A DNA stretch of 64,000 bases, from positions 868,001 through 932,000 of the forward strand of contig NZ_VKOG01000001.1 of NCBI RefSeq assembly GCF_007474545.1, written 5' to 3'. Below the pieces are notes generated by a model. It was not told where the DNA came from, made no database searches, and worked only from the letters and a program-made list of their open reading frames with translations. This document shows positions 1 through 64,000 of this stretch, in pieces (position 1 is the first letter of the stretch; the number at the start of each line of letters is the position of its first letter). A program made the position numbers and the translations under genes. The DNA comes from Chryseobacterium binzhouense. GTDB taxonomy: Bacteria; Bacteroidota; Bacteroidia; Flavobacteriales; Weeksellaceae.

Positions 1-248
1 TTGTGCAGATCGGAAATTACAATGATGTGAAAGTTTATGATAAAAATCCTAAAGAGCTTACGATTGTTCAGCAGGGAGATTATAATACAACACTTTACAT
101 CAATGCAGGAAATAATCCGACAAAAGCATCTGTAAGCACAAGAGGAGACAATAATTATATTGATATTACGGGAAGCAACAGTATTTCCGAAAAGATGAAA
201 ATCAATATCAATAACAGTAACATGACCATTTTTGTAAGAAATTACTAG
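1..248 (+). CDS. Curlin-repeat protein, C-terminal part (5' end outside window)
   Basis: The gene enters from before the window; codons are in frame from base 3 and end at a TAG at 246-248. The visible 81 residues show spaced Q-x-G-x-x-N units (QIGNYN, QQGDYN, then RGDNN), the signature of curlin-type amyloid subunits. In curli systems such repeats form the beta-solenoid of the extracellular fibre. The stop lies 2 bp before csgE, so it belongs to the same operon. Whether this is the major subunit, the nucleator or another curlin-like protein cannot be told from the fragment. Confidence 0.6.
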   Translation, partial: VQIGNYNDVKVYDKNPKELTIVQQGDYNTTLYINAGNNPTKASVSTRGDNNYIDITGSNSISEKMKININNSNMTIFVRNY

Positions 249-250
249 CC

Positions 251-982
251 ATGAAAATTCGTTTTTACTTTTTCGTTTTGTTTTTGCTTAGTATGAGCAG
301 CATTTCTGCACAATACGAGAATCTGAGCGGAAAAATGAAAGCGAGAATCATTTCTGAAAACGCAGATGGTCTGTATAATTTTGCGGCAACAGCCGAAAAC
401 AATTCGGAAATCCATTACCCAATCAAATACATTCTTTTAGCTTTAAAAAAAAGCAGTACCGGAAATACATCTACTAACAAACAGGAAGGCAAATATGTGG
501 TGAAGCCCGGCGAAACCCTTAAGCTTTCTGAAATAAAAACCAATCTTGATAAAAATGATGCATTGAAGGTATACCTTTTTATAAAAGATGAAGAAAACGA
601 CAAAGTTATTTCTAAAGACAGCATTGAAATTAATCCTGAAAAATTAGCAGCTAAAAAACCTCAGTATATTCCTGAAAATGATATAGAATTAGTAGGTCTT
701 ACGATAGATGAAACCCGTACCAAAATAGGGAAACATTATTACGATCAGTTTTTTATGTATTATCTTCAGAACGACAGAAAATTTCCGGGAACCGTAAAAA
801 TTGTAGAAATTCCGGGACTGGCAAGAAGTACAAGAATATCAGTTTTTTATAACGATCAGGAAATTTACAATTTCAATACAACTCCGGATGAGGAGACTAC
901 AGAAAACGAAGCCAGAAATACTTTGGAAATTTTAAAAAGAATCACATTACCTAAAAACGAATTGTTAAAAAGTTCAACTTAA
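251..982 (+). CDS. csgE: CsgE-type curli assembly protein with extra N-terminal domain
   Basis: Residues 1-20 form a signal peptide ending in SISA-Q. The last ~100 residues (about 145-240, beginning ELVGLTIDETRTKIG) match CsgE, the periplasmic adaptor that caps the CsgG pore and feeds it curlin subunits. E. coli CsgE is only about 130 residues; here ~120 residues precede it, with a beta-sandwich look resembling the CsgH/CsgC chaperone fold. The fold assignment is inference, the extra length is seen directly. The gene is 11 bp upstream of csgF and is clearly cotranscribed with the curli genes. Confidence 0.85.
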   Translation: MKIRFYFFVLFLLSMSSISAQYENLSGKMKARIISENADGLYNFAATAENNSEIHYPIKYILLALKKSSTGNTSTNKQEGKYVVKPGETLKLSEIKTNLDKNDALKVYLFIKDEENDKVISKDSIEINPEKLAAKKPQYIPENDIELVGLTIDETRTKIGKHYYDQFFMYYLQNDRKFPGTVKIVEIPGLARSTRISVFYNDQEIYNFNTTPDEETTENEARNTLEILKRITLPKNELLKSST

Positions 983-993
983 AAACTTTAATC

Positions 994-1407
994 ATGAAAC
1001 TCTTTTTTAGCGGATTACTATTTCTTGTTACCACAAGCAGTATATTTTCCCAGCAACTGGTTTATACACCAGTCAATCCGGCATTCGGAGGCAATACATT
1101 CAATTATCAGTGGCTGCTCAGTTCGGCTACTGCCCAAAATCAGTTTGATAACGATAAAGGGAATCTCTTTTCTAATCAAAGTTCATTAAGCAGTTTTACT
1201 GAGAGTTTAAACAGACAGCTTCTCAGTCAGCTTTCCACAAAATTATTCGGTGAGCAGTTTGGCGACGGAGATCTTAAACCGGGAACGTACGTTTTTGGTT
1301 CTATGTATCTTGAAGTTATCCAAACCAGCAGCGGAATGATGATCAAAATTCTAAACACCAGTACCGGTGAACAATCTGAAATTGTAATTCCCGGTGCTAA
1401 CAAATAA
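994..1407 (+). CDS. csgF: Curli assembly protein CsgF
   Basis: 137 residues with a signal peptide ending near FSQ and the characteristic mature N-terminus LVYTPVNPAFGG followed by NTFNYQWLLSSA, the segment that in CsgF inserts into the CsgG pore. CsgF couples secretion to nucleation at the cell surface. Length is normal for the family. It lies between csgE and csgG with gaps of 11 and 8 bp, so translation and transcription are probably coupled. Confidence 0.9.
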   Translation: MKLFFSGLLFLVTTSSIFSQQLVYTPVNPAFGGNTFNYQWLLSSATAQNQFDNDKGNLFSNQSSLSSFTESLNRQLLSQLSTKLFGEQFGDGDLKPGTYVFGSMYLEVIQTSSGMMIKILNTSTGEQSEIVIPGANK

Positions 1408-1415
1408 TTTATACC

Positions 1416-2801
1416 ATGAAAAATCTAGTTCAATATCCAAAATTTTGGGTAACGATACTGTTGATTTTTTTGGTGTTAAACAGTTGCAGTACATTATTTA
1501 ATTTACCAACAGACAGCGAAAGATCAACTTTAGGAGAAGTTACTCAGTACACATCCAAGATTAAAAATCTTCCATTACCAAACGAAAAAATAGTTGTAGG
1601 GGTGTACAAATTCAGAGACCAGACTGGTCAGTACAAGCCATCAGAAACAGGAGCCAACTGGAGTACCGCAATTCCTCAGGGAACAACCACAATACTTCTG
1701 AAAGCTCTTGAAGACAGCAAATGGTTTACACCCATTGAGAGAGAAAATATAGGAAATCTTCTCAACGAAAGACAAATCATCCGTACCACACGAAAAGAAT
1801 ATATGCCGAACCAGAGTAATGAATCTGGCAATCTTCCTCCGCTTTTATATGCAGGAATTATTCTTGAAGGCGGCGTTATTTCTTATGATACCAACATTAT
1901 GACGGGTGGAGTGGGAGCAAGATACTTCGGCATCGGAGCGTCAACGCAATACCGTCAGGACCGTATTACTGTTTATCTTCGTGCGGTTTCTACTCAAAGC
2001 GGAGAAATTCTTAAAACAGTATATACTTCAAAAACAATTTTGTCTACCAGTATCAACGGAAGTTTTTTCAGATACGTGGATACCGAAAGGCTTTTTGAAG
2101 CTGAAGCAGGTTTTACACAAAACGAACCGGTGCAGCTTGCGGTAACCGAGGCTATTGAAAAAGCAGTACATTCTCTGATTGTGGAGGGTGTGAGAGACAG
2201 AGTTTGGAGCAAAAGAGTACATGATCCCAATAAATTTACACGAATTATTGAAGAATACAATGCTGAACAGAATAAAAATAATGACCGGCTGATTAGTGAT
2301 AGATTTCCTGTGAGCCAAAGAGGAAAATCTTCTTTATTTGTGATAGGAGAAGGCACTCAGATCAAAGGTGATTATGCCAATCCTAAAATGAATATTGGTG
2401 GAAAAGCGGGCTTTAAATATTTTATTACAGATCATCTGAATGCTGAAGCCAATGTTGGTTATCTTACTTTTGAAAACAAAAATATTTATCAGGCAAATGT
2501 TTTTACTACAGAAGCTAATATTGAATATCTTTTATTTCCTAAATATAAAGTTACACCTTATTTGTACGGAGGTTTAGGCTCATTGTTTTTTAAAAATAAA
2601 AATGAATTTAAGATGCAGCTTGGTGGTGGAATAGAATATCTTTTTTCTAAAAGCTTGGCGGTGAGAATAGGAACGCAGTATGATTTCGGATTCAACGACG
2701 GATGGGACGAATATGTCGGCGGAAAACGAAATGACCAAAGTATAAGAGTTGGTCTTGGATTGAACTGGTACATCAACAACAGACCTTTCAAAAAAAACTA
2801 A
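1416..2801 (+). CDS. csgG: CsgG curli secretion channel with C-terminal barrel-like extension
   Basis: A lipoprotein signal ends at LNSCS (Cys24). Residues ~50-290 carry the CsgG domain (EKIVVGVYKFRDQTGQ..., then the GTTTILLKALEDSKWF and REN-x-x-LLNER segments) that builds the nonameric outer-membrane curlin channel. E. coli CsgG is 277 residues; here 461, and the extra ~150 residues are alternating aromatic/Gly beta-strands (GGKAGFKYFIT, LYGGLGSLFF, IRVGLGLNWYI) like a small outer-membrane beta-barrel. Such long CsgG forms are known from Bacteroidota. Ends 3 bp before the next gene. Confidence 0.88.
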   Translation: MKNLVQYPKFWVTILLIFLVLNSCSTLFNLPTDSERSTLGEVTQYTSKIKNLPLPNEKIVVGVYKFRDQTGQYKPSETGANWSTAIPQGTTTILLKALEDSKWFTPIERENIGNLLNERQIIRTTRKEYMPNQSNESGNLPPLLYAGIILEGGVISYDTNIMTGGVGARYFGIGASTQYRQDRITVYLRAVSTQSGEILKTVYTSKTILSTSINGSFFRYVDTERLFEAEAGFTQNEPVQLAVTEAIEKAVHSLIVEGVRDRVWSKRVHDPNKFTRIIEEYNAEQNKNNDRLISDRFPVSQRGKSSLFVIGEGTQIKGDYANPKMNIGGKAGFKYFITDHLNAEANVGYLTFENKNIYQANVFTTEANIEYLLFPKYKVTPYLYGGLGSLFFKNKNEFKMQLGGGIEYLFSKSLAVRIGTQYDFGFNDGWDEYVGGKRNDQSIRVGLGLNWYINNRPFKKN

Positions 2802-2804
2802 ATC

Positions 2805-4307
2805 ATGAAAACTTTTAATCTATTCTTATCATCAATTATATTCTTGTTCTTCGTTGGATGTAGCGAAGATCTGGTTGAAAAAGAACTCAAAGGCACTATA
2901 AAAGGAGTTGTGGTAGCAAAAGGAACCAATACGCCAATTGCTAATGCTAAAATATCTACAAGTCCTTCTACAAGCAGCCTTTTTACAAAATCTGATGGAA
3001 CATTTGAAATTACCGATGTTGCTTTGGGCGACTATTCTGTGAAAGCAGAAGCTTCAGGATATGTAGCATCTTTTCAGGGAATCAATCTGAAAAGTGAAGC
3101 TCAGACAGTTAATATTATTTTTGAACTGGCAGATGATAATTCCCTCAACTCGCCTCCTACAATCCCGGTTTTGGTTTCGCCGGCAGATAATTCTGAAAAT
3201 CAGCCACTTTCCGTAAACCTCACCTGGACCTGTACAGATCCGGATCAGGATGATGTTTTAAAATATGATCTTATCATTAAAAACAGCATCAACACCAGTG
3301 TTTTAAACATCAATGATATTTCTGCAACCAATTATACATTAAATAATCTTCAGTTTGGGGTTACCTATTTTTGGCAGGTTGTTGTTTCTGATGGTGTCAA
3401 TCCGAAAGTTTACAGCGAGATAAAGCAATTTAAAACCAGCAGTACGCCCAACAACAGATTTCATTATGCAAAAAAAGCAAACGGAAATTATTATCTGATA
3501 TCTACTGATGAGGCAGGAAACAACTTTTCGGTTACTTCACAGTCTCAAAACAGTTTCAGACCACGATTGAATAATGATGCCAATAAAATAGCATTTTTGA
3601 GAAATGTAGGCGGAAACTTTCAGATTTTTACGGCAAAGAGGGACGGTTCAGATATTACACAAGTTACCAATCTTCCCGTAACAGGTTTCAATAATGCGGA
3701 AATAGATTTTTCCTGGAATACCAACGGAAATCAGTTTATCTATGCTAATTTTAACAAGCTGTACCGAATTAACAGCGATGGAACCGGTCTTACCTTATTG
3801 TATACTACGACAGACGGAAGCCTCATTTCGGAATGTGACTGGAGCTATGACGGCAGTAAAATAGTTTTGAAAACGAATGGATTGAATGGTTACGGCGTTA
3901 AGATTTTCATCATAGATATGGCAGGAAATGTCATCAAAACAGTTTTATCTTCTGTAACAGGCGGAGCAGGAGGAATCAATTTTTCAATTGACGGAAAAAA
4001 ACTTTTGTATACCAGAGATGTTTCAGGGTTTGAAGACGTTGCTTACCGACAGTTAGATTCCAGAATATTTATATACAATCTTGAAAATAATACCGAAATA
4101 GATTTATCAAATTTAAGTCAGAAATCCAATGGAACCAATGATCTGGATCCCAGATTTTCGCCTAATGATTCGGAAGTAATCTTCGTCAATACTTCCAATG
4201 ATAATATTTCGCCAAAAAATATTTTGAAAATTACCATTAATTATAACAACAATACCTATCTAAGGACCACACTTTTTACCAATGCAGAAATGCCCGATTG
4301 GGAATAA
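2805..4307 (+). CDS. Lipoprotein: carboxypeptidase-regulatory, Fn3-like and beta-propeller domains
   Basis: Signal with lipobox FFVGC (Cys19). Residues ~28-105 look like a carboxypeptidase-regulatory-like domain (GVVVAKGTNTPIANAKIS ... DYSVKAEASGYVA). Residues ~112-210 resemble a fibronectin III/Ig module (PPTIPVLVSPADNS ... FGVTYFWQVVVSDG). Residues ~220-495 contain TolB/PD40-like propeller blades (NKIAFLRNVGGNFQIF, GSKIVLKTNG, DPRFSPNDSEVIFV). It is the last gene of the curli operon, 3 bp after csgG, and ends at a strong terminator, so a surface role with the fibre (anchoring or quality control) is plausible but unproven. Confidence 0.75.
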   Translation: MKTFNLFLSSIIFLFFVGCSEDLVEKELKGTIKGVVVAKGTNTPIANAKISTSPSTSSLFTKSDGTFEITDVALGDYSVKAEASGYVASFQGINLKSEAQTVNIIFELADDNSLNSPPTIPVLVSPADNSENQPLSVNLTWTCTDPDQDDVLKYDLIIKNSINTSVLNINDISATNYTLNNLQFGVTYFWQVVVSDGVNPKVYSEIKQFKTSSTPNNRFHYAKKANGNYYLISTDEAGNNFSVTSQSQNSFRPRLNNDANKIAFLRNVGGNFQIFTAKRDGSDITQVTNLPVTGFNNAEIDFSWNTNGNQFIYANFNKLYRINSDGTGLTLLYTTTDGSLISECDWSYDGSKIVLKTNGLNGYGVKIFIIDMAGNVIKTVLSSVTGGAGGINFSIDGKKLLYTRDVSGFEDVAYRQLDSRIFIYNLENNTEIDLSNLSQKSNGTNDLDPRFSPNDSEVIFVNTSNDNISPKNILKITINYNNNTYLRTTLFTNAEMPDWE

Positions 4308-4334
4308 AAGTCAATCACCTTATCTATTCTAGGA

Positions 4335-4378
4335 GAAGTGCCTTCCGTTTTTGGAAGGCACTTCGTATTTTATTTTTT
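4335..4378. terminator. Bidirectional intrinsic terminator
   Basis: Perfect 12-bp stem (4335-4346 with 4353-4364) around a GTTTTT loop, followed by a T-rich run. It separates the curli operon from the convergent helicase gene, whose stop codon is at 4370-4372. Confidence 0.9.
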
Positions 4379-5638
4379 GCGGGAAAAGTTACTCTTGTTT
4401 TTTGGTTTTTTATAACCGGCTTCTTTCCTTTGCTGAACAGGATTTGCGGGTTTTGGCTTTGGTATAAAAGGTTTGTTGTTAGAATCTCTTTTTTGTACTA
4501 CCAGATCATCTGTATGAAAAGGATGATCTTTTATTACAGGAATTTTCATCCCGATCAGTTTTTCGGTATCTTTTAGGTTCAAAAGATCCAATCCGTCTAC
4601 AAAAGAAATAGAGCTTCCTCTTGCTCCGGCTCTCCCGGTTCTTCCGATTCTGTGAACATACGTTTCAGCGACATCAGACAATTCGTAGTTTACGACGTAT
4701 TTCAATTCATCAATATCAATTCCGCGGGCTGCAATGTCGGTAGCAACCAAAATTCTGGTTTTCCTGGATTTGAAATTGTTCAAAGCATTTTGCCTTGCAT
4801 TCTGGGATTTGTTTCCATGAATGGCTTCTGCCGTAATTTTGCTTTGCTGAAGTTTTCTTGCAATTTTATCGGCACCGTGTTTTGTTCTGGAAAAGACAAG
4901 TACAGAATCCGAAATATTATTTTGTAAGATGTGCGTAAGCAAATCCAGCTTATTTTCCTTCTCTACAAAATAGACCGATTGTTTAATGGTTTCAGCAGTA
5001 GAGGAAATCGGTGTTACCGATACTTTAATCGGCGTATTGAGTATAGAATCTGCAAGTTTCTGAATTTCACCGGGCATTGTTGCAGAGAAAAAAAGAGTCT
5101 GCCTTTTCTGAGGTAAAAGTTTGATAATTCTTTTTACATCGTGCACAAAACCCATATCCAGCATTCTGTCGGCTTCATCCAATACAAAAATTTCAAGATT
5201 TTTTAAGCTGATGATTCCCTGTGCGATAAAATCCAGTAATCTTCCCGGTGTTGCTACCAGAATATCAACACCTTTTTTTAAAGCGGCTTCCTGATTGCCC
5301 TGTTTTACGCCGCCGAAAATCACCAGCTTTCTGAGAGGAAGATTTCTTCCGTAGGCATTAAAGCTTTCTTCAATCTGTATAGCAAGCTCTCTTGTAGGCG
5401 TGAGGATTAATGCTTTTATGTGATTGTTTTTCGGAGCTTTTCTTTCGGTAAGATTCTGAAGGATAGGAATGGCAAAAGCTGCCGTTTTTCCTGTTCCTGT
5501 TTGGGCTGTTCCCAAAACATCTCTGTGTTCTAATATAGAAGGTATTGCCTGTTCCTGAATGGGTGTTGGTTTTTCATAACCCTCGTTTTGAAGCGCATCC
5601 AGGATGGGCTTAATCAATTTTAAGTCGGTAAATAACAA
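4370..5638 (-). CDS. DEAD-box ATP-dependent RNA helicase, RhlE-like
   Basis: All helicase motifs are present: Q motif ([10 protein letters not shown], 24-33), Walker A AQTGTGKT (45-52), PTRELA (81-86), DEAD (154-157), SAT (185-187), ARGIDI (304-309) and [10 protein letters not shown] (329-338). A basic Lys/Pro/Asn-rich tail (from ~385) is typical of RhlE-type proteins and binds RNA non-specifically. The likely role is ATP-driven RNA duplex remodelling in ribosome assembly, mRNA decay or cold adaptation. It is monocistronic, convergent with the curli operon. Confidence 0.92.
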
Positions 5639-5801
5639 ATTCTTAATGTGTATTTAAATAATGCGGTCGAAGCAGTTTACTTCATCATTTTTAGCAGATC
5701 TGCTAATTTTCGTAACAGAATTTTTAAGTAATATCAATTACTTTCTGGCTGAGAATGCCGCCGAATATTTTGCAAAGATAATGTAAATTAATTAAAGCCC
5801 G

Positions 5802-6290
5802 TTACTGTATCTTTTGCCATTCCTGATTATGCTTTAAATCTTCAAAAAACTGATAAACAACAATCAGTTCTTCGGTTCCTCTTTTACCATAATCTTCAAT
5901 TGTTTTTGCTGTGCCATTACTGGGTTTTATTCGAAGATAAGATGTTGGCAGATCAGTTACGTTTCGTGTGCCGTATTTGTCTTGCAGATTTTTGATTTCC
6001 AGTTCATCAATAAGTCTCACCAGCTTCAGATAATCTTCTTCTTTGATTGTTGTTTTAAAAGTTCCTTCTCTTGGTTTATCAAACTCACCTTTAGAAAAAT
6101 CTTTTGAAAAGTTAAAATGTTCAGCTTCCAGAACAGCAGTTCGATCACCCTGAATGGTCATTTTATAAATCGGACAAGATCCGAAACAGGCTCCGGCTTC
6201 ATATTCAATTTCCGAATATTTTGCTGATATTTTTTGAGAATTGCAAGAACACAAAAAAAGAAGTGCACAGATAGCAAATAAATATTTCAT
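5802..6290 (-). CDS. DUF6438-domain lipoprotein
   Basis: 162 residues with a lipobox (FLCSC, Cys16). The hallmark segment AGACFGSCPIYKMTI, with two Cys spaced FGSC, is the conserved core of DUF6438, a Bacteroidota envelope family of unknown function. The conserved Cys pair could form a disulfide outside the cytoplasm (inference). Monocistronic, with 160 bp to the helicase gene and a divergent methyltransferase upstream. Confidence 0.75.
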   Translation of the reverse strand: MKYLFAICALLFLCSCNSQKISAKYSEIEYEAGACFGSCPIYKMTIQGDRTAVLEAEHFNFSKDFSKGEFDKPREGTFKTTIKEEDYLKLVRLIDELEIKNLQDKYGTRNVTDLPTSYLRIKPSNGTAKTIEDYGKRGTEELIVVYQFFEDLKHNQEWQKIQ

Positions 6291-6431
6291 TGTAAAATTT
6301 TTCTAATGTCTTCCAATAGTTATTCCAAAAAACAGATGTTGTTGCCCAGATCATTATTTTGTCTGCAGATTCCTTCTAAATGGGTGAATTTGTATAAATT
6401 TTTGTTATTTTGAAGTCAGAAAAAGTATTTC

Positions 6432-7163
6432 ATGTATAATTTCGTAAAAGCGGTTGTAAAAAATATCATTCCACAAGAAATTCTCATCAAGAATGAGGAC
6501 AGGTTCAGAAAGCTTCTCAAGCCTTTTTATCAGGGGAAAAATCATGAATGTACCATCTGCTCTGCACGTCTTAAAAAATTTGCAGTGCTGGAAAACGGTC
6601 AGCTTATCTGTCCTGTTTGTGGAAGTTTACCCAGAACAAGAAGACTCAATCAGCTTTTAGATCAGGAGTTTTTAAAACCCGGGATGACTTTTCTGGATTT
6701 CTCACCTTCCAGAATGCTGTATAAAAAGTGGAAAAAAAGAAATGATATTTTCTATTATCCTACCGATTTTGAAAATGAATTTCTTTCTGATTATCAGTTT
6801 GATATAACGAACATAAGCTCTGAAAGCGAAAAATTTGATCTCATTGTATGTTATCATATTCTGGAACACATTATTGATGATAAAAAAGCAATGAGCGAAT
6901 TGTACCGTGTCCTGAAAAAAGGGGGTACAGCTTTAATTCAGACACCTTTTAAGGATGGTGAAATCTATGAAGATTACAGTATGGTTACTCCGGAAGATCG
7001 TCTGAAACATTTCGGGCAGGAAGATCACGTGAGAATTTATTCGGTTTCAGAATTGAAAGAACGGCTGCAAAATGCAGGATTTAAAACCGAGGTAAAAGTT
7101 TTGGAAGAGGATAGTTATCAAGGGTTTGCGAACAATGAAATTGTGATAGTCTGTAAAAAATAA
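6432..7163 (+). CDS. SAM-dependent methyltransferase with zinc ribbon
   Basis: A four-Cys zinc ribbon (C40, C43, C60, C63) precedes a class I methyltransferase fold: the glycine loop is degenerate (MTFLDFSPSR), followed by the post-I acidic segment, FDLIVCYHILEHI (motif II region) and LKKGGTALIQTP. This Cys-rich head plus Methyltransf_11-type domain is common in polysaccharide and glycan gene sets, but no such neighbours are present here, so the substrate is unknown. Ends at a terminator that overlaps its stop codon. Confidence 0.75.
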   Translation: MYNFVKAVVKNIIPQEILIKNEDRFRKLLKPFYQGKNHECTICSARLKKFAVLENGQLICPVCGSLPRTRRLNQLLDQEFLKPGMTFLDFSPSRMLYKKWKKRNDIFYYPTDFENEFLSDYQFDITNISSESEKFDLIVCYHILEHIIDDKKAMSELYRVLKKGGTALIQTPFKDGEIYEDYSMVTPEDRLKHFGQEDHVRIYSVSELKERLQNAGFKTEVKVLEEDSYQGFANNEIVIVCKK

Positions 7164-7192
7164 AGGAGAAATGTCATATTTCTCCTTTTACT
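7162..7192 (+). terminator. Intrinsic terminator overlapping stop codon
   Basis: 11-bp perfect stem (7162-7172 with 7178-7188), loop GTCAT, followed by TACTTTTATTT. It starts inside the methyltransferase stop codon. Confidence 0.85.
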
Positions 7193-7228
7193 TTTATTTA
7201 ATTTTAAAATGAAATCACTCATTTATTT

Positions 7229-8212
7229 TTATCCGTGAAGTCTTTTCCAGATCGCGTCTTTCAGCTCCATCAATCCTTCTCCGGTGACTCCTGAGAAAAA
7301 CAGCGGTTTTCGGTTTTCAGGAAATTCTGCAGATATTTCTTTTTTTAGTTCATCGTCCAGAAGATCAGATTTGGAAACTGAAATAATGAAATCTTTATCC
7401 AAAAGTTCAGGATTGTATTCTTTCAGCTCATTTTCCAGAATTTTAAACTCCTGAAAATGATCTTCAGAATCTGCCGGAATCAGAAACAATAAGATTGAAT
7501 TTCTTTCAATATGTCTTAAAAAACGATGTCCCAAACCTTTCCCTTCAGCTGCTCCTTCAATAATTCCCGGAATATCTGCCATTACAAAAGATTTGTAATT
7601 TCTGTAATCTACAATACCCAGATTGGGTGTTAAAGTGGTGAATGCATAATTGGCAATTTTAGGTTTTGCAGCAGACACAGACGATAAAAGGGTAGATTTT
7701 CCTGCATTTGGGAAACCAACCAATCCTACATCTGCCAGAATTTTAAGCTCGAAAACTACATAGCCTTCCTGGCCTTCCATTCCCGGCTGTGCAAATCGGG
7801 GAGTCTGGTTGGTAGAGGATTTGAAGTGTTCATTTCCTTTTCCGCCCATTCCACCTTCCATCAGAATGATTTCCTGACCGTCTTCCATAATTTCACCGAT
7901 GATTTCGCCGTCTTCGTTTTTAGCGATCGTGCCAATCGGAACCTCAATATAAACATCGGCTCCGTAAGCTCCTGTTAACTGGTTTTTTCCTCCGTTTTCA
8001 CCACGTTCGGCTTTTACGTGACGGGTATAGCGTAAAGGAAGTAAAGTCCATTCATTAGCATTTCCCTTCATGATTACATGGCCGCCTCTACCGCCGTCTC
8101 CGCCATCAGGACCACCTTTGGGAATATATTTTTCACGGCGAAGATGGGCAGAACCTGCACCTCCATGACCGCTTTTACAATGAATCTTTACGTAATCTAC
8201 AAAATTTGACAT
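7229..8212 (-). CDS. obg: GTPase Obg/CgtA
   Basis: The glycine-rich Obg fold (1-158: [23 protein letters not shown]) is followed by a G domain: G1 GFPNAGKS (166-173), TTLTP (192-196), DIPG (213-216) and SKSD at the NKxD position. Obg binds GTP and the 50S subunit, coupling ribosome assembly to the stringent response. Length 327 fits flavobacterial Obg, which lacks the C-terminal OCT domain. In the same direction as adk, 111 bp downstream of it with repeats in between. Confidence 0.95.
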
Positions 8213-8220
8213 AATTTTAA

Positions 8221-8290
8221 TTCAAGGTTTAATGTTGAAGGTTCAAAGTTTTAACCTTGAATTTGTACTTTGAACCTTGAATCAAAAAAT
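8221..8290. repeat. AAGGTTCAAAG-type inverted/direct repeats between adk and obg
   Basis: The short words TTCAAGGTT, AAGGTTCAAAG and their complements (ACTTTGAACCTTGAA) alternate, so the stretch can fold on itself. No coding potential. It looks like a low-complexity intergenic repeat family. Confidence 0.6.
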
Positions 8291-8323
8291 TTTAATTTTT
8301 GAATTTGAATATTGAATCAAAAA

Positions 8324-8902
8324 TTATGAAAATTTTTGAACTTCAGCAAAAATTTTTTCGGAAATTTCATTGATGTTTCCGACACCGTTGATCTCTACAT
8401 ATTTTCCTTGCTGCTTATACAACTCGGCAACTTCTGCTGTTTTTGTATAATATTCTTTTATTCTGTTTTGGATGATCTCTACGTTGCTGTCGTCTGATCT
8501 TCCGCTGATTTCTCCTCTTTTCAGAAGTCTTTCAACTAAAATTGAATCTTCAACAACTAAAGAAAGACAAACATCAATCTCATCATTCAGTTCTTCTTTT
8601 ACAATTTTTTCTAAAGCTTCTGTCTGAACTGCCGTTCTCGGATAACCATCAAAAATAAATCCGGCTGCATCAGTAGGTTTTCTGATCTCGTCAATCAGCA
8701 TATCTGTAGTTACCTGATCCGGAACCAATTCTCCTTTGTCGATATAAGATTTTGCCAGTTTTCCAAGTTCAGTATCATTTTTCATATTGAATCTGAAAAG
8801 ATCGCCTGTTGAAATCTGCTTCAGATTAAATTTCTCAATCAGGTTTTGAGCTTGTGTACCTTTTCCGCTTCCCGGAGGACCAAACAGAACAATGTTTATC
8901 AT
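8324..8902 (-). CDS. adk: Adenylate kinase
   Basis: P-loop GPPGSGKGT (8-16), the NMP-binding segment STGDLFR, GFIFDGYPRT and a short LID region (LLKRGEISGRSDD) identify adenylate kinase, which interconverts ATP + AMP and 2 ADP. Length 192 matches the short-LID form used by many Bacteroidota. It lies downstream of hpt on the same strand, a purine-salvage pairing common in this group. Confidence 0.95.
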   Translation of the reverse strand: MINIVLFGPPGSGKGTQAQNLIEKFNLKQISTGDLFRFNMKNDTELGKLAKSYIDKGELVPDQVTTDMLIDEIRKPTDAAGFIFDGYPRTAVQTEALEKIVKEELNDEIDVCLSLVVEDSILVERLLKRGEISGRSDDSNVEIIQNRIKEYYTKTAEVAELYKQQGKYVEINGVGNINEISEKIFAEVQKFS

Positions 8903-8926
8903 AATTTTCTTTCGCTTCCGGCAATG

Positions 8927-9027
8927 GGCAGTTGGCTTCTTGCTTTAGCTTTATTTAGTTATTATTAAATTTATTTCTTATTTATTTCACTTTTTTAAGC
9001 TAAAAGCTATCAGCTAATAGCCAACAG
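8927..9027. repeat. Imperfect inverted repeat between hpt and adk
   Basis: CAGTTGGCTTCTTGCTTTAG near 8931 is mirrored by CTATCAGCTAATAGCCAACA near 9007-9026. The AGCT/GGCT-rich arms flank an AT-only centre. It resembles the intergenic repeat family whose words also occur inside mnmE. No gene is seen. Confidence 0.5.
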
Positions 9028-9031
9028 CGTT

Positions 9032-9586
9032 TTAATGATTGATTTGTCCGTCTTCCAATTGGTACAAATTCGGTAAGTTTCTTCCGAGCTCATCATAATC
9101 TAATCCGTAACCCAGAACAAATTTGTTCGGAATTTCTTTTCCGATATAATCAAGCTTGAAATCTTTCTTATATACTTCAGGTTTTAATAAAAATGAAGCT
9201 AATTTTACAGATTTCGGACGCTGTGTTTCTTTAAAATATTTAAAAAGACTCTCAACCGTATTTCCTGTATCCACAATATCTTCTACCAGAATAATGTGGC
9301 GGTCTTTTACATCCTTGGTAAGTTCCATTTTCTGGTAAACGATACCGGTAGATTCTGTTCCTGCATAAGAACTCATCTGGATAAATGCAATCTCACAAGG
9401 ACCCGGATAATGTTTTAAAAGATCTGAAAAAAACATGATGACACCATTTAAAACTCCAATGAAAACCGGTGTTTCATCTTTGTAGTCTTCGTATATTTTT
9501 AAAGCGGTTGCTTTTACGATTTCCTGAATTTCGGCGTCCTTTAAATAGGGTACAAAAGTTTTGTCGTGTACTTGAATACTTTCCAT
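9032..9586 (-). CDS. hpt: Hypoxanthine phosphoribosyltransferase
   Basis: The PRPP-binding motif HIILVEDIVDTGNT, the flexible-loop segment and the C-terminal base-binding region KFVLGYGLDYDELGRNLP identify a purine phosphoribosyltransferase that makes IMP/GMP from hypoxanthine/guanine and PRPP. I start at the Met in MESIQVHDKTF (9586); an upstream in-frame ATG at 9607 would add only a seven-residue non-conserved head. Likely cotranscribed with adk. Confidence 0.93.
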   Translation of the reverse strand: MESIQVHDKTFVPYLKDAEIQEIVKATALKIYEDYKDETPVFIGVLNGVIMFFSDLLKHYPGPCEIAFIQMSSYAGTESTGIVYQKMELTKDVKDRHIILVEDIVDTGNTVESLFKYFKETQRPKSVKLASFLLKPEVYKKDFKLDYIGKEIPNKFVLGYGLDYDELGRNLPNLYQLEDGQINH

Positions 9587-9874
9587 AAAATTTTTCGTAG
9601 AGTGCAAAGTTACATTTTTTTGATTAAAAAATAAGGACGTTTAGTATTGCAGTTTTTACACAATTACTTGTAAAGTGTTTGGCTAAGCTTATTTAATCAG
9701 CAAAAAGCTTTCATTTAGAATTACTCAATACAAATATAATCTTCAAATCAAAATATTCAGAATAATTTGATTTTATGTTGAAACATGTTTTGATATTTTA
9801 ATATTGATAATAATTTACATTTTTTGTAACAAACAATGCAAAAGTGAGACTTTTTAGTATATAACTCAATTTAC

Positions 9875-10777
9875 ATGGAAAAAGTTTTATCAGTAAAGAA
9901 TCTGACAAAAAAATTCAAAAGAGTAGTGGTAAACAATATTTCTTTCGATGTAGAAAGAGGTAATGTATACGGACTTCTCGGTCCTAACGGAAGTGGAAAA
10001 TCTACTACGTTCGGAATGCTGCTTTCCACCATCAATCCTACAAGCGGCGACTGGTTTTGGTTTGGTAAAAAAGGAACTGATCCCGAAACGCTGAAAAAAA
10101 TTGGTGCGATTATAGAACAGCCTAATTTTTATCCTTACCTGAGCGCAGAAACCAATCTGAAAATTGTTGCGGAAATTAAAGGAACTCCAGTATCAAGAAT
10201 TGATGAAGTACTGAATACCGTTAAGCTTTTAGAAAGAAAAAAAGATAAATTCAAAACTTTTTCTCTGGGAATGAAGCAGCGTTTGGCAATAGCATCAGCT
10301 TTGCTGAATAATCCTGAAGTTCTGATTTTGGACGAACCGACCAACGGCTTGGATCCTGAAGGAATTATCCAGATCAGAGAAATCATCGCAAGTATTGCAA
10401 AGCAGGGAATTACGATTATTATTGCAAGCCATCTTCTGGACGAAATAGAAAAAATATGCAGCCATGTGATTGTTCTGAAAGAAGGTAATTCTATTTATTC
10501 CGGAAGAGTAGATGAAATGACCAGTAATCAGGGCTTTTTTGAACTAAAGGCAGACCAGAATACAGTTCTTTTGAGTGCGCTGGAAGATTTGCAGTGGTTT
10601 AGTTCGGTTTCTGCTGAAGGGGATATCATCAAAGCTTATATACGTGATGATGCTTCAATTTCTGCTTCTGCACTCAATCAAAATCTTGCCGAAAAAGGTA
10701 TTTACCTTTCTCATCTGGCTAAGAAAAAGAAATCTCTTGAAAATCAATTCCTTGAACTTGTAAAAAACAATAACTGA
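9875..10777 (+). CDS. ABC transporter ATP-binding protein
   Basis: Walker A GPNGSGKST (36-44), signature FSLGMKQR (129-136), Walker B VLILDEP (149-155) and an H-loop in ASHLLDE. At 300 residues with a C-terminal beta-rich segment it belongs to the DRI/CcmA-type subfamily that pairs with separate permeases for peptide/antibiotic or lipid export. The permease follows after 2 bp. Substrate unknown; BcrA-like bacitracin-type ATPases are the closest style. Confidence 0.85.
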   Translation: MEKVLSVKNLTKKFKRVVVNNISFDVERGNVYGLLGPNGSGKSTTFGMLLSTINPTSGDWFWFGKKGTDPETLKKIGAIIEQPNFYPYLSAETNLKIVAEIKGTPVSRIDEVLNTVKLLERKKDKFKTFSLGMKQRLAIASALLNNPEVLILDEPTNGLDPEGIIQIREIIASIAKQGITIIIASHLLDEIEKICSHVIVLKEGNSIYSGRVDEMTSNQGFFELKADQNTVLLSALEDLQWFSSVSAEGDIIKAYIRDDASISASALNQNLAEKGIYLSHLAKKKKSLENQFLELVKNNN

Positions 10778-10779
10778 TC

Positions 10780-11625
10780 ATGATGAAATTATTAAAATTA
10801 GAGTATTATAAAAACCTGAATTATACGCCGTTTAAGGTTTTTACTATGATGTATTTTGCTATTCTGATCATCTTCCTTTTTATGGGTTTGGCAGATTTTG
10901 AACTGTTTGGTGGCACTATTAATCTGAAAAAAGAAGGAGTGTATAACTTTCCTGAAATCTGGAACTTTACGACCTGGACGGTGGCATTGCTGAAAATTTT
11001 TCTTGGTTTTATCATCGTATTTTCTATTTGTCAGGAATTTAGCAACAGAATGTTCAAGCAAAACACAATAGATGGTCTTAGCAGAGAAGAGTTTATCGGC
11101 TCAAAGCTTTTAACCATTACTGTTTTTACGATTATTTCCACCGTTCTTGTTTTTGGGATTACGCTATTTTTAGGATTAAATTATTCTACAAAAACAGATT
11201 CAGCTTTAATCTACGAAGAAATCTATTTTATAGGAAGTTATTTTCTTAAATTATTTACTTTCTTCTGTTTTCTGATGTTTCTGTCTATACTTTTGAGAAA
11301 ATCAATGTTTGTATTCTTGGCGTTTTTTGTTTTATGGGTAGGTGAAAATATCATTGGTGGACTTGAAACCTTTATGAAAGTAAAAGGAACACAAGCGGCA
11401 GAACGAAATGAGATTCTTCAGAATGATTTTTTTGTTAGCAAATTGTTGCCTCTGGAAAGTATGTCAAGTTTAATTCCTAATCCAATGTTGAGGCTTAATA
11501 TGGCTAAAGCATTGGGATTAAAATATGAGTTTACCTATCCTGTAGAAAGTATTTTTGTTTGTTTGGTTTGGTGCGGTTTATTCATTTTGGGATCTTATCT
11601 GATTTTAAAGAAAAGAGACTGGTAA
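10780..11625 (+). CDS. ABC transporter permease (ABC-2 type)
   Basis: 281 residues with about six hydrophobic spans (e.g. FTMMYFAILIIFLFMGLADF, LLKIFLGFIIVFSICQEFSNR, VFGITLFLGL, and a final LVWCGLFILGSYLILKKRDW). The motif SNRMFKQNTIDGLSREEF after span 2 is typical of ABC-2 permeases working with BcrA/CcmA-like ATPases. Translationally coupled to the ATPase gene. Ends at a terminator at 11649. Confidence 0.82.
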   Translation: MMKLLKLEYYKNLNYTPFKVFTMMYFAILIIFLFMGLADFELFGGTINLKKEGVYNFPEIWNFTTWTVALLKIFLGFIIVFSICQEFSNRMFKQNTIDGLSREEFIGSKLLTITVFTIISTVLVFGITLFLGLNYSTKTDSALIYEEIYFIGSYFLKLFTFFCFLMFLSILLRKSMFVFLAFFVLWVGENIIGGLETFMKVKGTQAAERNEILQNDFFVSKLLPLESMSSLIPNPMLRLNMAKALGLKYEFTYPVESIFVCLVWCGLFILGSYLILKKRDW

Positions 11626-11648
11626 AATTTTCTCAATATTATTCAAAC

Positions 11649-11683
11649 AAAAAGTGATTCCATTATTGGAGTCATTTTTTTTA
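11649..11683 (+). terminator. Intrinsic terminator after ABC permease
   Basis: Stem 11651-11662 with 11667-11678 (G-T wobbles allowed), loop TTAT, then a run of T. Confidence 0.75.
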
Positions 11684-11716
11684 TCTCGTCCTTTTTTCAG
11701 CGAAATCATTAAAGCA

Positions 11717-11750
11717 AAAGCCCCGAAATTAAAATTCCGAGGCTTTATTA
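11717..11750 (-). terminator. Terminator of pruA
   Basis: AAAGCC (11717-11722) pairs with GGCTTT (11741-11746) with further CG and AATT pairing inside, lying 20 bp beyond the pruA stop and followed on the minus strand by a T-rich run. Confidence 0.6.
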
Positions 11751-11771
11751 AATTATTTTAATGATAATTTA

Positions 11772-13397
11772 TTACCCAAGATATGGATACTTATAATCTT
11801 TAGGCGAAACAAAAGTTTCTTTAATTGATCTTACTGAAGTCCATCTCAGTAAATTCATTTTAGAACCTGCTTTATCATTTGTTCCGGATGCTCTTCCTCC
11901 TCCAAATGGCTGCTGACCAACAACAGCACCGGTTGGTTTGTCGTTGATGTAGAAGTTTCCGGATGCATTTTCTAATGCTTTGAAAGCTTCATTCACAGCA
12001 TATCTGTCCTGCGCAAAAACAGAACCGGTTAATGAATAAGGAGAAGAAGAATCTACCAGTTGTAAAGTTTCAGCCCATTTTTCGTCTTCATAAACGTAAA
12101 CAGATAAAATTGGACCGAAGATTTCTTCTACCATACTTTCATACTGAGGATTTGTGGTTTCAACAACTGTAGGATGCACGAACCAGCCTTTAGAATCATC
12201 GCATTTACCGCCGATAATTACCTCGGCTTCGTCTGAAGCATTGGCTCTGTCGATATATCCTTTACATTTTTCGAAAGAATTTTTGTCTATTACAGCGTTT
12301 ACAAAGTTAGATGGGTCTTCCGGAGAGCCTACTTTTATAGAAGAGATCTGAGTCTCCATTACTTTTTTCACATCAGCCCAAATAGACTGAGGGATATAAG
12401 CTCTTGAAGCTGCGGAACATTTTTGTCCCTGATATTCAAAAGCTCCTCTTACCAAAGCAGTAGCAACCGCTTCTACGTTTGCAGACGGATGGGCGATTAC
12501 GAAATCTTTTCCACCTGTTTCTCCAACGATTCGTGGATAGGTTCTGTAATTGTGGATATTATCGCCAATCATTTTCCACATTCCCTGAAAAACTTTTGTA
12601 GATCCTGTAAAGTGAAGTCCTGCAAAATCTCTGTGTGCCAAAACTTTATCCGCAGTTTCTTTTCCGTCTGTGAAAATCATGTTGATTACCCCTGCAGGAA
12701 GTCCAGCTTCTATTAAAACATCCATAATTACTTTTGCAGAATAGATTTGTTTATCAGAAGGTTTCCAAACCACTACGTTTCCAAGCATTGCCATACAAGT
12801 TGGTAAATTTCCTGAAATTGCTGTAAAGTTGAACGGAGTTACCGCAAAACAGAAACCTTCCAAAGGTCTGTATTCTACTCTGTTCCATATTCCTGCATCA
12901 GAAACCGGTTGTTCCGAATACATTTCCGTCATAAATTCTACGTTGAATCTTAGGAAGTCGATGAACTCACAAGCGGCATCAATTTCAGTCTGGTGAACAT
13001 TTTTAGACTGTCCGATCATGGTTGCCGCATTGATGATATCTCTATATGGACCTGCCAAAAGATCTGCTGCTTTTAAGAAAATTGCTGCACGGTGCTCCCA
13101 TCCAAGCTCATTCCACTGTTTTTTTGCGGCTAAAGCTGCATTGATGGCATCATCCACATGCTGCATGGTTCCTTTGTGATAAAAACCGAAATCGTGAGCA
13201 TGATCCTGTGGAGACTGTAACTGAACTTTGTCACCTGTGGTTACTTCTTTTCCGTTAATGATCATTGGGATTTCAATCTTTTCAGACCACATTTTTTTGT
13301 AAGTAGCGAGAAGTGATTTTACTTCTGATGATCCCGGTTCGTAAGAAGTTACCGGCTCATTTACTGCAAATGGTACTTGCGAAATTGCTTTTGACAT
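11772..13397 (-). CDS. pruA: L-glutamate gamma-semialdehyde (1-pyrroline-5-carboxylate) dehydrogenase
   Basis: 541 residues of the aldehyde dehydrogenase superfamily, with NAD-loop FTGSTKVFQ (263-271), general base Glu293 in VGETGGKDF and catalytic Cys327 in YQGQKCSAASR. The NDKPTGAVVGQQPFGGGRASGTNDKAG segment near the C-terminus is diagnostic of P5C dehydrogenases. It oxidises glutamate semialdehyde to glutamate in proline catabolism. Flavobacteria keep PruA and proline dehydrogenase as separate genes; no PutA partner lies next to it. Confidence 0.94.
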   Translation of the reverse strand: MSKAISQVPFAVNEPVTSYEPGSSEVKSLLATYKKMWSEKIEIPMIINGKEVTTGDKVQLQSPQDHAHDFGFYHKGTMQHVDDAINAALAAKKQWNELGWEHRAAIFLKAADLLAGPYRDIINAATMIGQSKNVHQTEIDAACEFIDFLRFNVEFMTEMYSEQPVSDAGIWNRVEYRPLEGFCFAVTPFNFTAISGNLPTCMAMLGNVVVWKPSDKQIYSAKVIMDVLIEAGLPAGVINMIFTDGKETADKVLAHRDFAGLHFTGSTKVFQGMWKMIGDNIHNYRTYPRIVGETGGKDFVIAHPSANVEAVATALVRGAFEYQGQKCSAASRAYIPQSIWADVKKVMETQISSIKVGSPEDPSNFVNAVIDKNSFEKCKGYIDRANASDEAEVIIGGKCDDSKGWFVHPTVVETTNPQYESMVEEIFGPILSVYVYEDEKWAETLQLVDSSSPYSLTGSVFAQDRYAVNEAFKALENASGNFYINDKPTGAVVGQQPFGGGRASGTNDKAGSKMNLLRWTSVRSIKETFVSPKDYKYPYLG

Positions 13398-13488
13398 ATC
13401 GTTGTATTGTTTGTTTTTGCTTTTTTACAAATTTACAACATTTTAAAATTTATTATGTTATAAAGTACGAATAGTCTATTATCATTGA

Positions 13489-13890
13489 TTATTGATTTCC
13501 ATTTATCAGTTCAGAATGATTTTTAGCTGCTCTCAAATCTGACAGCCATTTTTCACTATGCTTATCCTTTTCTAATTCTGAAACGCGGTCGATTAAATAT
13601 TTTCGCAATTTTTCAACTGACCAGTTTTTTCCGGTTGATTGAAAAATAATTTCTCGCTTCCATACATTGGGAATGAATCGTAACCAGTGTCTCCATTTTC
13701 CTTGCAATTCATATTTTCCAATGGGAATAAAGATATTTCCATCACAATCAATAAAATGTTGATTTCTATAGAATTGGTTAAATATTGATTCGTTGTCAGA
13801 ATATATAAATTCATCAAAAATAATATATTCAAGCAGATATTCTGCATCCCATTTTTCAGCAGATATATTAATTATTGGAAAGTTCATCAT
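13489..13890 (-). CDS. Uncharacterised protein
   Basis: About 133 residues from the Met pair at 13890/13887; an ATG at 13908 would give 139. Soluble, mixed acidic/aromatic composition (GKWRHWLRFIPNVWKREIIF in the middle, Lys/Glu-rich helix at the end). I do not recognise the family. It stands alone between pruA and the topoisomerase gene on the same strand. Confidence 0.55.
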   Translation of the reverse strand: MMNFPIINISAEKWDAEYLLEYIIFDEFIYSDNESIFNQFYRNQHFIDCDGNIFIPIGKYELQGKWRHWLRFIPNVWKREIIFQSTGKNWSVEKLRKYLIDRVSELEKDKHSEKWLSDLRAAKNHSELINGNQ

Positions 13891-13965
13891 AAAATGGTTA
13901 CCACCCAAAAATACATCAAAAATTAATAATGGAGTAATTATGATTTTAGATATTAGAATTTTTCC

Positions 13966-15069
13966 TTACATCTTCTCTGTTTCCAGAATTTTCAGAACCA
14001 GTTTTTCTTCATGGGTAAGATCTGCTTTGTCGTCATTTTTTTCAATAACTTCCAGTTCATCAAGATATTTCTTGATTGTATTATTTTCATAGAGATTGAT
14101 GACCAGAGGATGCACATAATATTTTCTGCATACGGTACTTGTATTTCCCAGATGTTCAGCCACAATTTCCAGAGCCTCTTTTACTTTTTTCTTGTATTCT
14201 TTGTTGGTTTCGGCATAGCCGATTTCCTTAAAAGCAATAAGCGCATTTACAGTTCCTGACCAGGTTCTGAAATCTTTTGCGGTAAAATCTTCACCACTGA
14301 TTTCTTTAATGTATTCGTTAACCATTCCGGAATCAATTGTATGTCTCTTTCCTTCTTTGTCAATATATTGAAAAAGCTCTTTGCCGGGGATTTCTTTACA
14401 TTTCATAATCAGCTTTGCAAGACGTTTGCTTTTAAGGCTTACATCATGCATTATTCCTTTTTTTCCTTTAAATGAAAATCTTATTTTCTGCCCTTCAACT
14501 TTCACATGTTTTCCCTTCAGGGTTGTGAGTCCGAAAGATCCGTACAGTTTTTCGTAGATGCTGTTCCCGATACGAATATTGGTACGCTGCATCAGGCTTA
14601 CGATTAAGGCTAAAATTTTTCTTTTCTCAAAATTTCTTAAAGCAAGATCCTTTTCCAGATGAAGGCGCATTTCTGGTAGAGCATAGCCAAACTGAAGCAT
14701 ACGGTAAAACTTGGTGTGATTTCTCAAAGCACTCCATAAAGGGTGGTAGCGGTATTGCTTTCGTTTTCTGGCATCCAGACCGGTTGCCTGAAGATGACCG
14801 TTGTCTAAAGCGCATATCCACACATTTTCCCATGCAGGCGGAATCACCAGCTTGTTGATTCTGGCAATCTCTTCCTTGTCTTTGATTTTCTCTCCGTCCC
14901 TAAAATACTGAAATTTTTTTCCTCTTTTTTTTCGGATAATACCGGCAGTTTCCGCATCAGAAGTATAAATAAGGTTTACTGCTTTTGCAGAAGCCACCGG
15001 ATCTTTCATAATTTTAATAATCTTTGAAGGCTTCAGATGAGAAATAATCTCTAATTCCGGCTGATCCAT
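13966..15069 (-). CDS. DNA topoisomerase IB
   Basis: 367 residues. The N-terminal half contains PPAWENVWICALDNGHLQATG, typical of bacterial/poxvirus-like topoisomerase IB, and the catalytic half has RTNIRIGNSIYEKLYGSFGLTTL, KDFRTWSGT and the active-site Tyr near residue 318 in VCRKYYVHP. It relaxes supercoils through a 3'-phosphotyrosyl intermediate. A small membrane lipoprotein gene lies 11 bp upstream on the same strand. Confidence 0.92.
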   Translation of the reverse strand: MDQPELEIISHLKPSKIIKIMKDPVASAKAVNLIYTSDAETAGIIRKKRGKKFQYFRDGEKIKDKEEIARINKLVIPPAWENVWICALDNGHLQATGLDARKRKQYRYHPLWSALRNHTKFYRMLQFGYALPEMRLHLEKDLALRNFEKRKILALIVSLMQRTNIRIGNSIYEKLYGSFGLTTLKGKHVKVEGQKIRFSFKGKKGIMHDVSLKSKRLAKLIMKCKEIPGKELFQYIDKEGKRHTIDSGMVNEYIKEISGEDFTAKDFRTWSGTVNALIAFKEIGYAETNKEYKKKVKEALEIVAEHLGNTSTVCRKYYVHPLVINLYENNTIKKYLDELEVIEKNDDKADLTHEEKLVLKILETEKM

Positions 15070-15080
15070 AAAAATTTTGG

Positions 15081-15248
15081 TTAAGAGTTTCTACCCCTTG
15101 AAAACAGCCATAGTAATAAACCTATAACTCCGACAACCAGAATGATTCCCCACCACATTCCTGCTTTAAAAATAGTTTCTACTGCTTCACAGCTTGTTAA
15201 AAGCATTAAACTCATTACGGTAATACTGAATAGTGTTATTTTTTTCAT
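15081..15248 (-). CDS. Small lipoprotein with one membrane span (55 aa)
   Basis: ATG at 15246-15248, stop TAA at 15081-15083. The product has a lipobox (MLLTSC, Cys20), EAVETIFKAGMWWG, then a hydrophobic span IILVVGVIGLLLWLF and a basic end. Tiny proteins of this form recur in flavobacteria and are sometimes mislabelled as phosphatidate cytidylyltransferase; the function is unknown. It lies 11 bp upstream of the topoisomerase IB gene and may share its transcript. Confidence 0.7.
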   Translation of the reverse strand: MKKITLFSITVMSLMLLTSCEAVETIFKAGMWWGIILVVGVIGLLLWLFSRGRNS

Positions 15249-15332
15249 AAGTAAATATTTTATTGTTTTAATTTTTCAGGTTGATTGGTGTATGATAATT
15301 ATTATCTATTTGATTTTATTGATTTGAATTAT

Positions 15333-15770
15333 TTAAATTCTGTGGTAATCTCCTTTCCAGTTTTTGATGGCTTTTTTTATTTCATCACTGGAGATTTTTT
15401 CTGTTAAAGCTTTATTCAGGAGTTCCTTAAATTCATCATCGTAAGCAAAACGCAGTGCGGCAATCTGTCCGAAGCTTAGATTTTCTTCTGCTTCATCTGA
15501 TCTTTTACCATAAATCTCAAAATATCTTTGCTTAAATTCAAGTCTTACCAGGCGGTTTTGTAATCCTAAAGCATAATGCTGACGAACCATAATAGATAAA
15601 TACAGCAGCAGAAAAATAATAACTGAAAACAAAATCCATACAAGTTGGTTTTCATCATTTTGCAGAGATTTATAAATTCCGTAAATCTGTAATGCCAGCA
15701 GAAGCGGAAGATAGATAAAATGATGTGCCGGATAGAATTTTCTGTGATTCTGATAATTTTGGGTGTTCAT
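15333..15770 (-). CDS. DUF6526 family membrane protein
   Basis: Start chosen at MNTQNYQNHRKFYP (15770); the longer frame to 15815 has no conserved head. Two hydrophobic spans (HFIYLPLLLALQIYGIY and LVWILFSVIIFLLLYLSIM) are followed by RQHYALGLQNRLVRLEFKQRYFEI and FGQIAALRFAYDDEF, the conserved features of DUF6526. Function unknown. Monocistronic. Confidence 0.75.
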   Translation of the reverse strand: MNTQNYQNHRKFYPAHHFIYLPLLLALQIYGIYKSLQNDENQLVWILFSVIIFLLLYLSIMVRQHYALGLQNRLVRLEFKQRYFEIYGKRSDEAEENLSFGQIAALRFAYDDEFKELLNKALTEKISSDEIKKAIKNWKGDYHRI

Positions 15771-16119
15771 ATATTGTATTGTTTTAAAAATATGGTTTGA
15801 ATTAGTCGGGTGCAAAGTCTGTAGTTTAGTAACAGCGATACACAGAACTATAATAGCAAGAATCTTTCCAATTTTTTTTGATTTGCAGCAGGGAAGAGGT
15901 GGGAAGAAGGATACTATAGGCCGGAAGTGATTTTAGATCTGCAATTTATGGTCAGTTTTGTTATAAGAAATTTACCGAATAAAAGAAAATCTTAATAGGG
16001 TATTTAGTCAGACTCCGCATCCGGGATCAGAAAACACTTAAACTTTGTATATATTTTAACTTTAAGGTTTATCTGCAAATCTTAAAAATCCGTAACTTTC
16101 CGTTTTTAAATCATATAAA
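15771..16119. other. Intergenic region, no gene seen
   Basis: 349 bp between the divergent DUF6526 and aminopeptidase genes. No open frame of note. A purine-rich stretch (15892-15912, GGGAAGAGGTGGGAAGAAGG) and a possible promoter region around CTTTGTATATATTTTAAC (16043-16060) precede the aminopeptidase gene; neither is certain. Confidence 0.5.
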
Positions 16120-17889
16120 ATGACTTCAAAAGATAGAGTAGCTGCGCTTCGGGAAGAAATGCAGAAAAATAATGTAGATGCATTTATTGTTTATTCGGCA
16201 GATCCTCACATGAGTGAATACTTACCCGAAGAATGGCAGGAAAGGGCGTGGCTTTCAGGTTTTATGGGTTCGGCTGGTTTTGTTGTAGTTACAAAAGATA
16301 AAGCAGGTTTGTGGACCGATGGAAGATACTTCACGCAGGCTCCTATAGAATTGGCAGGCTCCGGAATTGATCTTTTTAAAGACGGTATGGAAGGAACTCC
16401 TCATTATATTGACTGGATAATTTCTGAAATTGCGGCTGAAGGAAAAGTGGCGGTGAATGCTTTGGCAACTTCTCATGCCAACTGGGAAATGCTTCATTAC
16501 AGATTTAACGAAAAAAACATCCAGCTGGTAGATCTTCCGTTATTAAAGGAAGTCTGGAAAGACCGCGGAACTCCATCTCAGAATCCTGTTTTTGTACACC
16601 CTGTAGAAAGGGCAGGCAAATCTGTGACCGATAAAATCTCATCCATTCGCCAGAAAATGGAAGAAATGGAAGCAACAGTGCATGTTATTTCCAGCCTTGA
16701 TGATGTAGCCTGGACCTTAAATCTGAGAGGAAGTGATGTAGAAAGCAATCCTGTGTTCCTTGGTTATATTATCATTACTAAAAATGACGCTATCCTGTTT
16801 ACCGGACTTGAAAAAATGGAAGTGGAAGCCAGAAAACAACTGGATGAATCTTTCGTGAAAATGATGCCTTATGAAGAATTTTACAATCATCTGAAAACTT
16901 ACAAAAACGAGAAAGTTTTAGTCTCACCCAACAGCAACCAATCAATTTTTGAAGCCTTGAAAATTGATAATACATTTATAAAAGCTGCGCCTCCGGGAAA
17001 TCTTATGAAGGCTCAGAAAAATGAAACCGAGCTGGAAGGTTTCAGAAAAGTAATGGTGAGAGATGGAGTGGCGATGGTGAAATTTCTGTATTGGCTAACC
17101 CAGACTGCGGGAAAAGAAACGATGAATGAATATTCTATTGGTGAAAAGCTGCGGGAATTCCGTGCTGCAGGAGAAAATTTTGTAGGTGAAAGTTTTAACA
17201 ATATTATCGGATATAAAAATAACGGCGCTGTAATTCACTATTCAGCAAAACCGGAAGGAAGCAATGAGGTAACCAATGAGGCCAGTATTTTGGTAGATTC
17301 AGGAGGGCAATATCTGGAAGGAACGACGGATATAACAAGAACTTTGGCATTGGGAGCGGTTTCGGAAGAGTTTAAAATTAATTCTACATTGGTTTTACAG
17401 GGAATGATCCGTTTATCAATGGTGAAATTTCCAAAAGGAACAAAAGGAGTACAGCTTGATGCTATTGCAAGACTTCCTTTGTGGATGAACGGAAAAGATT
17501 ACAATCACGGAACCGGACATGGTGTCGGAAGCTTTATGAATGTACATGAAGGTCCACAGAACATCAGAAAGGATATGAACCCTCAGGAACTTTTGGCAGG
17601 AATGGTTTGTTCTAACGAGCCGGGGTATTATGTAGAAGGCGAATACGGAATCCGTCACGAAAATCTGATTGCCGTAAAAGAAGCTGAAACAACAGATAAC
17701 GGAATTTTTTATGAGTTTGAAACCTTAACGATTTGTCCGTTCTTTAAAGATACGATTGTGAAAGAAATCCTTTCTGGAGAAGAAATCAACTGGCTGAATG
17801 CTTATCATAAAACCTGCGAGGAAAAACTTGCTCCGCATCTGGAAGGCGAGGTGAGAGAATGGTTTTTAGACTTAGTCAGTCCTCTGTAA
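16120..17889 (+). CDS. Xaa-Pro aminopeptidase (aminopeptidase P, M24B)
   Basis: 589 residues, the long three-domain form: two creatinase-like N-terminal domains (each ~150) and a pita-bread catalytic domain. Metal ligands are visible in LVDSGGQYLEGTTDITRT (two Asp), GTGHGVGS (His), CSNEPGYY (Glu) and FYEFETLTICPF (Glu). It removes N-terminal residues preceding proline in peptide recycling. No signal peptide, so cytoplasmic. Confidence 0.93.
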   Translation: MTSKDRVAALREEMQKNNVDAFIVYSADPHMSEYLPEEWQERAWLSGFMGSAGFVVVTKDKAGLWTDGRYFTQAPIELAGSGIDLFKDGMEGTPHYIDWIISEIAAEGKVAVNALATSHANWEMLHYRFNEKNIQLVDLPLLKEVWKDRGTPSQNPVFVHPVERAGKSVTDKISSIRQKMEEMEATVHVISSLDDVAWTLNLRGSDVESNPVFLGYIIITKNDAILFTGLEKMEVEARKQLDESFVKMMPYEEFYNHLKTYKNEKVLVSPNSNQSIFEALKIDNTFIKAAPPGNLMKAQKNETELEGFRKVMVRDGVAMVKFLYWLTQTAGKETMNEYSIGEKLREFRAAGENFVGESFNNIIGYKNNGAVIHYSAKPEGSNEVTNEASILVDSGGQYLEGTTDITRTLALGAVSEEFKINSTLVLQGMIRLSMVKFPKGTKGVQLDAIARLPLWMNGKDYNHGTGHGVGSFMNVHEGPQNIRKDMNPQELLAGMVCSNEPGYYVEGEYGIRHENLIAVKEAETTDNGIFYEFETLTICPFFKDTIVKEILSGEEINWLNAYHKTCEEKLAPHLEGEVREWFLDLVSPL

Positions 17890-18041
17890 TGGTATAATAA
17901 TCACTATTGATGTTGAATTGAGATTAGAAGTGTTTCTAATAGAAAACTTTGTGTTTTTCAGTAAAAAAACCTGATGTTTTATTGAATAAATGATTCTATT
18001 TTTGACACCGTTAAGCCCAATAAAAGTATAATTAATTTTTG

Positions 18042-18075
18042 CAATCATCTTTTCGAAGGTGATTGTTTTGTTTTT
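18042..18075 (+). terminator. Terminator downstream of aminopeptidase P
   Basis: 10-bp stem (18042-18051 with 18056-18065, one G-T) capped by a TTCG tetraloop and followed by TTTTGTTTTT. Confidence 0.85.
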
Positions 18076-18120
18076 AGGGATGAAGTTAGCCCTGATGTTC
18101 TATGTTAATATGCAAATTCT

Positions 18121-19113
18121 TCAAGTTAAAATTTTAAAGTTTTTCTGATAATCTTGTTGATATTTAATTCTATTTTTCACTACACCAAAGCAGATTCTTA
18201 AAAGTTTATTGCAAACAGCGATCAAAGCGAATTTCTTTGGTTTGCCTTTTGCCAGTAGACGAAGGTAGAGCTCCTTACAATGAACATTATGTTTCATTGC
18301 AGTCCAGGAACATACATATAGCAGACTTCTGATATGGGTTTTCGATGTTCTGCACTTTCCGGGCGAATAAGATTTCTTGCCCGATTGGTAAATCCTGGGA
18401 GCCAATCCAAAATATTTGACCAATGATTTTGCCGAATCAAAATTCTTAAAACCCGAAGTGGCTGTCATCAGTTGTAATGAGGTCTTCTCTCCAATTCCGG
18501 ACACACTTTGTATTAAATCCTTTACTTCTTTAAATTCCTCATCCTGAAGCTGTGGAAGACGGAGCTCTACTTCTTTAATCTCTTTTTCCAATTGCTTCAG
18601 CCGCCTTTCATAATGCTTTTCCGTGTTGGGATTGAGATAAGGATTAAAACGAAGCGCTTTTAGCTTTACTGCATACCTGCGCTTTTCTTCCTCCAAATCG
18701 TTCAAAAGCTTAATCTCCTGATCCAAATATTCAATCTCAGTACTTTTTGGAATATAATTCTCTGGACGGAACATCTCACCATAAAGTCTGATTAATTTAG
18801 CATCTTCGGCGTCAGTTTTTGCAATGATGTTCTTCATCCTTGCAAAATGCTTGACAGACATACAGTTGATCAGGCTCGTTTCAAAACGCTTTCCTAAAGA
18901 AAGATGAAGTATCCTGCTGCTGTAATTCCCGGTAGCTTCGATAACCAGACAATAATCATCTGACGATATTTTCTTTAAAAATGATAAAATTGAGCGCTGA
19001 TTGTTTTCGATATTACAAACCTGATCCTGATTATTAGAATCCTGGAAACTCATTGTTAAAATCTTTGCGCCTACATCTACTCCAATCACTTTTTTTGGTA
19101 ATTTTGTCATCAT
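18121..19113 (-). CDS. IS110-family transposase
   Basis: 330 residues. The N-terminal DEDD/RuvC-like domain shows Asp13 in GVDVGAK, Glu in LVIEATGNYSS and the TDAEDAKLI motif; a coiled-coil linker (~135-200, Lys/Glu-rich) follows. The C-terminal Tnp domain has VSGIGEKTSLQLMTATSGF, KYFGLAPRIYQSGKKSYSPGKC (with the candidate catalytic Ser) and TSKTHIRSLLY. It catalyses RNA-guided recombination of the element in characterised relatives. The frame is complete and probably active. Two adjacent ATGs (19113, 19110) are possible starts. Confidence 0.93.
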   Translation of the reverse strand: MMTKLPKKVIGVDVGAKILTMSFQDSNNQDQVCNIENNQRSILSFLKKISSDDYCLVIEATGNYSSRILHLSLGKRFETSLINCMSVKHFARMKNIIAKTDAEDAKLIRLYGEMFRPENYIPKSTEIEYLDQEIKLLNDLEEEKRRYAVKLKALRFNPYLNPNTEKHYERRLKQLEKEIKEVELRLPQLQDEEFKEVKDLIQSVSGIGEKTSLQLMTATSGFKNFDSAKSLVKYFGLAPRIYQSGKKSYSPGKCRTSKTHIRSLLYVCSWTAMKHNVHCKELYLRLLAKGKPKKFALIAVCNKLLRICFGVVKNRIKYQQDYQKNFKILT

Positions 19114-19275
19114 AAATCTTTTTTATAAAGAGGTTTTCTTCTGATCCATCATGGTAAAAGTTTTTACCAACAATGTTCTATCCGGATTTGGAAGAAAACA
19201 GCAGCAGGGGAATAATATCAGGGACGATATCTAAGTATCATTGAAGCGTCTGCCTTTATCCTGCTGCTTTTCTTT
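19114..19275 (-). ncRNA. Candidate bridge RNA of the IS110 element
   Basis: The leader upstream of the transposase folds well. GCAGCAGG/CCTGCTGC (19201-19208 with 19260-19267) encloses a ~50-nt internal segment, and GGTAAAA/TTTTACC (19153-19159 with 19162-19168) forms a second hairpin nearer the gene. IS110-group elements encode their bridge RNA in exactly this position, with loops pairing to target and donor DNA. The RNA identity is inference from position and folding. Confidence 0.5.
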
Positions 19276-19509
19276 TAGTTAATTTTTTTAACTAATTTAA
19301 TAATCAATGAAGTTTAATGCAAACTTACCATTGAACGGCGTGTCTGAGCTCTTTTTGCAGAAAGGATAAAGAAATGGCGCAAAAAAGCGAGTAGTGAAAG
19401 CAGGTTCCCGGCTTCCAAAAAGAAATATATTTAGTATGGCTAAGTTCTGTTCTGTATCTGTAACTTTAATTTTAAATGTTTGCCGGTGAAAATTCCTTAA
19501 TTTTGCAGT

Positions 19510-20961
19510 ATGAATCAGGATACCATCTGCGCATTGGCAACAGCCAACGGAATAGGAGCAATCGGAATTATAAGAGTTTCGGGAAACCAGTCTATTGAAA
19601 TTGTAAACAAAGTTTTTCAGGGTAAAAATCTTGAAAAAGCCGATTCTCATACCGTACATTACGGGTTTATTGTTGATGATGAGATTAAGGATTCGAGATT
19701 TGAGATTCGAGATTCTGAAAATTTCAACCAACAACCAACAGTCAACAACCAAATTGACGAAGTGATGGTTTCGGTTTTTCGTGCGCCCAAAACTTTTACC
19801 ACAGAAAATTCGGTGGAGATTTCCTTTCACGGTTCACCGCATATTGCCAAAAAAATTCTTGAAGTACTCATCAAAAACGGAGCAAGAATGGCAAAAGCAG
19901 GCGAATTTACCATGCGTGCGTTTATGAACGGCAGAATAGATCTTTCGCAGGCGGAATCTATAGCAGATCTGATTGCTTCGGAAAATGAAGCATCCCGAAA
20001 AGTAGCTTTAAACCAATTAAAAGGCGGAATCACTAATGAAATTTCTGTTTTACGGGGAGATTTGCTCAATTTTACGTCTCTCATTGAACTGGAACTCGAC
20101 TTTGCAGAAGAAGATGTGGAATTTGCAGACCGTACTGCTCTGAAATCACTGCTCAAAAAAACTGAAGAAAAATTACGCTCATTAATAGACAGTTTTCAGT
20201 ACGGAAATGCCATTAAAAATGGAGTAGATGTTGCTATCATCGGGAAACCGAATGCCGGAAAATCTACTTTGCTGAATACTTTGCTGAAGGAAGAACGCGC
20301 GATTGTTTCGGATATTGCAGGAACAACAAGGGATACTATTGAGGAGGTTCTGCACATCAAAGGAACAGCTTTCCGTTTTATTGATACGGCGGGAATCCGT
20401 GAAACGACTGATCTGATCGAAGAAATCGGTGTTAAAAAAGCCAAAGAAAAAATAGAAAGTGCCAAAATTCTTCTGTATCTGTATGATGAGACAGATTCTA
20501 CACCGCAGGAAGTTATTGATTTTATAAAAGAGTTTTATCGGAAAGATCTGAAAATCATTCTTCTTCATAATAAAATTGATCTTCAGAACGGTTATTTTGA
20601 AAACGAATTTGACAAAGCATTGAAATCTGCACTTTTTCCTGATTACACTACCCAGATCATAGGCATTTCTGCCAAAAACCAAACAGGAATTGAAGCTTTG
20701 AAATCAGAACTTTCAGAATATATTCAGAATCTGGAAACTCAGGAAAATACCATCATCACCAATCAGCGTCATTACGAGGCTCTGCAAAGATCTCTGGAAT
20801 CTGTAAAGAAAGTGGAAGATGCCATTTCCGGAAGTATCTCTACGGAATTACTCGCATACGAACTTCGTTACGCTTTGGAATATCTCGGCGAAATTTCCGG
20901 TGAGTTTACGAATGATGAGGTTTTAGGGAATATTTTTTCTAAGTTTTGTATCGGGAAATAA
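19510..20961 (+). CDS. mnmE: tRNA modification GTPase MnmE
   Basis: N-terminal THF-binding domain (DTICALATANGIGAIGIIRVSG), helical domain, inserted G domain (GKPNAGKST, DIAGTTRD, DTAGI, HNKID) and the invariant C-terminal FCIGK. With MnmG it makes 5-carboxymethylaminomethyl-uridine at the tRNA wobble position. At 483 residues it is ~20 longer than usual: an insert around residues 59-81 (DSRFEIRDSENFNQQP...) interrupts the conserved GFIVDDE...IDEVMVSVFRAP segment and is encoded by repeat-like DNA. Confidence 0.95.
   Translation: MNQDTICALATANGIGAIGIIRVSGNQSIEIVNKVFQGKNLEKADSHTVHYGFIVDDEIKDSRFEIRDSENFNQQPTVNNQIDEVMVSVFRAPKTFTTENSVEISFHGSPHIAKKILEVLIKNGARMAKAGEFTMRAFMNGRIDLSQAESIADLIASENEASRKVALNQLKGGITNEISVLRGDLLNFTSLIELELDFAEEDVEFADRTALKSLLKKTEEKLRSLIDSFQYGNAIKNGVDVAIIGKPNAGKSTLLNTLLKEERAIVSDIAGTTRDTIEEVLHIKGTAFRFIDTAGIRETTDLIEEIGVKKAKEKIESAKILLYLYDETDSTPQEVIDFIKEFYRKDLKIILLHNKIDLQNGYFENEFDKALKSALFPDYTTQIIGISAKNQTGIEALKSELSEYIQNLETQENTIITNQRHYEALQRSLESVKKVEDAISGSISTELLAYELRYALEYLGEISGEFTNDEVLGNIFSKFCIGK
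19684..19752 (+). repeat. Intergenic-type repeat inserted in frame in mnmE
   Basis: Tandem-like words GATTCGAGATTTGAGATTCG followed by CAACCAACAACCAACAGTCA. Low complexity, unlike the flanking coding DNA, and matching the style of the non-coding repeats at 8221-8290 and 8927-9027. It keeps the reading frame (about 22-23 codons). Confidence 0.6.
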
Positions 20962-20998
20962 TTTTACCGTACGTATATTTGTCAGCAAAGCAAATTTA

Positions 20999-23488
20999 AT
21001 GTTCAAAAAAGCAATCCTTGTATTTATTCTTGGTTTTTATGCGGTTTTTTGTTCGGCTCAACAGGTTCGGCCTTCAAAATCATCTGAAATTTACCGTGAA
21101 ATCAAAACCCTGAAACACTTACCTAAAGTTCTGTATCTTGCGGCACATCCCGATGATGAAAACACAGGATTGCTTTCCTGGCTGATCAACGATCAAAATG
21201 TGGAAACAGCTTATTTATCATTAACACGAGGTGATGGCGGTCAGAATTTATTAGGCACAGAACAAGGTGCTGCATTGGGATTAATCAGAACCCATGAGCT
21301 TTTAGAGGCAAGAAAATTAGACGGAGCCCAACAGTTTTTTACCAGAGCAATTGATTTCGGGTTCTCAAAAAATACAACCGATACTTTTAAACAGTGGAAC
21401 GAAGACACTGTTATTGCAGATGTAGTCTGGGTGATCCGGAAATTTCGTCCTGATGATATTATCTGTCGTTTTCCTCCGACTTCTGCGGCAGGTCACGGAC
21501 AACACGCGGCTTCTGCTGTTGTTGCGGAAAAAGCTTTTAAGTTGGCAGGTGATAAAACTGCTTTCCCAGATCAACTAAAATATGTGAATGTATGGCAACC
21601 AAAAAGAGTATTGTGGAATACTTTCCGTTTTGGTTCGGTAAACACAACCGCTGAGAATCAACTTAAAGTTACGGTTGGGCAATATGATCCACAACTGGGA
21701 ATGGGATATGGCGAATTGGCAGGATTAAGCAGAAGTTTACATAAAAGTCAGGGTGCAGGAACACAATCTGTTGCAGGAATTAAAACGGAATATTTTTCCC
21801 ACGTTATCGGAGATCCTGCAAAATCAACACTTTTTGACGGTATCACTAAAACATGGACTTCGCAGGGAAATGCAGACATTGATCAGTCTTTAGATAAAAT
21901 CATTTCAGACTTCAGTTTCAATAATCCGGAACGGAGTTTACCATTTTTACTTAGTTTGAGAAAAAAAGTGATGACACTAAAAGATTCAGACCTAAAAAAG
22001 GATAAAATTAAATCTCTTGACAACATTATTCTTAGCTGTGCAGGATTTATGGGCGAAGTGGTTACAAACAAAGCGGAAGCTGTTACCGGAGAAAGTCATA
22101 ATTTTAGATTAAATCTCATTTCAAGAGTTACAGATCCTGTTGTTTTAGAAAAAGTAAAATGGCTGAACCAATCTGAAAGTTTGAACAGAAACCTTTCAAA
22201 AGATTCTTTAATTACCATTCTGCATACTATTCAGATTCCTGAAGATGCATCGCTCACAGAACCTTACTGGTTAGCAAAACCAGCTGTAAATGCGGCAACT
22301 TTTTCTGTCCCGAATGATACTTTAGTCGGTTTGCCTGAAGCAGAATCACCTCTGAATGTTTTGCTTGATTTAAAAATAGGTTCAGAAAAGTTTCAGGTTA
22401 AGCTTCCATTGTCTTTCAAGAAATTAGATCCGGTAAGAGGTGATGTGGTAGAACCTTTGCGCATTGTTCCTGCTCTGGAACTGAAATTTACACAGCCGCT
22501 TTATCTTGCGAAAGATAATGAAGATCTGCCTGTGAGTTTAAATTTTAAAGTTAATTCAGACAAACCGTTCAGTAATGGTAAAGTCAATCTTATGTCTAAC
22601 GGAAAAAGCTTAGGCGGAGGCGATTTAAAATCAATCAATGGCAAAGATTTCACGGTTGATTACATAATTCCAAAAAGTGAACTCGCTAAATTCTATTCGT
22701 CCCGTTTACAATTGGAGGCTAATTTTGTTGCAGACGGAGTTACTTATAATAAAAAGCAGGTATTAATTCAATATCCTCATTTACCTTCTTTACAGTATTT
22801 TGCACCTGCAACGGTAACCGTAATGAAAGGTGATATTCAGACAAAGGTTAAAAAAGTAGGATATATAGAAGGGGCAGGAGATTTTATTCCTGAATTTCTG
22901 CGCATTGCGGGGATTCAGGTTGATGTTCTTAAAGATGAAGATTTTTACAGCGGAAACGGAAGCCAAAATAAACTTTCACAGTATGATGCCATTATCTTGG
23001 GTGTTCGAGCCAATAATACAGAGAAAAAGTTAGGTCGTTGGATGCCTTTTTTATGGTCTTATGTAAAAGCCGGAGGAAATCTGGTGATGCAATATAACAC
23101 CAGTCAGGATACGACAGTCGATCAACTGGGAATCTACAATTTCAGTATTGCCGCAAGTAAACGCGTTACTGAAGAAAATGCTGAGGTTACATTTTTAAAT
23201 CCGAATCATAAACTGCTGAACTTTCCGAATAAAATTACCGCAGAAGATTTTAAAGGCTGGGTACAGGAACGGGGGGCTTATTTTGCGGATCAGTGGGATC
23301 CTGCATACGAGCCGCTTTTTGAAATGCATGATACCGGTGAAGCCCCTTTGCAGGGATCTACTTTATATACCAAATACGGAAAGGGTAATTTTATTTATAC
23401 ACCGTTGGCATTTTTCAGACAGTTGCCTGCAGGAAATGTAGGTGCGGCACGTTTATTTTTAAACTTTTTATCTGCACAGAAAAACTGA
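20999..23488 (+). CDS. PIG-L family deacetylase, secreted
   Basis: Signal peptide ends near CSAQQ. The zinc motif AAHPDDE (48-54) with the later HGQHAASA marks the PIG-L/LmbE de-N-acetylase domain (residues ~40-260). Another ~550 residues follow with beta-rich segments and an ending that resembles a glutamine-amidotransferase-like/ThuA fold (YDAIILGVRANN ... AGGNLVMQYNT). Substrate unknown, probably an N-acetylated sugar taken up by the neighbouring symporter. The stop overlaps a small membrane-protein gene by one base (TGATG). Confidence 0.85.
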   Translation: MFKKAILVFILGFYAVFCSAQQVRPSKSSEIYREIKTLKHLPKVLYLAAHPDDENTGLLSWLINDQNVETAYLSLTRGDGGQNLLGTEQGAALGLIRTHELLEARKLDGAQQFFTRAIDFGFSKNTTDTFKQWNEDTVIADVVWVIRKFRPDDIICRFPPTSAAGHGQHAASAVVAEKAFKLAGDKTAFPDQLKYVNVWQPKRVLWNTFRFGSVNTTAENQLKVTVGQYDPQLGMGYGELAGLSRSLHKSQGAGTQSVAGIKTEYFSHVIGDPAKSTLFDGITKTWTSQGNADIDQSLDKIISDFSFNNPERSLPFLLSLRKKVMTLKDSDLKKDKIKSLDNIILSCAGFMGEVVTNKAEAVTGESHNFRLNLISRVTDPVVLEKVKWLNQSESLNRNLSKDSLITILHTIQIPEDASLTEPYWLAKPAVNAATFSVPNDTLVGLPEAESPLNVLLDLKIGSEKFQVKLPLSFKKLDPVRGDVVEPLRIVPALELKFTQPLYLAKDNEDLPVSLNFKVNSDKPFSNGKVNLMSNGKSLGGGDLKSINGKDFTVDYIIPKSELAKFYSSRLQLEANFVADGVTYNKKQVLIQYPHLPSLQYFAPATVTVMKGDIQTKVKKVGYIEGAGDFIPEFLRIAGIQVDVLKDEDFYSGNGSQNKLSQYDAIILGVRANNTEKKLGRWMPFLWSYVKAGGNLVMQYNTSQDTTVDQLGIYNFSIAASKRVTEENAEVTFLNPNHKLLNFPNKITAEDFKGWVQERGAYFADQWDPAYEPLFEMHDTGEAPLQGSTLYTKYGKGNFIYTPLAFFRQLPAGNVGAARLFLNFLSAQKN

Positions 23489-23592
23489 TGAATAAGCCAT
23501 TTAAAAATTGGAATACGTTGTATCTGTTATTAGCAGCTGCATTGGTTATTCAGATCGTATTTTATTATTTATTTACTAAATTCTGGGCATGA
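23488..23592 (+). CDS. 34-residue membrane protein bridging PIG-L and symporter genes
   Basis: The ATG at 23488-23490 overlaps the PIG-L stop and the TGA at 23590-23592 overlaps the symporter ATG (23589). Sequence: MNKPFKNWNTLYL, then a hydrophobic span (LLAAALVIQIVFYYLFT) and KFWA. The exact overlaps at both ends argue for translational coupling and a real product, perhaps an auxiliary subunit of the transporter. Confidence 0.65.
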   Translation: MNKPFKNWNTLYLLLAAALVIQIVFYYLFTKFWA

Positions 23593-25280
23593 GTACGATA
23601 GACTGGACGGTTCTTATTGTGACACTTGTTGCAGTAGTTGTTTACGGCGTATTCATCGGGCGTGGACAAAAAAGCAACGAATCTTATCTGAAAGCAGATA
23701 ATAAAATGCCGTGGTACATTGTGCTTATCGGTATTATGGCAACACAGGCAAGTGCCATTACCTTTCTTTCCGCACCGGGACAGGCTTATACAGACGGAAT
23801 GCGTTTCGTTCAGTATTACTTTGGTCTGCCTTTGGCGATGATTGTGATATGTATTACTTTCATCCCGATTTTTCAGCGGTTGAATGTTTACACGGCTTAC
23901 GAATATTTAGAAAACCGTTTTGATAAGAAAACAAGGGTTCTTACTTCGCTGCTTTTTCTTTTTTCGAGAGGTTTGTCGACAGGAATCAGTATTTACGCGC
24001 CGAGTATCATCTTATCAAGCGTTTTAGACTGGAATATTTACCTGACTAATGTCTTAACAGGCGGAATTTTAATGATTTACACTTATGTTGGCGGAGCAAA
24101 AGCCATTGCGCATACCCAAAAACTACAGTTTCTGATTATTCTGGGAACGATGGCTTTTGCAGGATATTTACTTATCGAAAATATGCCGAACGGAATCGGT
24201 TTTAAAGATGCACTTTATCTGGCGGGAAAATCCGGAAAGCTGAATGTCATCACCACAGAATTCGACTGGAAAGATAAATACAACATCTGGAGCGGATTGA
24301 TTGGTGGTTTTTTTCTGGCATTGTCTTACTTCGGGACAGACCAGAGTCAGGTTGGAAGATACATTACTGCGAAAGACAATACCAACGCAAAAATGGGCTT
24401 GCTGCTGAACGGTTTGGTTAAAATTCCGATGCAGTTTGCCATTCTTTTAATTGGTGCTTTGCTTTTTGCGTTCTTTTCTCTGAAACCGGCTCCGATTTAT
24501 TTCAACGAACGTTCTTATCAGTATTTAAAAGAAACAAAACCTGAACAGGCTGTAGTTTTCGAAAAAGAACATCAGGATTTACAGACAAAATTTAATGCAG
24601 AATCGCAGGAAATTTTAAAGTTAAAACAAAACAATTCTTCTCAGCTTGAAACAAAAATTCAGGATTTTAAAAATACGCAGTCTCAGGTAAAAGCACTTCA
24701 CGGAAGGGTAGAGGAAGCCATCAATCAGTCAAACTATAATGCGGAAAAAACCGATACCAATTATATTTTCCTGTATTTCGTAAAAAATACGTTGCCTGCA
24801 GGAATGATCGGGTTGTTGTTTGCTGTCATTTTTCTGGCAAGTTGGGGCTCTATTTCGGCGGCGCTTAATTCCCTTGCTGCGTGTTCTTTGAAGGATGTTC
24901 ATCTGATCTTTAAAAAAGAAATTCCGGATGATACCACTGAATTAAAATACAGTCGGTTACATACTTTAGCATGGGGAATTTTCTCCATTGGAGTAGCTAT
25001 GTTTGCCACACAGATGGGTTCTCTTATTGAAGCAGTGAATGTATTGGGTTCTCTTTTCTACGGTCCGATATTGGGAATTTTTCTTGTTGCCTTTTACTTT
25101 AAAAAGATCAATGGAGCGAATGTATTTATATCTGCCATTTTATCTGAAATTACGGTGATTGCCGTTTATCAGTTCGATATTGTTTCCTTTCTGTGGCTCA
25201 ATTTGATCGGTGCAGCGGCAGTGATTATATTTTCGGCAATCGGACTATTGTTTTATAAGCCGAAAGCAGTAAATTCGTAA
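23589..25280 (+). CDS. Sodium:solute symporter (SSS family)
   Basis: 563 residues, ~13 membrane spans, with SSS hallmarks (GRGQKSNESYLKADNKMPWY, ATQASAITFLSAPGQAYTDG, and LSYFGTDQSQVGRYITAKD). A hydrophilic, coiled-coil-like loop of ~75 residues (about 305-380, Gln/Lys/Glu-rich) interrupts the membrane region, a feature of SLC5-like symporters in this clade. Probably imports a sugar or acylated compound handled by the PIG-L deacetylase upstream. Confidence 0.9.
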   Translation: MSTIDWTVLIVTLVAVVVYGVFIGRGQKSNESYLKADNKMPWYIVLIGIMATQASAITFLSAPGQAYTDGMRFVQYYFGLPLAMIVICITFIPIFQRLNVYTAYEYLENRFDKKTRVLTSLLFLFSRGLSTGISIYAPSIILSSVLDWNIYLTNVLTGGILMIYTYVGGAKAIAHTQKLQFLIILGTMAFAGYLLIENMPNGIGFKDALYLAGKSGKLNVITTEFDWKDKYNIWSGLIGGFFLALSYFGTDQSQVGRYITAKDNTNAKMGLLLNGLVKIPMQFAILLIGALLFAFFSLKPAPIYFNERSYQYLKETKPEQAVVFEKEHQDLQTKFNAESQEILKLKQNNSSQLETKIQDFKNTQSQVKALHGRVEEAINQSNYNAEKTDTNYIFLYFVKNTLPAGMIGLLFAVIFLASWGSISAALNSLAACSLKDVHLIFKKEIPDDTTELKYSRLHTLAWGIFSIGVAMFATQMGSLIEAVNVLGSLFYGPILGIFLVAFYFKKINGANVFISAILSEITVIAVYQFDIVSFLWLNLIGAAAVIIFSAIGLLFYKPKAVNS

Positions 25281-25319
25281 AGGAATAACAACAATTAAAT
25301 TAACAAACAAAAAAATAGT

Positions 25320-25838
25320 ATGAAAACAATTTTTAAATCTGCTACCGTTCTTGTGGCTGCCATGACGCTTTCTGTAAATGCATTTGCACAGGAGACGAAA
25401 AAACCTGCGAGTCCGGCAATGACGGCTACAGGAAAAATTAAAGATGCCAACATCACCATTGCTTACAGCAGTCCGTCTGTGAAAGACCGTAAAATATGGG
25501 GAGATTTGGTTGCTTATGATCAGGTTTGGCGTGCGGGAGCGAATGAAGCTACTACTTTTGAAACAGATAAAGACATTACCGTTCAGGGTAAAAAGTTACC
25601 TGCAGGGAAATACAGTTTTTTCTTAATTCCTAAAGAAAGAGGAGTATGGACTGCCATTTTCAACAAAGAGCCAAAACAATGGGGTTCTTATAAATACGAA
25701 CAGGCAAAAGATGCTTTGCGTGTAGACGTAAAAACAAAAGCGCTGCCTGCAAAACAAGAAGCTCTGGTTTACAAAATAAATAAAAATGGATTTACTGTGG
25801 ATTGGGATAAAGTTTCTGTTCCTGTAGAGATTAAGTAA
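25320..25838 (+). CDS. DUF2911 secreted protein
   Basis: 172 residues with a signal peptide (to AFAQE). The core ([36 protein letters not shown] ... [12 protein letters not shown]) is the DUF2911 signature, common in Bacteroidota and of unknown function. It lies 39 bp after the symporter gene and ends at a strong terminator, so it may be the last gene of this unit. Confidence 0.88.
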
Positions 25839-25856
25839 ATTTATATTTGAAAGTTT

Positions 25857-25887
25857 AAAATCCCGGTTGTCCGGGATTTTTTTTTTG
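25857..25887 (+). terminator. Strong intrinsic terminator
   Basis: Perfect 10-bp stem AAAATCCCGG / CCGGGATTTT (25857-25866 with 25871-25880), loop TTGT, then a long T run. Confidence 0.92.
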
Positions 25888-25910
25888 AACTTCAAGCGAA
25901 AACGAAGATT

Positions 25911-27125
25911 TTATTTTCTATTTATTAAAGCTTCATAAATTACATATCTTAAATATTCGGAAGCTTCTATATCTTCATTTGCTAAAACTTGGATATTATT
26001 GAAAAGATGTAAGAGATCAAGAATGTTTTTCGTCGTAGTTTTTGTTAATTCATTTAGGATAGATACTCTAAATTTTTTAATATCTTCATTTTTAGCATTA
26101 TCGATTTTTCTACGAATTAAGAATTTTATTTGTTCCGTGTCCTTGATCTTTTTTATTGTCTTAATATCTTCATAAAGTTCCTTATGTACATTATCTACAT
26201 TTTCAAAATCAGCAAGACTCTTTAATCCATTTGCTGGTTTTTGATTATGCTTAATTGTTAGAATTTTTGACTTTATATCTCTTGGCTTAATATAAATTTC
26301 ATTTTTTTTCTTGTTAACATCATAAACAATTGTGCAGACACCTGAAAAACGTAATGCTTCTCTTTTAATTTCATCATTTGAAATCTCAACGATATTTCTT
26401 ACATTTCCGATTCCTTCAAGTTCTTTTTCGACAGTTGTATCAAAAAACATTCTGATATTTGATTCGTTATATTCGCATAATTTAAGAGCATAAGCAATTC
26501 CAGAAGATTTTACTTCCTTATAAAGTGTCAACAGCGCAATAACTACAGCAATTGAATTGTTGTAATCATGGTAATTATCAGTCGAAACGATAGCACGTAA
26601 ATAGTAATTGTTGTCAGGCTTATAATGTATTAATCTATATTTTTTGTCTTTGATCTTTTGTGCCTTTAACAACTCAAGATTTGTTTCAACAATTTTCTTA
26701 AAACCTTTATCTATAAGTTTTTTTGCATATTTATCCATGCTGAACAAGCTTCCAAAAAAATCACGTTGCGCAGAATATTTTGGATATGTTGTAAGTGTTA
26801 TATTTCCTTCAAATTTTTCTCGATCAGTAATATTATTAAAGTTAATTGTGAAATTGTTATCCGAATAGAAAGAAATGTTTTCAATACTAGAAATTAAATC
26901 TTTTTTGATATAACTTTTGTTTTGAACAATTTGAGAATTGACAAGAGTATAAGCTCCTGGAATCGGAATGAATTCATCTTGTTCAAATTGTTTAATTAGC
27001 ACTTCTTTAATCTGACTTGCTGTTTCATCTGTTGAAATTAATAATTTAAATAGATCTCTAATTAATATCCCTTTATCAGATTTAGGAATATCTAGTTTTA
27101 ATATAGATCGTTTTTTTGTTTCCAT
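25911..27125 (-). CDS. Uncharacterised 404-residue protein
   Basis: Lys/Ile/Asn-rich soluble protein without signal or membrane span. I do not recognise a domain. Visible features: a conserved-looking block around 170-215 (YRLIHYKPDNNYYLRAIVST...HDYNNSIAVVIALLTLYKE), and a helical C-terminal third. The codon use is markedly AT-rich compared with neighbours, and it lies alone and opposite to both flanks, which suggests acquisition. The style recalls plasmid- or phage-borne proteins, but no function can be given. Confidence 0.6.
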   Translation of the reverse strand: METKKRSILKLDIPKSDKGILIRDLFKLLISTDETASQIKEVLIKQFEQDEFIPIPGAYTLVNSQIVQNKSYIKKDLISSIENISFYSDNNFTINFNNITDREKFEGNITLTTYPKYSAQRDFFGSLFSMDKYAKKLIDKGFKKIVETNLELLKAQKIKDKKYRLIHYKPDNNYYLRAIVSTDNYHDYNNSIAVVIALLTLYKEVKSSGIAYALKLCEYNESNIRMFFDTTVEKELEGIGNVRNIVEISNDEIKREALRFSGVCTIVYDVNKKKNEIYIKPRDIKSKILTIKHNQKPANGLKSLADFENVDNVHKELYEDIKTIKKIKDTEQIKFLIRRKIDNAKNEDIKKFRVSILNELTKTTTKNILDLLHLFNNIQVLANEDIEASEYLRYVIYEALINRK

Positions 27126-27500
27126 TAGTTGATTTTTTTAAATTTCTAATTTTCAGATAGATAGTAAAGTAAGTTTTGTAATATTCAAATTTACATATGG
27201 ATATTATTATTTGATTACGGTTTACCGCAAGTAGCAAAAATAAAAATCATTACACGATTGTAAATCAGTATTTTCCCTGAAATTTTTAATAAAACAAAAG
27301 CTCAACATTCATCAAACTCCCAAATTTATTTTATAATCAATCTTTCAAACACAATGAAACTATACTACAATCTATACCTATGAAATCCCATCTGAAATTG
27401 TATATTTGAAAGAACTTATTGATGATGAATCTTGACGTAAGCGAATTTTTAACAAGATTTCGGAAGAATAAAATTACTTTCAAAACAAACTTTAGTTCTT
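27126..27500. other. AT-rich intergenic region before the sulfur locus
   Basis: 375 bp without an open frame, between the divergent unknown gene and the tauE promoter. A GATTACGGTTTACCGCAAG segment near 27213-27231 is the only GC-containing block. Nothing else is recognised. Confidence 0.5.
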
Positions 27501-27546
27501 ATGTAACAAAAGTAGCGGTACAGCTTTTCCGATATGTTCAACTTTG
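27501..27546 (+). promoter_or_regulatory. Sulfur-locus operator/promoter, copy 1 (tauE)
   Basis: ATGTAACAAAAGTAGCGGTA at 27501-27520; the TTTG of a -7 box starts at 27543, 23 bp after the motif end. The gene start is at 27565. The element sits about where a class II activator binds. Confidence 0.7.
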
Positions 27547-27564
27547 CATCATAAAGTTGAGAAT

Positions 27565-28470
27565 ATGGAAGTTTTTGGATATATCGCTTCGGTTTTAATA
27601 GGCATTTCATTAGGTTTAATCGGTGGAGGTGGAAGTATTCTCACCGTTCCCGTTTTGGTTTATCTTTTCGGATTAGACGCTTTTCTGGCTACAGAATATT
27701 CACTTTTTATTGTCGGGATCAGCAGTATGGTTGGTTCCGTTTCCTACTTCAAAAAAGGATTGGTCAATATAAAAACCGCTTTAGTTTTTGGGATTCCTTC
27801 TATTATTTCAATATTTCTGACCAGAAATTATATTCTTCCGTTGATTCCCGATGAGGTTTTTACCATCAGAGCTTTTGTGGTAACCAAAGATATTTTTCTT
27901 CTTTTGATTTTTGCGGGATTAATGATTCTCGCTTCCTATAAAATGATTCAGAAAAGCACGGAGTTACACATCGAAGCAGTTCATTCTAATAAAAACAGCG
28001 CGATTTTGGCAGCAGGAGAAGGTTCGGTTGTAGGAATCTTGACAGGCTTAGTCGGAGCAGGAGGCGGATTTATGATCATTCCCGCTCTTGTTAATCTTCT
28101 CAAAACCCCGATGAAAGTTGCTATCGGAACATCGCTTGTCATCATTTCCCTCAATTCCCTTATCGGTTTTTTTACCTCAATGCACAATGTTGCCATAGAC
28201 TGGAAATTACTTGCAACAGTATCATCTATCGCTATTGTCGGGATCATTATAGGATCACAATTATCCAAAAAGATTGACGGAAAAAAAACTGAAACCGGCT
28301 TTTGGATGGTTTATTCTCGTAATGGGAATTTACATCATCGTAAAAGAAGTTTTTCTCTAATTATTTTTTGGGCAGCTATTTCCGTCCTCCGTTCCCGCTT
28401 TTTTGTTCCGCTCCGCTGCACAAAAAGAGCTCCACTCAGGCCGGGCTGCAAGAGATTCGTTTTCTGGTAA
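27565..28470 (+). CDS. TauE/SafE sulfite exporter, 3' end frameshifted
   Basis: Start chosen at MEVFGYIASVLIGISLGLIGGGGS (27565). The two TauE halves are evident: GLIGGGGSILTVPVLVYLF and GVVGILTGLVGAGGGFMIIPALVN. Members export sulfite or related organosulfonates and in cst-type operons remove the product of persulfide oxidation. A TTTT run at 28300-28303 appears to have one T too many: the other frame reads GFGWFILVMGIYIIVKEVFL and stops at 28360, the expected 264-residue length, whereas the actual frame runs into repeat DNA to 28470. Either a real lesion of the last span or a sequence error. Confidence 0.8.
   Translation: MEVFGYIASVLIGISLGLIGGGGSILTVPVLVYLFGLDAFLATEYSLFIVGISSMVGSVSYFKKGLVNIKTALVFGIPSIISIFLTRNYILPLIPDEVFTIRAFVVTKDIFLLLIFAGLMILASYKMIQKSTELHIEAVHSNKNSAILAAGEGSVVGILTGLVGAGGGFMIIPALVNLLKTPMKVAIGTSLVIISLNSLIGFFTSMHNVAIDWKLLATVSSIAIVGIIIGSQLSKKIDGKKTETGFWMVYSRNGNLHHRKRSFSLIIFWAAISVLRSRFFVPLRCTKRAPLRPGCKRFVFW
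28366..28470 (+). repeat. GC-rich intergenic repeat with hairpin
   Basis: GC-rich in contrast to its surroundings, with GCTTTTTTGT able to pair with ACAAAAAGAGC around a CCGCTCCGCTG centre (~28398-28431). A decayed relative lies at ~34948-35010 behind the tauE pseudogene, so the repeat travelled with the duplicated gene. Confidence 0.5.
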
Positions 28471-28492
28471 AGAATAACATAATATCAAACTT

Positions 28493-28538
28493 CTGTAACA
28501 AAAATAGCGGAGCAGCAAATTCTAAAAATATAATTTTG
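28493..28538 (+). promoter_or_regulatory. Sulfur-locus operator/promoter, copy 2 (YeeE pair)
   Basis: CTGTAACAAAAATAGCGGAG at 28493-28512 (16 of 20 matches to copy 1); the -7 box TAATTTTG has its TTTG at 28535, again 23 bp after the motif. The gene starts at 28559. Confidence 0.7.
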
Positions 28539-28558
28539 TAATATAATAATCAATAACA

Positions 28559-29122
28559 ATGGTAGAAATCATAAAACAACCCTGGCCGTGGTATGTTGCC
28601 GGACCGTTAATCGGGCTTACCGTACCGGCTTTGCTCATTTTGGGCAACAAATCTTTCGGAATCAGTTCATCTCTAAGGCATATTTGTGCAGCCTGCATTC
28701 CTGCCAACATCGGCTTTTTCAAATACGACTGGAAAAAAGAACTCTGGAATTTATTTTTTGTCCTCGGCATTTTGCTGGGCGGCATTATCGCATCTCAATT
28801 TTTGATGAACCCCGGAGAAATAACGGTCAATACAAATCTGAAAACCGAACTTGCAACTTACGGCATTACCGATTACAGCAATCTCGTTCCTGTTCAGCTG
28901 ATGAATTTTGCGAGTCTTTTAACGCTTAAAGGTTTCATTACAATGGTTGTCGGCGGATTTTTGGTAGGTTTTGGAACCCGTTATGCAGGTGGTTGTACCA
29001 GCGGACACGCCATTATGGGATTGGCAAATCTGCAGTTACCATCGCTTATTGCGACAATATGCTTTATGGCAGGCGGTTTTTTAATGGCGAATGTTATTTT
29101 GCCGATAATTCTTTCACTTTAA
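28559..29122 (+). CDS. YeeE/YedE-type sulfur permease, first half
   Basis: 187 residues, four to five membrane spans, with the family signature [14 protein letters not shown] (Cys in GGC) about residue 146. YeeE/YedE (TsuA, PmpA/PmpB) proteins move thiosulfate or other sulfur species using conserved Cys residues. In this clade the transporter is split into two small genes; the second follows after 11 bp. The two spans after the first Pro-rich turn contain [12 protein letters not shown]. Preceded by its own copy of the locus operator. Confidence 0.85.
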
Positions 29123-29133
29123 TTTTAAAAAAA

Positions 29134-29616
29134 ATGGCAACAGAAAAAGATATACGTCATCAGGACAGCGTTTGTACCAACGAAAGTCATCTGACGCACC
29201 AATGGTATTACAATCTGAAATACCTTGTAGTGGGTATTCTATTCGGGATTGTATTTGTAAAAGCAGAGATCATCAGTTGGTTCAGGATTCAGGAAATGTT
29301 TCGTCTGCAATCGTTTTTTATGTATGGTGTGATAGGAAGTGCAGTATTAACAGCGATGATTTCGGTTTTCATCATTAAAAAGTTCAATATTAAAACAATT
29401 TATGGAGAGAAGATCTCTATCGCATCGAAAAAATTCAATAAAGGTCAAATCTATGGAGGGCTGATTTTTGGATTTGGCTGGGCAATGACAGGTGCTTGTC
29501 CGGGACCGCTTTTCGCACAGATCGGAACAGGTGCTTTGGCAGTTGTGGTTACTTTGCTTAGTGCTATTTTCGGAACTTGGGTCTATGGATATTTGAGGGA
29601 TAAATTGCCCCATTGA
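29134..29616 (+). CDS. YeeE/YedE-type sulfur permease, second half
   Basis: 160 residues, start ATG at 29134 (the open frame extends upstream inside the previous gene but without support). Three to four spans; the signature GFGWAMTGACPGPLFAQIGTG carries the conserved Cys. It pairs with the preceding half to form one transporter, as in PmpA/PmpB. Substrate (thiosulfate, sulfite or persulfide) is inferred from the locus. Confidence 0.85.
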   Translation: MATEKDIRHQDSVCTNESHLTHQWYYNLKYLVVGILFGIVFVKAEIISWFRIQEMFRLQSFFMYGVIGSAVLTAMISVFIIKKFNIKTIYGEKISIASKKFNKGQIYGGLIFGFGWAMTGACPGPLFAQIGTGALAVVVTLLSAIFGTWVYGYLRDKLPH

Positions 29617-29626
29617 TTCTGCACTT

Positions 29627-29672
29627 ATGTAACAAAAGTAGCGGTATAGCATTGTGCAAAACCCGAAATTTG
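29627..29672 (+). promoter_or_regulatory. Sulfur-locus operator/promoter, copy 3 (main operon)
   Basis: An exact copy of the 20-mer at 29627-29646; TTTG of the -7 region at 29669-29672, 23 bp after the motif. It drives the 29714-33907 operon. Confidence 0.72.
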
Positions 29673-29713
29673 TACTATAAAATTAAAAAAGTATAACCCT
29701 AAAAGATTACATT

Positions 29714-31105
29714 ATGTTTTTTCAGCATATTTATGATAAAAGCCTTGCGCAGGCAAGTTATTTAATCGGATGTCAGGCAAAAGGCGAAGCCATTGTTATT
29801 GATGCCAAAAGAGATATTGACACCTATCTTCAGATTGCCAAAGAAAATAATCTGACAATCACACACATTTCCGAAACCCACATTCACGCCGATTTTTTGT
29901 CGGGTTCCAGAGAACTTGCAGAAGTAACGGGAGCTAAAATGTATCTTTCGGATGAAGGTGGGGAAGATTGGCAATATCAGTTTCCGCATATCGGATTAAC
30001 CAATGGAGACACTATCAAAGTCGGAAATTTAACTTTAAAAGTCATTCACACGCCGGGACATACGCCGGAAAGCATCAGCTTTTTATTGACCGATCATCCT
30101 GCAACGGACGAACCGGTAATGATTTTCACGGGAGATTTTGTTTTCGTCGGCGATATTGGAAGACCAGATCTATTGGAAAAAGCAGCAGGAATTACCGGAA
30201 CTCAGGAAAAAGGAGCGAAAGAAATGTTTCATTCTGTTCAGAATTTTAGCAAGTTGCCGGAATTTATTCAGGTGTGGCCAGGACACGGTGCAGGTTCGGC
30301 TTGCGGAAAAGCTTTAGGCGCAGTTCCGAGTTCTACTGTGGGATATGAAAAAATCAGAAACTGGGCTTTTCAGTATGAAGAAGACGAGGATGGTTTTGTA
30401 GAATACCTGTTGGAAGGACAGCCGGAACCTCCGAAATACTTCGCAATGATGAAGAAACTCAACAAAGTGGATAGACCTTTATTGACAGAAGTTCCAAAAC
30501 ATCCAAAACTTTCCAAAGAAGAATTTTTGAAAGCTTATCAAAACGGTGTTAAAATTATAGACACGAGAAATAAAGCAGATTTTGCCGATGGTTTTATACC
30601 AAACAGCATTAATATTCAGGGTAATAATTCGTTTTCTACCTGGATGGGATGGATGGTCAATTATTCTGAGTCGTTTATTTTAGTTGCGCACGAAGAACAA
30701 ATGGAAGATCTTACCCGAAAACTAATGAGAATCGGGATGGATCAGATGATGGGCTATATTGATGATGTGGAAAGTTTGGAATTTGAGTTACAGACTGCTG
30801 ATATTATTGATATTGAAGATTTCAAATCATATCTGAACAGAGATGATATTCAGGTGGTTGATGTAAGAAATAAAACCGAATATGACGCAGGACGTATTGA
30901 AAATGCTGAGAATGTCTTTGTGGGAACTTTAGTGGATAATCTGGATAAAATTTCCCGTGAAAAGCCAATCGTAATTCATTGCCAAAGTGGCGACAGAGCG
31001 GCGATTGCCTATTCTCTACTGAAGAAAAACGGTTTTGAGTACGTGAAAAATTTCTCCGGCGGAATGAAAGAATGGATGGAAAAAGCGAACCCTATAAAAA
31101 ATTAA
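29714..31105 (+). CDS. CstB-like persulfide dioxygenase-rhodanese fusion (1)
   Basis: 463 residues. An N-terminal metallo-beta-lactamase domain of the ETHE1/persulfide-dioxygenase type: THIHAD (55-60), HTPGHTPES, TGDFVFVGDIGRPD, WPGHGAGSACGK. A middle rhodanese fold (~265-360) without active-site Cys (FILVAHEEQME) and a C-terminal rhodanese with Cys in HCQSGDR (~422). This order, with a dead middle rhodanese, is that of CstB, which oxidises persulfides to thiosulfate/sulfite. First gene of an operon of seven closely spaced genes. Confidence 0.88.
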   Translation: MFFQHIYDKSLAQASYLIGCQAKGEAIVIDAKRDIDTYLQIAKENNLTITHISETHIHADFLSGSRELAEVTGAKMYLSDEGGEDWQYQFPHIGLTNGDTIKVGNLTLKVIHTPGHTPESISFLLTDHPATDEPVMIFTGDFVFVGDIGRPDLLEKAAGITGTQEKGAKEMFHSVQNFSKLPEFIQVWPGHGAGSACGKALGAVPSSTVGYEKIRNWAFQYEEDEDGFVEYLLEGQPEPPKYFAMMKKLNKVDRPLLTEVPKHPKLSKEEFLKAYQNGVKIIDTRNKADFADGFIPNSINIQGNNSFSTWMGWMVNYSESFILVAHEEQMEDLTRKLMRIGMDQMMGYIDDVESLEFELQTADIIDIEDFKSYLNRDDIQVVDVRNKTEYDAGRIENAENVFVGTLVDNLDKISREKPIVIHCQSGDRAAIAYSLLKKNGFEYVKNFSGGMKEWMEKANPIKN

Positions 31106-31106
31106 G

Positions 31107-31421
31107 ATGGATATTTTATCAATGTTATTCGGAAAAAAAGACAATGCAGCACTGGACAAAGCGTTGGAAGAAGGCGCTTTTTTGGTAGATGTAAGAACGA
31201 CCGGAGAATTTGCTTCGGGAAGTGCAGAAGGAGCTGTTAATATTCCTTTGGATGTTCTGAAAGATCAGATTTCCAAGTTCAGGAACAAGAAAAATATCAT
31301 CGTTTTCTGCAGAAGCGGAAATCGCAGCGCAATGGCAAAAGGCACATTGGAACGAAACGGATTCACAAATGTTCTCAACGGTGGCAGTGTACAGAATATG
31401 ATCAAACTTTTGGAACAATAA
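31107..31421 (+). CDS. Single-domain rhodanese
   Basis: 104 residues, cytoplasmic. LVDVRTTGEFASG and the active loop CRSGNRS with Cys68. A sulfur carrier/sulfurtransferase that probably passes sulfane sulfur to or from the CstB-like enzyme 1 bp upstream. Its stop overlaps the methyltransferase start (TAATG). Confidence 0.9.
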   Translation: MDILSMLFGKKDNAALDKALEEGAFLVDVRTTGEFASGSAEGAVNIPLDVLKDQISKFRNKKNIIVFCRSGNRSAMAKGTLERNGFTNVLNGGSVQNMIKLLEQ

Positions 31422-32032
31422 TGAAAGATTTTTGGGATGAAAGATACCGCCAGTCGGATTTTGTGTACGGAGATCAGCCTAATGTCTATTTTGAGGAAAA
31501 ATTGGCTGAACTCACTCCCGGAAAAGCTCTTTTTTCTGCTGAAGGAGAGGGCAGGAATGCTGTATACGCCGCAACTCAGGGTTTTGAAGTCGAAGCTTTT
31601 GACCAAAGTGAAGAAGGCAAAAAGAAAGCGATGAAACTTGCTGAAAAGAAATCTATGAAAATAAATTATACAACGGTTTCGGCAGATACAATAAGTTATG
31701 AAAAAGAAAGTTTTGACCTTTTAGTAATGGTATTTGCCCATTTTCCTGAAACATTTAGACGGGATTTGCACAGACGGTTTTCATCGCTCGTGAAGAAAGG
31801 CGGTAAAATTATTCTGGAAGGTTTCAGTAAAGAGCATTCTAAATTTCAAGACGAAAATCTAAATGCAGGCGGACCAAAAAATTTGGAAATGCTTTATGAT
31901 CTGGAGGAATTGAAAGCTGATTTTTTAGATTTCGATTTTCAGGAAGCATATATTTCCGAAACCGTACTGAATGAAGGTGCTTATCATCAGGGAAAAGCTT
32001 CGGTTGTACGCTTATTTGGTACAAAAAAATAA
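31421..32032 (+). CDS. Class I SAM methyltransferase, TehB/thiol-methyltransferase-like
   Basis: 203 residues: the N-terminal FWDERYRQSDFVYGDQPNVYF, typical of thiopurine/TehB-type enzymes, then LFSAEGEGRNAVYAA (motif I), EAFDQSEEG and FDLLVMVFAHF. Within a sulfur-detoxification operon, S-methylation of sulfide or thiols is a reasonable guess, not shown. Overlaps the rhodanese gene by one base. Confidence 0.75.
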   Translation: MKDFWDERYRQSDFVYGDQPNVYFEEKLAELTPGKALFSAEGEGRNAVYAATQGFEVEAFDQSEEGKKKAMKLAEKKSMKINYTTVSADTISYEKESFDLLVMVFAHFPETFRRDLHRRFSSLVKKGGKIILEGFSKEHSKFQDENLNAGGPKNLEMLYDLEELKADFLDFDFQEAYISETVLNEGAYHQGKASVVRLFGTKK

Positions 32033-32040
32033 AGAAAAGT

Positions 32041-32274
32041 ATGGATAATTTATTTAAAAACTGGAACTTTGTAAGACTGCTTCGTTTGGCAATGGGAGTT
32101 TTCCTTGTAGTAGAAGCCGTACAATCTGGAATGTGGATTTTAGTAGCTGTCGGAACAGTTTTTGTGGTAATGCCATTATTGAATATCGGCTGTTGTGCTG
32201 CGGTAAATTGTTCGGTATCAACTCGTGATCCAAAAAACAGCAGTGATGAAGTACATTATGAGGAAATTAAATAA
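32041..32274 (+). CDS. DUF2892 (YgaP-like) membrane protein
   Basis: 77 residues with two spans (LRLAMGVFLVVEAVQSGMW, LVAVGTVFVVMPLLNIGCC) and a Cys cluster GCCAAVNC. The same inner-membrane domain is fused to rhodanese in YgaP, where sulfur moves at the membrane; here it is separate but within the rhodanese operon, so it probably serves the same partner. 8 bp after the methyltransferase. Confidence 0.8.
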   Translation: MDNLFKNWNFVRLLRLAMGVFLVVEAVQSGMWILVAVGTVFVVMPLLNIGCCAAVNCSVSTRDPKNSSDEVHYEEIK

Positions 32275-32286
32275 AAATTGAGAAAA

Positions 32287-32583
32287 ATGAATAAATTTCA
32301 GGAACTAATCAGTCAGGAGAAACCCGTATTGGTAGATTTCTTTGCAGAATGGTGCGGTCCGTGCAAAATGCAGGCTCCCATTCTTCAGGATCTCAAAAAA
32401 AATATAGGAGATGCAGCAAGTATCGTTAAAATTGACATTGATAAAAATCAGGCAATTGCTGTACAGTTTGGAATCAGAAGTGTTCCGACTCTGATGATTT
32501 TTAAAAAAGGTGAAGTGAAATGGAAACAATCTGGTGTTTTTCAGGCAGATGAACTGGAAAGATTAATTAAACAAAACATCTAA
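32287..32583 (+). CDS. Thioredoxin
   Basis: 98 residues, start ATG at 32287 (a TTG at 32278 is also in frame). Active site AEWCGPC (20-26), then KIDIDKNQAIAVQFGIRSVPT with the cis-Pro. No signal peptide, so cytoplasmic; likely reduces the sulfurated Cys residues of the rhodaneses or the persulfide products. Ends directly before the next start codon. Confidence 0.92.
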   Translation: MNKFQELISQEKPVLVDFFAEWCGPCKMQAPILQDLKKNIGDAASIVKIDIDKNQAIAVQFGIRSVPTLMIFKKGEVKWKQSGVFQADELERLIKQNI

Positions 32584-33294
32584 ATGTATAAAAACCTAAT
32601 CGTTTTATTTTTTGTCATCCTATTGACAGGTTGTGGAAAAGCTCAGAATAATGGCGAAAGCAATCTTTCTGCTACAGAATTTTCTAAAAAATTAAACCAG
32701 ACCAAAGATGCACAGTTGGTAGATGTGAGAACACCGGGAGAATTCTGGAACGGACATTTGAAAAACGCAATGAACATCGACTGGAATGCCGATGATTTCG
32801 CTGAAAAAGCAAAAGCTTTAGACAAAGAGAAACCTGTTTTTCTGTACTGTATGAGCGGACCTAGAAGTACGGCTGCAGCGGCAAAACTTCAGGAGATGGG
32901 TTTTAAAAATGTGTATGAAATGCAGGGCGGAATGATGAAATGGAGAAATGCAAATCTTCCGGAAATCAAGGCTTCTACTTCCGCAGGAATGAGCCTTTCT
33001 CAATACCATGAATTGCTGAAAAGCGATACGCCGGTTTTGGTAGATTTCTATGCAGAATGGTGTGCTCCGTGCAAAAAAATGGAGCCGTATCTTACGAAAA
33101 TGTCCACCGAAATGCCTGATAAGGTGAAAATTATCAGAATTAATGCTGATGAAAATACAGAACTTTGCAAAACATTAAATGTTTCTGCACTTCCTGTTTT
33201 AAAACTTTATAAAAATGATCAGTTAGTCTGGGATAACCTGGGTTTTGCCGGCGAAGAGCAGGTAAAAGCGCAATTGCTACAGATAAAAAATTGA
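32584..33294 (+). CDS. Rhodanese-thioredoxin fusion lipoprotein
   Basis: 236 residues. Lipobox ILLTGC (Cys17) places it outside the cytoplasmic membrane. Residues ~30-125 are a rhodanese with Cys89 (YCMSGPRS); residues ~140-236 a thioredoxin with WCAPC (159-163). The fusion links a sulfane-sulfur carrier to a disulfide reductase in the periplasm. It follows the cytoplasmic thioredoxin without a gap and precedes a membrane TlpA-type protein, suggesting an envelope sulfur relay. Confidence 0.88.
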   Translation: MYKNLIVLFFVILLTGCGKAQNNGESNLSATEFSKKLNQTKDAQLVDVRTPGEFWNGHLKNAMNIDWNADDFAEKAKALDKEKPVFLYCMSGPRSTAAAAKLQEMGFKNVYEMQGGMMKWRNANLPEIKASTSAGMSLSQYHELLKSDTPVLVDFYAEWCAPCKKMEPYLTKMSTEMPDKVKIIRINADENTELCKTLNVSALPVLKLYKNDQLVWDNLGFAGEEQVKAQLLQIKN

Positions 33295-33298
33295 TAAT

Positions 33299-33907
33299 TT
33301 GGAAAAATTTAAAATATGGTTTCGGAAAAACTGGAGTACAACGATTCTGGTTCTAGTATTTATCGTATTGCTGGTAAGTCCGGATGCAAAAGCCTGGCTG
33401 ATGAGACAGATTATTTCAACTGGTCTTCTGAATTCAAAGATTGAAAAAAAGAAAGCAGAACCAAGTTCTGAGTCGAGTTCTTTAGCCATCACTGAAAATT
33501 TCAGCATCAGAAACGAAAAAGGAGAAGTTATCAATACTTCTGAACTCAAAGGAAAAGTGGCTTTCATTAATTTTTGGGCATCGTGGTGTCCGCCTTGCCG
33601 GGCGGAATTTCCATCAATTCAGAAGTTTTACAATCAATATAAATCAAATAAAGATTTGGTTTTTCTAACGGTAAATTTGGATGAAAAGCCTGCTGTAGGT
33701 AAAATGTATCTCGAAAAAGAACAGTTTACAGTGCCATTTTTAGTTCCGGAAGGTTCTATTCCGTCTTCATTTTTTAATGGCTCACTTCCTACGACGGTAG
33801 TTTTGGATAAATCGGGAAAAATCAGGATGCATCACGCAGGAATGGCAGATTACAGCAAAGATTCTTTCTATAAAGAGATTGATCAACTTTTAAATGAACA
33901 TCTTTGA
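33299..33907 (+). CDS. Membrane-anchored TlpA-like thiol:disulfide protein
   Basis: TTG is the only usable start (33299); the first in-frame ATG lies behind the membrane anchor. An N-terminal anchor (WSTTILVLVFIVLLVS) precedes a TlpA/ResA-like thioredoxin fold with WCPPC (96-100) and LPTTVVLDKSGKI. It probably keeps the fused rhodanese-thioredoxin reduced in the periplasm. Last intact gene of the operon, 4 bp after the lipoprotein. Confidence 0.85.
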   Translation: MEKFKIWFRKNWSTTILVLVFIVLLVSPDAKAWLMRQIISTGLLNSKIEKKKAEPSSESSSLAITENFSIRNEKGEVINTSELKGKVAFINFWASWCPPCRAEFPSIQKFYNQYKSNKDLVFLTVNLDEKPAVGKMYLEKEQFTVPFLVPEGSIPSSFFNGSLPTTVVLDKSGKIRMHHAGMADYSKDSFYKEIDQLLNEHL

Positions 33908-33911
33908 CAAT

Positions 33912-34038
33912 ATGATAAAAGTAATGATTTTGTCTGTTTTCCTGATCGCCTTCACAAGTTTTTCCCCAAGATAAAACCGTTTGTGAATCTGTAATTCGCA
34001 AGGGTTCATATTTAAATTTATTTATAAGTCAATATTAA
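33912..34038 (+). pseudogene. Short secreted peptide gene, apparently frameshifted
   Basis: The ATG at 33912 opens MIKVMILSVFLIAFTSFSP-R-stop (20 residues). If one C of the CCCC run at 33964-33967 is removed, the frame continues after the usual cleavage motif SFSQ-DK to a stop at 34036-34038 (41 residues). A signal peptide that fits exactly across the shift suggests a real gene with a lesion or a sequencing error. Confidence 0.4.
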
Positions 34039-34085
34039 CTATTTTTGTGTCAGAGATTTTTTAATTAAATACATTACTATAAAAC

Positions 34086-34718
34086 ATGCAGCCCTCCATA
34101 CTTGCTTCAGAATTCACTTCTTCACCTGAATTGCTTGAAAAACTCTATAAGTATGGAGTAACAAAAACCTATCAGGAAGGAGATGTAATTTTAGATGAAA
34201 ATTCATCTATCCGTTCCATTCCTATTGTGATGAAAGGGATGATGAAAGTCATTCGTACGGAAGAAGACGGACGCGAAATTCTCTTGTATTACATCAAAGC
34301 AGGGGAAAGCTGCATCATGTCTTTTCTTGGTGGTATGCACAATGAAAAAAGCATCGTAAAAGCCGAAGTAGAAGAAGATACGGAAATTCTTTTTCTGCCT
34401 GTTGATAAAGTTTCGCTCTTTATCAAAGAATATCCGGAATGGCTGGATTATATTTTCAGACTCTATCATAAAAGGTTTGAAGAACTGTTGGATATTATCA
34501 ACGCTATTGCATTCAAAAAAGTAGATGAAAGATTATTGAATCTTCTTCATAAAAAATCTGAGAATCTTAATTCAAAAACCATTAATGTCACCCACGAACA
34601 ACTTGCCAACGAACTCGGTACGGCAAGAGTTGTTGTTTCAAGACTCCTCAAACAGCTTGAGGATTCAGGGAAACTTATGCTCGGACGAAATAAAATCACG
34701 CTTTCAGGTAATCCTTAG
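34086..34718 (+). CDS. Crp/Fnr family transcriptional regulator
   Basis: 210 residues: a cyclic-nucleotide-binding-type beta-barrel (~25-120), dimer helix and Crp-type winged helix with recognition helix TARVVVSRLLKQLEDSG (~175-192). No N-terminal Cys set for an iron-sulfur cluster is visible, so it is not a classical Fnr. It lies inside the sulfur locus, between the main operon and the second CstB-like gene, and is the natural candidate to bind the repeated operator (inference). Its own promoter lacks that operator. Confidence 0.9.
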   Translation: MQPSILASEFTSSPELLEKLYKYGVTKTYQEGDVILDENSSIRSIPIVMKGMMKVIRTEEDGREILLYYIKAGESCIMSFLGGMHNEKSIVKAEVEEDTEILFLPVDKVSLFIKEYPEWLDYIFRLYHKRFEELLDIINAIAFKKVDERLLNLLHKKSENLNSKTINVTHEQLANELGTARVVVSRLLKQLEDSGKLMLGRNKITLSGNP

Positions 34719-35150
34719 ACTTTCTGTAACAAATTAGCAATATATCTTTCCGAAATTCAATTTCGGGTACATCGCCTCGGCTTCAATAGAAATTTTATTT
34801 GGCTTAATTTGCGGTAGCGGAAATATTATTAGCTTTCCTATTTTTTGTTTATATTTTTTGTTAGACGTGTTTTAGCGACATCACTTTTAGATAGGCTTAG
34901 TACGACTTATGATTATTCCTGTTATTGTCTATTCTAAAAAATCCAGTCTGTGTTCCCGTTTTTTCCGTTTTACTTTATAAATAGAGAACTATTCATGCAG
35001 GATTGCGAAAGATTCAGTATTAAAAAGCATCAATATTGCCCAGCATAATGAAAATTAATTAATAGTTCTTTTATAAAGATTATCTGCTTTATGAACTTAA
35101 AACAACGAAAGTCAAAAACTCTGGCAAATTTTAAAAAATAGAAGTCTTTT
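34719..35150 (+). pseudogene. Decayed tauE copy with its operator and downstream repeat
   Basis: A degenerate operator CTGTAACAAATTAGCAATA (34724-34742), then GGGTACATCGCCTCGGCTTC (from ~34765) matching the start of tauE, AATTTGCGGTAGCGGAAATA (GLIGGGGS region), a deletion, ATGATTATTCCTGTTATTG (~34909, the FMIIPALV region) and a decayed form of the repeat at 28366-28470. No open frame survives. It is clearly homologous to the intact locus 7 kb upstream, so this part was duplicated once. Confidence 0.65.
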
Positions 35151-35196
35151 ATGTAACAAAAGTAGCGGTATATAAAATCTCAAACTCAGAAATTTG
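35151..35196 (+). promoter_or_regulatory. Sulfur-locus operator/promoter, copy 4 (second CstB-like gene)
   Basis: An exact copy of the 20-mer at 35151-35170, TTTG at 35193-35196 (23 bp after the motif), gene start at 35233. Confidence 0.72.
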
Positions 35197-35232
35197 TATC
35201 AGAAAAATAATTAAAATTTAAAATCATAAAAA

Positions 35233-36645
35233 ATGAAAATAGAACAGATTTATACAGGATGTCTTGCACAAGGTGCATATTATATCGTTTCAAATGGTGA
35301 AGCAGCAATTATAGATCCATTAAGAGAAACGCAGCCTTATATTGAAAGATTGAAAAAAGATGATGTTACTCTTAAATATATTTTTGAAACACATTTTCAT
35401 GCAGATTTTGTAAGCGGACATTTGGATTTAAGCAGAAAAACAACAGCACCTATCGTTTATGGACCGACTGCAAAACCAGAATTTGAAGCCATTGTTGCAG
35501 AGGATAATCAGGTTTTTGAGATCGGAAATATCACCATAAAAGTTCTTCATACACCTGGTCATACAATGGAAAGTTCATCATTTCTTCTTATTGACGAATA
35601 TGGCAAAGAGAAAGCATTATTTAGTGGAGATACTTTATTTTTAGGAGATGTAGGCCGTCCCGATTTGGCTCAGAAAGCAGCCAACATGACACAGGAAGAA
35701 CTGGCTGGTTTACTATACGATAGTTTGTATCAGAAAATTTTGCCACTTGATGATAATATTACCGTTTATCCGGCTCACGGAGCAGGTTCAGCATGCGGGA
35801 AAAATATGCAGAAAGAAACGGTAGATTCATTAGGAAATCAAAAGAAAACCAATTATGCGCTCAATCAGAAAGATAAGCAAAGTTTCATCAAAGCGGTTAC
35901 AGACGGACTTCTTCCGCCACCTGCTTACTTCGGGATGAACGTGGCAATGAATAAAAAAGGCTATGACAATTTTGATGAGGTATTATCCAAAGGTTTGCAA
36001 GCACTTTCTCCAGATGAATTTGAAGAAACGGCAGCACATTCCGGAGCTTTGGTGTTAGACGTGAGAAATGATGAAGATTTTGCGAGGGGATTTGTTCCGC
36101 AATCCGTTAATATCGGTCTGAACGGAGATTTTGCACCTTGGGTCGGCGCTTTGATTGTGGATGTGAAACAGCCAATTCTTCTCATAACCAATAAAAATGA
36201 AGAAGAGGAAACTGTGACCCGATTAAGTCGTGTAGGATTCGATAATGTTCTTGGATTTTTAAAAGGCGGATTTGGAGCGTGGAAAAATAGCGGAAAAGAA
36301 ACCGATTTCGTAAAAAGAATTTCAGCACAACAATTGGAGGATGAAATTAAAGAAAAAGAAGTCAACATCATTGATGTGAGAAAAGAAAGTGAGTATAATG
36401 CAGAACACTTAGATGGAGCATACAACAAACCTTTAGCTTATATCAATAATTGGATACATCATATCAATCCGGAAGAACATTTTTATCTGCATTGTGCAGG
36501 AGGTTACAGAAGCATGATGGCAGCAAGTATTCTACAAGCAAGAGGTTACAGAAATTTTACAGAAATAGAAGGCGGATTTAACGAAATTTCCAAAACAGAA
36601 CTTCCGAAAAGTGATTTTGTTTGTCAAAGTAAAGTTTTAAAATAA
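35233..36645 (+). CDS. CstB-like persulfide dioxygenase-rhodanese fusion (2)
   Basis: 470 residues with the same three-part layout as the 29714 gene but clearly diverged: THFHAD (53-58), HTPGHTMES, SGDTLFLGDVGRPDL, YPAHGAGSACGK; a middle rhodanese fold without Cys (PILLITNKNEEEE) and a C-terminal rhodanese with Cys in HCAGGYRS (~421). The active-site loop differs (CAGGYRS against CQSGDRA), so the two paralogues may prefer different sulfur substrates. Monocistronic, under its own operator copy. Confidence 0.88.
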   Translation: MKIEQIYTGCLAQGAYYIVSNGEAAIIDPLRETQPYIERLKKDDVTLKYIFETHFHADFVSGHLDLSRKTTAPIVYGPTAKPEFEAIVAEDNQVFEIGNITIKVLHTPGHTMESSSFLLIDEYGKEKALFSGDTLFLGDVGRPDLAQKAANMTQEELAGLLYDSLYQKILPLDDNITVYPAHGAGSACGKNMQKETVDSLGNQKKTNYALNQKDKQSFIKAVTDGLLPPPAYFGMNVAMNKKGYDNFDEVLSKGLQALSPDEFEETAAHSGALVLDVRNDEDFARGFVPQSVNIGLNGDFAPWVGALIVDVKQPILLITNKNEEEETVTRLSRVGFDNVLGFLKGGFGAWKNSGKETDFVKRISAQQLEDEIKEKEVNIIDVRKESEYNAEHLDGAYNKPLAYINNWIHHINPEEHFYLHCAGGYRSMMAASILQARGYRNFTEIEGGFNEISKTELPKSDFVCQSKVLK

Positions 36646-36646
36646 A

Positions 36647-36793
36647 TTAAATCGCAAAAGATACAGAAGATTTATCTTCATTAAAGTAAATCATAAGCCG
36701 AAAGAAATGGGAATATTTAAAAATTTTCATTTTGTATTTCATATTTTTTATTTAAAAATCAATAGTTTGTCTTCTGTTTCTTTTGCGATTTAA
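36647..36793. repeat. 147-bp element with 23-bp inverted termini
   Basis: 36647-36669 and 36771-36793 are inverted copies with one mismatch (arms around AAATCGCAAAAGA-ACAGAAG), enclosing ~101 bp of AT-rich non-coding DNA. The gene-free stretch 36646-36973 holds little else. It could be a miniature transposable element or a long hairpin acting as terminator of the preceding gene. Confidence 0.6.
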
Positions 36794-36973
36794 ATTCAAT
36801 TTACAGGTACAATAATATCTTAAAATTAATAATGATTTAATACATCATCAATGTTAGAGAAAAACATCGAAAAAACCATTTTCATAGTGTTTAAAGGACT
36901 TTTGATAGAAGTATTACTTTTTTAATATCATAGAATAATTTTTCGCAAATTTGCAGATATTTATTCCAGATAT

Positions 36974-37891
36974 ATGGGCAGAAATTTATCAATAGATGTA
37001 CTTAAAATTATTCTTGCTTTTTTTGTTGTCTTTCTGCACATGAATTTCCTTAAAGAGAGCAATCCGGCCTTGAGCTATGTTTTGGTTAACGGACTTTTCA
37101 GGGTGGCTGTTCCTGTTTTTTTAATTATTACAGGGTTTTATTTTTTTCACATTGATGATACAAAAAAGCTTAAAAAATGGCTTTTCAGGACATTTGTTCT
37201 GTACATTATCTGGATGGCGGTGTATTATTCTTTCTGGAAAAGCAGTGAGAATGTTCTTCTTACTATTATTTTCGGATATCATCATTTGTGGTATCTCATA
37301 GGAACTTTTTTTTCAGGAATTATACTTTATCTTTTGAGAAAAAGCCCTTCTGCTTTTTTATTGAGTATTGCTCTGGGCTTGTTTATCACAGGTTATATCA
37401 TTCAGGTTTTGGGTAATCTTCATTACTTCGATAAGGAAAATGATTCTTTACTTAATAATTATTTAATATACCGTAATTTTCTGTTTGTCTGTTTACCATT
37501 TTTAAGTATTGGTTTTTTAATTCATAAAGAAAAAATAAACCTTTCACAAGTCAAAAGTTCCACACTCGTGGTAGTTCTTTCCTGTGTTTTGGTGATTGCT
37601 GAAGCGTATTTTAACTATAATAACATCAGTAAAGAAAGCACCGATATTCTGCTGTCGCTTTTTTTAATAAGTCCCGTTCTGTTTTTGTACGGACAGGAAA
37701 AATATATCAAAAGCAGTTCAAAAATTTTAGCAACATTATCTACAGCTATTTATTTTGTACATCCTTTTCTGATGAAATCTGAATGGTTCTCCAAAATAGA
37801 ATCTTACAGGGTTTTAATTTTTATTGTGGTTCTTATTCCGGTAAGTTTAGGATTGGTCTTAATCAATAAAAGAATCAAATATTTATTATGA
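36974..37891 (+). CDS. Acyltransferase_3 family membrane protein
   Basis: 305 residues, about ten spans. Opens with NLSIDVLKIILAFFVVFLHMNFL (the conserved His in LH), followed by FRVAVPVFLIITGFYFF, both typical of acyltransferase family 3, which O-acetylates or succinylates surface glycans. The target is unknown; no glycan gene is adjacent. Transcribed toward the convergent nuclease gene. Confidence 0.85.
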   Translation: MGRNLSIDVLKIILAFFVVFLHMNFLKESNPALSYVLVNGLFRVAVPVFLIITGFYFFHIDDTKKLKKWLFRTFVLYIIWMAVYYSFWKSSENVLLTIIFGYHHLWYLIGTFFSGIILYLLRKSPSAFLLSIALGLFITGYIIQVLGNLHYFDKENDSLLNNYLIYRNFLFVCLPFLSIGFLIHKEKINLSQVKSSTLVVVLSCVLVIAEAYFNYNNISKESTDILLSLFLISPVLFLYGQEKYIKSSSKILATLSTAIYFVHPFLMKSEWFSKIESYRVLIFIVVLIPVSLGLVLINKRIKYLL

Positions 37892-37958
37892 TTAAATAAC
37901 CGAAGCCTGCTTAACAAGAGATTACATATTAATAAAAAAGAAAACGATTATCCATAAA

Positions 37959-37988
37959 AAAAGACCGAAACAGAAATTCCGGTCTTTT
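37959..37988. terminator. Bidirectional terminator
   Basis: AAAAGACCG (37959-37967) pairs with CGGTCTTTT (37980-37988), with A-rich and T-rich flanks, between convergent genes. Confidence 0.8.
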
Positions 37989-38005
37989 ATATATTTATTA
38001 ACGTA

Positions 38006-39790
38006 TTATTCTACAATAAATTTCGTAGAAAAACGCTCAGTTTTCAAAATATATACACCTTTCACTATTCCGTGTAAATTGATTTTATTAGAATGTCTGA
38101 AAGGATTTTCAATACTTCTGATCATTTTTCCTGAAAGATCATAGATTTCAGCTTTTGTAATGTTTTTAAGATTTTCTCCTTTTACAGATAATTCCTGATT
38201 TTTTACCGGATTAGGATAGATTGTAAACTCAGATTTATCTTTTGATACTTCTGAAGTTGATAACGATGAATTGTAGCAAGTCCAGCTTAAATCATCAATA
38301 GAAATTCTTTTTCCTTGTTCTGCATTGATTATCTTAATAACAACATTATTGGAAACATTAATATTGTTGATTGTGGTGGTCGTAGCTGTGGTGCTAAAAG
38401 GGATAGTTCCCACATTATTTCCGTTGATCTGTATAATAAGATTGCCAGCTGAATCCGAGAATGGCAATTTGGTAGTAACTGTTAAACTGCCTATACCTCC
38501 AGAAATGGTAGAACTTGTAAGATTTCCGTTTCTGATAGTGATTGCTTTACCGTTAATTGTTTGGTCAATTCTTGCGTCTGTTGCAGTCCATGTAATGTTA
38601 TTGTTTGTCCATATCTGTGTACTGTAAGCAGGGTTGCTTGTAGCAGGGATATTTGAGAAATCTTCTGTACCGCACGTTCCGCTTCCGCCGCCGGATCCTG
38701 CGAGAGTAGTCTCTGTGGCAGTATTGCTCTGAGCGGAAGAGTTTCCGGCTGCATCTTTAGCAATAATATAGAAACTGTATGTTGTTGACGGATTCAGGTT
38801 TGAAATAGTTGCTGTTGTTGTAGTAACGGTGGAATGTAAAACTCCGTTTACATAAATTGCATAGCCTGTAACGCCCACATTATCGGTAGAAGCTGTCCAG
38901 CTGAGAGATATTGTGCTTGAAGTAGGGTTATTGGCAACCAGGTTGGAAGGAGCTGTCGGAGCCTGAATATCTGTTGTAGGACTTCCCCAAACTAAATTTA
39001 CGTAATTTGGATTGTCAATATAAGGATTTCTGTTTCCCTGATAAACATAAGAAGCATTATTTCTACCGATTTCAGTAGAAGAAACAGGATCTAAAGCATG
39101 CCAAGCCAGTAATTGATCCAGCTGCCATTGCTGAAGTCCTGGATAAGCAGAATTTCCAAGCATATTTCCTGAGCTGAAGCCAGATAATTGTGTTTCGTAT
39201 CTGGTCACAAAATAAAAAATCATTCTGGCAACATCTCCTTTAAACTCATCAATAGGTTCAAAAACGACTCCTGAGTATCCCGGTGAAATAGAGTTTCCTC
39301 TTTTTGATCCGTTATTTGAAATATAATTGGTAACTCCAACTTTACCAAAAGGAAGACTTCCTCTCATGTTGTTTACATAGCCGTCTGTAGCACGTATAAA
39401 ATGCACATCAGAAACCATAGGTGATGCTTCATTGAACAAACTTTGAGGAACGATGTGCTCTCTGTTATAGCAATCAGCTTCGCTGTTGTAGCTACCACAC
39501 TGATTGGCTCCCACAGTATAGTTGTAAGGATCTGCAGCCGTTGGATTTTCAGAGTAGATATCTAAAATTGTTCCGTCATTTTCGTAGTAATAATCGCGGT
39601 CTGTAGTTTGATAGGCCGTCCACAATCCGTTATAAGAACCGGGATTGTGTCCTGCGGTAATGATGTTTTTCAGTTGAGTCTTTAGCGTAGCACCTGTCCC
39701 GGTAGCTGTGCTGTAATAATTAGCAGGAGCCTGAGCCGATATACTTACTGCTAAAAGACTTATAAGAAGAGAATAAAAAATTTGCTTCAT
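38006..39790 (-). CDS. Secreted endonuclease I with Fn3 domain and T9SS sorting tail
   Basis: Start at MKQIFYSLLISLLAVSISAQ (39790), a signal peptide. Residues ~25-270 are the EndA/NucM-type nuclease (YNREHIVPQSLF with the catalytic His, RGSLPFGKVG). One fibronectin III domain follows (~278-365, APSNLVANNPTSSTISLSW), then a beta-sandwich region and a type IX sorting domain (~525-594, FTIYPNPVKNQELSV ... GVYILKTERFSTKFIV). It should degrade extracellular DNA/RNA for nutrient uptake, exported by the T9SS. Confidence 0.9.
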   Translation of the reverse strand: MKQIFYSLLISLLAVSISAQAPANYYSTATGTGATLKTQLKNIITAGHNPGSYNGLWTAYQTTDRDYYYENDGTILDIYSENPTAADPYNYTVGANQCGSYNSEADCYNREHIVPQSLFNEASPMVSDVHFIRATDGYVNNMRGSLPFGKVGVTNYISNNGSKRGNSISPGYSGVVFEPIDEFKGDVARMIFYFVTRYETQLSGFSSGNMLGNSAYPGLQQWQLDQLLAWHALDPVSSTEIGRNNASYVYQGNRNPYIDNPNYVNLVWGSPTTDIQAPTAPSNLVANNPTSSTISLSWTASTDNVGVTGYAIYVNGVLHSTVTTTTATISNLNPSTTYSFYIIAKDAAGNSSAQSNTATETTLAGSGGGSGTCGTEDFSNIPATSNPAYSTQIWTNNNITWTATDARIDQTINGKAITIRNGNLTSSTISGGIGSLTVTTKLPFSDSAGNLIIQINGNNVGTIPFSTTATTTTINNINVSNNVVIKIINAEQGKRISIDDLSWTCYNSSLSTSEVSKDKSEFTIYPNPVKNQELSVKGENLKNITKAEIYDLSGKMIRSIENPFRHSNKINLHGIVKGVYILKTERFSTKFIVE

Positions 39791-39839
39791 TTTTTTTGAA
39801 TTGGACGGCAAATTTACGAATATTCTTACTATATAAATA

Positions 39840-41045
39840 TTAATTTTTGGTAATATAATTTTTACTGATTTTTGAAAAAAACCAGGAGATTAAAACTCCG
39901 AATAGAGCTGCAATAGCGGCTACCGTAAAATAATTTTTTGTGACAATCTTCACCGGAAATGGTAAATCTTCTACAGCTTTAAATAATTCGGTGTAAATCT
40001 GAAAATAACACAGGGCTGTTCCCAGAAGCAATCCTGTAACAATACCTGTAATAACGATCAGAATACCGGTATAGAAATAGGTCATTCTAAGATGGCTCAA
40101 CGGAAAACCTAACGAAATCAGCGATTTTGCCTGTTCTTTTTTATCCAGCTGAAGAATGATAATAGCTCCTGCAAGATTAAAAGTAGTAATGAAAATAACC
40201 AGAGCAAAAATAAGATAGATAAACAGCTTTTCGGTGTTAATCATCTTCCAGAATGCTGCATTTTCTTCTTCTTTTGTTTTAATTTCAATATTTCCGCCAA
40301 TTTTTTTTAGTAAATCTTGCTTTACCGAATCTGCATTTTGCGGATTTTTTAATTTAATAACTATTTGATACGCTGAGTTTTTTGGAAGACCCAGAAGTTC
40401 CTCTGTAAGCTCAACTGGAGCAATGATGTAACTGTTGAGCTGTTCATTTCCAGGAAAAATACCGGTAACGATAATCTCTCTTTTATTGTAAATGTCTTCT
40501 TCTTTATTGATGATTCCCGTCCCTGATTTAGGCATAAAAACAGTGGTGAAATCAGTTTCAGAATCTACAGCTATTCCCAGTCTGTTCTGTAGATTATGTT
40601 CCATGATCACCTCATTGGTATATTCAAAAGATGGGTATTTACCGTAGAAAATATTTTTGTTGACAGGATTTACTTTGGTATAATTGGTATCTACTCCCCG
40701 CAAATATGCAATATCACCTTTACCGTTAAAGCTTACGTAAGCTTTCTCTTCTATAATTCTTGAAAAACCGGCAATTTCTTTTTCTTTCTTTAAAATTTCA
40801 TTGATTTTGCTGAAATTCTGGATGGTCTTACCAGATGTACTTTTAATTGTAAGATCAGCATGAAGATCGGAAATAAGATTTTTATTAAAATCTTCGAGTC
40901 CTGAAAAAACCGATATAATCACAAACATTGCAGCAACCGCAACACTCATCGCCACGGCAGCAAGCCAGGTAATAAATGTTACAGCAGTACTTCCTTTTTT
41001 TGATAAAAGGTAGCGTGAGGCAATATAAAATGCAATGTTTCTCAA
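39840..41045 (-). CDS. FtsX/LolE-type ABC transporter permease
   Basis: 401 residues: one N-terminal span (FITWLAAVAMSVAVAAMFVIISVFSGL), a ~220-residue periplasmic domain and three C-terminal spans, the layout of LolC/LolE lipoprotein-release permeases. The N-terminal AFYIASRYLLSKKGSTAVTFI is the family signature. Likely moves lipoproteins from the inner membrane. rbfA lies 6 bp upstream on the same strand, a linkage seen in many Bacteroidota. Confidence 0.88.
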   Translation of the reverse strand: MRNIAFYIASRYLLSKKGSTAVTFITWLAAVAMSVAVAAMFVIISVFSGLEDFNKNLISDLHADLTIKSTSGKTIQNFSKINEILKKEKEIAGFSRIIEEKAYVSFNGKGDIAYLRGVDTNYTKVNPVNKNIFYGKYPSFEYTNEVIMEHNLQNRLGIAVDSETDFTTVFMPKSGTGIINKEEDIYNKREIIVTGIFPGNEQLNSYIIAPVELTEELLGLPKNSAYQIVIKLKNPQNADSVKQDLLKKIGGNIEIKTKEEENAAFWKMINTEKLFIYLIFALVIFITTFNLAGAIIILQLDKKEQAKSLISLGFPLSHLRMTYFYTGILIVITGIVTGLLLGTALCYFQIYTELFKAVEDLPFPVKIVTKNYFTVAAIAALFGVLISWFFSKISKNYITKN

Positions 41046-41051
41046 AGCGAG

Positions 41052-41411
41052 TTATAAAACCGGGTTTTCGCCTTCTCCACGTAATTCTTTCTCAATTCTC
41101 TCTACATCATCCAGTGTAGTGTCAAGATAGAAATTCAATTGAGGAATGATACGCACTTGTTTTGCCATTTTCTGACCTATAAAGTTGCGGTATTGTGCTT
41201 TGTTTTCTTCGATTTCTTTCATTACTGCAGTGCGAAATTCCTGTGGAAATATGCTGAGATAAATTTTAGCAATCCCAAGATCAGGAGTTACTTTCACGTC
41301 AGATACAGAAACAAGAATATTTTGTTTGCTTTCTGACGACTGCTTTCGGAAAAGTTCTGCGAAATCTTCCTGTATAATCTGTGCTACTTTTCTTTGTCTG
41401 TTACTTTCCAT
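41052..41411 (-). CDS. rbfA: Ribosome-binding factor A
   Basis: 119 residues: NRQRKVAQIIQEDFAELF at the start, VSVSDVKVTPDLGIAKIYLSIFP and LNFYLDTTLDDVERIEKEL at the end are RbfA hallmarks. It binds 16S rRNA in late 30S maturation. Cotranscribed with the LolE-like gene. Confidence 0.94.
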   Translation of the reverse strand: MESNRQRKVAQIIQEDFAELFRKQSSESKQNILVSVSDVKVTPDLGIAKIYLSIFPQEFRTAVMKEIEENKAQYRNFIGQKMAKQVRIIPQLNFYLDTTLDDVERIEKELRGEGENPVL

Positions 41412-41661
41412 AATTTATGCAAATTTAGTACTTTTGTTTGAATTGATCGGCTGAAATTGGAATACAAGATAATAAACTTGTTTTAAACTTTTAGGACAAT
41501 CACAAAATTCATATTGTTTTACTTTGAATCCTCTTTAATAAAAGCCTATGATACAATGTAAACAATGATATGATTTCGTAAAAAATAGTTTATCGGTCAT
41601 TTTTGCTATAAGTACCGATGAAACAACGAATAATAAACAATAAAAGAAATAATATTTACGT

Positions 41662-42057
41662 ATGAAATTAGAGCATATTGGTATTGCTGTGAAATCTTTG
41701 GGAGTTTCAGATGAACTTTTTGCCAAACTTTTGGGAAAAGAATCCTACAAAAAGGAAACAGTTGAAAGGGAAGGCGTAACTACATCGTTTTACGAAACTG
41801 GCGAAAGTAAAATTGAACTTCTGGAAGCGAACAATGATGAAAGTCCTATCGCTAAATTTATTGATAAAAAAGGGGAGGGCATTCACCATTTGGCATTTGG
41901 TGTCGAAAATATCTTTGAAGAAGTGGAAAGATTAAAAAAAGAAGGATTTCAGTTTATTTCAGAAGAACCTAAAGAAGGTGCTGATAATAAATTAGTTGTC
42001 TTTCTACATCCTAAATCTACCAATGGCGTGCTTGTAGAACTTTGTCAAGAAAAGTAA
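41662..42057 (+). CDS. mce: Methylmalonyl-CoA epimerase
   Basis: 131 residues of the vicinal oxygen chelate family: KLEHIGIAVKSL (metal His), TSFYETGESKIELLEA, GEGIHHLAFGVENI (His) and GVLVELCQE (Glu). This set is that of methylmalonyl-CoA epimerase, linking propionate metabolism with the mutase. Located just upstream of the tRNA gene. Confidence 0.9.
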   Translation: MKLEHIGIAVKSLGVSDELFAKLLGKESYKKETVEREGVTTSFYETGESKIELLEANNDESPIAKFIDKKGEGIHHLAFGVENIFEEVERLKKEGFQFISEEPKEGADNKLVVFLHPKSTNGVLVELCQEK

Positions 42058-42065
42058 AAAAATAT

Positions 42066-42095
42066 TTTGTAGAGAAATAATTTTTACTATTTTTG
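42066..42095 (+). promoter_or_regulatory. Promoter of the tRNA gene
   Basis: -33 box TTTG at 42066-42069 and -7 box TATTTTTG at 42088-42095 (18 bp between), fitting the Bacteroidota TTTG / TAnnTTTG consensus; the tRNA begins 27 bp downstream. Confidence 0.75.
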
Positions 42096-42121
42096 CAAAC
42101 ACAAAATTTAACCAGTTTTGC

Positions 42122-42195
42122 GGTCCTATAGCTCAGTTGGTTAGAGCACCTGACTCATAATCAGGTGGTCCCTGGTTCGAGCCCAGGTGGGACCA
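42122..42195 (+). tRNA. tRNA with anticodon CAT (probably Ile2, lysidine type)
   Basis: Full cloverleaf: acceptor GGTCCTA/TGGGACC, D stem GCTC/GAGC, anticodon stem CCTGA/TCAGG with loop CTCATAA (anticodon CAT at 42156-42158), T stem CCTGG/CCAGG with TTCGAGC, discriminator A at 42195; CCA is not encoded. Pairs C4-G69 and C5-G68 are those that the lysidine synthetase TilS favours in tRNA-Ile2, so this is more likely Ile2 than elongator Met. It is the integration site of the element. Confidence 0.92.
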
Positions 42196-42196
42196 C
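42153..42196 (+). repeat. attL: 44-bp direct repeat in tRNA 3' part
   Basis: Identical over 44 bp to 62585-62628. It runs from the anticodon stem to the tRNA end, so the tRNA stays whole at this end. Confidence 0.95.
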
Positions 42197-42206
42197 AATC
42201 ATAATC

Positions 42207-42238
42207 AAGCACTTACATATTTGTAGGTGCTTTTGTTT
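42207..42238. terminator. Terminator downstream of tRNA / after ardA
   Basis: 11-bp stem 42207-42217 with 42222-42232 (one G-T), loop TATT, then TTTGTTTT. Serves the tRNA on + and ardA on -. Confidence 0.85.
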
Positions 42239-42245
42239 TGTAATG

Positions 42246-42264
42246 GGTCAAGGTACAGGTCAAG
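42246..42264 (+). promoter_or_regulatory. Candidate integrase arm sites, left end
   Basis: Two GGTCAAG heptamers (42246-42252, 42258-42264) 12 bp apart in direct orientation. The same arrangement and orientation occurs at 62448-62466 near attR. Confidence 0.6.
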
Positions 42265-42301
42265 TTTAAAGGTAAACACAAGTAAACTTAATAATCTTTA
42301 T

Positions 42302-42826
42302 TTAACTACGGAAATAATGCCCGTTACTTTCAAAATAATCAAACATTATGCTTCTGGCGGTTGCTTTCCAATCAATCACAACCCAATTTGGAATATTAAA
42401 CGTATCATCTTCATATAAGTATTGTACAAAATCTTCATCACTCGAAAATTCACCGTAATAAAAATTGTTTACATATTCGTATAGGCTTTGGAAGTCCATT
42501 TTCCCGAGATTATCTAAACACGCTTCGTAAACCTCTACATCATGCCCTGAATCATTGATTTGTTCCAGTACATCGTATATATCATTTGATATATGGCACT
42601 CGCTTAACAATCCTAGTTTTTCCAGAATCGGACATTCATAATCCTGAAACATAAATTCGGGGTCGGCTTCGTCAGAATGAAGCTCATACATTGCAGTAAG
42701 TAGTTCGTCATAATCGGAATAATCTGAAAGATTCAACCATTTGCCGTAAAGGCTTCCGTTGTTATACTTGGCATACGTGCCACAATAGATACTAGTAGTA
42801 TCAAGACAATTTTGTAACTTTGTCAT
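42302..42826 (-). CDS. ardA: ArdA antirestriction protein
   Basis: 174 residues, highly acidic (a DNA mimic). SIYCGTYAKYNNGSLYGKWLNL, YELHSDEADPEFMFQDYE and the C-terminal third match ArdA, which binds type I restriction complexes in place of DNA and protects an incoming element. It is the first gene at the attL end and stands alone with a hairpin-bearing leader. Confidence 0.9.
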   Translation of the reverse strand: MTKLQNCLDTTSIYCGTYAKYNNGSLYGKWLNLSDYSDYDELLTAMYELHSDEADPEFMFQDYECPILEKLGLLSECHISNDIYDVLEQINDSGHDVEVYEACLDNLGKMDFQSLYEYVNNFYYGEFSSDEDFVQYLYEDDTFNIPNWVVIDWKATARSIMFDYFESNGHYFRS

Positions 42827-42863
42827 GTCGATAAGTTTTAGGTATGTTAAAATTTATTGATTC

Positions 42864-42900
42864 GCCTAGCAGTACGCCAATACTTCTAGGCATTTTTGTT
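42864..42900. terminator. Strong hairpin in the ardA leader
   Basis: 11-bp stem (42864-42874 with 42881-42891, one mismatch), loop CGCCAA, followed on the + strand by TTTTTGTTTTT. As a terminator it points away from ardA; on the ardA strand it would be a 5'-leader hairpin. Confidence 0.6.
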
Positions 42901-43040
42901 TTTATATTGAACCTTGTATCCAAAGATAAAAGTAGCTTGTAAAGATGTATAAATATACGTCAAAAAGCCCATAAAAACAAGTATTTACAGCAGTTTTTAA
43001 CCAAAATATCAACGTAAGTTAAAAACTTTTTAATCACTCG

Positions 43041-43120
43041 GAGCGCAGGACGACAAAAACAGCCGTCAAAAAACAAAAATCTTTGACAGGGGGCGCAACG
43101 AAAAAACCTCGCTGACGGGG
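43041..43120 (+). other. Cluster of three hairpins, candidate origin (oriT/oriV)
   Basis: GACG...CGTC (43049-43052 with 43064-43067), GTCAAA...TTTGAC (43065-43070 with 43082-43087) and CCTCG...CGGGG (43107-43111 with 43116-43120) lie side by side in a GC-richer stretch. No gene overlaps. The origin role is a guess from position and folding. Confidence 0.3.
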
Positions 43121-43522
43121 TGTTAAATCCGTATAGTAGGTACAGTCCTAATGCCTATATAAAATTTTTGAGATACGGTATAGGGGTGTATTTTTACAGC
43201 AAAAATTTGGAGGGTGGTGTAAATAGTAACCTAAGTATTATACATTCTCCCTGTATATCCGTAATTGAATTAAGTATTGAGCCAAACATCACAAACCGTT
43301 TACCCTAGCCACCCGAAATGTTGGTTTAGAGTTGTTAGAAGAGAGTTAGGTGTGATATAATTTGTAGAATATTTTTAGGATATATAGATACTATGTAGCA
43401 GAAACTCTGAAAACACTTCTGTTTATGGTAGTTTGAGTAGACTGCACGTTAAGATTGCATGAACCAACCAAAGGTGATATATTAATCCCAGAAAAATATT
43501 TTTTTTCATCATTTATGTTTTT

Positions 43523-43557
43523 AAAGTCTTTCGTTTAATCGAGGGACTTTTTTTGTT
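43523..43557 (+). terminator. Orphan intrinsic terminator
   Basis: 11-bp stem 43523-43533 with 43540-43550 (two G-T), loop TTTAAT, then TTTTGTTTTG. No clear gene lies upstream on the + strand. Confidence 0.7.
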
Positions 43558-44019
43558 TTGGGGTAAATAGGTAGATATATATTGACAAAAGTACACTTGC
43601 TATGATTACAGCTTTTTTACATCCCGACCAAACCACAAAGATTACTTACCTAAGCCACAATAGACTTGTAACAATTTACAAAAATGAATCAAATTTTGTA
43701 GTTTACAGCGAATATATAATAACTTATAAAACTATTGCAGATAGAGTCATACCCCCAGTTTCTCACAGTACAGATGTGATATAATTTCCATTAGTGTGTT
43801 TTAATCAAAAATAGTATAAATATGCGCCTACACAAAAAGAGCATAAAAAACAATTCATATTTTATCAATGAAAATCAAATAATTACATACATGAATTCAT
43901 AAACGTTAAAAAAATTGGCGCAATATCTATTGTTAATATTGGCGCAATGCGTAAATTTAGATGTTATAGCCAATACTAGCAAAACCACACAACAAAGTGA
44001 GAAACCAAGACAAACAATT

Positions 44020-45780
44020 ATGATTTTAGCTACAGTAAAACTTCAAGGATTTAGAAACTTCAAAAAAGCAAAAATAAATCTTGCGAAAAAATCTCTAATT
44101 ATTGGTGCAAACGATGTTGGGAAAACCAATTTACTTTGGGCTGTAAGACTTTTATTAGACAGAAGTTTATCGGATTACGACATTGAACCTAAAGACACAG
44201 ACTTTTATGCTTTTGAAGAAACAAATTCTTTTACAATTCAACTACATTTTGACGATGTAACAGAAGATTGTGTTGTTTCAAAATTAAAAGGCAAAATTGG
44301 AGATGACAACAAACTTGTTTTATCATACAAAGCTTTTCGTGATAAAATTACAAAAGTCAAGACATATCAGTTGTTTGCAGGACCAACGGCAGACCTACTT
44401 GAAGAAATTGAAGACAGATACTACAGAAAAGTATTAAATGTAAAGTACATTAGTAGTAGACGAGATTTACATAACTACATAAACCGAGAAAAAGGATACT
44501 TATTTCAAATTGCGAAAGAAAACAGAGAGGAAGACGAAATTGCTCAAGACGAAAAACTTTATTCTGAAATTCAATCGCAACTAAAAAATGTAGATGAAAA
44601 AATACCCAAACTGAATTTTATATCTTCCGCAACAAACACAATCAATGAGGAACTTTCCAAATTATCACTTCATCACACCAAACAAAAAATTGTATTTGAT
44701 GCAACCTCTTCCAATGTGGACAATTTTATAAATAGTGTTTCTATTGCTTCAAAAAGCAATGAACAAAGCGTTTTAATAGGCGGTGATGGGCGATTAAACC
44801 AAATATACCTTGCATTGTGGGCTTCAAGAAATGAACTAACTAAGGACAGTTTGAAAGAAGTTACAATCTTTTGTATTGAAGAACCAGAAGCTCATTTACA
44901 CCCACATCAACAACGTAAACTTGCAGATTACTTAAACACATCAATCAAAGGTCAAGTTTTACTAACTTCTCATTCTCCTCAAATTGCATCGGAATTTAGT
45001 CCTAATTCGATTGTCAGATTATTCAATAAAAAGGGAGAAACTAAAGCTGCTTCAAATGGTTGTTCCGAAATCATAGATACAGCATTTAAGGATTTTGGTT
45101 ATAGATTAAGCATAATTCCTGCTGAAGCTTTTTTTTCCGATGTAGTTTTTCTTGTGGAAGGTATTTCCGAAGAATTATTCTATAAAACCTTATCAACTCA
45201 ATTAAAATTAGATTTAGACAGACTTAATATCAGTATTTTAATGGTTGACGGAGTTGGCTTTTCTACCTTTATTAGAATACTAAATAGCTTAAACATAGAA
45301 TGGGTTATGAGAACGGACAACGATATTTTCAAAGTTCCCAAAAAAGTAGAATATCGTTTTGCAGGTATTCAGCGTTGTATTGACATTTACCGTGAGCATT
45401 TTAAAGAAGACGCTGATACAGAAGGTATTTTGAGTTCAAATGAAATAAATTTGAAAGGTTTCACAACGGAAACTCCCGAAGAAGTCAACACTAAATCAGC
45501 ATTATTAATTACTAAAGACCTTGAATTGTATAAAATGTATTTATCGAAAAAGGATTTAGAAAATGACCTCTTTAACACAGATATTAAGGAAGATTTGAAA
45601 AAGCATTTTGCCGACTTTGATGAAACTGAAATTGTGTTTGAAATGCAAAAAAGAAAAGCTTCTTTTATGTATGATTTTTTGCGAAATAATAAAGAATGTC
45701 TTGCGAAATTGGCTAAAGACCCAATTGCAAAGCCCTTAATTAAATGCCAAGAAATAATTGAAGAAATACAAAAGAAATGA
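44020..45780 (+). CDS. gajA: Gabija GajA, ATPase-TOPRIM nuclease (OLD family)
   Basis: Start set at MILATVKLQGFRNFKKAKIN (44020), where the ATPase fold begins; an earlier in-frame ATG (43948, inside the ATTGGCGCAATG repeat) would add an unlikely head. Walker A GANDVGKT (29-36), D-loop region FCIEEPEAHLHPHQ (~285), and a C-terminal TOPRIM domain with FLVEGISEE (~377) and RTDND (~430). At 586 residues and followed directly by a UvrD-like helicase gene, it is GajA, the NTP-sensing DNA nickase of Gabija anti-phage defence. Confidence 0.9.
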   Translation: MILATVKLQGFRNFKKAKINLAKKSLIIGANDVGKTNLLWAVRLLLDRSLSDYDIEPKDTDFYAFEETNSFTIQLHFDDVTEDCVVSKLKGKIGDDNKLVLSYKAFRDKITKVKTYQLFAGPTADLLEEIEDRYYRKVLNVKYISSRRDLHNYINREKGYLFQIAKENREEDEIAQDEKLYSEIQSQLKNVDEKIPKLNFISSATNTINEELSKLSLHHTKQKIVFDATSSNVDNFINSVSIASKSNEQSVLIGGDGRLNQIYLALWASRNELTKDSLKEVTIFCIEEPEAHLHPHQQRKLADYLNTSIKGQVLLTSHSPQIASEFSPNSIVRLFNKKGETKAASNGCSEIIDTAFKDFGYRLSIIPAEAFFSDVVFLVEGISEELFYKTLSTQLKLDLDRLNISILMVDGVGFSTFIRILNSLNIEWVMRTDNDIFKVPKKVEYRFAGIQRCIDIYREHFKEDADTEGILSSNEINLKGFTTETPEEVNTKSALLITKDLELYKMYLSKKDLENDLFNTDIKEDLKKHFADFDETEIVFEMQKRKASFMYDFLRNNKECLAKLAKDPIAKPLIKCQEIIEEIQKK

Positions 45781-47423
45781 AACCAACTGAACAACAAAAA
45801 CTTATTCTTGATTATGATGGCAATGCAGTTGTTATAGCTGCTCCAGGTAGCGGCAAAACATTTGTCATATCTGAAAAAATAAAGGGAAATTTAAAAAACA
45901 TGCTTGAACATCAAGGTGTAATAGCAATTTCATACACCAACAAAGCAAGTACGGAACTAAAAAATAGAAGCCTTTCAAATGGCGAAAACCCAATGAGTTC
46001 TTTTTTTGGAACTATTGATAAATTTAATCTTTCGGAAATAATAATTCCTTTTGCGAAACATCTTTTTGGAATTCCAAAAAATCAAATTAAAATCACAAAA
46101 CTCTCATCATTACCAAAAGATGAAAGTGAAAATTTTGAATGGTTCGATAGAAATCTAACTTTAGAAAAACTATCAGACGCAAACATTGATATTTTAAAAT
46201 CATATTTTCTTAATGGCTCAATTTTCATTGAAACTATTGGTTTACTGGCAAACTATGTTTATACAAATTCTATTGCTTGTCAAAATTATATTCGTGCCAG
46301 ATACAAGTACATTTATATTGACGAGTACCAAGATTCAGGATTTGAGCAACATCAAATTTTTCAAAAAATAAAATTTTTAGATATAAAGGCAGTTGCAGTT
46401 GGCGACTTAAATCAATCTATTTACGCATTCTCGGGTAAGGATGCAAAATACTTGGAAGAATTGACCAAAGATGAAACTTTCAAGTATTTTAAATTAGACA
46501 AAAATCATCGTTGCCACCCGTCAATAATTAATTATTCAAACTACTTACTTAATCCTAAAACAGAATTAATTTCTACGGAACAAAATCTGATTTTCTTTTG
46601 CAGAGTTGAAGGTAATGAACAAGCGATTGCAAATTGGTTAGACCAAAAAATAAAAGTTATTCAAGAGGCTTTTAAAATTGAGAAACGAAACCAAATTGCA
46701 ATATTGACAAGAACAACAAGAACTGGAGAAATTATAAACACAGAACTTAAAGAACCGCATAAACTATCTGTAAGCAATAAATTAGACACAAATCTTAATG
46801 TTTGGTCATCAATTTTTTCAAATTTATTGCATTTTGGTTACGATAAGAATTTTAAATTTATTGAAGTTATTGAAGTTTTTACATCATACGATAATTTCAG
46901 TAATAGTAATTTAGAAAAACTTAAAACTGCGAAGGAAAATATTGAAAGGATTTTCTCTGCAACCGTATTGAATAAGCAAGAACTTACTACGGAATTTATC
47001 AATATTGCTAACATTATTGCTCCACATTCAAAAAGCCAAGAATCTATAGACTTATTAAAATTTGTATTAGACAATTCAATAGAATTAAAATCTTACGAAC
47101 CAGCAAATGAAAACGAAGTTAATATATTGACTTTACATAAGTCGAAAGGACTTGAATATGATTTTGTCTTTCATTTGGACTTATACGAATGGGTTTTCCC
47201 AAACAAACAACCTGGAAAAAATAATGACTTTAACAATCCTCTTTTTGGAGATTGGACACAGGACTTGAACTTACATTATGTAGGAATAACAAGAGCAAGA
47301 AAAGGATGTTGGTTATTATCAAGTACAAAAAGAACGAATAATGAAGGAGAAACAAGGAATGGCAAAGACTCTGAATTTATATGGAAGGACGAAATAGAAA
47401 AATTGAGATTTAAAAGAAATTGA
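45777..47423 (+). CDS. gajB: Gabija GajB, UvrD-like helicase
   Basis: 548 residues, overlapping gajA by 4 bp (ATGA). Walker A AAPGSGKT (20-27), IAISYTNKAS (Ia), YIDEYQDS (Walker B), GDLNQSIYAFSGKD (III), LDKNHRCHPS, NILTLHKSKGLEYDFVF (V) and YVGITRARKG (VI). Shorter than UvrD and lacking its large 2B domain, as expected for GajB, which activates when phage DNA intermediates appear and works with GajA. Confidence 0.9.
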   Translation: MKPTEQQKLILDYDGNAVVIAAPGSGKTFVISEKIKGNLKNMLEHQGVIAISYTNKASTELKNRSLSNGENPMSSFFGTIDKFNLSEIIIPFAKHLFGIPKNQIKITKLSSLPKDESENFEWFDRNLTLEKLSDANIDILKSYFLNGSIFIETIGLLANYVYTNSIACQNYIRARYKYIYIDEYQDSGFEQHQIFQKIKFLDIKAVAVGDLNQSIYAFSGKDAKYLEELTKDETFKYFKLDKNHRCHPSIINYSNYLLNPKTELISTEQNLIFFCRVEGNEQAIANWLDQKIKVIQEAFKIEKRNQIAILTRTTRTGEIINTELKEPHKLSVSNKLDTNLNVWSSIFSNLLHFGYDKNFKFIEVIEVFTSYDNFSNSNLEKLKTAKENIERIFSATVLNKQELTTEFINIANIIAPHSKSQESIDLLKFVLDNSIELKSYEPANENEVNILTLHKSKGLEYDFVFHLDLYEWVFPNKQPGKNNDFNNPLFGDWTQDLNLHYVGITRARKGCWLLSSTKRTNNEGETRNGKDSEFIWKDEIEKLRFKRN

Positions 47424-47448
47424 ACCAAGGATTGATTAACAAAAAGCA

Positions 47449-47640
47449 CTGGCTATAACAGCATTTTGGCAAAAGGCGGATTCAGTACTAAATTCAAGAC
47501 CAGTTCTTCGATTAAATTTTGTGCAAAACTGAACATTTGCGCTACGATTTCCGTCACTTCGCCAAGCTGCAAATCGTTACCTGCCATATTACCCAACCAA
47601 ACGCCAAAACTGAACATCAGAAAAAAATTAATAACTTTGC
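47449..47640. repeat. Cassette-like intergenic repeat behind gajB
   Basis: Starts with CTGGCTATAACAGCATTTTG; the 9-mer GGCTATAAC (47451-47459) is the exact inverse of GTTATAGCC (43963-43971) before gajA. The rest (GAACATTTGCGCTACGATTT near 47532) has the look of a non-coding Bacteroidota repeat often seen between unrelated genes. Open frames on both strands here are accidental. Confidence 0.45.
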
Positions 47641-47663
47641 ACAAAATTTAACAAACTGACAGA

Positions 47664-48350
47664 ATGAAATTATCGGGACAAGAGCTACACAACAAATTGG
47701 TAAACGAATACAAGATTATCGGAGAAAAAGGAATTATCAATTTTTCGCTCAAAGACCTTACAATTTCAATAGAAACTAAAGACACCGTTGGAAACCTTTT
47801 GCAAGAATGGTTGAAAGCTTGGCTAATGAAAGAAAGTATTGAGTTTGAAGAAAACTCCAACTCTCAAGTTTTTCCTGACTTTTATCTTGACAAACATAAC
47901 AAAAAATTAGGGCTTCTTGAAGTAAAGTCATTTGATTGGGACAGAGGTCCAGGTTTTGACCTTGCCAATTTCGACTCCTACTGTAATTCTTTACTAACTT
48001 CGGCTTATCGCTTAAATTCTGACTATCTTATCTTTGCTTACCAAATGAAAGGAAGCGAACTGACTATCAAAGATGTTTGGATTAAAAAGATTTGGGAATT
48101 AGCTTGTCCAAGCGGAACTTATCCATTGAAAGTACAAGAAAAGAAAAGTGTAATTTACAACATCCGACCAGGCATCTGGTATTCGGAACGCTCTAAATTT
48201 AAACCGTTCAATTCATTGGAAGAGTTTCTTTCTGCACTCAATGAAACACGTTACCAATATCCACAAACTCGCCACGGAAATGGTCATTGGTTACAAAATG
48301 TGTTGAAAAATTATGAAGAACATACAGGTATTAAACTGCAAGTTCGCTAA
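47664..48350 (+). CDS. Type II restriction endonuclease, NgoBV-like
   Basis: 228 residues with a PD-(D/E)xK core: VFPDFYLDKHNKKLGLLEVKSFD (Asp, then Glu-x-Lys). The N-terminal LHNKLVNEY-x-x-x-GEKGIINFSLKDL and NLLQEWLKAWL segments resemble the NgoBV/NlaIV endonuclease family (GGNNCC cutters). Family assignment is from memory of the pattern; the nuclease core is seen. Convergent with the C5 methyltransferase, 3' ends overlapping by 20 bp, an arrangement usual for restriction-modification pairs. Confidence 0.75.
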   Translation: MKLSGQELHNKLVNEYKIIGEKGIINFSLKDLTISIETKDTVGNLLQEWLKAWLMKESIEFEENSNSQVFPDFYLDKHNKKLGLLEVKSFDWDRGPGFDLANFDSYCNSLLTSAYRLNSDYLIFAYQMKGSELTIKDVWIKKIWELACPSGTYPLKVQEKKSVIYNIRPGIWYSERSKFKPFNSLEEFLSALNETRYQYPQTRHGNGHWLQNVLKNYEEHTGIKLQVR

Positions 48351-49659
48351 CATAAACTTCGGCTAATTTATTTGCTACAAATTCCACAACAGGCACAGCA
48401 ACCGTGTTACCCAATAAATCAAAAGCATCATATTCTTTTGTAGGGATTTCGTACCATTCGGGATAGCCAAACAATCGCAATCCTTCACGAATAGTCAATC
48501 TGCGTAAACCTTTACCATCAGGAACAGCTAAACGAGAAACGTCTGTTGCTACCAAAGTTGGGGCAATATCTTTCGGGTCAAGAACTTTATTAACCTCAAA
48601 ACTTAATTTTCCAGCTACAATGTTGTAACCTTTCGGTTTGGTTTCGTCATACTCACGAGAAGTTGCAATTCCGTTTTCTGTTTGAATTTTAACTAACTTT
48701 TTTGGATGTTCTAATTTTAAATACCCTTTTGAGGTCAAATCATCTAGCAATGATTTTAATTCCTTTTTAGGTAAATCTATAAAGGTATTGATTTGCTTTA
48801 AAGTCAAAGCCATTCCATCCATCCAATCAATTCCAATTTCTTCTGCCCATTGCTTTTTACGCCTTTGCTTAAACAATTGATTGAGAATTTCGGCTTGCTG
48901 TTTAGACACACTTCCTTTTATTTCAATATCCCAACTATGAATATTGTTATTGCCACCACGTTTGTCTTTTATTGATTTTCCGTACAAATCTTCGATAGAA
49001 AAATGAGACAAAAGTTTATCAATAAAATCAGATTTCAGAGTTGGTAACCCTTTTTCTAAAACACTTTCCAAAGCATTAAACCGAGGTTCGTTACCATTCA
49101 AATCTATCTTTTCATCTTTTGTACCAACGATAAAAATTCTTTTACGAGATTGTGGCAAACCAAATTCTAAACTATCAAAAACTTTCCAACTTGTTTTATA
49201 GCCCAATTCATTTTCAAGTGTGTACAAAATGGTTTTCAGTGTTCTGCCAATTTCGTCATTCTTATTTTCCAAATCGTGCTTTACCAAACCTTCTACATTT
49301 TCAAGAATAAAACCATAGGGCTTTTTCTCTCTCAATATTCTTTCTATTTCAAAAAACAAAGTACCTCTTGTATCTAAAAAACCTTGACGTTTTCCACCTG
49401 CACTAAAAGGCTGACAGGGAAAACCGCCCAACAAAAAATCAAAATCGGGAATAAATTCATTGTGTACTTTAAAAATATCGCCTGCTAAAAATTCGTGACC
49501 AAAATTGTGTTTAAGGGTTTTTACAGCATACGGTTTTATTTCCGATGTCATCACACATTCGGTGTCTACTCCAACCTCTTTAAATGCTTTTTCAAAACCT
49601 AAACGGATACCACCAAGACCTGCAAAAAGGTCAATAAATCTTACAGTATTACTTTTCAT
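48331..49659 (-). CDS. DNA (cytosine-5) methyltransferase
   Basis: 442 residues. Motif I RFIDLFAGLGGIRLGF (7-22), motif IV GGFPCQPFSAGGK with catalytic Cys82, motif VI FILENVEG, motif VIII GLPQSRKRIFIVG, a target-recognition region (~235-350) and motifs IX-X RRLTIREGLRLFGYP ... LLGNTVAVPVV. Partner of the adjacent endonuclease, methylating the same site to protect host DNA. Its start overlaps the small upstream gene by 4 bp. Confidence 0.92.
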   Translation of the reverse strand: MKSNTVRFIDLFAGLGGIRLGFEKAFKEVGVDTECVMTSEIKPYAVKTLKHNFGHEFLAGDIFKVHNEFIPDFDFLLGGFPCQPFSAGGKRQGFLDTRGTLFFEIERILREKKPYGFILENVEGLVKHDLENKNDEIGRTLKTILYTLENELGYKTSWKVFDSLEFGLPQSRKRIFIVGTKDEKIDLNGNEPRFNALESVLEKGLPTLKSDFIDKLLSHFSIEDLYGKSIKDKRGGNNNIHSWDIEIKGSVSKQQAEILNQLFKQRRKKQWAEEIGIDWMDGMALTLKQINTFIDLPKKELKSLLDDLTSKGYLKLEHPKKLVKIQTENGIATSREYDETKPKGYNIVAGKLSFEVNKVLDPKDIAPTLVATDVSRLAVPDGKGLRRLTIREGLRLFGYPEWYEIPTKEYDAFDLLGNTVAVPVVEFVANKLAEVYVSELAV

Positions 49660-49934
49660 TTTTTAGAAGTTTTATAAGGTTCGCTTGGTTCGGCAACCAT
49701 TAACAATTGACTTTCATAATCTTCAATTTCTAATTTATGACAACCTATAACAGTAAGACATTGTAGCAGAAAAGTAGCACTAAAACTGCCTCGACTAATT
49801 TTACTGTCGATACTTGCTTTCGTTTCCTCGACACCAATTTCGTTCAGTAATCCTACCAAATCGGTATTTGTATAACCACGTTTTACCATTTCCGACTTTA
49901 ATAGTCGTTTTGCTTTATCGTCCCAGTTTGACAT
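49656..49934 (-). CDS. DUF6471 small helix-turn-helix-like protein
   Basis: Start at MSNWDDKAKRLLKSEM (49934). 92 residues; the pattern KRGYTNTDLVGLLNEIGVEETKASIDSKISRGSFSATFLLQCLTVIG is that of DUF6471, which looks like a HTH domain. It precedes and overlaps the methyltransferase gene (ATGA), the place and size of a restriction-modification controller protein, so a role in timing of expression is plausible (inference). Confidence 0.7.
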   Translation of the reverse strand: MSNWDDKAKRLLKSEMVKRGYTNTDLVGLLNEIGVEETKASIDSKISRGSFSATFLLQCLTVIGCHKLEIEDYESQLLMVAEPSEPYKTSKK

Positions 49935-50023
49935 AATTGAGATAGATTTATTTTGCAATATTCGATAATAATTATCATATTTGCAAATAAAATAACGAAA
50001 ATAAAAAATACGGCAAGTAATAG

Positions 50024-50188
50024 CTAAGTTTTCGTTGGGCTTGCAAAGCCAACAATGAAAACCCTGTTGAACCCTTCGGCAAGCTCAGAATAAACTTCAG
50101 CTTCGGGAGCTTTTTCTGCTATTACAGGTTTATCATAGAAATATTTTAAAGAGATAGAAGAGACTTTCATAAGAGTCTCTTTTTTTGT
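50024..50188. other. Hairpin-rich remnant with pseudo-peptide frame
   Basis: A minus-strand frame from 50170 gives a 48-residue peptide ending FNRVFIVGFASPTKT; such ends recur in Bacteroidota intergenic repeats and are probably not genes. Two hairpins are present: GTTGG-G-CTT/AAG-CCAAC near 50036, and AAGAGACT/AGTCTCTT (50158-50165 with 50174-50181) followed by TTTTTTG, a + strand terminator. Confidence 0.45.
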
Positions 50189-50308
50189 TTGATGATACAC
50201 TAACGTGTACATTCCACTAAAAAAACAAACTGTCACATAATTACAAAAATTCTTATATTAGCATCTCAAATTTTATCGAACAACGAAAAAGCGTTAATAA
50301 TTATTCTG

Positions 50309-50514
50309 CTAATAGGAATCTGGTAAATTCAAAAAGTAGTGCAGAATGGTGAGTTGAACGCTCACGTCCTTTATAACTATTGGGCGTGGGTTTCGCTTAC
50401 TTGCACTACAAGGCTTACCAGAGCCTCTATTAGTAAGTAAGAATTACGAGCCTACGTCCTTTTTCTATTTTACAACCCAAAAACAAACTTTTAGGCTCGG
50501 AGTGAACAGCACTC
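50309..50514 (+). ncRNA. Highly structured leader, possible switch RNA
   Basis: Nested stems: CTAATAG/CTATTAG (50309-50315 with 50427-50433), CTGGTAA/TTACCAG (50320-50326 with 50415-50421), GTAGTGCA/TGCACTAC (50336-50343 with 50402-50409), CTCACGTCC/GGGCGTGGG (50361-50369 with 50382-50390). A rival hairpin GTGAG/CTCAC (50349-50353 with 50361-50365) would exclude the last. Then CGAGCCTA/TAGGCTCG (50447-50454 with 50492-50499) and GAGTG/CACTC just before the ATG at 50519. Confidence 0.5.
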
Positions 50515-50518
50515 ATTT

Positions 50519-50965
50519 ATGAAAAAGATTCTGCTCTCTGCACTACTGTTACTCACGGTATTATCCTGTGAAAAATCCAAACCCACTAGAGAACCCGACC
50601 CTTATATTGATTCTATACAGGCACGTATGAAAGCCAATGAAAAGATTCAGTTTGAAGAAATCGACCGCAAACTTGAAGCACACGCCAAAGCTCAAAAACA
50701 ATACGTATTTGTTCGGTTGCTTGTTGAAGAAGATTACGGAATGGATACAAGACAAGCCAACTTTGTCTCAGGAATCCAGGATATAACCACAGACTTGAGC
50801 GAGGATGAAAAAGCACAGATGGAAGACCTGATAATTTCAAACTATCTCAGTTCATCCGATGCGAAAATTCGTAATGGCAGGGTCAAAAAGAAAGAAATGT
50901 TTGTATTTGGCAGTTATGCAGAAGCAAGCGAAAAAAGAAACAGTTTTTTAATAATCACCGAATAA
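50519..50965 (+). CDS. Lipoprotein of unknown function
   Basis: 148 residues, lipobox VLSCEKSK (Cys17). Charged, helical middle (EKIQFEEIDRKLEAHAKAQK). Not recognised. First of three secreted-protein genes in a row (gaps 5 and 7 bp), directly behind the structured leader. Possibly an effector or surface set brought by the element. Confidence 0.6.
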   Translation: MKKILLSALLLLTVLSCEKSKPTREPDPYIDSIQARMKANEKIQFEEIDRKLEAHAKAQKQYVFVRLLVEEDYGMDTRQANFVSGIQDITTDLSEDEKAQMEDLIISNYLSSSDAKIRNGRVKKKEMFVFGSYAEASEKRNSFLIITE

Positions 50966-50970
50966 CAAGT

Positions 50971-51330
50971 ATGAAAAAGATTTTACTAGGTCTAGCAGTA
51001 AGCCTGACATTACAACTATCTGCACAAACAAAAACATTCAGTTACAATATGGTTCAGATTGTCAAAAACATGAATGTAACGGAACTCGCCACACGGAAAA
51101 CAAAGATTGTCGTGAACAAAACGAAAAACACAATCAGTGTAATAGATTCTGAATTTCCCACTCCCTATGTTTTCAAGATTGACAGCTATTGCGATATTAC
51201 CACCCCGTCTATCAATTGCATGATACGGGACAGACAAAACAAACTCAACTTTTTTTCTTATAACAAAAACAGGTTAGAGATTATGAATCTCGCAGGAGAC
51301 GGAACAAGATATATTAACATAAAACCTTGA
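50971..51330 (+). CDS. Secreted protein of unknown function
   Basis: 119 residues with a signal peptide ending in LSAQT. The mature part (FSYNMVQIVKNMNVTELATRKTKIVVNKTKNTISVID...) looks beta-rich and basic. Not recognised. Second gene of the secreted trio. Confidence 0.6.
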   Translation: MKKILLGLAVSLTLQLSAQTKTFSYNMVQIVKNMNVTELATRKTKIVVNKTKNTISVIDSEFPTPYVFKIDSYCDITTPSINCMIRDRQNKLNFFSYNKNRLEIMNLAGDGTRYINIKP

Positions 51331-51337
51331 TATTATT

Positions 51338-51796
51338 ATGAAAAAAAACTATTTCAAAGCTGTTACGATAGCATTATCCCTAACCGTATTATCATTAGTA
51401 ACCGTAAACTGTTCTAGCAGTAACGATGACGATAACACCCCAACCAATCAACAGACACCTGCAACAACCCAATATTTTCATCCGCCAACATGGATTCAGG
51501 GAACTTGGGGCGTGACTAATGGAACAACCTCAAACAAGCTGTTCAGATTTACAGCAGATGATTTTATATTAGTCGTAACAGGTGTAAGCGAACAGAGTAT
51601 GACGGGAACAGTTAAATCAAGTCCAAACGGTGGAAGTGTTGACGAAACTGTTAACAGTGGTACACAATATAACTTTACTGTCAAATATAACATCACAACC
51701 ACAACACAGAGTTTTGAGTTCAGGAAAGTATCAGCTACTCAGATTCAGTGGAAAGATAATAGTAACGGAACATGGTTTGACTTGGTGAAAATGTAG
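51338..51796 (+). CDS. Lipocalin-like lipoprotein
   Basis: 152 residues, lipobox TVNCSSSNDDD (Cys25) with an acidic linker typical of surface-exported Bacteroidota lipoproteins. The body (WIQGTWGVTNGTTSNKLFRFTADDF ... SATQIQWKDNSNGTWFDLVKM) resembles small lipocalin-like domains. Third gene of the trio, ending at a terminator. Confidence 0.6.
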   Translation: MKKNYFKAVTIALSLTVLSLVTVNCSSSNDDDNTPTNQQTPATTQYFHPPTWIQGTWGVTNGTTSNKLFRFTADDFILVVTGVSEQSMTGTVKSSPNGGSVDETVNSGTQYNFTVKYNITTTTQSFEFRKVSATQIQWKDNSNGTWFDLVKM

Positions 51797-51806
51797 AAAA
51801 AAAACA

Positions 51807-51840
51807 AAGCCTTGACCTTGTGGGTTCGGGCTTACTTTTT
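51807..51840 (+). terminator. Terminator after secreted trio
   Basis: AAGCC/GGCTT (51807-51811 with 51829-51833) extended by GACC/GGTT-type pairs, then ACTTTTTATCTTTG. Confidence 0.6.
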
Positions 51841-52037
51841 ATCTTTGTAAACATTAATGAACAAAGGGGTTAACAAAGAATCTGCTATATAATACCAATA
51901 CTTATATAAATTTATATCAATTATTATTGTACTTTAACTATTACTCGCAAATTTATTTAAACGGGAAATTTAAAAAAAAATACTTAAATCAGGAATTGAT
52001 GAAATCCAATTATTAAGATAAAATTCATAATTTTGTA

Positions 52038-52430
52038 GTGTTGAAAACTTTGAGTAAACATATCAGCTTTATTATTTTATTGTGTGTAGGATTTTTTCTT
52101 GCGCCGAGCATATGCTATGCTTGTGCTAAAAAAACAGTGAACACAGAACAAAAATCCTGCTCAAAAGAAAAATCTAAAAAATCAAACCATAAAGAAAGTT
52201 GCAAGGACAAGTCCTGTAAAAAATGTAAGAATGGTCACGATTGCTGTGGCGATTGTAATCATAGTTCTTGTAGATGCAGCACTTCTTCATCTTTTGTGAG
52301 CCTACCAATTCCCATTGATTTAAAAGTAACAGACCCTTTTGCTGAAACTAAAAAGCAAAAATTCGGTTTTAAACAAGTCTATTATTCTTTAGACTACTCA
52401 TCCATTTGGCAACCGCCTAAAATAAGCTAA
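52038..52430 (+). CDS. Cys-rich secreted protein, probable metal binder
   Basis: No ATG; GTG at 52038 or TTG at 52041 must be the start, giving ~130 residues. A signal/anchor segment (FIILLCVGFFLAPSICYACA) precedes a Lys/Cys-rich stretch with many CxxC and HxC patterns (KSCKKCKNGHDCCGDCNHSSCRC). As the first gene before a copper-resistance run, copper binding in the envelope is likely. I know no named family for it. Confidence 0.55.
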   Translation: MLKTLSKHISFIILLCVGFFLAPSICYACAKKTVNTEQKSCSKEKSKKSNHKESCKDKSCKKCKNGHDCCGDCNHSSCRCSTSSSFVSLPIPIDLKVTDPFAETKKQKFGFKQVYYSLDYSSIWQPPKIS

Positions 52431-52527
52431 AACGATGGCTTGATAGCCACAGGTATGTCTTGTCGAGAACCCAATGAGGTTGTCGCACCCCTTTAGTATA
52501 TCTTATTCAATTTAAAAAATTTTAAAA

Positions 52528-53412
52528 ATGAAATCATTATCAAAAATAATGATGGTAATCGCTGTATTATTATCATCAATAAACAGTTTCGCTCAAATAA
52601 AGAATGCGAAAACAGAAACCGTAAAAATTTACGGTAATTGCGGTATGTGTAAAACCACTATTGAAAAAGCAGGCAACGAAAAAAAGGTAGCCAATGTGGA
52701 ATGGAACAAGGATACTAAAATGGCTACGCTCACTTATGATAGGGATAAGACCAATCAGGATGAAATATTGAAACGTATCGCTTTAGCAGGTTACGACAGC
52801 GAAAAATTCTTAGCACCTGATGACGTGTATGCAAAGCTGCCGGGATGTTGCCAGTACAGCAGAGAATTAAAACCAATCGCAAAATCTAATGATGCGGGTA
52901 TGGATATGAAAAACGGACACACCAACCATAGCCATAACGAAATGATTGCAACAAATACTGCTGATACCCAAAATGCACCACAATTAAAAGCTGTTTTCGA
53001 CAATTATTTTTCAGTGAAGGATGCTTTGGTAAAAACTGATGCAGGAACTTCATCTGTAAAAGCTGCCGAATTGGTAAAAGCTATCAAATCGGTAGAGATG
53101 GCAAAACTTTCGACTGACGAGCATACAGCTTGGATGAAAGTAATGAAAGACTTAATGGCAAATGCCGAAAAGATTGCCACTTCCAAAGATGTTGCCAAAC
53201 AAAGGGAAACATTCGCTTTGCTTTCTAAGAATATGTACGAATTAGCTAAAGTATCAAAACAGGAAACACCTGTTTACTATCAGCATTGCCCGATGTACAA
53301 TAATGGGAAAGGTGCTAATTGGCTAAGCAAGCAAGAAGCGGTAAAAAACCCATACTATGGTAATCAAATGCTAACCTGCGGTAGTGTACAGGAAACAATT
53401 AATAATAAATAA
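52528..53412 (+). CDS. Heavy-metal-associated domain plus DUF3347 protein
   Basis: 294 residues, signal peptide to NSFAQI. An HMA metal-binding domain (~30-95) with GNCGMCKTTIE, then a His-rich linker (MDMKNGHTNHSHNEM) and a DUF3347 domain (~150-290) ending in the conserved YYQHCPMYNNGKGANWLSKQ ... NPYYGNQMLTCG. Periplasmic copper-binding or chaperone role is likely. First of five tightly spaced copper genes. Confidence 0.82.
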   Translation: MKSLSKIMMVIAVLLSSINSFAQIKNAKTETVKIYGNCGMCKTTIEKAGNEKKVANVEWNKDTKMATLTYDRDKTNQDEILKRIALAGYDSEKFLAPDDVYAKLPGCCQYSRELKPIAKSNDAGMDMKNGHTNHSHNEMIATNTADTQNAPQLKAVFDNYFSVKDALVKTDAGTSSVKAAELVKAIKSVEMAKLSTDEHTAWMKVMKDLMANAEKIATSKDVAKQRETFALLSKNMYELAKVSKQETPVYYQHCPMYNNGKGANWLSKQEAVKNPYYGNQMLTCGSVQETINNK

Positions 53413-53422
53413 ATTCCCAGTT

Positions 53423-53944
53423 ATGGAAAATATAGAAAACAAACAAGGTATGCAGCGCCATACGCCTAATGAGGGGCATAACACCAAACATTCTTCGGCA
53501 ATGTATAAGCGGTTTGCTATAATGGCTGTTGCGATGTTCGCAGCAATGTATTTCCTTATGTATGCAATGATTGACGGGTTAGATAATCTTATCCCAAACA
53601 TTAATAATTTATATATGACCCTGCTTATGGTTTCAGCAATGTTGGTCATTGAATTATGGATAATGAAAGGAATGTATCAAAACAAAAAAATCAACTTGGC
53701 AATTATTATAGCATCTCTTGTGATTGGCATCTTCTCTTGGTTTGGTATTAGGGAGCAAATAAACGTGGGCGATAAACAATTTGTAAAAGGAATGATACCG
53801 CACCACGCAGCAGCAGTATTAATGTCTGAAAAAGCAAAGCTAACCGACCCCGAACTGATAGAGCTACAAAAAAATATACTCGAAACACAGGCAAAGGAAA
53901 TAGAATTTATGAAGCGAAAACTGAAGGAATTTAATAACAAGTAA
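53423..53944 (+). CDS. DUF305 membrane protein
   Basis: Start at MENIENKQGMQRHTPNEGHN (53423), 173 residues. A His-rich head, three spans (FAIMAVAMFAAMYFLMYAM, LYMTLLMVSAMLVIELWIM, LAIIIASLVIGIFSWFG) and the DUF305 signature GMIPHHAAAVLMSEKA. DUF305 proteins bind metals, often copper, through the paired His. Lies 10 bp after the HMA-DUF3347 gene. Confidence 0.85.
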   Translation: MENIENKQGMQRHTPNEGHNTKHSSAMYKRFAIMAVAMFAAMYFLMYAMIDGLDNLIPNINNLYMTLLMVSAMLVIELWIMKGMYQNKKINLAIIIASLVIGIFSWFGIREQINVGDKQFVKGMIPHHAAAVLMSEKAKLTDPELIELQKNILETQAKEIEFMKRKLKEFNNK

Positions 53945-53982
53945 TACAACAAAATCTTTAATAACATTAAATAGCAATTAAA

Positions 53983-54642
53983 ATGAAAAATATATTTTTT
54001 TCCATCATCGCATTGGTATCAGTTGCGGCAATAACAGTTTCCTGCAACCAAACGAATAAAAATAACGAACAACAAGCTAATGATAGTACAATAGTATCTG
54101 CAAATCAAAATTTGCAATCATCAGAACAAAATGATACAGTAATTTCTACTGTCCCAGTTGATACATTAACTAAAGTAGCAGAAAATTCAGATGTAAAAGA
54201 GCAGGCAAAAAACTTCTCTATTGCACCAATTGTTAAGGATTATTTGGCTTTAAAAAACGCACTTGTTGCAGATAATGACAAGGCAGCAGCCAGTGCAGGC
54301 AAACAGTTGTTCAGCACTTTGAAAAATGTAGATATGAAATCCATACCAGCAAATAAGCATCAACAATATATGGAGATAGCTGAAAATGCAAGAGAAAATG
54401 CAGAGCATATTGGCGACAACGCAGGAAAGATAGACCACCAAAGAGAACATTTGGCTTCGCTTAGTAAAGATGTTTCAGACCTTATAGCGTTATTTGGAAC
54501 TAATCAGAAATTGTATAAAGACTATTGTCCTATGTACAATGATGGTACAGGTGCTGTTTGGATTAGCGAAACAAAGACAATCAAAAATCCATACTATGGA
54601 AGTCAGATGCTTACCTGTGGTTCTGTAAAGAAAGAGTTGTAA
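53983..54642 (+). CDS. DUF3347 lipoprotein
   Basis: 219 residues with lipobox ITVSCNQT (Cys21), a Gln/Asn-rich linker and one DUF3347 domain ending DYCPMYNDGTGAVWISETK ... NPYYGSQMLTCGS. It is a paralogue of the second domain of the 52528 product, here anchored as a lipoprotein. The Cys/Met/His set suggests copper binding. Confidence 0.82.
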   Translation: MKNIFFSIIALVSVAAITVSCNQTNKNNEQQANDSTIVSANQNLQSSEQNDTVISTVPVDTLTKVAENSDVKEQAKNFSIAPIVKDYLALKNALVADNDKAAASAGKQLFSTLKNVDMKSIPANKHQQYMEIAENARENAEHIGDNAGKIDHQREHLASLSKDVSDLIALFGTNQKLYKDYCPMYNDGTGAVWISETKTIKNPYYGSQMLTCGSVKKEL

Positions 54643-54643
54643 A

Positions 54644-55093
54644 ATGAAAAAAGTATTAAAGATAATTTTGACAGTAGTCTTGTTAATTTTTATTGAAATA
54701 CAATTTTATCAACCTGCCTTTAATGTAGATGAGGGGCAGGCTTACACTACAGATTTTACACAGGCATATAAAATGCCTATCGAGGTAAAAGTAATGCTTC
54801 AAGCTTCGTGTTACGATTGCCATAGTAGTAATACAAACTACGTTTGGTACGATTACATTCAGCCAGCAAGAGCATTGGTAGAAAATCATATCAAAAAGGG
54901 TAAAGAAGAGTTGAATTTTAACGAATGGGGCAATTATTCTAATCGAAAACAGGAAAGATTAATTAACTCAATTAAAGAACAGATTGAAGCAAAGCAAATG
55001 CCCTTATCATCCTATACTATAATGCACAATAATGCAAAACTGAATGATGCGCAAATTAAAATATTAACCAATTGGTTAAAAGAACAAAATTAA
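54644..55093 (+). CDS. Haem-binding domain protein
   Basis: 149 residues with an N-terminal anchor (LKIILTVVLLIFIEIQFY). The c-type haem motif CYDCHSSNTNYVWYDYIQPA and EEWGNY-like segment (FNEWGNYSNRKQER) define the haem_bd family. It could move electrons to or from the multicopper oxidase encoded next. One base separates it from the previous stop. Confidence 0.82.
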   Translation: MKKVLKIILTVVLLIFIEIQFYQPAFNVDEGQAYTTDFTQAYKMPIEVKVMLQASCYDCHSSNTNYVWYDYIQPARALVENHIKKGKEELNFNEWGNYSNRKQERLINSIKEQIEAKQMPLSSYTIMHNNAKLNDAQIKILTNWLKEQN

Positions 55094-55117
55094 GTTTCTT
55101 ATAAAAATTACGATAAA

Positions 55118-57388
55118 ATGGATATACCCAAAAATATAAAAATTAGATTGTTTCAGGCAGTTATTTTACTGCTTTATGCACAATCTCTTTTTGCACAAAA
55201 AGTGGTTCGCTACGATTTGTATGTAAAAGATACACTGGTAAATTACGCAGGCAAGGAAAAAAAAGCCATAGCAGTAAACGGACAAATACCAATGCCTACG
55301 CTTACATTTACGGAAGGTGACACCGCCGAAATTGTAGTACATAATCAATTAAAGGAAAGTACTTCATTGCATTGGCACGGAGTATTTTTACCAAACAAAG
55401 AAGATGGTGTGCCGTGGTTAACACAAAAACCGATAGAACCAGGAGCTACCTACACCTACCGTTTCCCAATTATCCAACACGGAACGCATTGGTATCACTC
55501 GCATTCGGGTTTGCAGGAGCAAATAGGGATGTATGGGAGTTTTGTGATGAAAAAACGAACTGATGATAAAACCTTTAGAAAAGGAATTGATGATTTGCCC
55601 ACAGTACCTATAATCTTGAGCGAATGGACTAACCTTAATCCTGATAACATCAACCGTATGTTACATAATGCAAACGATTGGGCGGCTATCAAAAAAAATG
55701 CGACACAATCTTATGTAGAAGCTATAAGGGAAGGACATTTTAAAACAAAGCTTACTAACGAATGGAAGCGTATGTTGGCAATGGATGTTAGCGATGTGTA
55801 TTACGATAAAATTTTAATCAATGGCAATAATGCCACAGACTTAAAAACAGTAGATGGCAAGAAATTAAAAGCGGGGGACAAAGTAAGATTACGAGTTTCC
55901 AATGGTGGTGCATCTTCATATTTCTGGCTGCGATATGCAGGCGGAAAAATTACCGTTGTAGCCAATGACGGCAATGATGTAGAGCCTGTAGAAGTAGATA
56001 GATTAATCATTGCGGTTTCAGAAACGTATGATATTGTAATTACCATTCCCGAAGACGGTGTATCCTATGAGTTTTTAGCCACAACAGAAGACCGTACACA
56101 ATCTGCAAGCTATTTTGTGGGTAATGGCATCAAACAGCTCATTTCGCCTCTTCCTCGCCTAAAATATTTTGAGGGTATGAAAATGATGAACGATATGATG
56201 AAGATGAATGGCGATTTAGATGATATGGGAATGAAAATGAGCCTTAACCAAATGGACATGAATGTAGTAATGTATCCTGAAATTACGGGCGATGCAAAGC
56301 AAAAACAAGACCATAGCACGCACAATATGAAAATGGACGAAGACCCAAACCGCTACAATGCAAATGCTTTGGGAGATATTAAAACCTTGAACTATGCAAT
56401 GTTACAATCACCATACAACACATCACTTCCCAAAGATGCACCAGTAAAGGAAATAAAATTTACCCTTACTGGAAATATGAACCGCTACGTGTGGAGTATG
56501 GACAATAGAATACTTTCTGAAACAGATAAAATACCTGTTAAAAAGGGAGAAATTTTACGCATTACCATTTACAACAACTCAATGATGCGACACCCAATGC
56601 ATCTACACGGGTTCGATTTTAGAGTAATTAATGGCAAAGGCGAAAAATCTCCATTGAAAAACGTATTGGATATTATGCCAATGGAAACAGACACCATAGA
56701 ATTTTTAGCCAATGAAGAAGGCGATTGGTTTTTTCACTGCCATATCCTTTATCATATGATGTCGGGAATGAACAGGGTTTTTGCGGTAGATGATTATCTA
56801 AATCCATATTTGCCCAATAAAAAGCAAGCATACAATAAACTGCAACGAGAAAGCAATATGCCACACTTTATGGCACAAAACGATTTTGCAACCAATGGTA
56901 ATGATGGCGAAGCAATGTATCAGAATGCAAGATGGAGTTTAGGTACAGAATGGCGATTAGGCTATAACGATATGCACGGTTATGAAGTAGAAACACATTT
57001 AGGAAGATACATCGGAAAAATGCAATGGTTTATGCCTTTCATCGGGTTTGATTGGCGTTATCGTAAAATGGGAATGGACGAACACGAAATCAATCTATTC
57101 GGACAGAAAAATGAAAAAGACACACGCAGGGCTTTTAGTTTAGGATTTATGTACACGTTGCCTATGCTTGTTAATTTTCAGGCAGAAGTTTATCACGACG
57201 GTATTGTGCGACTGTCATTAATGCGTGAAGATATTCCTATTTCCAAGAGATTAAGAGCGGGCTTTATGTTGAATACAGATAAAGAGTATATGGTAGATTT
57301 AAAGTACATCATCAATAAAAATATGGGTATTCGTACACACTATGATAGTGATATGGGGTTTGGTATAGGACTTTCTCTTAATTATTAA
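55118..57388 (+). CDS. Multicopper oxidase CopA-like with outer-membrane-type tail
   Basis: 756 residues, signal peptide to SLFAQK. Copper ligands: HWHG (84-88), HWYHSHSG (124-131), HPMHLHGF (~491) and HCHILYHMMSGM (~540); a Met/Asp/His-rich insert (~350-410) is typical of CopA. It should oxidise Cu(I) in the periplasm. CopA normally ends near residue 600; here ~175 residues follow (ARWSLGTEWRLGYND ... GFGIGLSLNY) with beta-barrel character resembling CopB, i.e. a CopA-CopB-like fusion. Last gene of the copper operon. Confidence 0.88.
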   Translation: MDIPKNIKIRLFQAVILLLYAQSLFAQKVVRYDLYVKDTLVNYAGKEKKAIAVNGQIPMPTLTFTEGDTAEIVVHNQLKESTSLHWHGVFLPNKEDGVPWLTQKPIEPGATYTYRFPIIQHGTHWYHSHSGLQEQIGMYGSFVMKKRTDDKTFRKGIDDLPTVPIILSEWTNLNPDNINRMLHNANDWAAIKKNATQSYVEAIREGHFKTKLTNEWKRMLAMDVSDVYYDKILINGNNATDLKTVDGKKLKAGDKVRLRVSNGGASSYFWLRYAGGKITVVANDGNDVEPVEVDRLIIAVSETYDIVITIPEDGVSYEFLATTEDRTQSASYFVGNGIKQLISPLPRLKYFEGMKMMNDMMKMNGDLDDMGMKMSLNQMDMNVVMYPEITGDAKQKQDHSTHNMKMDEDPNRYNANALGDIKTLNYAMLQSPYNTSLPKDAPVKEIKFTLTGNMNRYVWSMDNRILSETDKIPVKKGEILRITIYNNSMMRHPMHLHGFDFRVINGKGEKSPLKNVLDIMPMETDTIEFLANEEGDWFFHCHILYHMMSGMNRVFAVDDYLNPYLPNKKQAYNKLQRESNMPHFMAQNDFATNGNDGEAMYQNARWSLGTEWRLGYNDMHGYEVETHLGRYIGKMQWFMPFIGFDWRYRKMGMDEHEINLFGQKNEKDTRRAFSLGFMYTLPMLVNFQAEVYHDGIVRLSLMREDIPISKRLRAGFMLNTDKEYMVDLKYIINKNMGIRTHYDSDMGFGIGLSLNY

Positions 57389-57737
57389 AGATGTAAATAT
57401 CAAGCTTAAAAAATTATAGTGATAACGAAAACCGCTTCCTATATGTCACTTGGTTTAACAAGGATGCTTATTATGATGGTAGTAAAGCTATAATGACATC
57501 ATCAATTGAAAAATCGAGTTTTATAATTAAATTTTAACCCAAATATAAAACAGCATTTTTAGAGCAAACTGAAGAACAGGTAATTTGAAGAAACAAAAAA
57601 GTATAATAATATTATTTTAAAATTTGGCAACACTGAAATTTTAATTTCAATTTGCAAAATATAAATGATTGGTTCTACCGCAAATAGGTAAAGCCAATCA
57701 TTTTAATTTTAGAGTAATTCAAAAATCGATTTATAGA
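57389..57737. other. Intergenic region with a possible gene remnant
   Basis: A frame without start codon (57394-57538) reads ...NRFLYVTWFNKDAYYDGSKA... to a TAA and may be the tail of a lost gene. The rest is AT-rich; the terminator at 57663 closes the copper operon. Confidence 0.35.
57663..57710. terminator. Terminator between convergent genes
   Basis: AAATGATTGG/CCAATCATTT (57663-57672 with 57694-57703), extended inward by TACC/GGTA, then TTAATTTT. Confidence 0.8.
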
Positions 57738-58079
57738 TTAATTCCAATAAATATACCCAACACTATCTTTCCATTTTGACATACCTTGACAAACAATGCG
57801 AATATCCGAAAGATATTTTTTAGAGGGATTCCATAGAGGGTCATCCTCATTATCTAAAAAATGCAGTAAGTGTATTTCTACCTGTAACGGCTGGATTTTG
57901 TATACCGGATTAATATCTATTTCCAGCCAACCCTCAAATTTATTATACAGCACACCCATTATCGAACCGTCTTTTTTGTCATACAAGACAATGGTATAGT
58001 CTGATTCTATGTAAAATCCAATCTCATTTTCAAAATCCTGTACCGTTTTTCTGTTGATGATATATTTTTCTCTAATCAT
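57738..58079 (-). CDS. Uncharacterised 113-residue protein
   Basis: Soluble, acidic, no signal. Visible blocks: YTIVLYDKKDGSIMGVLYNKFEGWLEIDINPVYKI and DPLWNPSKKYLSDIRIVCQG. Not recognised. On the same strand as, and 109 bp downstream of, the element's primase gene, so it may be part of the core replication module. Confidence 0.5.
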   Translation of the reverse strand: MIREKYIINRKTVQDFENEIGFYIESDYTIVLYDKKDGSIMGVLYNKFEGWLEIDINPVYKIQPLQVEIHLLHFLDNEDDPLWNPSKKYLSDIRIVCQGMSKWKDSVGYIYWN

Positions 58080-58188
58080 GTTTATAATATTTGTTTGAAA
58101 AAAAATGTTTAAAACGAGGTTCAGAAATTCAGTTTTTCATAATTCTCCGAAAAACTGAAAAACTGAATCTTAAAAACAAATCTTTTTT

Positions 58189-59595
58189 TTAGAAAGGCAA
58201 AAAGTCATCAATATTATCTGATTGAGCGGAAGCCATACCGAAACAGATAGAACCATTACTCGCTCTGGATTTTTCAAATTTTTTGCTTTCCAGTTTCTTT
58301 GAAAATTTATTCTTTCCAAGTGGCTTATAGCCATCATCCTGACAAAACTGCTTATAGTCTTTGTACAGGTCGGATAGATGTACTTTGTTTGTATCCGATG
58401 CCGTATAGTTGAATTCATCAATGAATAAGTTAACCTTATCTGATTGCCATTTAAACTCATCTATGGCATTATTGACTTTTTCGCTATGGGTAAATCTTCT
58501 GTTTTTAACAATTCTGTCCAATCCCTGTAAAAGCCAATTGAAAACTCCTGCTAATTCATTTGCAATTATTTTTTTAGACAAATCAATATCTTTTTCCTCT
58601 TCACTGATTTGAACTTCAAAAGGAATAATAATCCATCTTCTGAAAAAAGCATCTGTAAGCTCAATTTCACTCGGAAGCTCATTAGCATTAATAATAAATC
58701 TGACGGTATTATGCAAAGTGAAACTTCTGCCATAAGGTTCTCTTGCCTGTAACGGTTCACCGCTGACTAATGCTTTAAAGGTATCGGGGTTTACATCAGT
58801 CCCTTTTTCACTGCTGTAATTAAGCAATACATCTGTCAATTTTGCTCTGTTGTACTCACTTGAAAATGCTCCGAGCGTATATTGTAAAACATTCTCTCTG
58901 CCAAGCAAAGCACATATAATATCAAAAAATACACTTTTCCCGTTTTGTCCTGAGCCTGTGAGCATCAACATTTTTTCAAGATTCAGTTTGGTGAAAATAT
59001 ATCCGGCAAACTCCTGTAATATCATCTGACTGTCTTTATCAGGCAAAACTTTATCCAGATAGCTGTTGAACATAGGACAAGTGGCTGTCTCATCATAGCA
59101 AAACGGGAGCTGATAGGTCATAAAATCTGCTGAATCGAAGTCACGAAGCGTCCACGTATCATTTTCAAATTCAAAAGTCCCATTCTGGAGGTTGATTATC
59201 ATTTTATTTTCATCGGGAACGGGCTGTGATAAATGGCAGTCGGTCAGGAACTGCTTTAACAGTTTATCTTTGAACTCATAATGAGCGGCATCATAATCAG
59301 GGCAACCCATTTTAGCGGCACATTTGCCCAGAAAGTCTTTTAATTCGTCTTTATCCAACTGTTTCCAGTACTCTCCGTTATAGATATAAGTATAATCAAA
59401 ACTTTTGCATAAGCTCCATTTATTAGCCTTTGCAACTTCGCTCAGATTTTTTATAATACCTACTAAAAGATGTTTTTGTTTAGTGTTTTCGTTTTCGGGT
59501 AAGTTCAAAAACGTTCTGAAATCTACTCTATTGATTTCATTTAATAATTGCTCTAAAATCTCATGCTGAGATTGTACTACTTTTTCTTTACTCAT
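58189..59595 (-). CDS. P4/D5-type primase-helicase
   Basis: 468 residues. The D5_N/primase C-terminal region (~110-200) and an SF3-type ATPase: Walker A LTGSGQNGKSVFF (~212-220), YSSEKGTD, then NTVRFIINANELP and AFFRRWIIIPFEV (sensor and arginine motifs), typical of phage P4 alpha and D5 proteins in plasmids and satellites. It unwinds and primes DNA after excision. The N-terminal catalytic primase half is short or absent, so this may be mainly a helicase loader-type protein. Confidence 0.85.
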   Translation of the reverse strand: MSKEKVVQSQHEILEQLLNEINRVDFRTFLNLPENENTKQKHLLVGIIKNLSEVAKANKWSLCKSFDYTYIYNGEYWKQLDKDELKDFLGKCAAKMGCPDYDAAHYEFKDKLLKQFLTDCHLSQPVPDENKMIINLQNGTFEFENDTWTLRDFDSADFMTYQLPFCYDETATCPMFNSYLDKVLPDKDSQMILQEFAGYIFTKLNLEKMLMLTGSGQNGKSVFFDIICALLGRENVLQYTLGAFSSEYNRAKLTDVLLNYSSEKGTDVNPDTFKALVSGEPLQAREPYGRSFTLHNTVRFIINANELPSEIELTDAFFRRWIIIPFEVQISEEEKDIDLSKKIIANELAGVFNWLLQGLDRIVKNRRFTHSEKVNNAIDEFKWQSDKVNLFIDEFNYTASDTNKVHLSDLYKDYKQFCQDDGYKPLGKNKFSKKLESKKFEKSRASNGSICFGMASAQSDNIDDFLPF

Positions 59596-59618
59596 TTTTT
59601 ATTCTTTGTTTCTTAAAA

Positions 59619-59773
59619 AAAGACACAGCAAGGGCTATACACAGCTTTTTTTGCTATGTCTTTAGGGTTTGTTATAAAAATTGTTTTAGGGGATTTACAA
59701 GGCTATCACGGTGTTCACGCACAGAGTTTTAGTGCGGTGTAATAGTAAAAAGATTCTGCTTTCCCAGCCTTGT
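59619..59773. other. Inverted-repeat region upstream of primase, candidate replication origin or leader
   Basis: AAAGACACAGCA/TGCTATGTCTTT (59619-59630 with 59652-59663, one mismatch) and ACAAGGCT/AGCCTTGT (59697-59704 with 59766-59773), the latter enclosing CACGCAC/GTGCGGTG. Gene-free and next to the replication gene. Confidence 0.4.
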
Positions 59774-59794
59774 ACACTAGCGCATAAGGTTTTA

Positions 59795-60133
59795 TTATGC
59801 TGCTTTTTTACCTTTTTTTGAGAAATAATCATCTACCTGATTCTGAAAATCATTGAAATTATTTCTTTTGTGTTTTGTCATCCATTCCAATAACTCCAAT
59901 CTTTTAAAGTAAAGTTTTCCGTTTCCTGAAGATGAATAAATGGGTAAATCTGTTCCGACACTACTAAGTTTATGAAGATAGCTTACCTTATACCCTGTAA
60001 GTACGGCAGCTTCGTTTACGTCTAATACTTCCTTATTCAAAATAGTTGACATTCGGACTGTTTCTTTCAGTTCCTTTAATTCGCTCAAAATGCTCATCAG
60101 CATTTCTTTGAATTCTGTTAAAATTTTTACCAT
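59795..60133 (-). CDS. Helix-turn-helix protein, excisionase-like
   Basis: 112 residues: a helical coiled start (LKELKETVRMSTILN), then LDVNEAAVLTGYKVSYLHKLSSVGTDLPIYSSSGNGKLYFKRLELLEWM, the MerR/HTH_17 pattern seen in excisionases of Bacteroidota elements. Probably bends att DNA to favour excision and/or controls the primase gene behind it. Confidence 0.78.
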   Translation of the reverse strand: MVKILTEFKEMLMSILSELKELKETVRMSTILNKEVLDVNEAAVLTGYKVSYLHKLSSVGTDLPIYSSSGNGKLYFKRLELLEWMTKHKRNNFNDFQNQVDDYFSKKGKKAA

Positions 60134-60291
60134 AATCTTTTTTGTTGTTTCTATACTCAGCTTCGTTGCTGAATGTGTTTACAAAAGTATGGCAGGAAAT
60201 GCGGAACGGTCGAGGAATAAAGCATTCCGCAAAAAACAAAAACTCCCTGTATAAAGGAGTTTCAAAAGTTTTACGTTAAGTTTATGCGGAA

Positions 60292-61206
60292 TTACTGCGG
60301 AACGGTTTTGAGATTTTCGACAATTTGATTGATTATACATTCTTTTGCTGACTTTCTATTGCCTACTTTCACTTCACTAATCATCCTGCTGATACCATTT
60401 TTATCTTTGACTTTTGGAGTCCGAGCGTCACCATTAGTCTGAAACTCGAATCTTTCTGCCCAGAATGTGTTAAAAAGAGTTTTGTCCTGATAATCTTCTT
60501 TGAAGAATTCTCGTAAGGAATCAATCAAATATCCGATGTCGGATTGGCTTCTCCCATGCAATACTATCCGAGTTTCAGGAACAGTATCTACAAAAAAATG
60601 CTGTAAAAACATTTCTTGCGTACTGGATTCATGAACAAAACCCTCTATCAAAAGGTTATCATATAATTTTCCGATAAAATCAAAGTTCAGCCCAAAAACA
60701 GTTTGCTTGACTAGGGGTTGTAACCGCTCATGTCGAGATACCGCTGTTCTGGTCGTGGCTGTACCTTGAGTTTGTGGTGTTTCAGGAATGTTATTGCTTT
60801 TTACCCTGCTGATAATCTTTTCTATCAAAGATAATTCTTCCAAAATAACATGAAAATATTCATAACATGTATCGCTATGCTGTTGTTTTTGCAAGGTTTC
60901 TTTGTAAACACTTATTCTCGTTTTGCAGTGGTCTATCTGTGCAGCTCGATTGGTAAAAGATTGGTCGTAATATTTCAGAATCTCCTCTGTAAAATGGGTT
61001 CGGAGGTATTTTTGAAAATGTGTTAAAAGTTCCTGTTTATCTTTCGCCCTTGTAGCAGGAAGGTTTTTATTGATGAATCTAGTCAAATCATCGTCAGATA
61101 TGACTTTAAGTAATTTATCTAGTTTTTGGTATCGGGTATCTGTATTTTGTGCAGGGTCAAGTCCAAGTTTTTCTGCTAATATTGTTGTAAGGCTTTTTTG
61201 TTCCAT
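60292..61206 (-). CDS. Uncharacterised element-core protein (304 aa)
   Basis: Two parts: a helical N-terminal half (1-150, Lys/Gln-rich) and a C-terminal half with a conserved-looking core (LKQTVFGLNFDFIGKLYDNLL ... VPETRIVLHGRSQSDIGYLIDSLREFF). Not recognised. It lies 16 bp downstream of the integrase gene and ahead of the excisionase-like gene; proteins of this kind commonly accompany integrases in Bacteroidota, so it likely serves mobilisation or integration control. Confidence 0.55.
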   Translation of the reverse strand: MEQKSLTTILAEKLGLDPAQNTDTRYQKLDKLLKVISDDDLTRFINKNLPATRAKDKQELLTHFQKYLRTHFTEEILKYYDQSFTNRAAQIDHCKTRISVYKETLQKQQHSDTCYEYFHVILEELSLIEKIISRVKSNNIPETPQTQGTATTRTAVSRHERLQPLVKQTVFGLNFDFIGKLYDNLLIEGFVHESSTQEMFLQHFFVDTVPETRIVLHGRSQSDIGYLIDSLREFFKEDYQDKTLFNTFWAERFEFQTNGDARTPKVKDKNGISRMISEVKVGNRKSAKECIINQIVENLKTVPQ

Positions 61207-61222
61207 TTTGTTTGTACTTTGG

Positions 61223-62446
61223 TTACGCTAATTTACTGAAAGCATCATCAATAATATCATCCTCAAAATCTTTCAAATATGAGTTTGTGACAGCAACAGA
61301 AGAATGTCCCATTACTTGACTAATCACATCTGAAGAAACATTATTGAATTTTAAATGTGTGGCAAAGGAATGACGGCTTACATAGCTGGTTATATCTTCG
61401 TCAATTCCTATTTGCTCTGCTATGAATTTCAGCCCAGAATTAAATATTCTTAAACATCTTCTGTATCTCCCGTGTAACTGCTTATCAACAAGTCCATTTT
61501 TTAGGATAACAGGAAAGATATATTTTGTTGCTTCTGGTCTTACATAGCTTCTGTAATACTCCAAAATTTCTAATGCTTCTGCCCGTAAAGGAACATTAAA
61601 ATCCCGACCTGTTTTGCTTCGGGTGTAATGCAGGCGGTCGCCTTTTATGCTATTCCATTCTAAAAATGCCATGTCCTTAAAATTCATTCCTCCAACATAG
61701 TAAGAAAACAGAAACATTTTGTAAGTGTCTGTATATTTGGGGAACTTTCCACAATCAAAACTTTTGAACATTGCAAACTGCTCTGTACTCAATGCGATTT
61801 TGCGAGATTGCATTTTTAGTCTTTTCTGAATACTATAATTTTTGAATGGGTAATCTTCTTTTTTTGCATATCCTGACCGTATGGCAAGGTTAAATAATGT
61901 CCTTAAATCAGTCATTCTAATTCTTATAGTTGCGTTATTGCACGTTTTTGCTAAGAAATTTTCGTATTTTACTAAATATTCAAAATCAATATCTTTAAAT
62001 CTAAGGTCTTCGTTTTTATCAAATCTGAACAATGCTTGCATAGATTCTTTAATTGCTTTAGCATATCCAAATCTGGTTAATTCATCTAATGAATCAACTC
62101 TCTGCTGAAAAAAATCTTTCACAGAAGTAGATTTTATCTTGTTACCTGCTGATTGTGTTAAGAATTTTGTAACAATATCATTTAAATTGTAATCAAGCTC
62201 TTCGGATTCCAGTTCTATTATTGCTTCATTAAGACGGGTATCTAGTTTTTTCAGAGTTTCGTTAATTTCACGTGCTTTGCCATGAGACGATTTCACTTTT
62301 TTATTTTTGGCATCCCATTGATTCTCCTGTACGGAAAATGGTGTAGTCAAAATTTTAGATTTATTGCCTAGATATACTTTAAAAACAATTGGAAGACTTC
62401 CGTCTGCTTTAGGTTTATTTCGTAGCATTAGTTGTGTTGTTGCCAT
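61223..62446 (-). CDS. int: Tyrosine recombinase / integrase
   Basis: 407 residues: arm-binding domain (1-95), SAM-like core-binding domain (~108-205) and catalytic domain. Catalytic residues: Lys278 (SKTG), Arg358 (SRHSF), His381 (GHSS), Tyr390 (NSYL). The first Arg expected near residue 252 is Gly (VGGMNFKDM), and the usual His at 355 is Tyr. A missing first Arg is known from the IntDOT group. It cuts at the tRNA site. The gene begins 2 bp from the arm sites next to attR and reads inward. Confidence 0.93.
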   Translation of the reverse strand: MATTQLMLRNKPKADGSLPIVFKVYLGNKSKILTTPFSVQENQWDAKNKKVKSSHGKAREINETLKKLDTRLNEAIIELESEELDYNLNDIVTKFLTQSAGNKIKSTSVKDFFQQRVDSLDELTRFGYAKAIKESMQALFRFDKNEDLRFKDIDFEYLVKYENFLAKTCNNATIRIRMTDLRTLFNLAIRSGYAKKEDYPFKNYSIQKRLKMQSRKIALSTEQFAMFKSFDCGKFPKYTDTYKMFLFSYYVGGMNFKDMAFLEWNSIKGDRLHYTRSKTGRDFNVPLRAEALEILEYYRSYVRPEATKYIFPVILKNGLVDKQLHGRYRRCLRIFNSGLKFIAEQIGIDEDITSYVSRHSFATHLKFNNVSSDVISQVMGHSSVAVTNSYLKDFEDDIIDDAFSKLA

Positions 62447-62447
62447 A

Positions 62448-62466
62448 GGTCAAGTTATAGGTCAAG
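62448..62466 (+). promoter_or_regulatory. Candidate integrase arm sites, right end
   Basis: GGTCAAG at 62448-62454 and 62460-62466, 12 bp apart as at the left end, directly upstream of the integrase start, so integrase binding could also repress its own gene. Confidence 0.6.
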
Positions 62467-62584
62467 GTTGAAAGTCAAAAATAGTAAAAATAAGTCAAAA
62501 TTCAAAATGAATTCTTGTTATAAGTGATTGAAAAACAGTATTATTGTAAATAAAAGTAAGCTAAAGTAAATACCGTGACCCCTT

Positions 62585-62628
62585 ACTCATAATCAGGTGG
62601 TCCCTGGTTCGAGCCCAGGTGGGACCAC
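62585..62628 (+). repeat. attR: 44-bp copy of the tRNA 3' part
   Basis: Identical to 42153-42196; the preceding bases (CCTT) do not continue the tRNA, so this is the end left behind by integration. Confidence 0.95.
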
Positions 62629-62930
62629 TACAAAAATTCGACAAGCCCCTATTTATGGGGCTTTTTTATTTGCCAAAATCGCAACGCTGAAATATACGCT
62701 TAAACTTCCCCGGAAAAGCCTTGCTGGATTGACTTTGCAAGAATGTGTTTCTTTTTTAAAATAAATATTAAAATGATTATGTGATAATAAAAATTAAGAA
62801 GTCATTTTACAAATTTATCTCAGAAATGTGTTTGTCTAAAGAGCATTAAAAAGTTTCCGTTTTCGTCAACTTGCAATATTTCCTTAAATTTCCATGAATA
62901 TTTTTACCTTAGCCCTTCCAAAAGTCTTCT
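62629..62930. other. Intergenic region after attR
   Basis: 302 bp: the original tRNA terminator (62643-62667), then AT-rich DNA without an open frame up to the next gene. Nothing else is recognised. Confidence 0.5.
62643..62667 (+). terminator. Original tRNA terminator
   Basis: AAGCCCC/GGGGCTT (62643-62649 with 62657-62663), loop TATTTAT, then a T run. Separated from its tRNA by the element. Confidence 0.85.
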
Positions 62931-63920
62931 ATGCCAAAATATGAACGTATAAAAACTCATCTTACAGATCTTTCTCCTTTATCTGTTTCAAAGGTATTTG
63001 AGTTCTTGGATCAACTATATAGAAACGATTTGGAAAAAAGCTATTTCAGTGATAGCATTAAAAAGTATACGATTCAAGAACAATATTTTATATGCTATTA
63101 CGCTAAAATTTATTTCGGGGAATTAGATAACAGTTTTTTAAGTATAGAACTGGATAAAATATTTAAAACATCTGATGGTGAAAGAAATTCTGAAATTAGA
63201 AAATTAAAACATAATGCAGTTGATCTTTTACTGTATATTGATAATACACAATTTAAAACTCTGCAGAGAAGAGCAAAACTTATAAAAAAAAGAGCTACTG
63301 GCTTTGAAAAACATTTTTTTAAACCTAAAATGAGTAATTTAAGGTTTAGGCTTCCACTCTATTCTGTTCCTACAAAAATTACATACAAAGAAAATCCAGA
63401 GTTTGTTAGTAGCTTCTATTCTGAAGAAGATAAAGAATATGCTTTATCGACCGGAACAGAAATGTCAGTTATTGCATCTTCTGAATTTTTTGAGAATTTT
63501 AAAAATTATTTTTTTAGTGCTTTTGAAAATGAGTTAGATTATGAGCAGATAGGTATGTTATTTATCAATTCATTTTCTTTTACAGGTAATAATGATATTG
63601 TAGAGTTATTGGATTTAGAGTTTGATAATAGCACTGTAATTCACAATATTTTTTTCAAAATTTATAAAAAATATAATGAAATCCAATCAGAATTAACTGA
63701 TCATATAGCGAACCAGAGGGAAGCTACTAAGAACTTTAAAAAAGCACGTAAAAAATTGCTGAATAAAGTTCGAATATATACTGCTACAAAAAAGGATTTT
63801 ATGAAGGTTATGTATAATGCATTTCCTCAGATTCGAGAGTCTTATTCTTCGTTTAAGAAAAAAAATACTAAAATTACTCTGGAGCAATACTTGACTACCA
63901 AAAGCAGAAACATAAAATAG
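62931..63920 (+). CDS. Uncharacterised 329-residue protein
   Basis: Soluble, Lys/Phe/Asn-rich, no signal or span. Long helical stretches; the C-terminal part (ATKNFKKARKKLLNKVRIYTATKKDFMKVMYNAFPQIRESYSSF) is basic and could bind nucleic acid. AT-rich codon use and a lone position beside an integration hot spot suggest an acquired gene outside the present element. No function assigned. Confidence 0.55.
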   Translation: MPKYERIKTHLTDLSPLSVSKVFEFLDQLYRNDLEKSYFSDSIKKYTIQEQYFICYYAKIYFGELDNSFLSIELDKIFKTSDGERNSEIRKLKHNAVDLLLYIDNTQFKTLQRRAKLIKKRATGFEKHFFKPKMSNLRFRLPLYSVPTKITYKENPEFVSSFYSEEDKEYALSTGTEMSVIASSEFFENFKNYFFSAFENELDYEQIGMLFINSFSFTGNNDIVELLDLEFDNSTVIHNIFFKIYKKYNEIQSELTDHIANQREATKNFKKARKKLLNKVRIYTATKKDFMKVMYNAFPQIRESYSSFKKKNTKITLEQYLTTKSRNIK

Positions 63921-63948
63921 TTATTAGACTAGGTTTCAGAATTTTCTC

Positions 63949-63980
63949 AATCCCCCTCAAAAGGATTTTTACTTTTTATA
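63949..63980 (+). terminator. Weak terminator after last gene
   Basis: AATCC/GGATT (63949-63953 with 63963-63967) followed by TTTACTTTTT. Confidence 0.4.
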
Positions 63981-64000
63981 AGTGCGTAAAAAATTCATTA

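Follow-up and report, generated by a model that had tools for sequence, protein, structure and literature searches.

The analysed window, a 64,000-nt stretch of the Chryseobacterium binzhouense genome, contains a cluster of sulfur-related genes, all on the + strand. Its first member encodes a TauE/SafE family exporter (PF01925; 27565–28470), a frame that, by eye against the L014 paralogue, departs from its relatives near the 3′ end. It is followed by the genes for the two halves of a sulfur transporter, the first YeeE/TsuA-like (PF04143; 28559–29122) and the second YeeE/DUF6691-like (29134–29616); both half-length proteins score above the PF04143 cut-off, and they reach 41.3 and 20.5 bits against the 400 set for the TsuA/YeeE equivalog. 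MBL-rhodanese-rhodanese protein A (29714–31105) has the CstB-type arrangement of PF00753 with two PF00581 stretches, matches 3tp9_A and 3r2u_A over full or nearly full length (the latter, which we take to be CstB, at 1e-112), and is probably of the persulfide dioxygenase-sulfurtransferase type. Next come a single-domain rhodanese (31107–31421; rhodanese models match it best, though each below its cut-off), a SAM methyltransferase (31421–32032), a 77-aa protein without a Pfam match that has counterparts in a sister locus and in some relatives (32041–32274), a thioredoxin (32287–32583), a rhodanese-thioredoxin fusion whose N-terminus looks lipoprotein-like by eye (32584–33294) and a TlpA/redoxin-like thiol-disulfide protein (33299–33907). 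A Crp/Fnr-family regulator (34086–34718) and MBL-rhodanese-rhodanese protein B (35233–36645), which shares the CstB-type arrangement and the nearly full-length structural matches of protein A, complete the set.

Four copies of a 20-bp motif, likewise on the + strand, precede these genes. The 20-mer is exact upstream of the TauE/SafE-type gene (operator 1, 27501–27520), of MBL-rhodanese gene A (operator 3, 29627–29646) and of MBL-rhodanese gene B (operator 4, 35151–35170), while the copy upstream of the YeeE-type pair (operator 2, 28493–28512) agrees at 16 of 20 positions (four mismatches, counted by eye). Searching the window with up to three mismatches returned three matches, compared with none in 100 dinucleotide shuffles. 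At all four sites a TTTG starts 23 bp past the end of the 20-mer, so that both the copies and the spacing described in the initial annotation were found as reported. A fifth copy, absent from that annotation, lies at 34724–34743 (+ strand), ahead of a TauE gene remnant (34762–34872, + strand; tblastn, 46% over 37 aa, E = 1.6e-6); by eye, it has decayed, its dyad being one base shorter and lacking TTTG at +23. The operator can be written as TGTAAC-N4-GTARCK, a 16-bp dyad with one degenerate half (TGTAAC-N4-GTAGCG at 27502–27517 in operator 1), and its two 6-bp halves spanning about 16 bp are what would be expected of a Crp/Fnr site.

Across the whole genome, a 19-mer allowed up to three mismatches gave 13 matches (reversed control, 3). 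Seven of these are sulfur promoters, four in the window and three at C9:509.3–511.8 kb, and each has TTTG at +23; the remaining six carry three mismatches each, lack TTTG at +23 without exception and all fall inside open frames of 196–862 codons. The genome-wide search that the initial annotation had proposed therefore found motif and spacing together at sulfur promoters only. That the motif is shared by four sulfur units held for these four, but the genome total is seven sites in two loci, the second being a paralogous sister locus that had been missed and that includes a paralogue of the regulator (C9:511754–512365). The strict pattern TGTAACN4RTNRC-N26-TTTG likewise occurred seven times in 3.6 Mb, in every case at a sulfur promoter (reversed control, 1). 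When the gap was freed to 11–41, 14 matches were obtained, no excess over the reversed control (15); half of them, at a gap of exactly 26, were the seven sulfur promoters, and the other seven lay elsewhere at gaps of 14, 18, 18, 21, 23, 27 and 35. A constant distance to the −7 box and a motif 3′ end at −34 to −31 might also be expected if the motif belonged to an extended sigma-factor element and were no activator site, yet an element confined to seven sulfur promoters in 3.6 Mb, whose occurrence across genomes tracks a single regulator gene (see below), makes this explanation highly improbable.

As the genome contains two paralogous loci besides a third, decayed copy of TauE, one could instead argue that promoter duplication has left these repeats behind and that they have no regulatory role. 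This account is already disfavoured, and we give it next to no credence: between promoter classes, spacers are only 27–43% alike (identity 0.27–0.43) compared with 90–95% for the motifs (0.90–0.95), and the copy before the dead TauE gene has decayed whereas those before live genes are intact.

In F. psychrophilum, mapped start sites place the −7 box at −12 to −5, according to the text of PMC9723704, and we positioned the boxes of the window promoters in the same way. They lie at 27539–27546 (promoter 1, TTTG at 27543–27546; predicted start ~27551), 28531–28538 (promoter 2, TAATTTTG; ~28543), 29665–29672 (promoter 3, GAAATTTG; ~29677) and 35189–35196 (promoter 4, again GAAATTTG; ~35201), all on the + strand. 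The dyad centre is 33.5 bp from TTTG. With TTTG at −8 to −5, its position on the published flavobacterial start-site maps (F. psychrophilum and F. johnsoniae), the dyad centre would be located at −41.5, where class II activator sites are centred. The initial annotation had put the centre of the motif some 40 bp ahead of the start; its class II position stands, with −41.5 as the exact value for the dyad on those maps. Its proposal that the motif stands in for the −33 box survives in a positional sense, as the motif reaches past the dyad and its 3′ end (NGTA) covers −34 to −31, and is otherwise weak. The −33 element of F. johnsoniae is described as "much less evident" in the text of PMC6847099, and we rejected the −33 box reading on finding no TTG peak near −33 in 57 promoter-like sequences, a small and noisy set.

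According to the same source, nearly all mapped promoters of F. johnsoniae have T(−12) (n = 241; PMC6847099). Its absence from three of the four window promoters (1, 3 and 4) thus suggests that these depend on an activator. Among operator-linked −7 boxes TTTG and A(−11) are retained, and T(−12) is lost in 95% of 149 orthologue-type sites; it is present in 5% of these as against 57% of 30 and 100% of 16 other sites. The sites entering this comparison and the helix comparison below had to have TTTG at +26, save in two dyad histograms. In both the window and the sister locus, T(−12) is retained at the YeeE promoter, to which the weak-box argument does not extend.

The Crp/Fnr gene that the initial annotation had noticed inside the locus is indeed present, its product matching PF00027 (43.7 bits), PF13545 (39.8) and PF00325 (23.7), all above cut-off. 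It falls short of the models for the cAMP-CRP equivalog (53 vs 266 bits), the FNR subfamily (23 vs 228) and the NtcA equivalog (33.1 vs 244.95), and in place of the N-terminal Cys cluster that holds the 4Fe-4S centre of FNR it has one conserved Cys only. Its recognition helix reads R181-V182-V-V-S-R186, and among the 13 PF00027 proteins of the genome this R-V-V-V-S-R helix is confined to the two from the sulfur loci. The conserved residue, Cys76, is kept in 82 of 82 orthologues, a count that may be biased by the presence of this Cys in one of the two baits used for the search. A Cys also occupies this column in 3dv8, the nearest solved relative (alignment read by eye), and among the remaining 11 PF00027 proteins of the genome three have one a single column away; for these reasons, we do not accept Cys76 as proof of sulfur sensing.

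The comparison of orthologous loci recommended in the initial annotation extended the fixed spacing beyond this genome. In 80 named related loci, which share descent so that locus counts are not independent, 143 promoter-near sites were found, with TTTG at +26 in 133 and at +25 or +27 in none. The ten exceptions, read by eye, comprise seven with TTTA, one with TTAG, one with a gap six bases shorter and one seemingly unrelated sequence; the YeeE_a promoters comprise 16 distinct sequences, of which just 8 have TTTG at +26. A site was detected in 79 of the 80 loci, and in the 80th (L108) the regulator gene is at a contig end. The regulator gene itself had no core match in its 400-bp upstream region in any of the 80 loci. 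In 148 family genomes, the pattern matched 338 times, compared with 36 times for the reversed control and 20 times for a decoy gap 5 bp shorter (N21). Of the 47 genomes that encode an orthologue of the 34086 protein (matches read at no less than 67% identity), 46 contain sites, as do 60 of 68 with a weaker Crp/Fnr match only and 3 of 33 with none at 1e-30 (Fisher, 1.8e-17, orthologue vs none). One genome (G098) combines a perfect site with no regulator orthologue, and another (G027) has the orthologue with no strict site, just a relaxed one.

Further afield, 118 genomes of the wider phylum were tallied by hand: three from the same genus contained 10 matches (controls, 2), a further 26 from the same order or class contained 30, spread over 16 genomes (controls, 4), and the remaining 89, from beyond that class, had 7 against 19 in the controls; the pattern is therefore not phylum-wide. 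Carriage by mobile elements was set aside: viral contigs contained no exact match to one operator variant, and the regulator matched four plasmid records at 1e-30, none of them reaching 60% identity.

Operator and recognition helix also covary. According to the text of PMC12531629, CRP contacts bases through Arg180, Glu181 and Arg185. R181, V182 and R186 of the regulator align with these residues, and position 4 of the half-site tracks the residue at the Glu181 position, Val going with GTAAC and Glu with GTGAT. A half containing TGTGA or TCAC was found in 16 of 16 sites of Glu-type regulators, 3 of 30 of remote Val-type relatives and 2 of 151 of Val-type orthologues. From 31 loci (L161–L191), this test used nine Glu-type and 15 remote Val-type loci; L167 and L168 were pooled with the orthologues, and three loci whose stretch lacks a regulator (L165, L166 and L170), one that repeats the contig stretch of L090 (L171) and one without a site (L179) were left out. 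L180 has a second Crp/Fnr match, 31% identical. The more distant relatives are accompanied by near-perfect TGTAAC-N4-GTTACA dyads at an identical promoter distance, which favours the half-degenerate dyad over the alternative GTARC direct repeat; the latter was set aside. A different regulator might nevertheless act on the motif, with the Crp/Fnr gene a mere neighbour, as could be argued from the orthologue-free site in G098 and from the bases (NGTA) in excess of the dyad. Given the co-occurrence of site and orthologue across genomes, and operator bases that track a helix residue in three regulator groups, we regard this as quite improbable.

Genome search, decoy spacing, co-occurrence, orthologous loci and helix covariation all support the connection of operator, class II position and Crp/Fnr protein drawn in the initial annotation. 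Very probably, the motif is the site from which a locus-encoded one-component Crp/Fnr protein activates a cst-like sulfur regulon in the class II manner; that the protein binds there, that it activates and does not repress, where transcription starts and how far the operons extend are what we infer from sequence. A dimer of the 34086 protein would bind the 16-bp site through one strong and one degenerate half and, from −41.5, touch RNA polymerase at sigma-A promoters that are mostly weak, keeping A(−11) and TTTG and usually lacking T(−12). As the operator is most likely bound by the adjoining activator, the whole gene group is probably switched on together: in the window the TauE exporter, the YeeE-type importer pair, MBL-rhodanese A with the rhodanese/thioredoxin operon, and MBL-rhodanese B, and in the sister locus three further units. 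The same protein could instead be mainly a repressor released by sulfur species, since the site overlaps −49 to −31 and might block polymerase, and CstR and SqrR/BigR are named as repressors among sulfane-sulfur regulators in the text of a review (PMC9774590). The same review names FisR as an activator, however, and a centre phased to one base at −41.5 next to a mostly T(−12)-less box fits a promoter in need of help, so that we consider repression unlikely.

Several known systems come close to the proposed regulon. NtcA of cyanobacteria, an activator with a site near −41.5, recognizes GTA-N8-TAC operators through an R-V-x-x-x-R helix; the likeness lies in the fold, the GTA..TAC-type half-sites and the Val at the CRP Glu181 position, whereas targets, promoter and phylum differ, one operator half is degenerate here and the NtcA model cut-off is failed. 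E. coli CRP at class II promoters shares the DNA-binding geometry and the aligned contact residues, but here TGTAA replaces TGTGA and the promoter has a Bacteroidota −7 box, with TTTG and A(−11) as in Bacteroidota sigma-A promoters (TTTG/TAnnTTTG) and T(−12) lost. CRP Arg82, which binds the cAMP phosphate, is unmatched in the regulator, where a Val aligns in a gapped stretch. The S. aureus cst operon (CstR, CstA, CstB, TauE, SQR) resembles the window locus in its TauE and MBL-rhodanese-rhodanese enzymes; it is under a CsoR-type repressor rather than, as would be the case here, a Crp/Fnr protein, and the YeeE-type transporter pair is an addition of the window locus. The sensing section of the review cited above covers CsoR-, ArsR- and FisR-type sensors besides OxyR, LasR and OhrR; a Crp/Fnr sensor is not among them (PMC9774590). 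In open PMC text, neither the regulator nor the operator was among the matches listed, weak evidence of novelty given that phrases with slashes are unsearchable.

As to the inducing signal, one may speculate that a sulfane-sulfur species or thiosulfate is probable, perhaps acting via Cys76. A more far-reaching and tentative idea, which we think possible though doubtful, is that the Crp/Fnr protein is itself the reactive-sulfur sensor: Cys76, by the ligand-pocket loop, might be persulfidated, or a sulfur anion bound, switching on a cst-like detoxification and thiosulfate-handling regulon, and a Glu/Val switch at one contact residue might have re-coded the operators (TGTGAT vs TGTAAC) naturally across three regulator groups at a fixed promoter distance. 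To our knowledge, few flavobacterial regulons and activator operators have been worked out. If the activator reading is true, cst-like sulfur detoxification would be placed under a one-component Crp/Fnr activator, in a regulon whose regulator, operator, targets and promoter distance are defined to the base, and specificity rules for Crp/Fnr proteins could readily be tested on the Glu/Val operator switch that occurs in nature.

The 20-bp operator described in the initial annotation was confirmed as three exact copies (27501, 29627 and 35151) and one 16/20 copy (28493), all on the + strand, and TTTG of the -7 box starts 23 bp after the motif in 4/4, as claimed. A genome-wide search (3.61 Mb), suggested in the same annotation, returned 13 matches with at most three mismatches, versus three for the reversed control. 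Seven of the 13 are sulfur promoters, four in the window and three in a second sulfur locus (C9:509.3-511.8 kb), and all seven carry TTTG at the fixed place; the remaining six, with three mismatches apiece, all fall within open frames 196-862 codons long, and none has TTTG there (0/6). Across the genome, the pattern TGTAACN4RTNRC-N26-TTTG retrieved exactly the seven sulfur promoters (reversed control, 1). With the gap left free (11-41) there was no overall excess in this genome (14 matches vs 15 for the reversed control); a gap of 26 occurred in 7/14, these being the seven sulfur promoters, and the other matches, located elsewhere, had gaps of 14, 18, 18, 21, 23, 27 and 35. The sole free-gap match one base off (27 instead of the usual 26) lies at G000:C1:235265-235310 of this genome. 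Since a looser three-mismatch search gave 38 matches vs 32 reversed controls, a larger regulon for the motif is not indicated in the genome.

The spacing also held in orthologous loci, a comparison proposed together with the operator. The sample comprised the best 80 of 524 loci, mostly from Chryseobacterium and Epilithonimonas, with one each from Emticicia, Chitinophagaceae and Sphingobacterium; among these 80, the closest named regulator relatives belong to Chryseobacterium. A site was present in 79/80 loci. Of 165 core matches, 143 precede a locus gene by at most 400 bp (TauE 64, MBL-rhodanese B 53, YeeE_a 18, MBL-rhodanese A 8), and TTTG follows the 15-mer core by 26 nt in 133/143, and by 25 or 27 nt in none. 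Inspection of the ten exceptions by eye, in the printed rows, gave seven with TTTA and one with TTAG at that place, one whose gap is short by six bases and one apparently unrelated. The other 22 matches have TTTG at 26 in 8/22. Counting distinct downstream sequences, TTTG at 26 was found in 59/59 for TauE, 48/50 for MBL-rhodanese B, 8/16 for YeeE_a and 5/5 for MBL-rhodanese A. Because promoter classes are 90-95% alike in the motif and 27-43% alike in the spacer, shared promoter descent alone does not account for the motif. Upstream of the Crp/Fnr gene itself, the best 80 of 524 loci held no core match within 400 bp, so the level of the regulator is probably set outside the operator loop. In the Emticicia, Chitinophagaceae and Sphingobacterium loci (L156, L158 and L160) the regulator is 83-85% identical to that of the window and the other locus proteins just 36-81%; transfer or strong constraint is possible.

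The proposed binder of the operator (34086-34718) is a Crp/Fnr protein by PF00027, PF13545 and PF00325, all above cut-off, and scores below the cut-offs of the CRP, FNR and NtcA models. An alignment to solved structures of CRP pairs R181, V182 and R186 of this protein with R180, E181 and R185 of CRP. Changes of Glu181 in classic CRP work reportedly move the preference for TGTGA towards TGTAA. The three CRP residues are its base-contact residues (PMC12531629). In loci with the regulator gene, sites were collected by a pattern that left position 4 of either half-site unconstrained and required TTTG at +26. TGTGA or TCAC occupied at least one half in 16/16 sites of Glu-type regulators (REAVSR/REATSR, 9 loci), versus 3/30 sites of remote Val-type regulators (RVVISR, 15 loci) and 2/151 sites of orthologues (RVVVSR, 84 loci; Fisher 1e-9 and 2e-20, or 9e-9 and 2e-6 for distinct 16-mers). 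With the TTTG requirement dropped, TTTG stood at 26 in 16/16 Glu-type and 26/40 remote Val-type dyads. In the remote Val group, near-perfect dyads occur upstream of TauE (L163) and of YeeE and MBL-rhodanese (L164), and a perfect TGTAAC-AAAT-GTTACA upstream of a PF03601 gene (L164), which supports reading the half-degenerate window motif as a dyad. In six loci with a Glu-type Crp/Fnr paralogue (L161, L162, L169 and L186-L188; ~52-54% identical), operators precede a small rhodanese gene and a gene of 431-436 aa; the sole member of the latter group tested, that of L161, codes for an efflux protein of the outer membrane (PF02321).

Within the window's genome, 13 proteins carry PF00027, and the RVVVSR helix is confined to the two encoded in sulfur loci. 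The same pair alone has Cys in the exact column of Cys76 (2/13), three others having Cys one column away. Cys76 is the single cysteine conserved in 82/82 orthologues, one search bait having contained it; it also recurs in every one of the 22 sequences in a mixed alignment and, by alignment, in 3dv8.

Start-site mapping in F. psychrophilum places a TAnnTTTG box at -12 to -5 (PMC9723704), and in 241 promoters of F. johnsoniae T-12, A-11, T-8, T-7, T-6 and G-5 are reported as nearly invariant and the -33 element as "much less evident" (PMC6847099). On this scale the dyad centre lies at -41.5, the class II activator position; the motif centre had first been placed about 40 bp before the start. Inferred leaders of the four window units measure 14, 16, 37 and 32 nt, with the TauE ATG read from sequence. 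A(-11) is kept in 99% of orthologue-type sites, but T(-12) in only 5% (n = 149), compared with 57% of the remote Val sites (n = 30) and 100% of the Glu sites (n = 16); in the window T(-12) is absent from 3/4 promoters and present in that of YeeE. We infer that a good activator site joined to a crippled core promoter would be the look of activator dependence. Directly downstream of the dyad, a conserved NGTA at -34 to -31 has G in 100%, T in 98% and A in 87%; candidate roles are contact with polymerase or a third copy of GTA. Window promoters 1, 3 and 4 have GGTA or TGTA in this box, which is almost invariant in orthologous promoters.

Across 148 family genomes, the operator-promoter pattern gave 338 matches vs 36 for the reversed control. 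A decoy with gap 21 in place of 26 is at background, since it gave 20 matches in 20 genomes and its own reversed control 45 (hand tally). Sites occur in 46/47 family genomes with a regulator orthologue (at least 67% identity), 60/68 with a weaker Crp/Fnr match only and 3/33 without a regulator match at 1e-30. In a phylum sample (n = 118, hand tally), matches numbered 30 vs 4 controls in 26 genomes that share the order or class but belong to other genera, and 7 vs 19 in 89 genomes from other classes. In one genome without a regulator orthologue (G098; L165, ~5228), an MBL-rhodanese gene is preceded by a perfect operator and promoter.

The second sulfur locus (L014 3684-10375) encodes its own Crp/Fnr protein (83-85% identical), TauE, a YeeE pair, MBL-rhodanese, rhodanese, a methyltransferase, a small protein, thioredoxin and a rhodanese-thioredoxin, with three operators of the same kind. 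In the window, a TauE remnant (34762-34872; 46% over 37 aa, E 1.6e-6), with a decayed motif copy upstream (~34724), separates the Crp/Fnr gene from MBL-rhodanese B (35233-36645). The usual order at that spot, in most of the best 80 of 524 named relatives, is Crp/Fnr, TauE, MBL-rhodanese B and YeeE pair, and TauE is intact in most relatives. From the remnant and this gene order, the window looks like an ordinary locus with a dead TauE, next to a second-type block. At 28260-28362, the window's TauE frame departs from relatives near its 3′ end, at a homopolymer run, either genuinely or through an assembly error; relatives hold intact copies.

In its section on RSS sensing, a 2022 review covers CstR, SqrR/BigR, PigS, FisR, OxyR, LasR and OhrR, Crp/Fnr being absent from that section (PMC9774590). 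Predicted targets here comprise a TauE/SafE exporter, YeeE-type transporter halves, rhodaneses, thioredoxins, a TlpA-like protein and two MBL-rhodanese-rhodanese proteins (A, 29714-31105, and B), both matching 3tp9 and 3r2u over nearly their full length. In L170 (5341-7867; G124), a gene resembling pyridine-nucleotide-disulfide oxidoreductases (PF07992) and possibly SQR-like lies upstream of MBL-rhodanese A, together with a 439-aa gene lacking a Pfam match. The window's target set resembles the staphylococcal cst operon in gene content; that operon has CstR, the window locus a Crp/Fnr protein instead.
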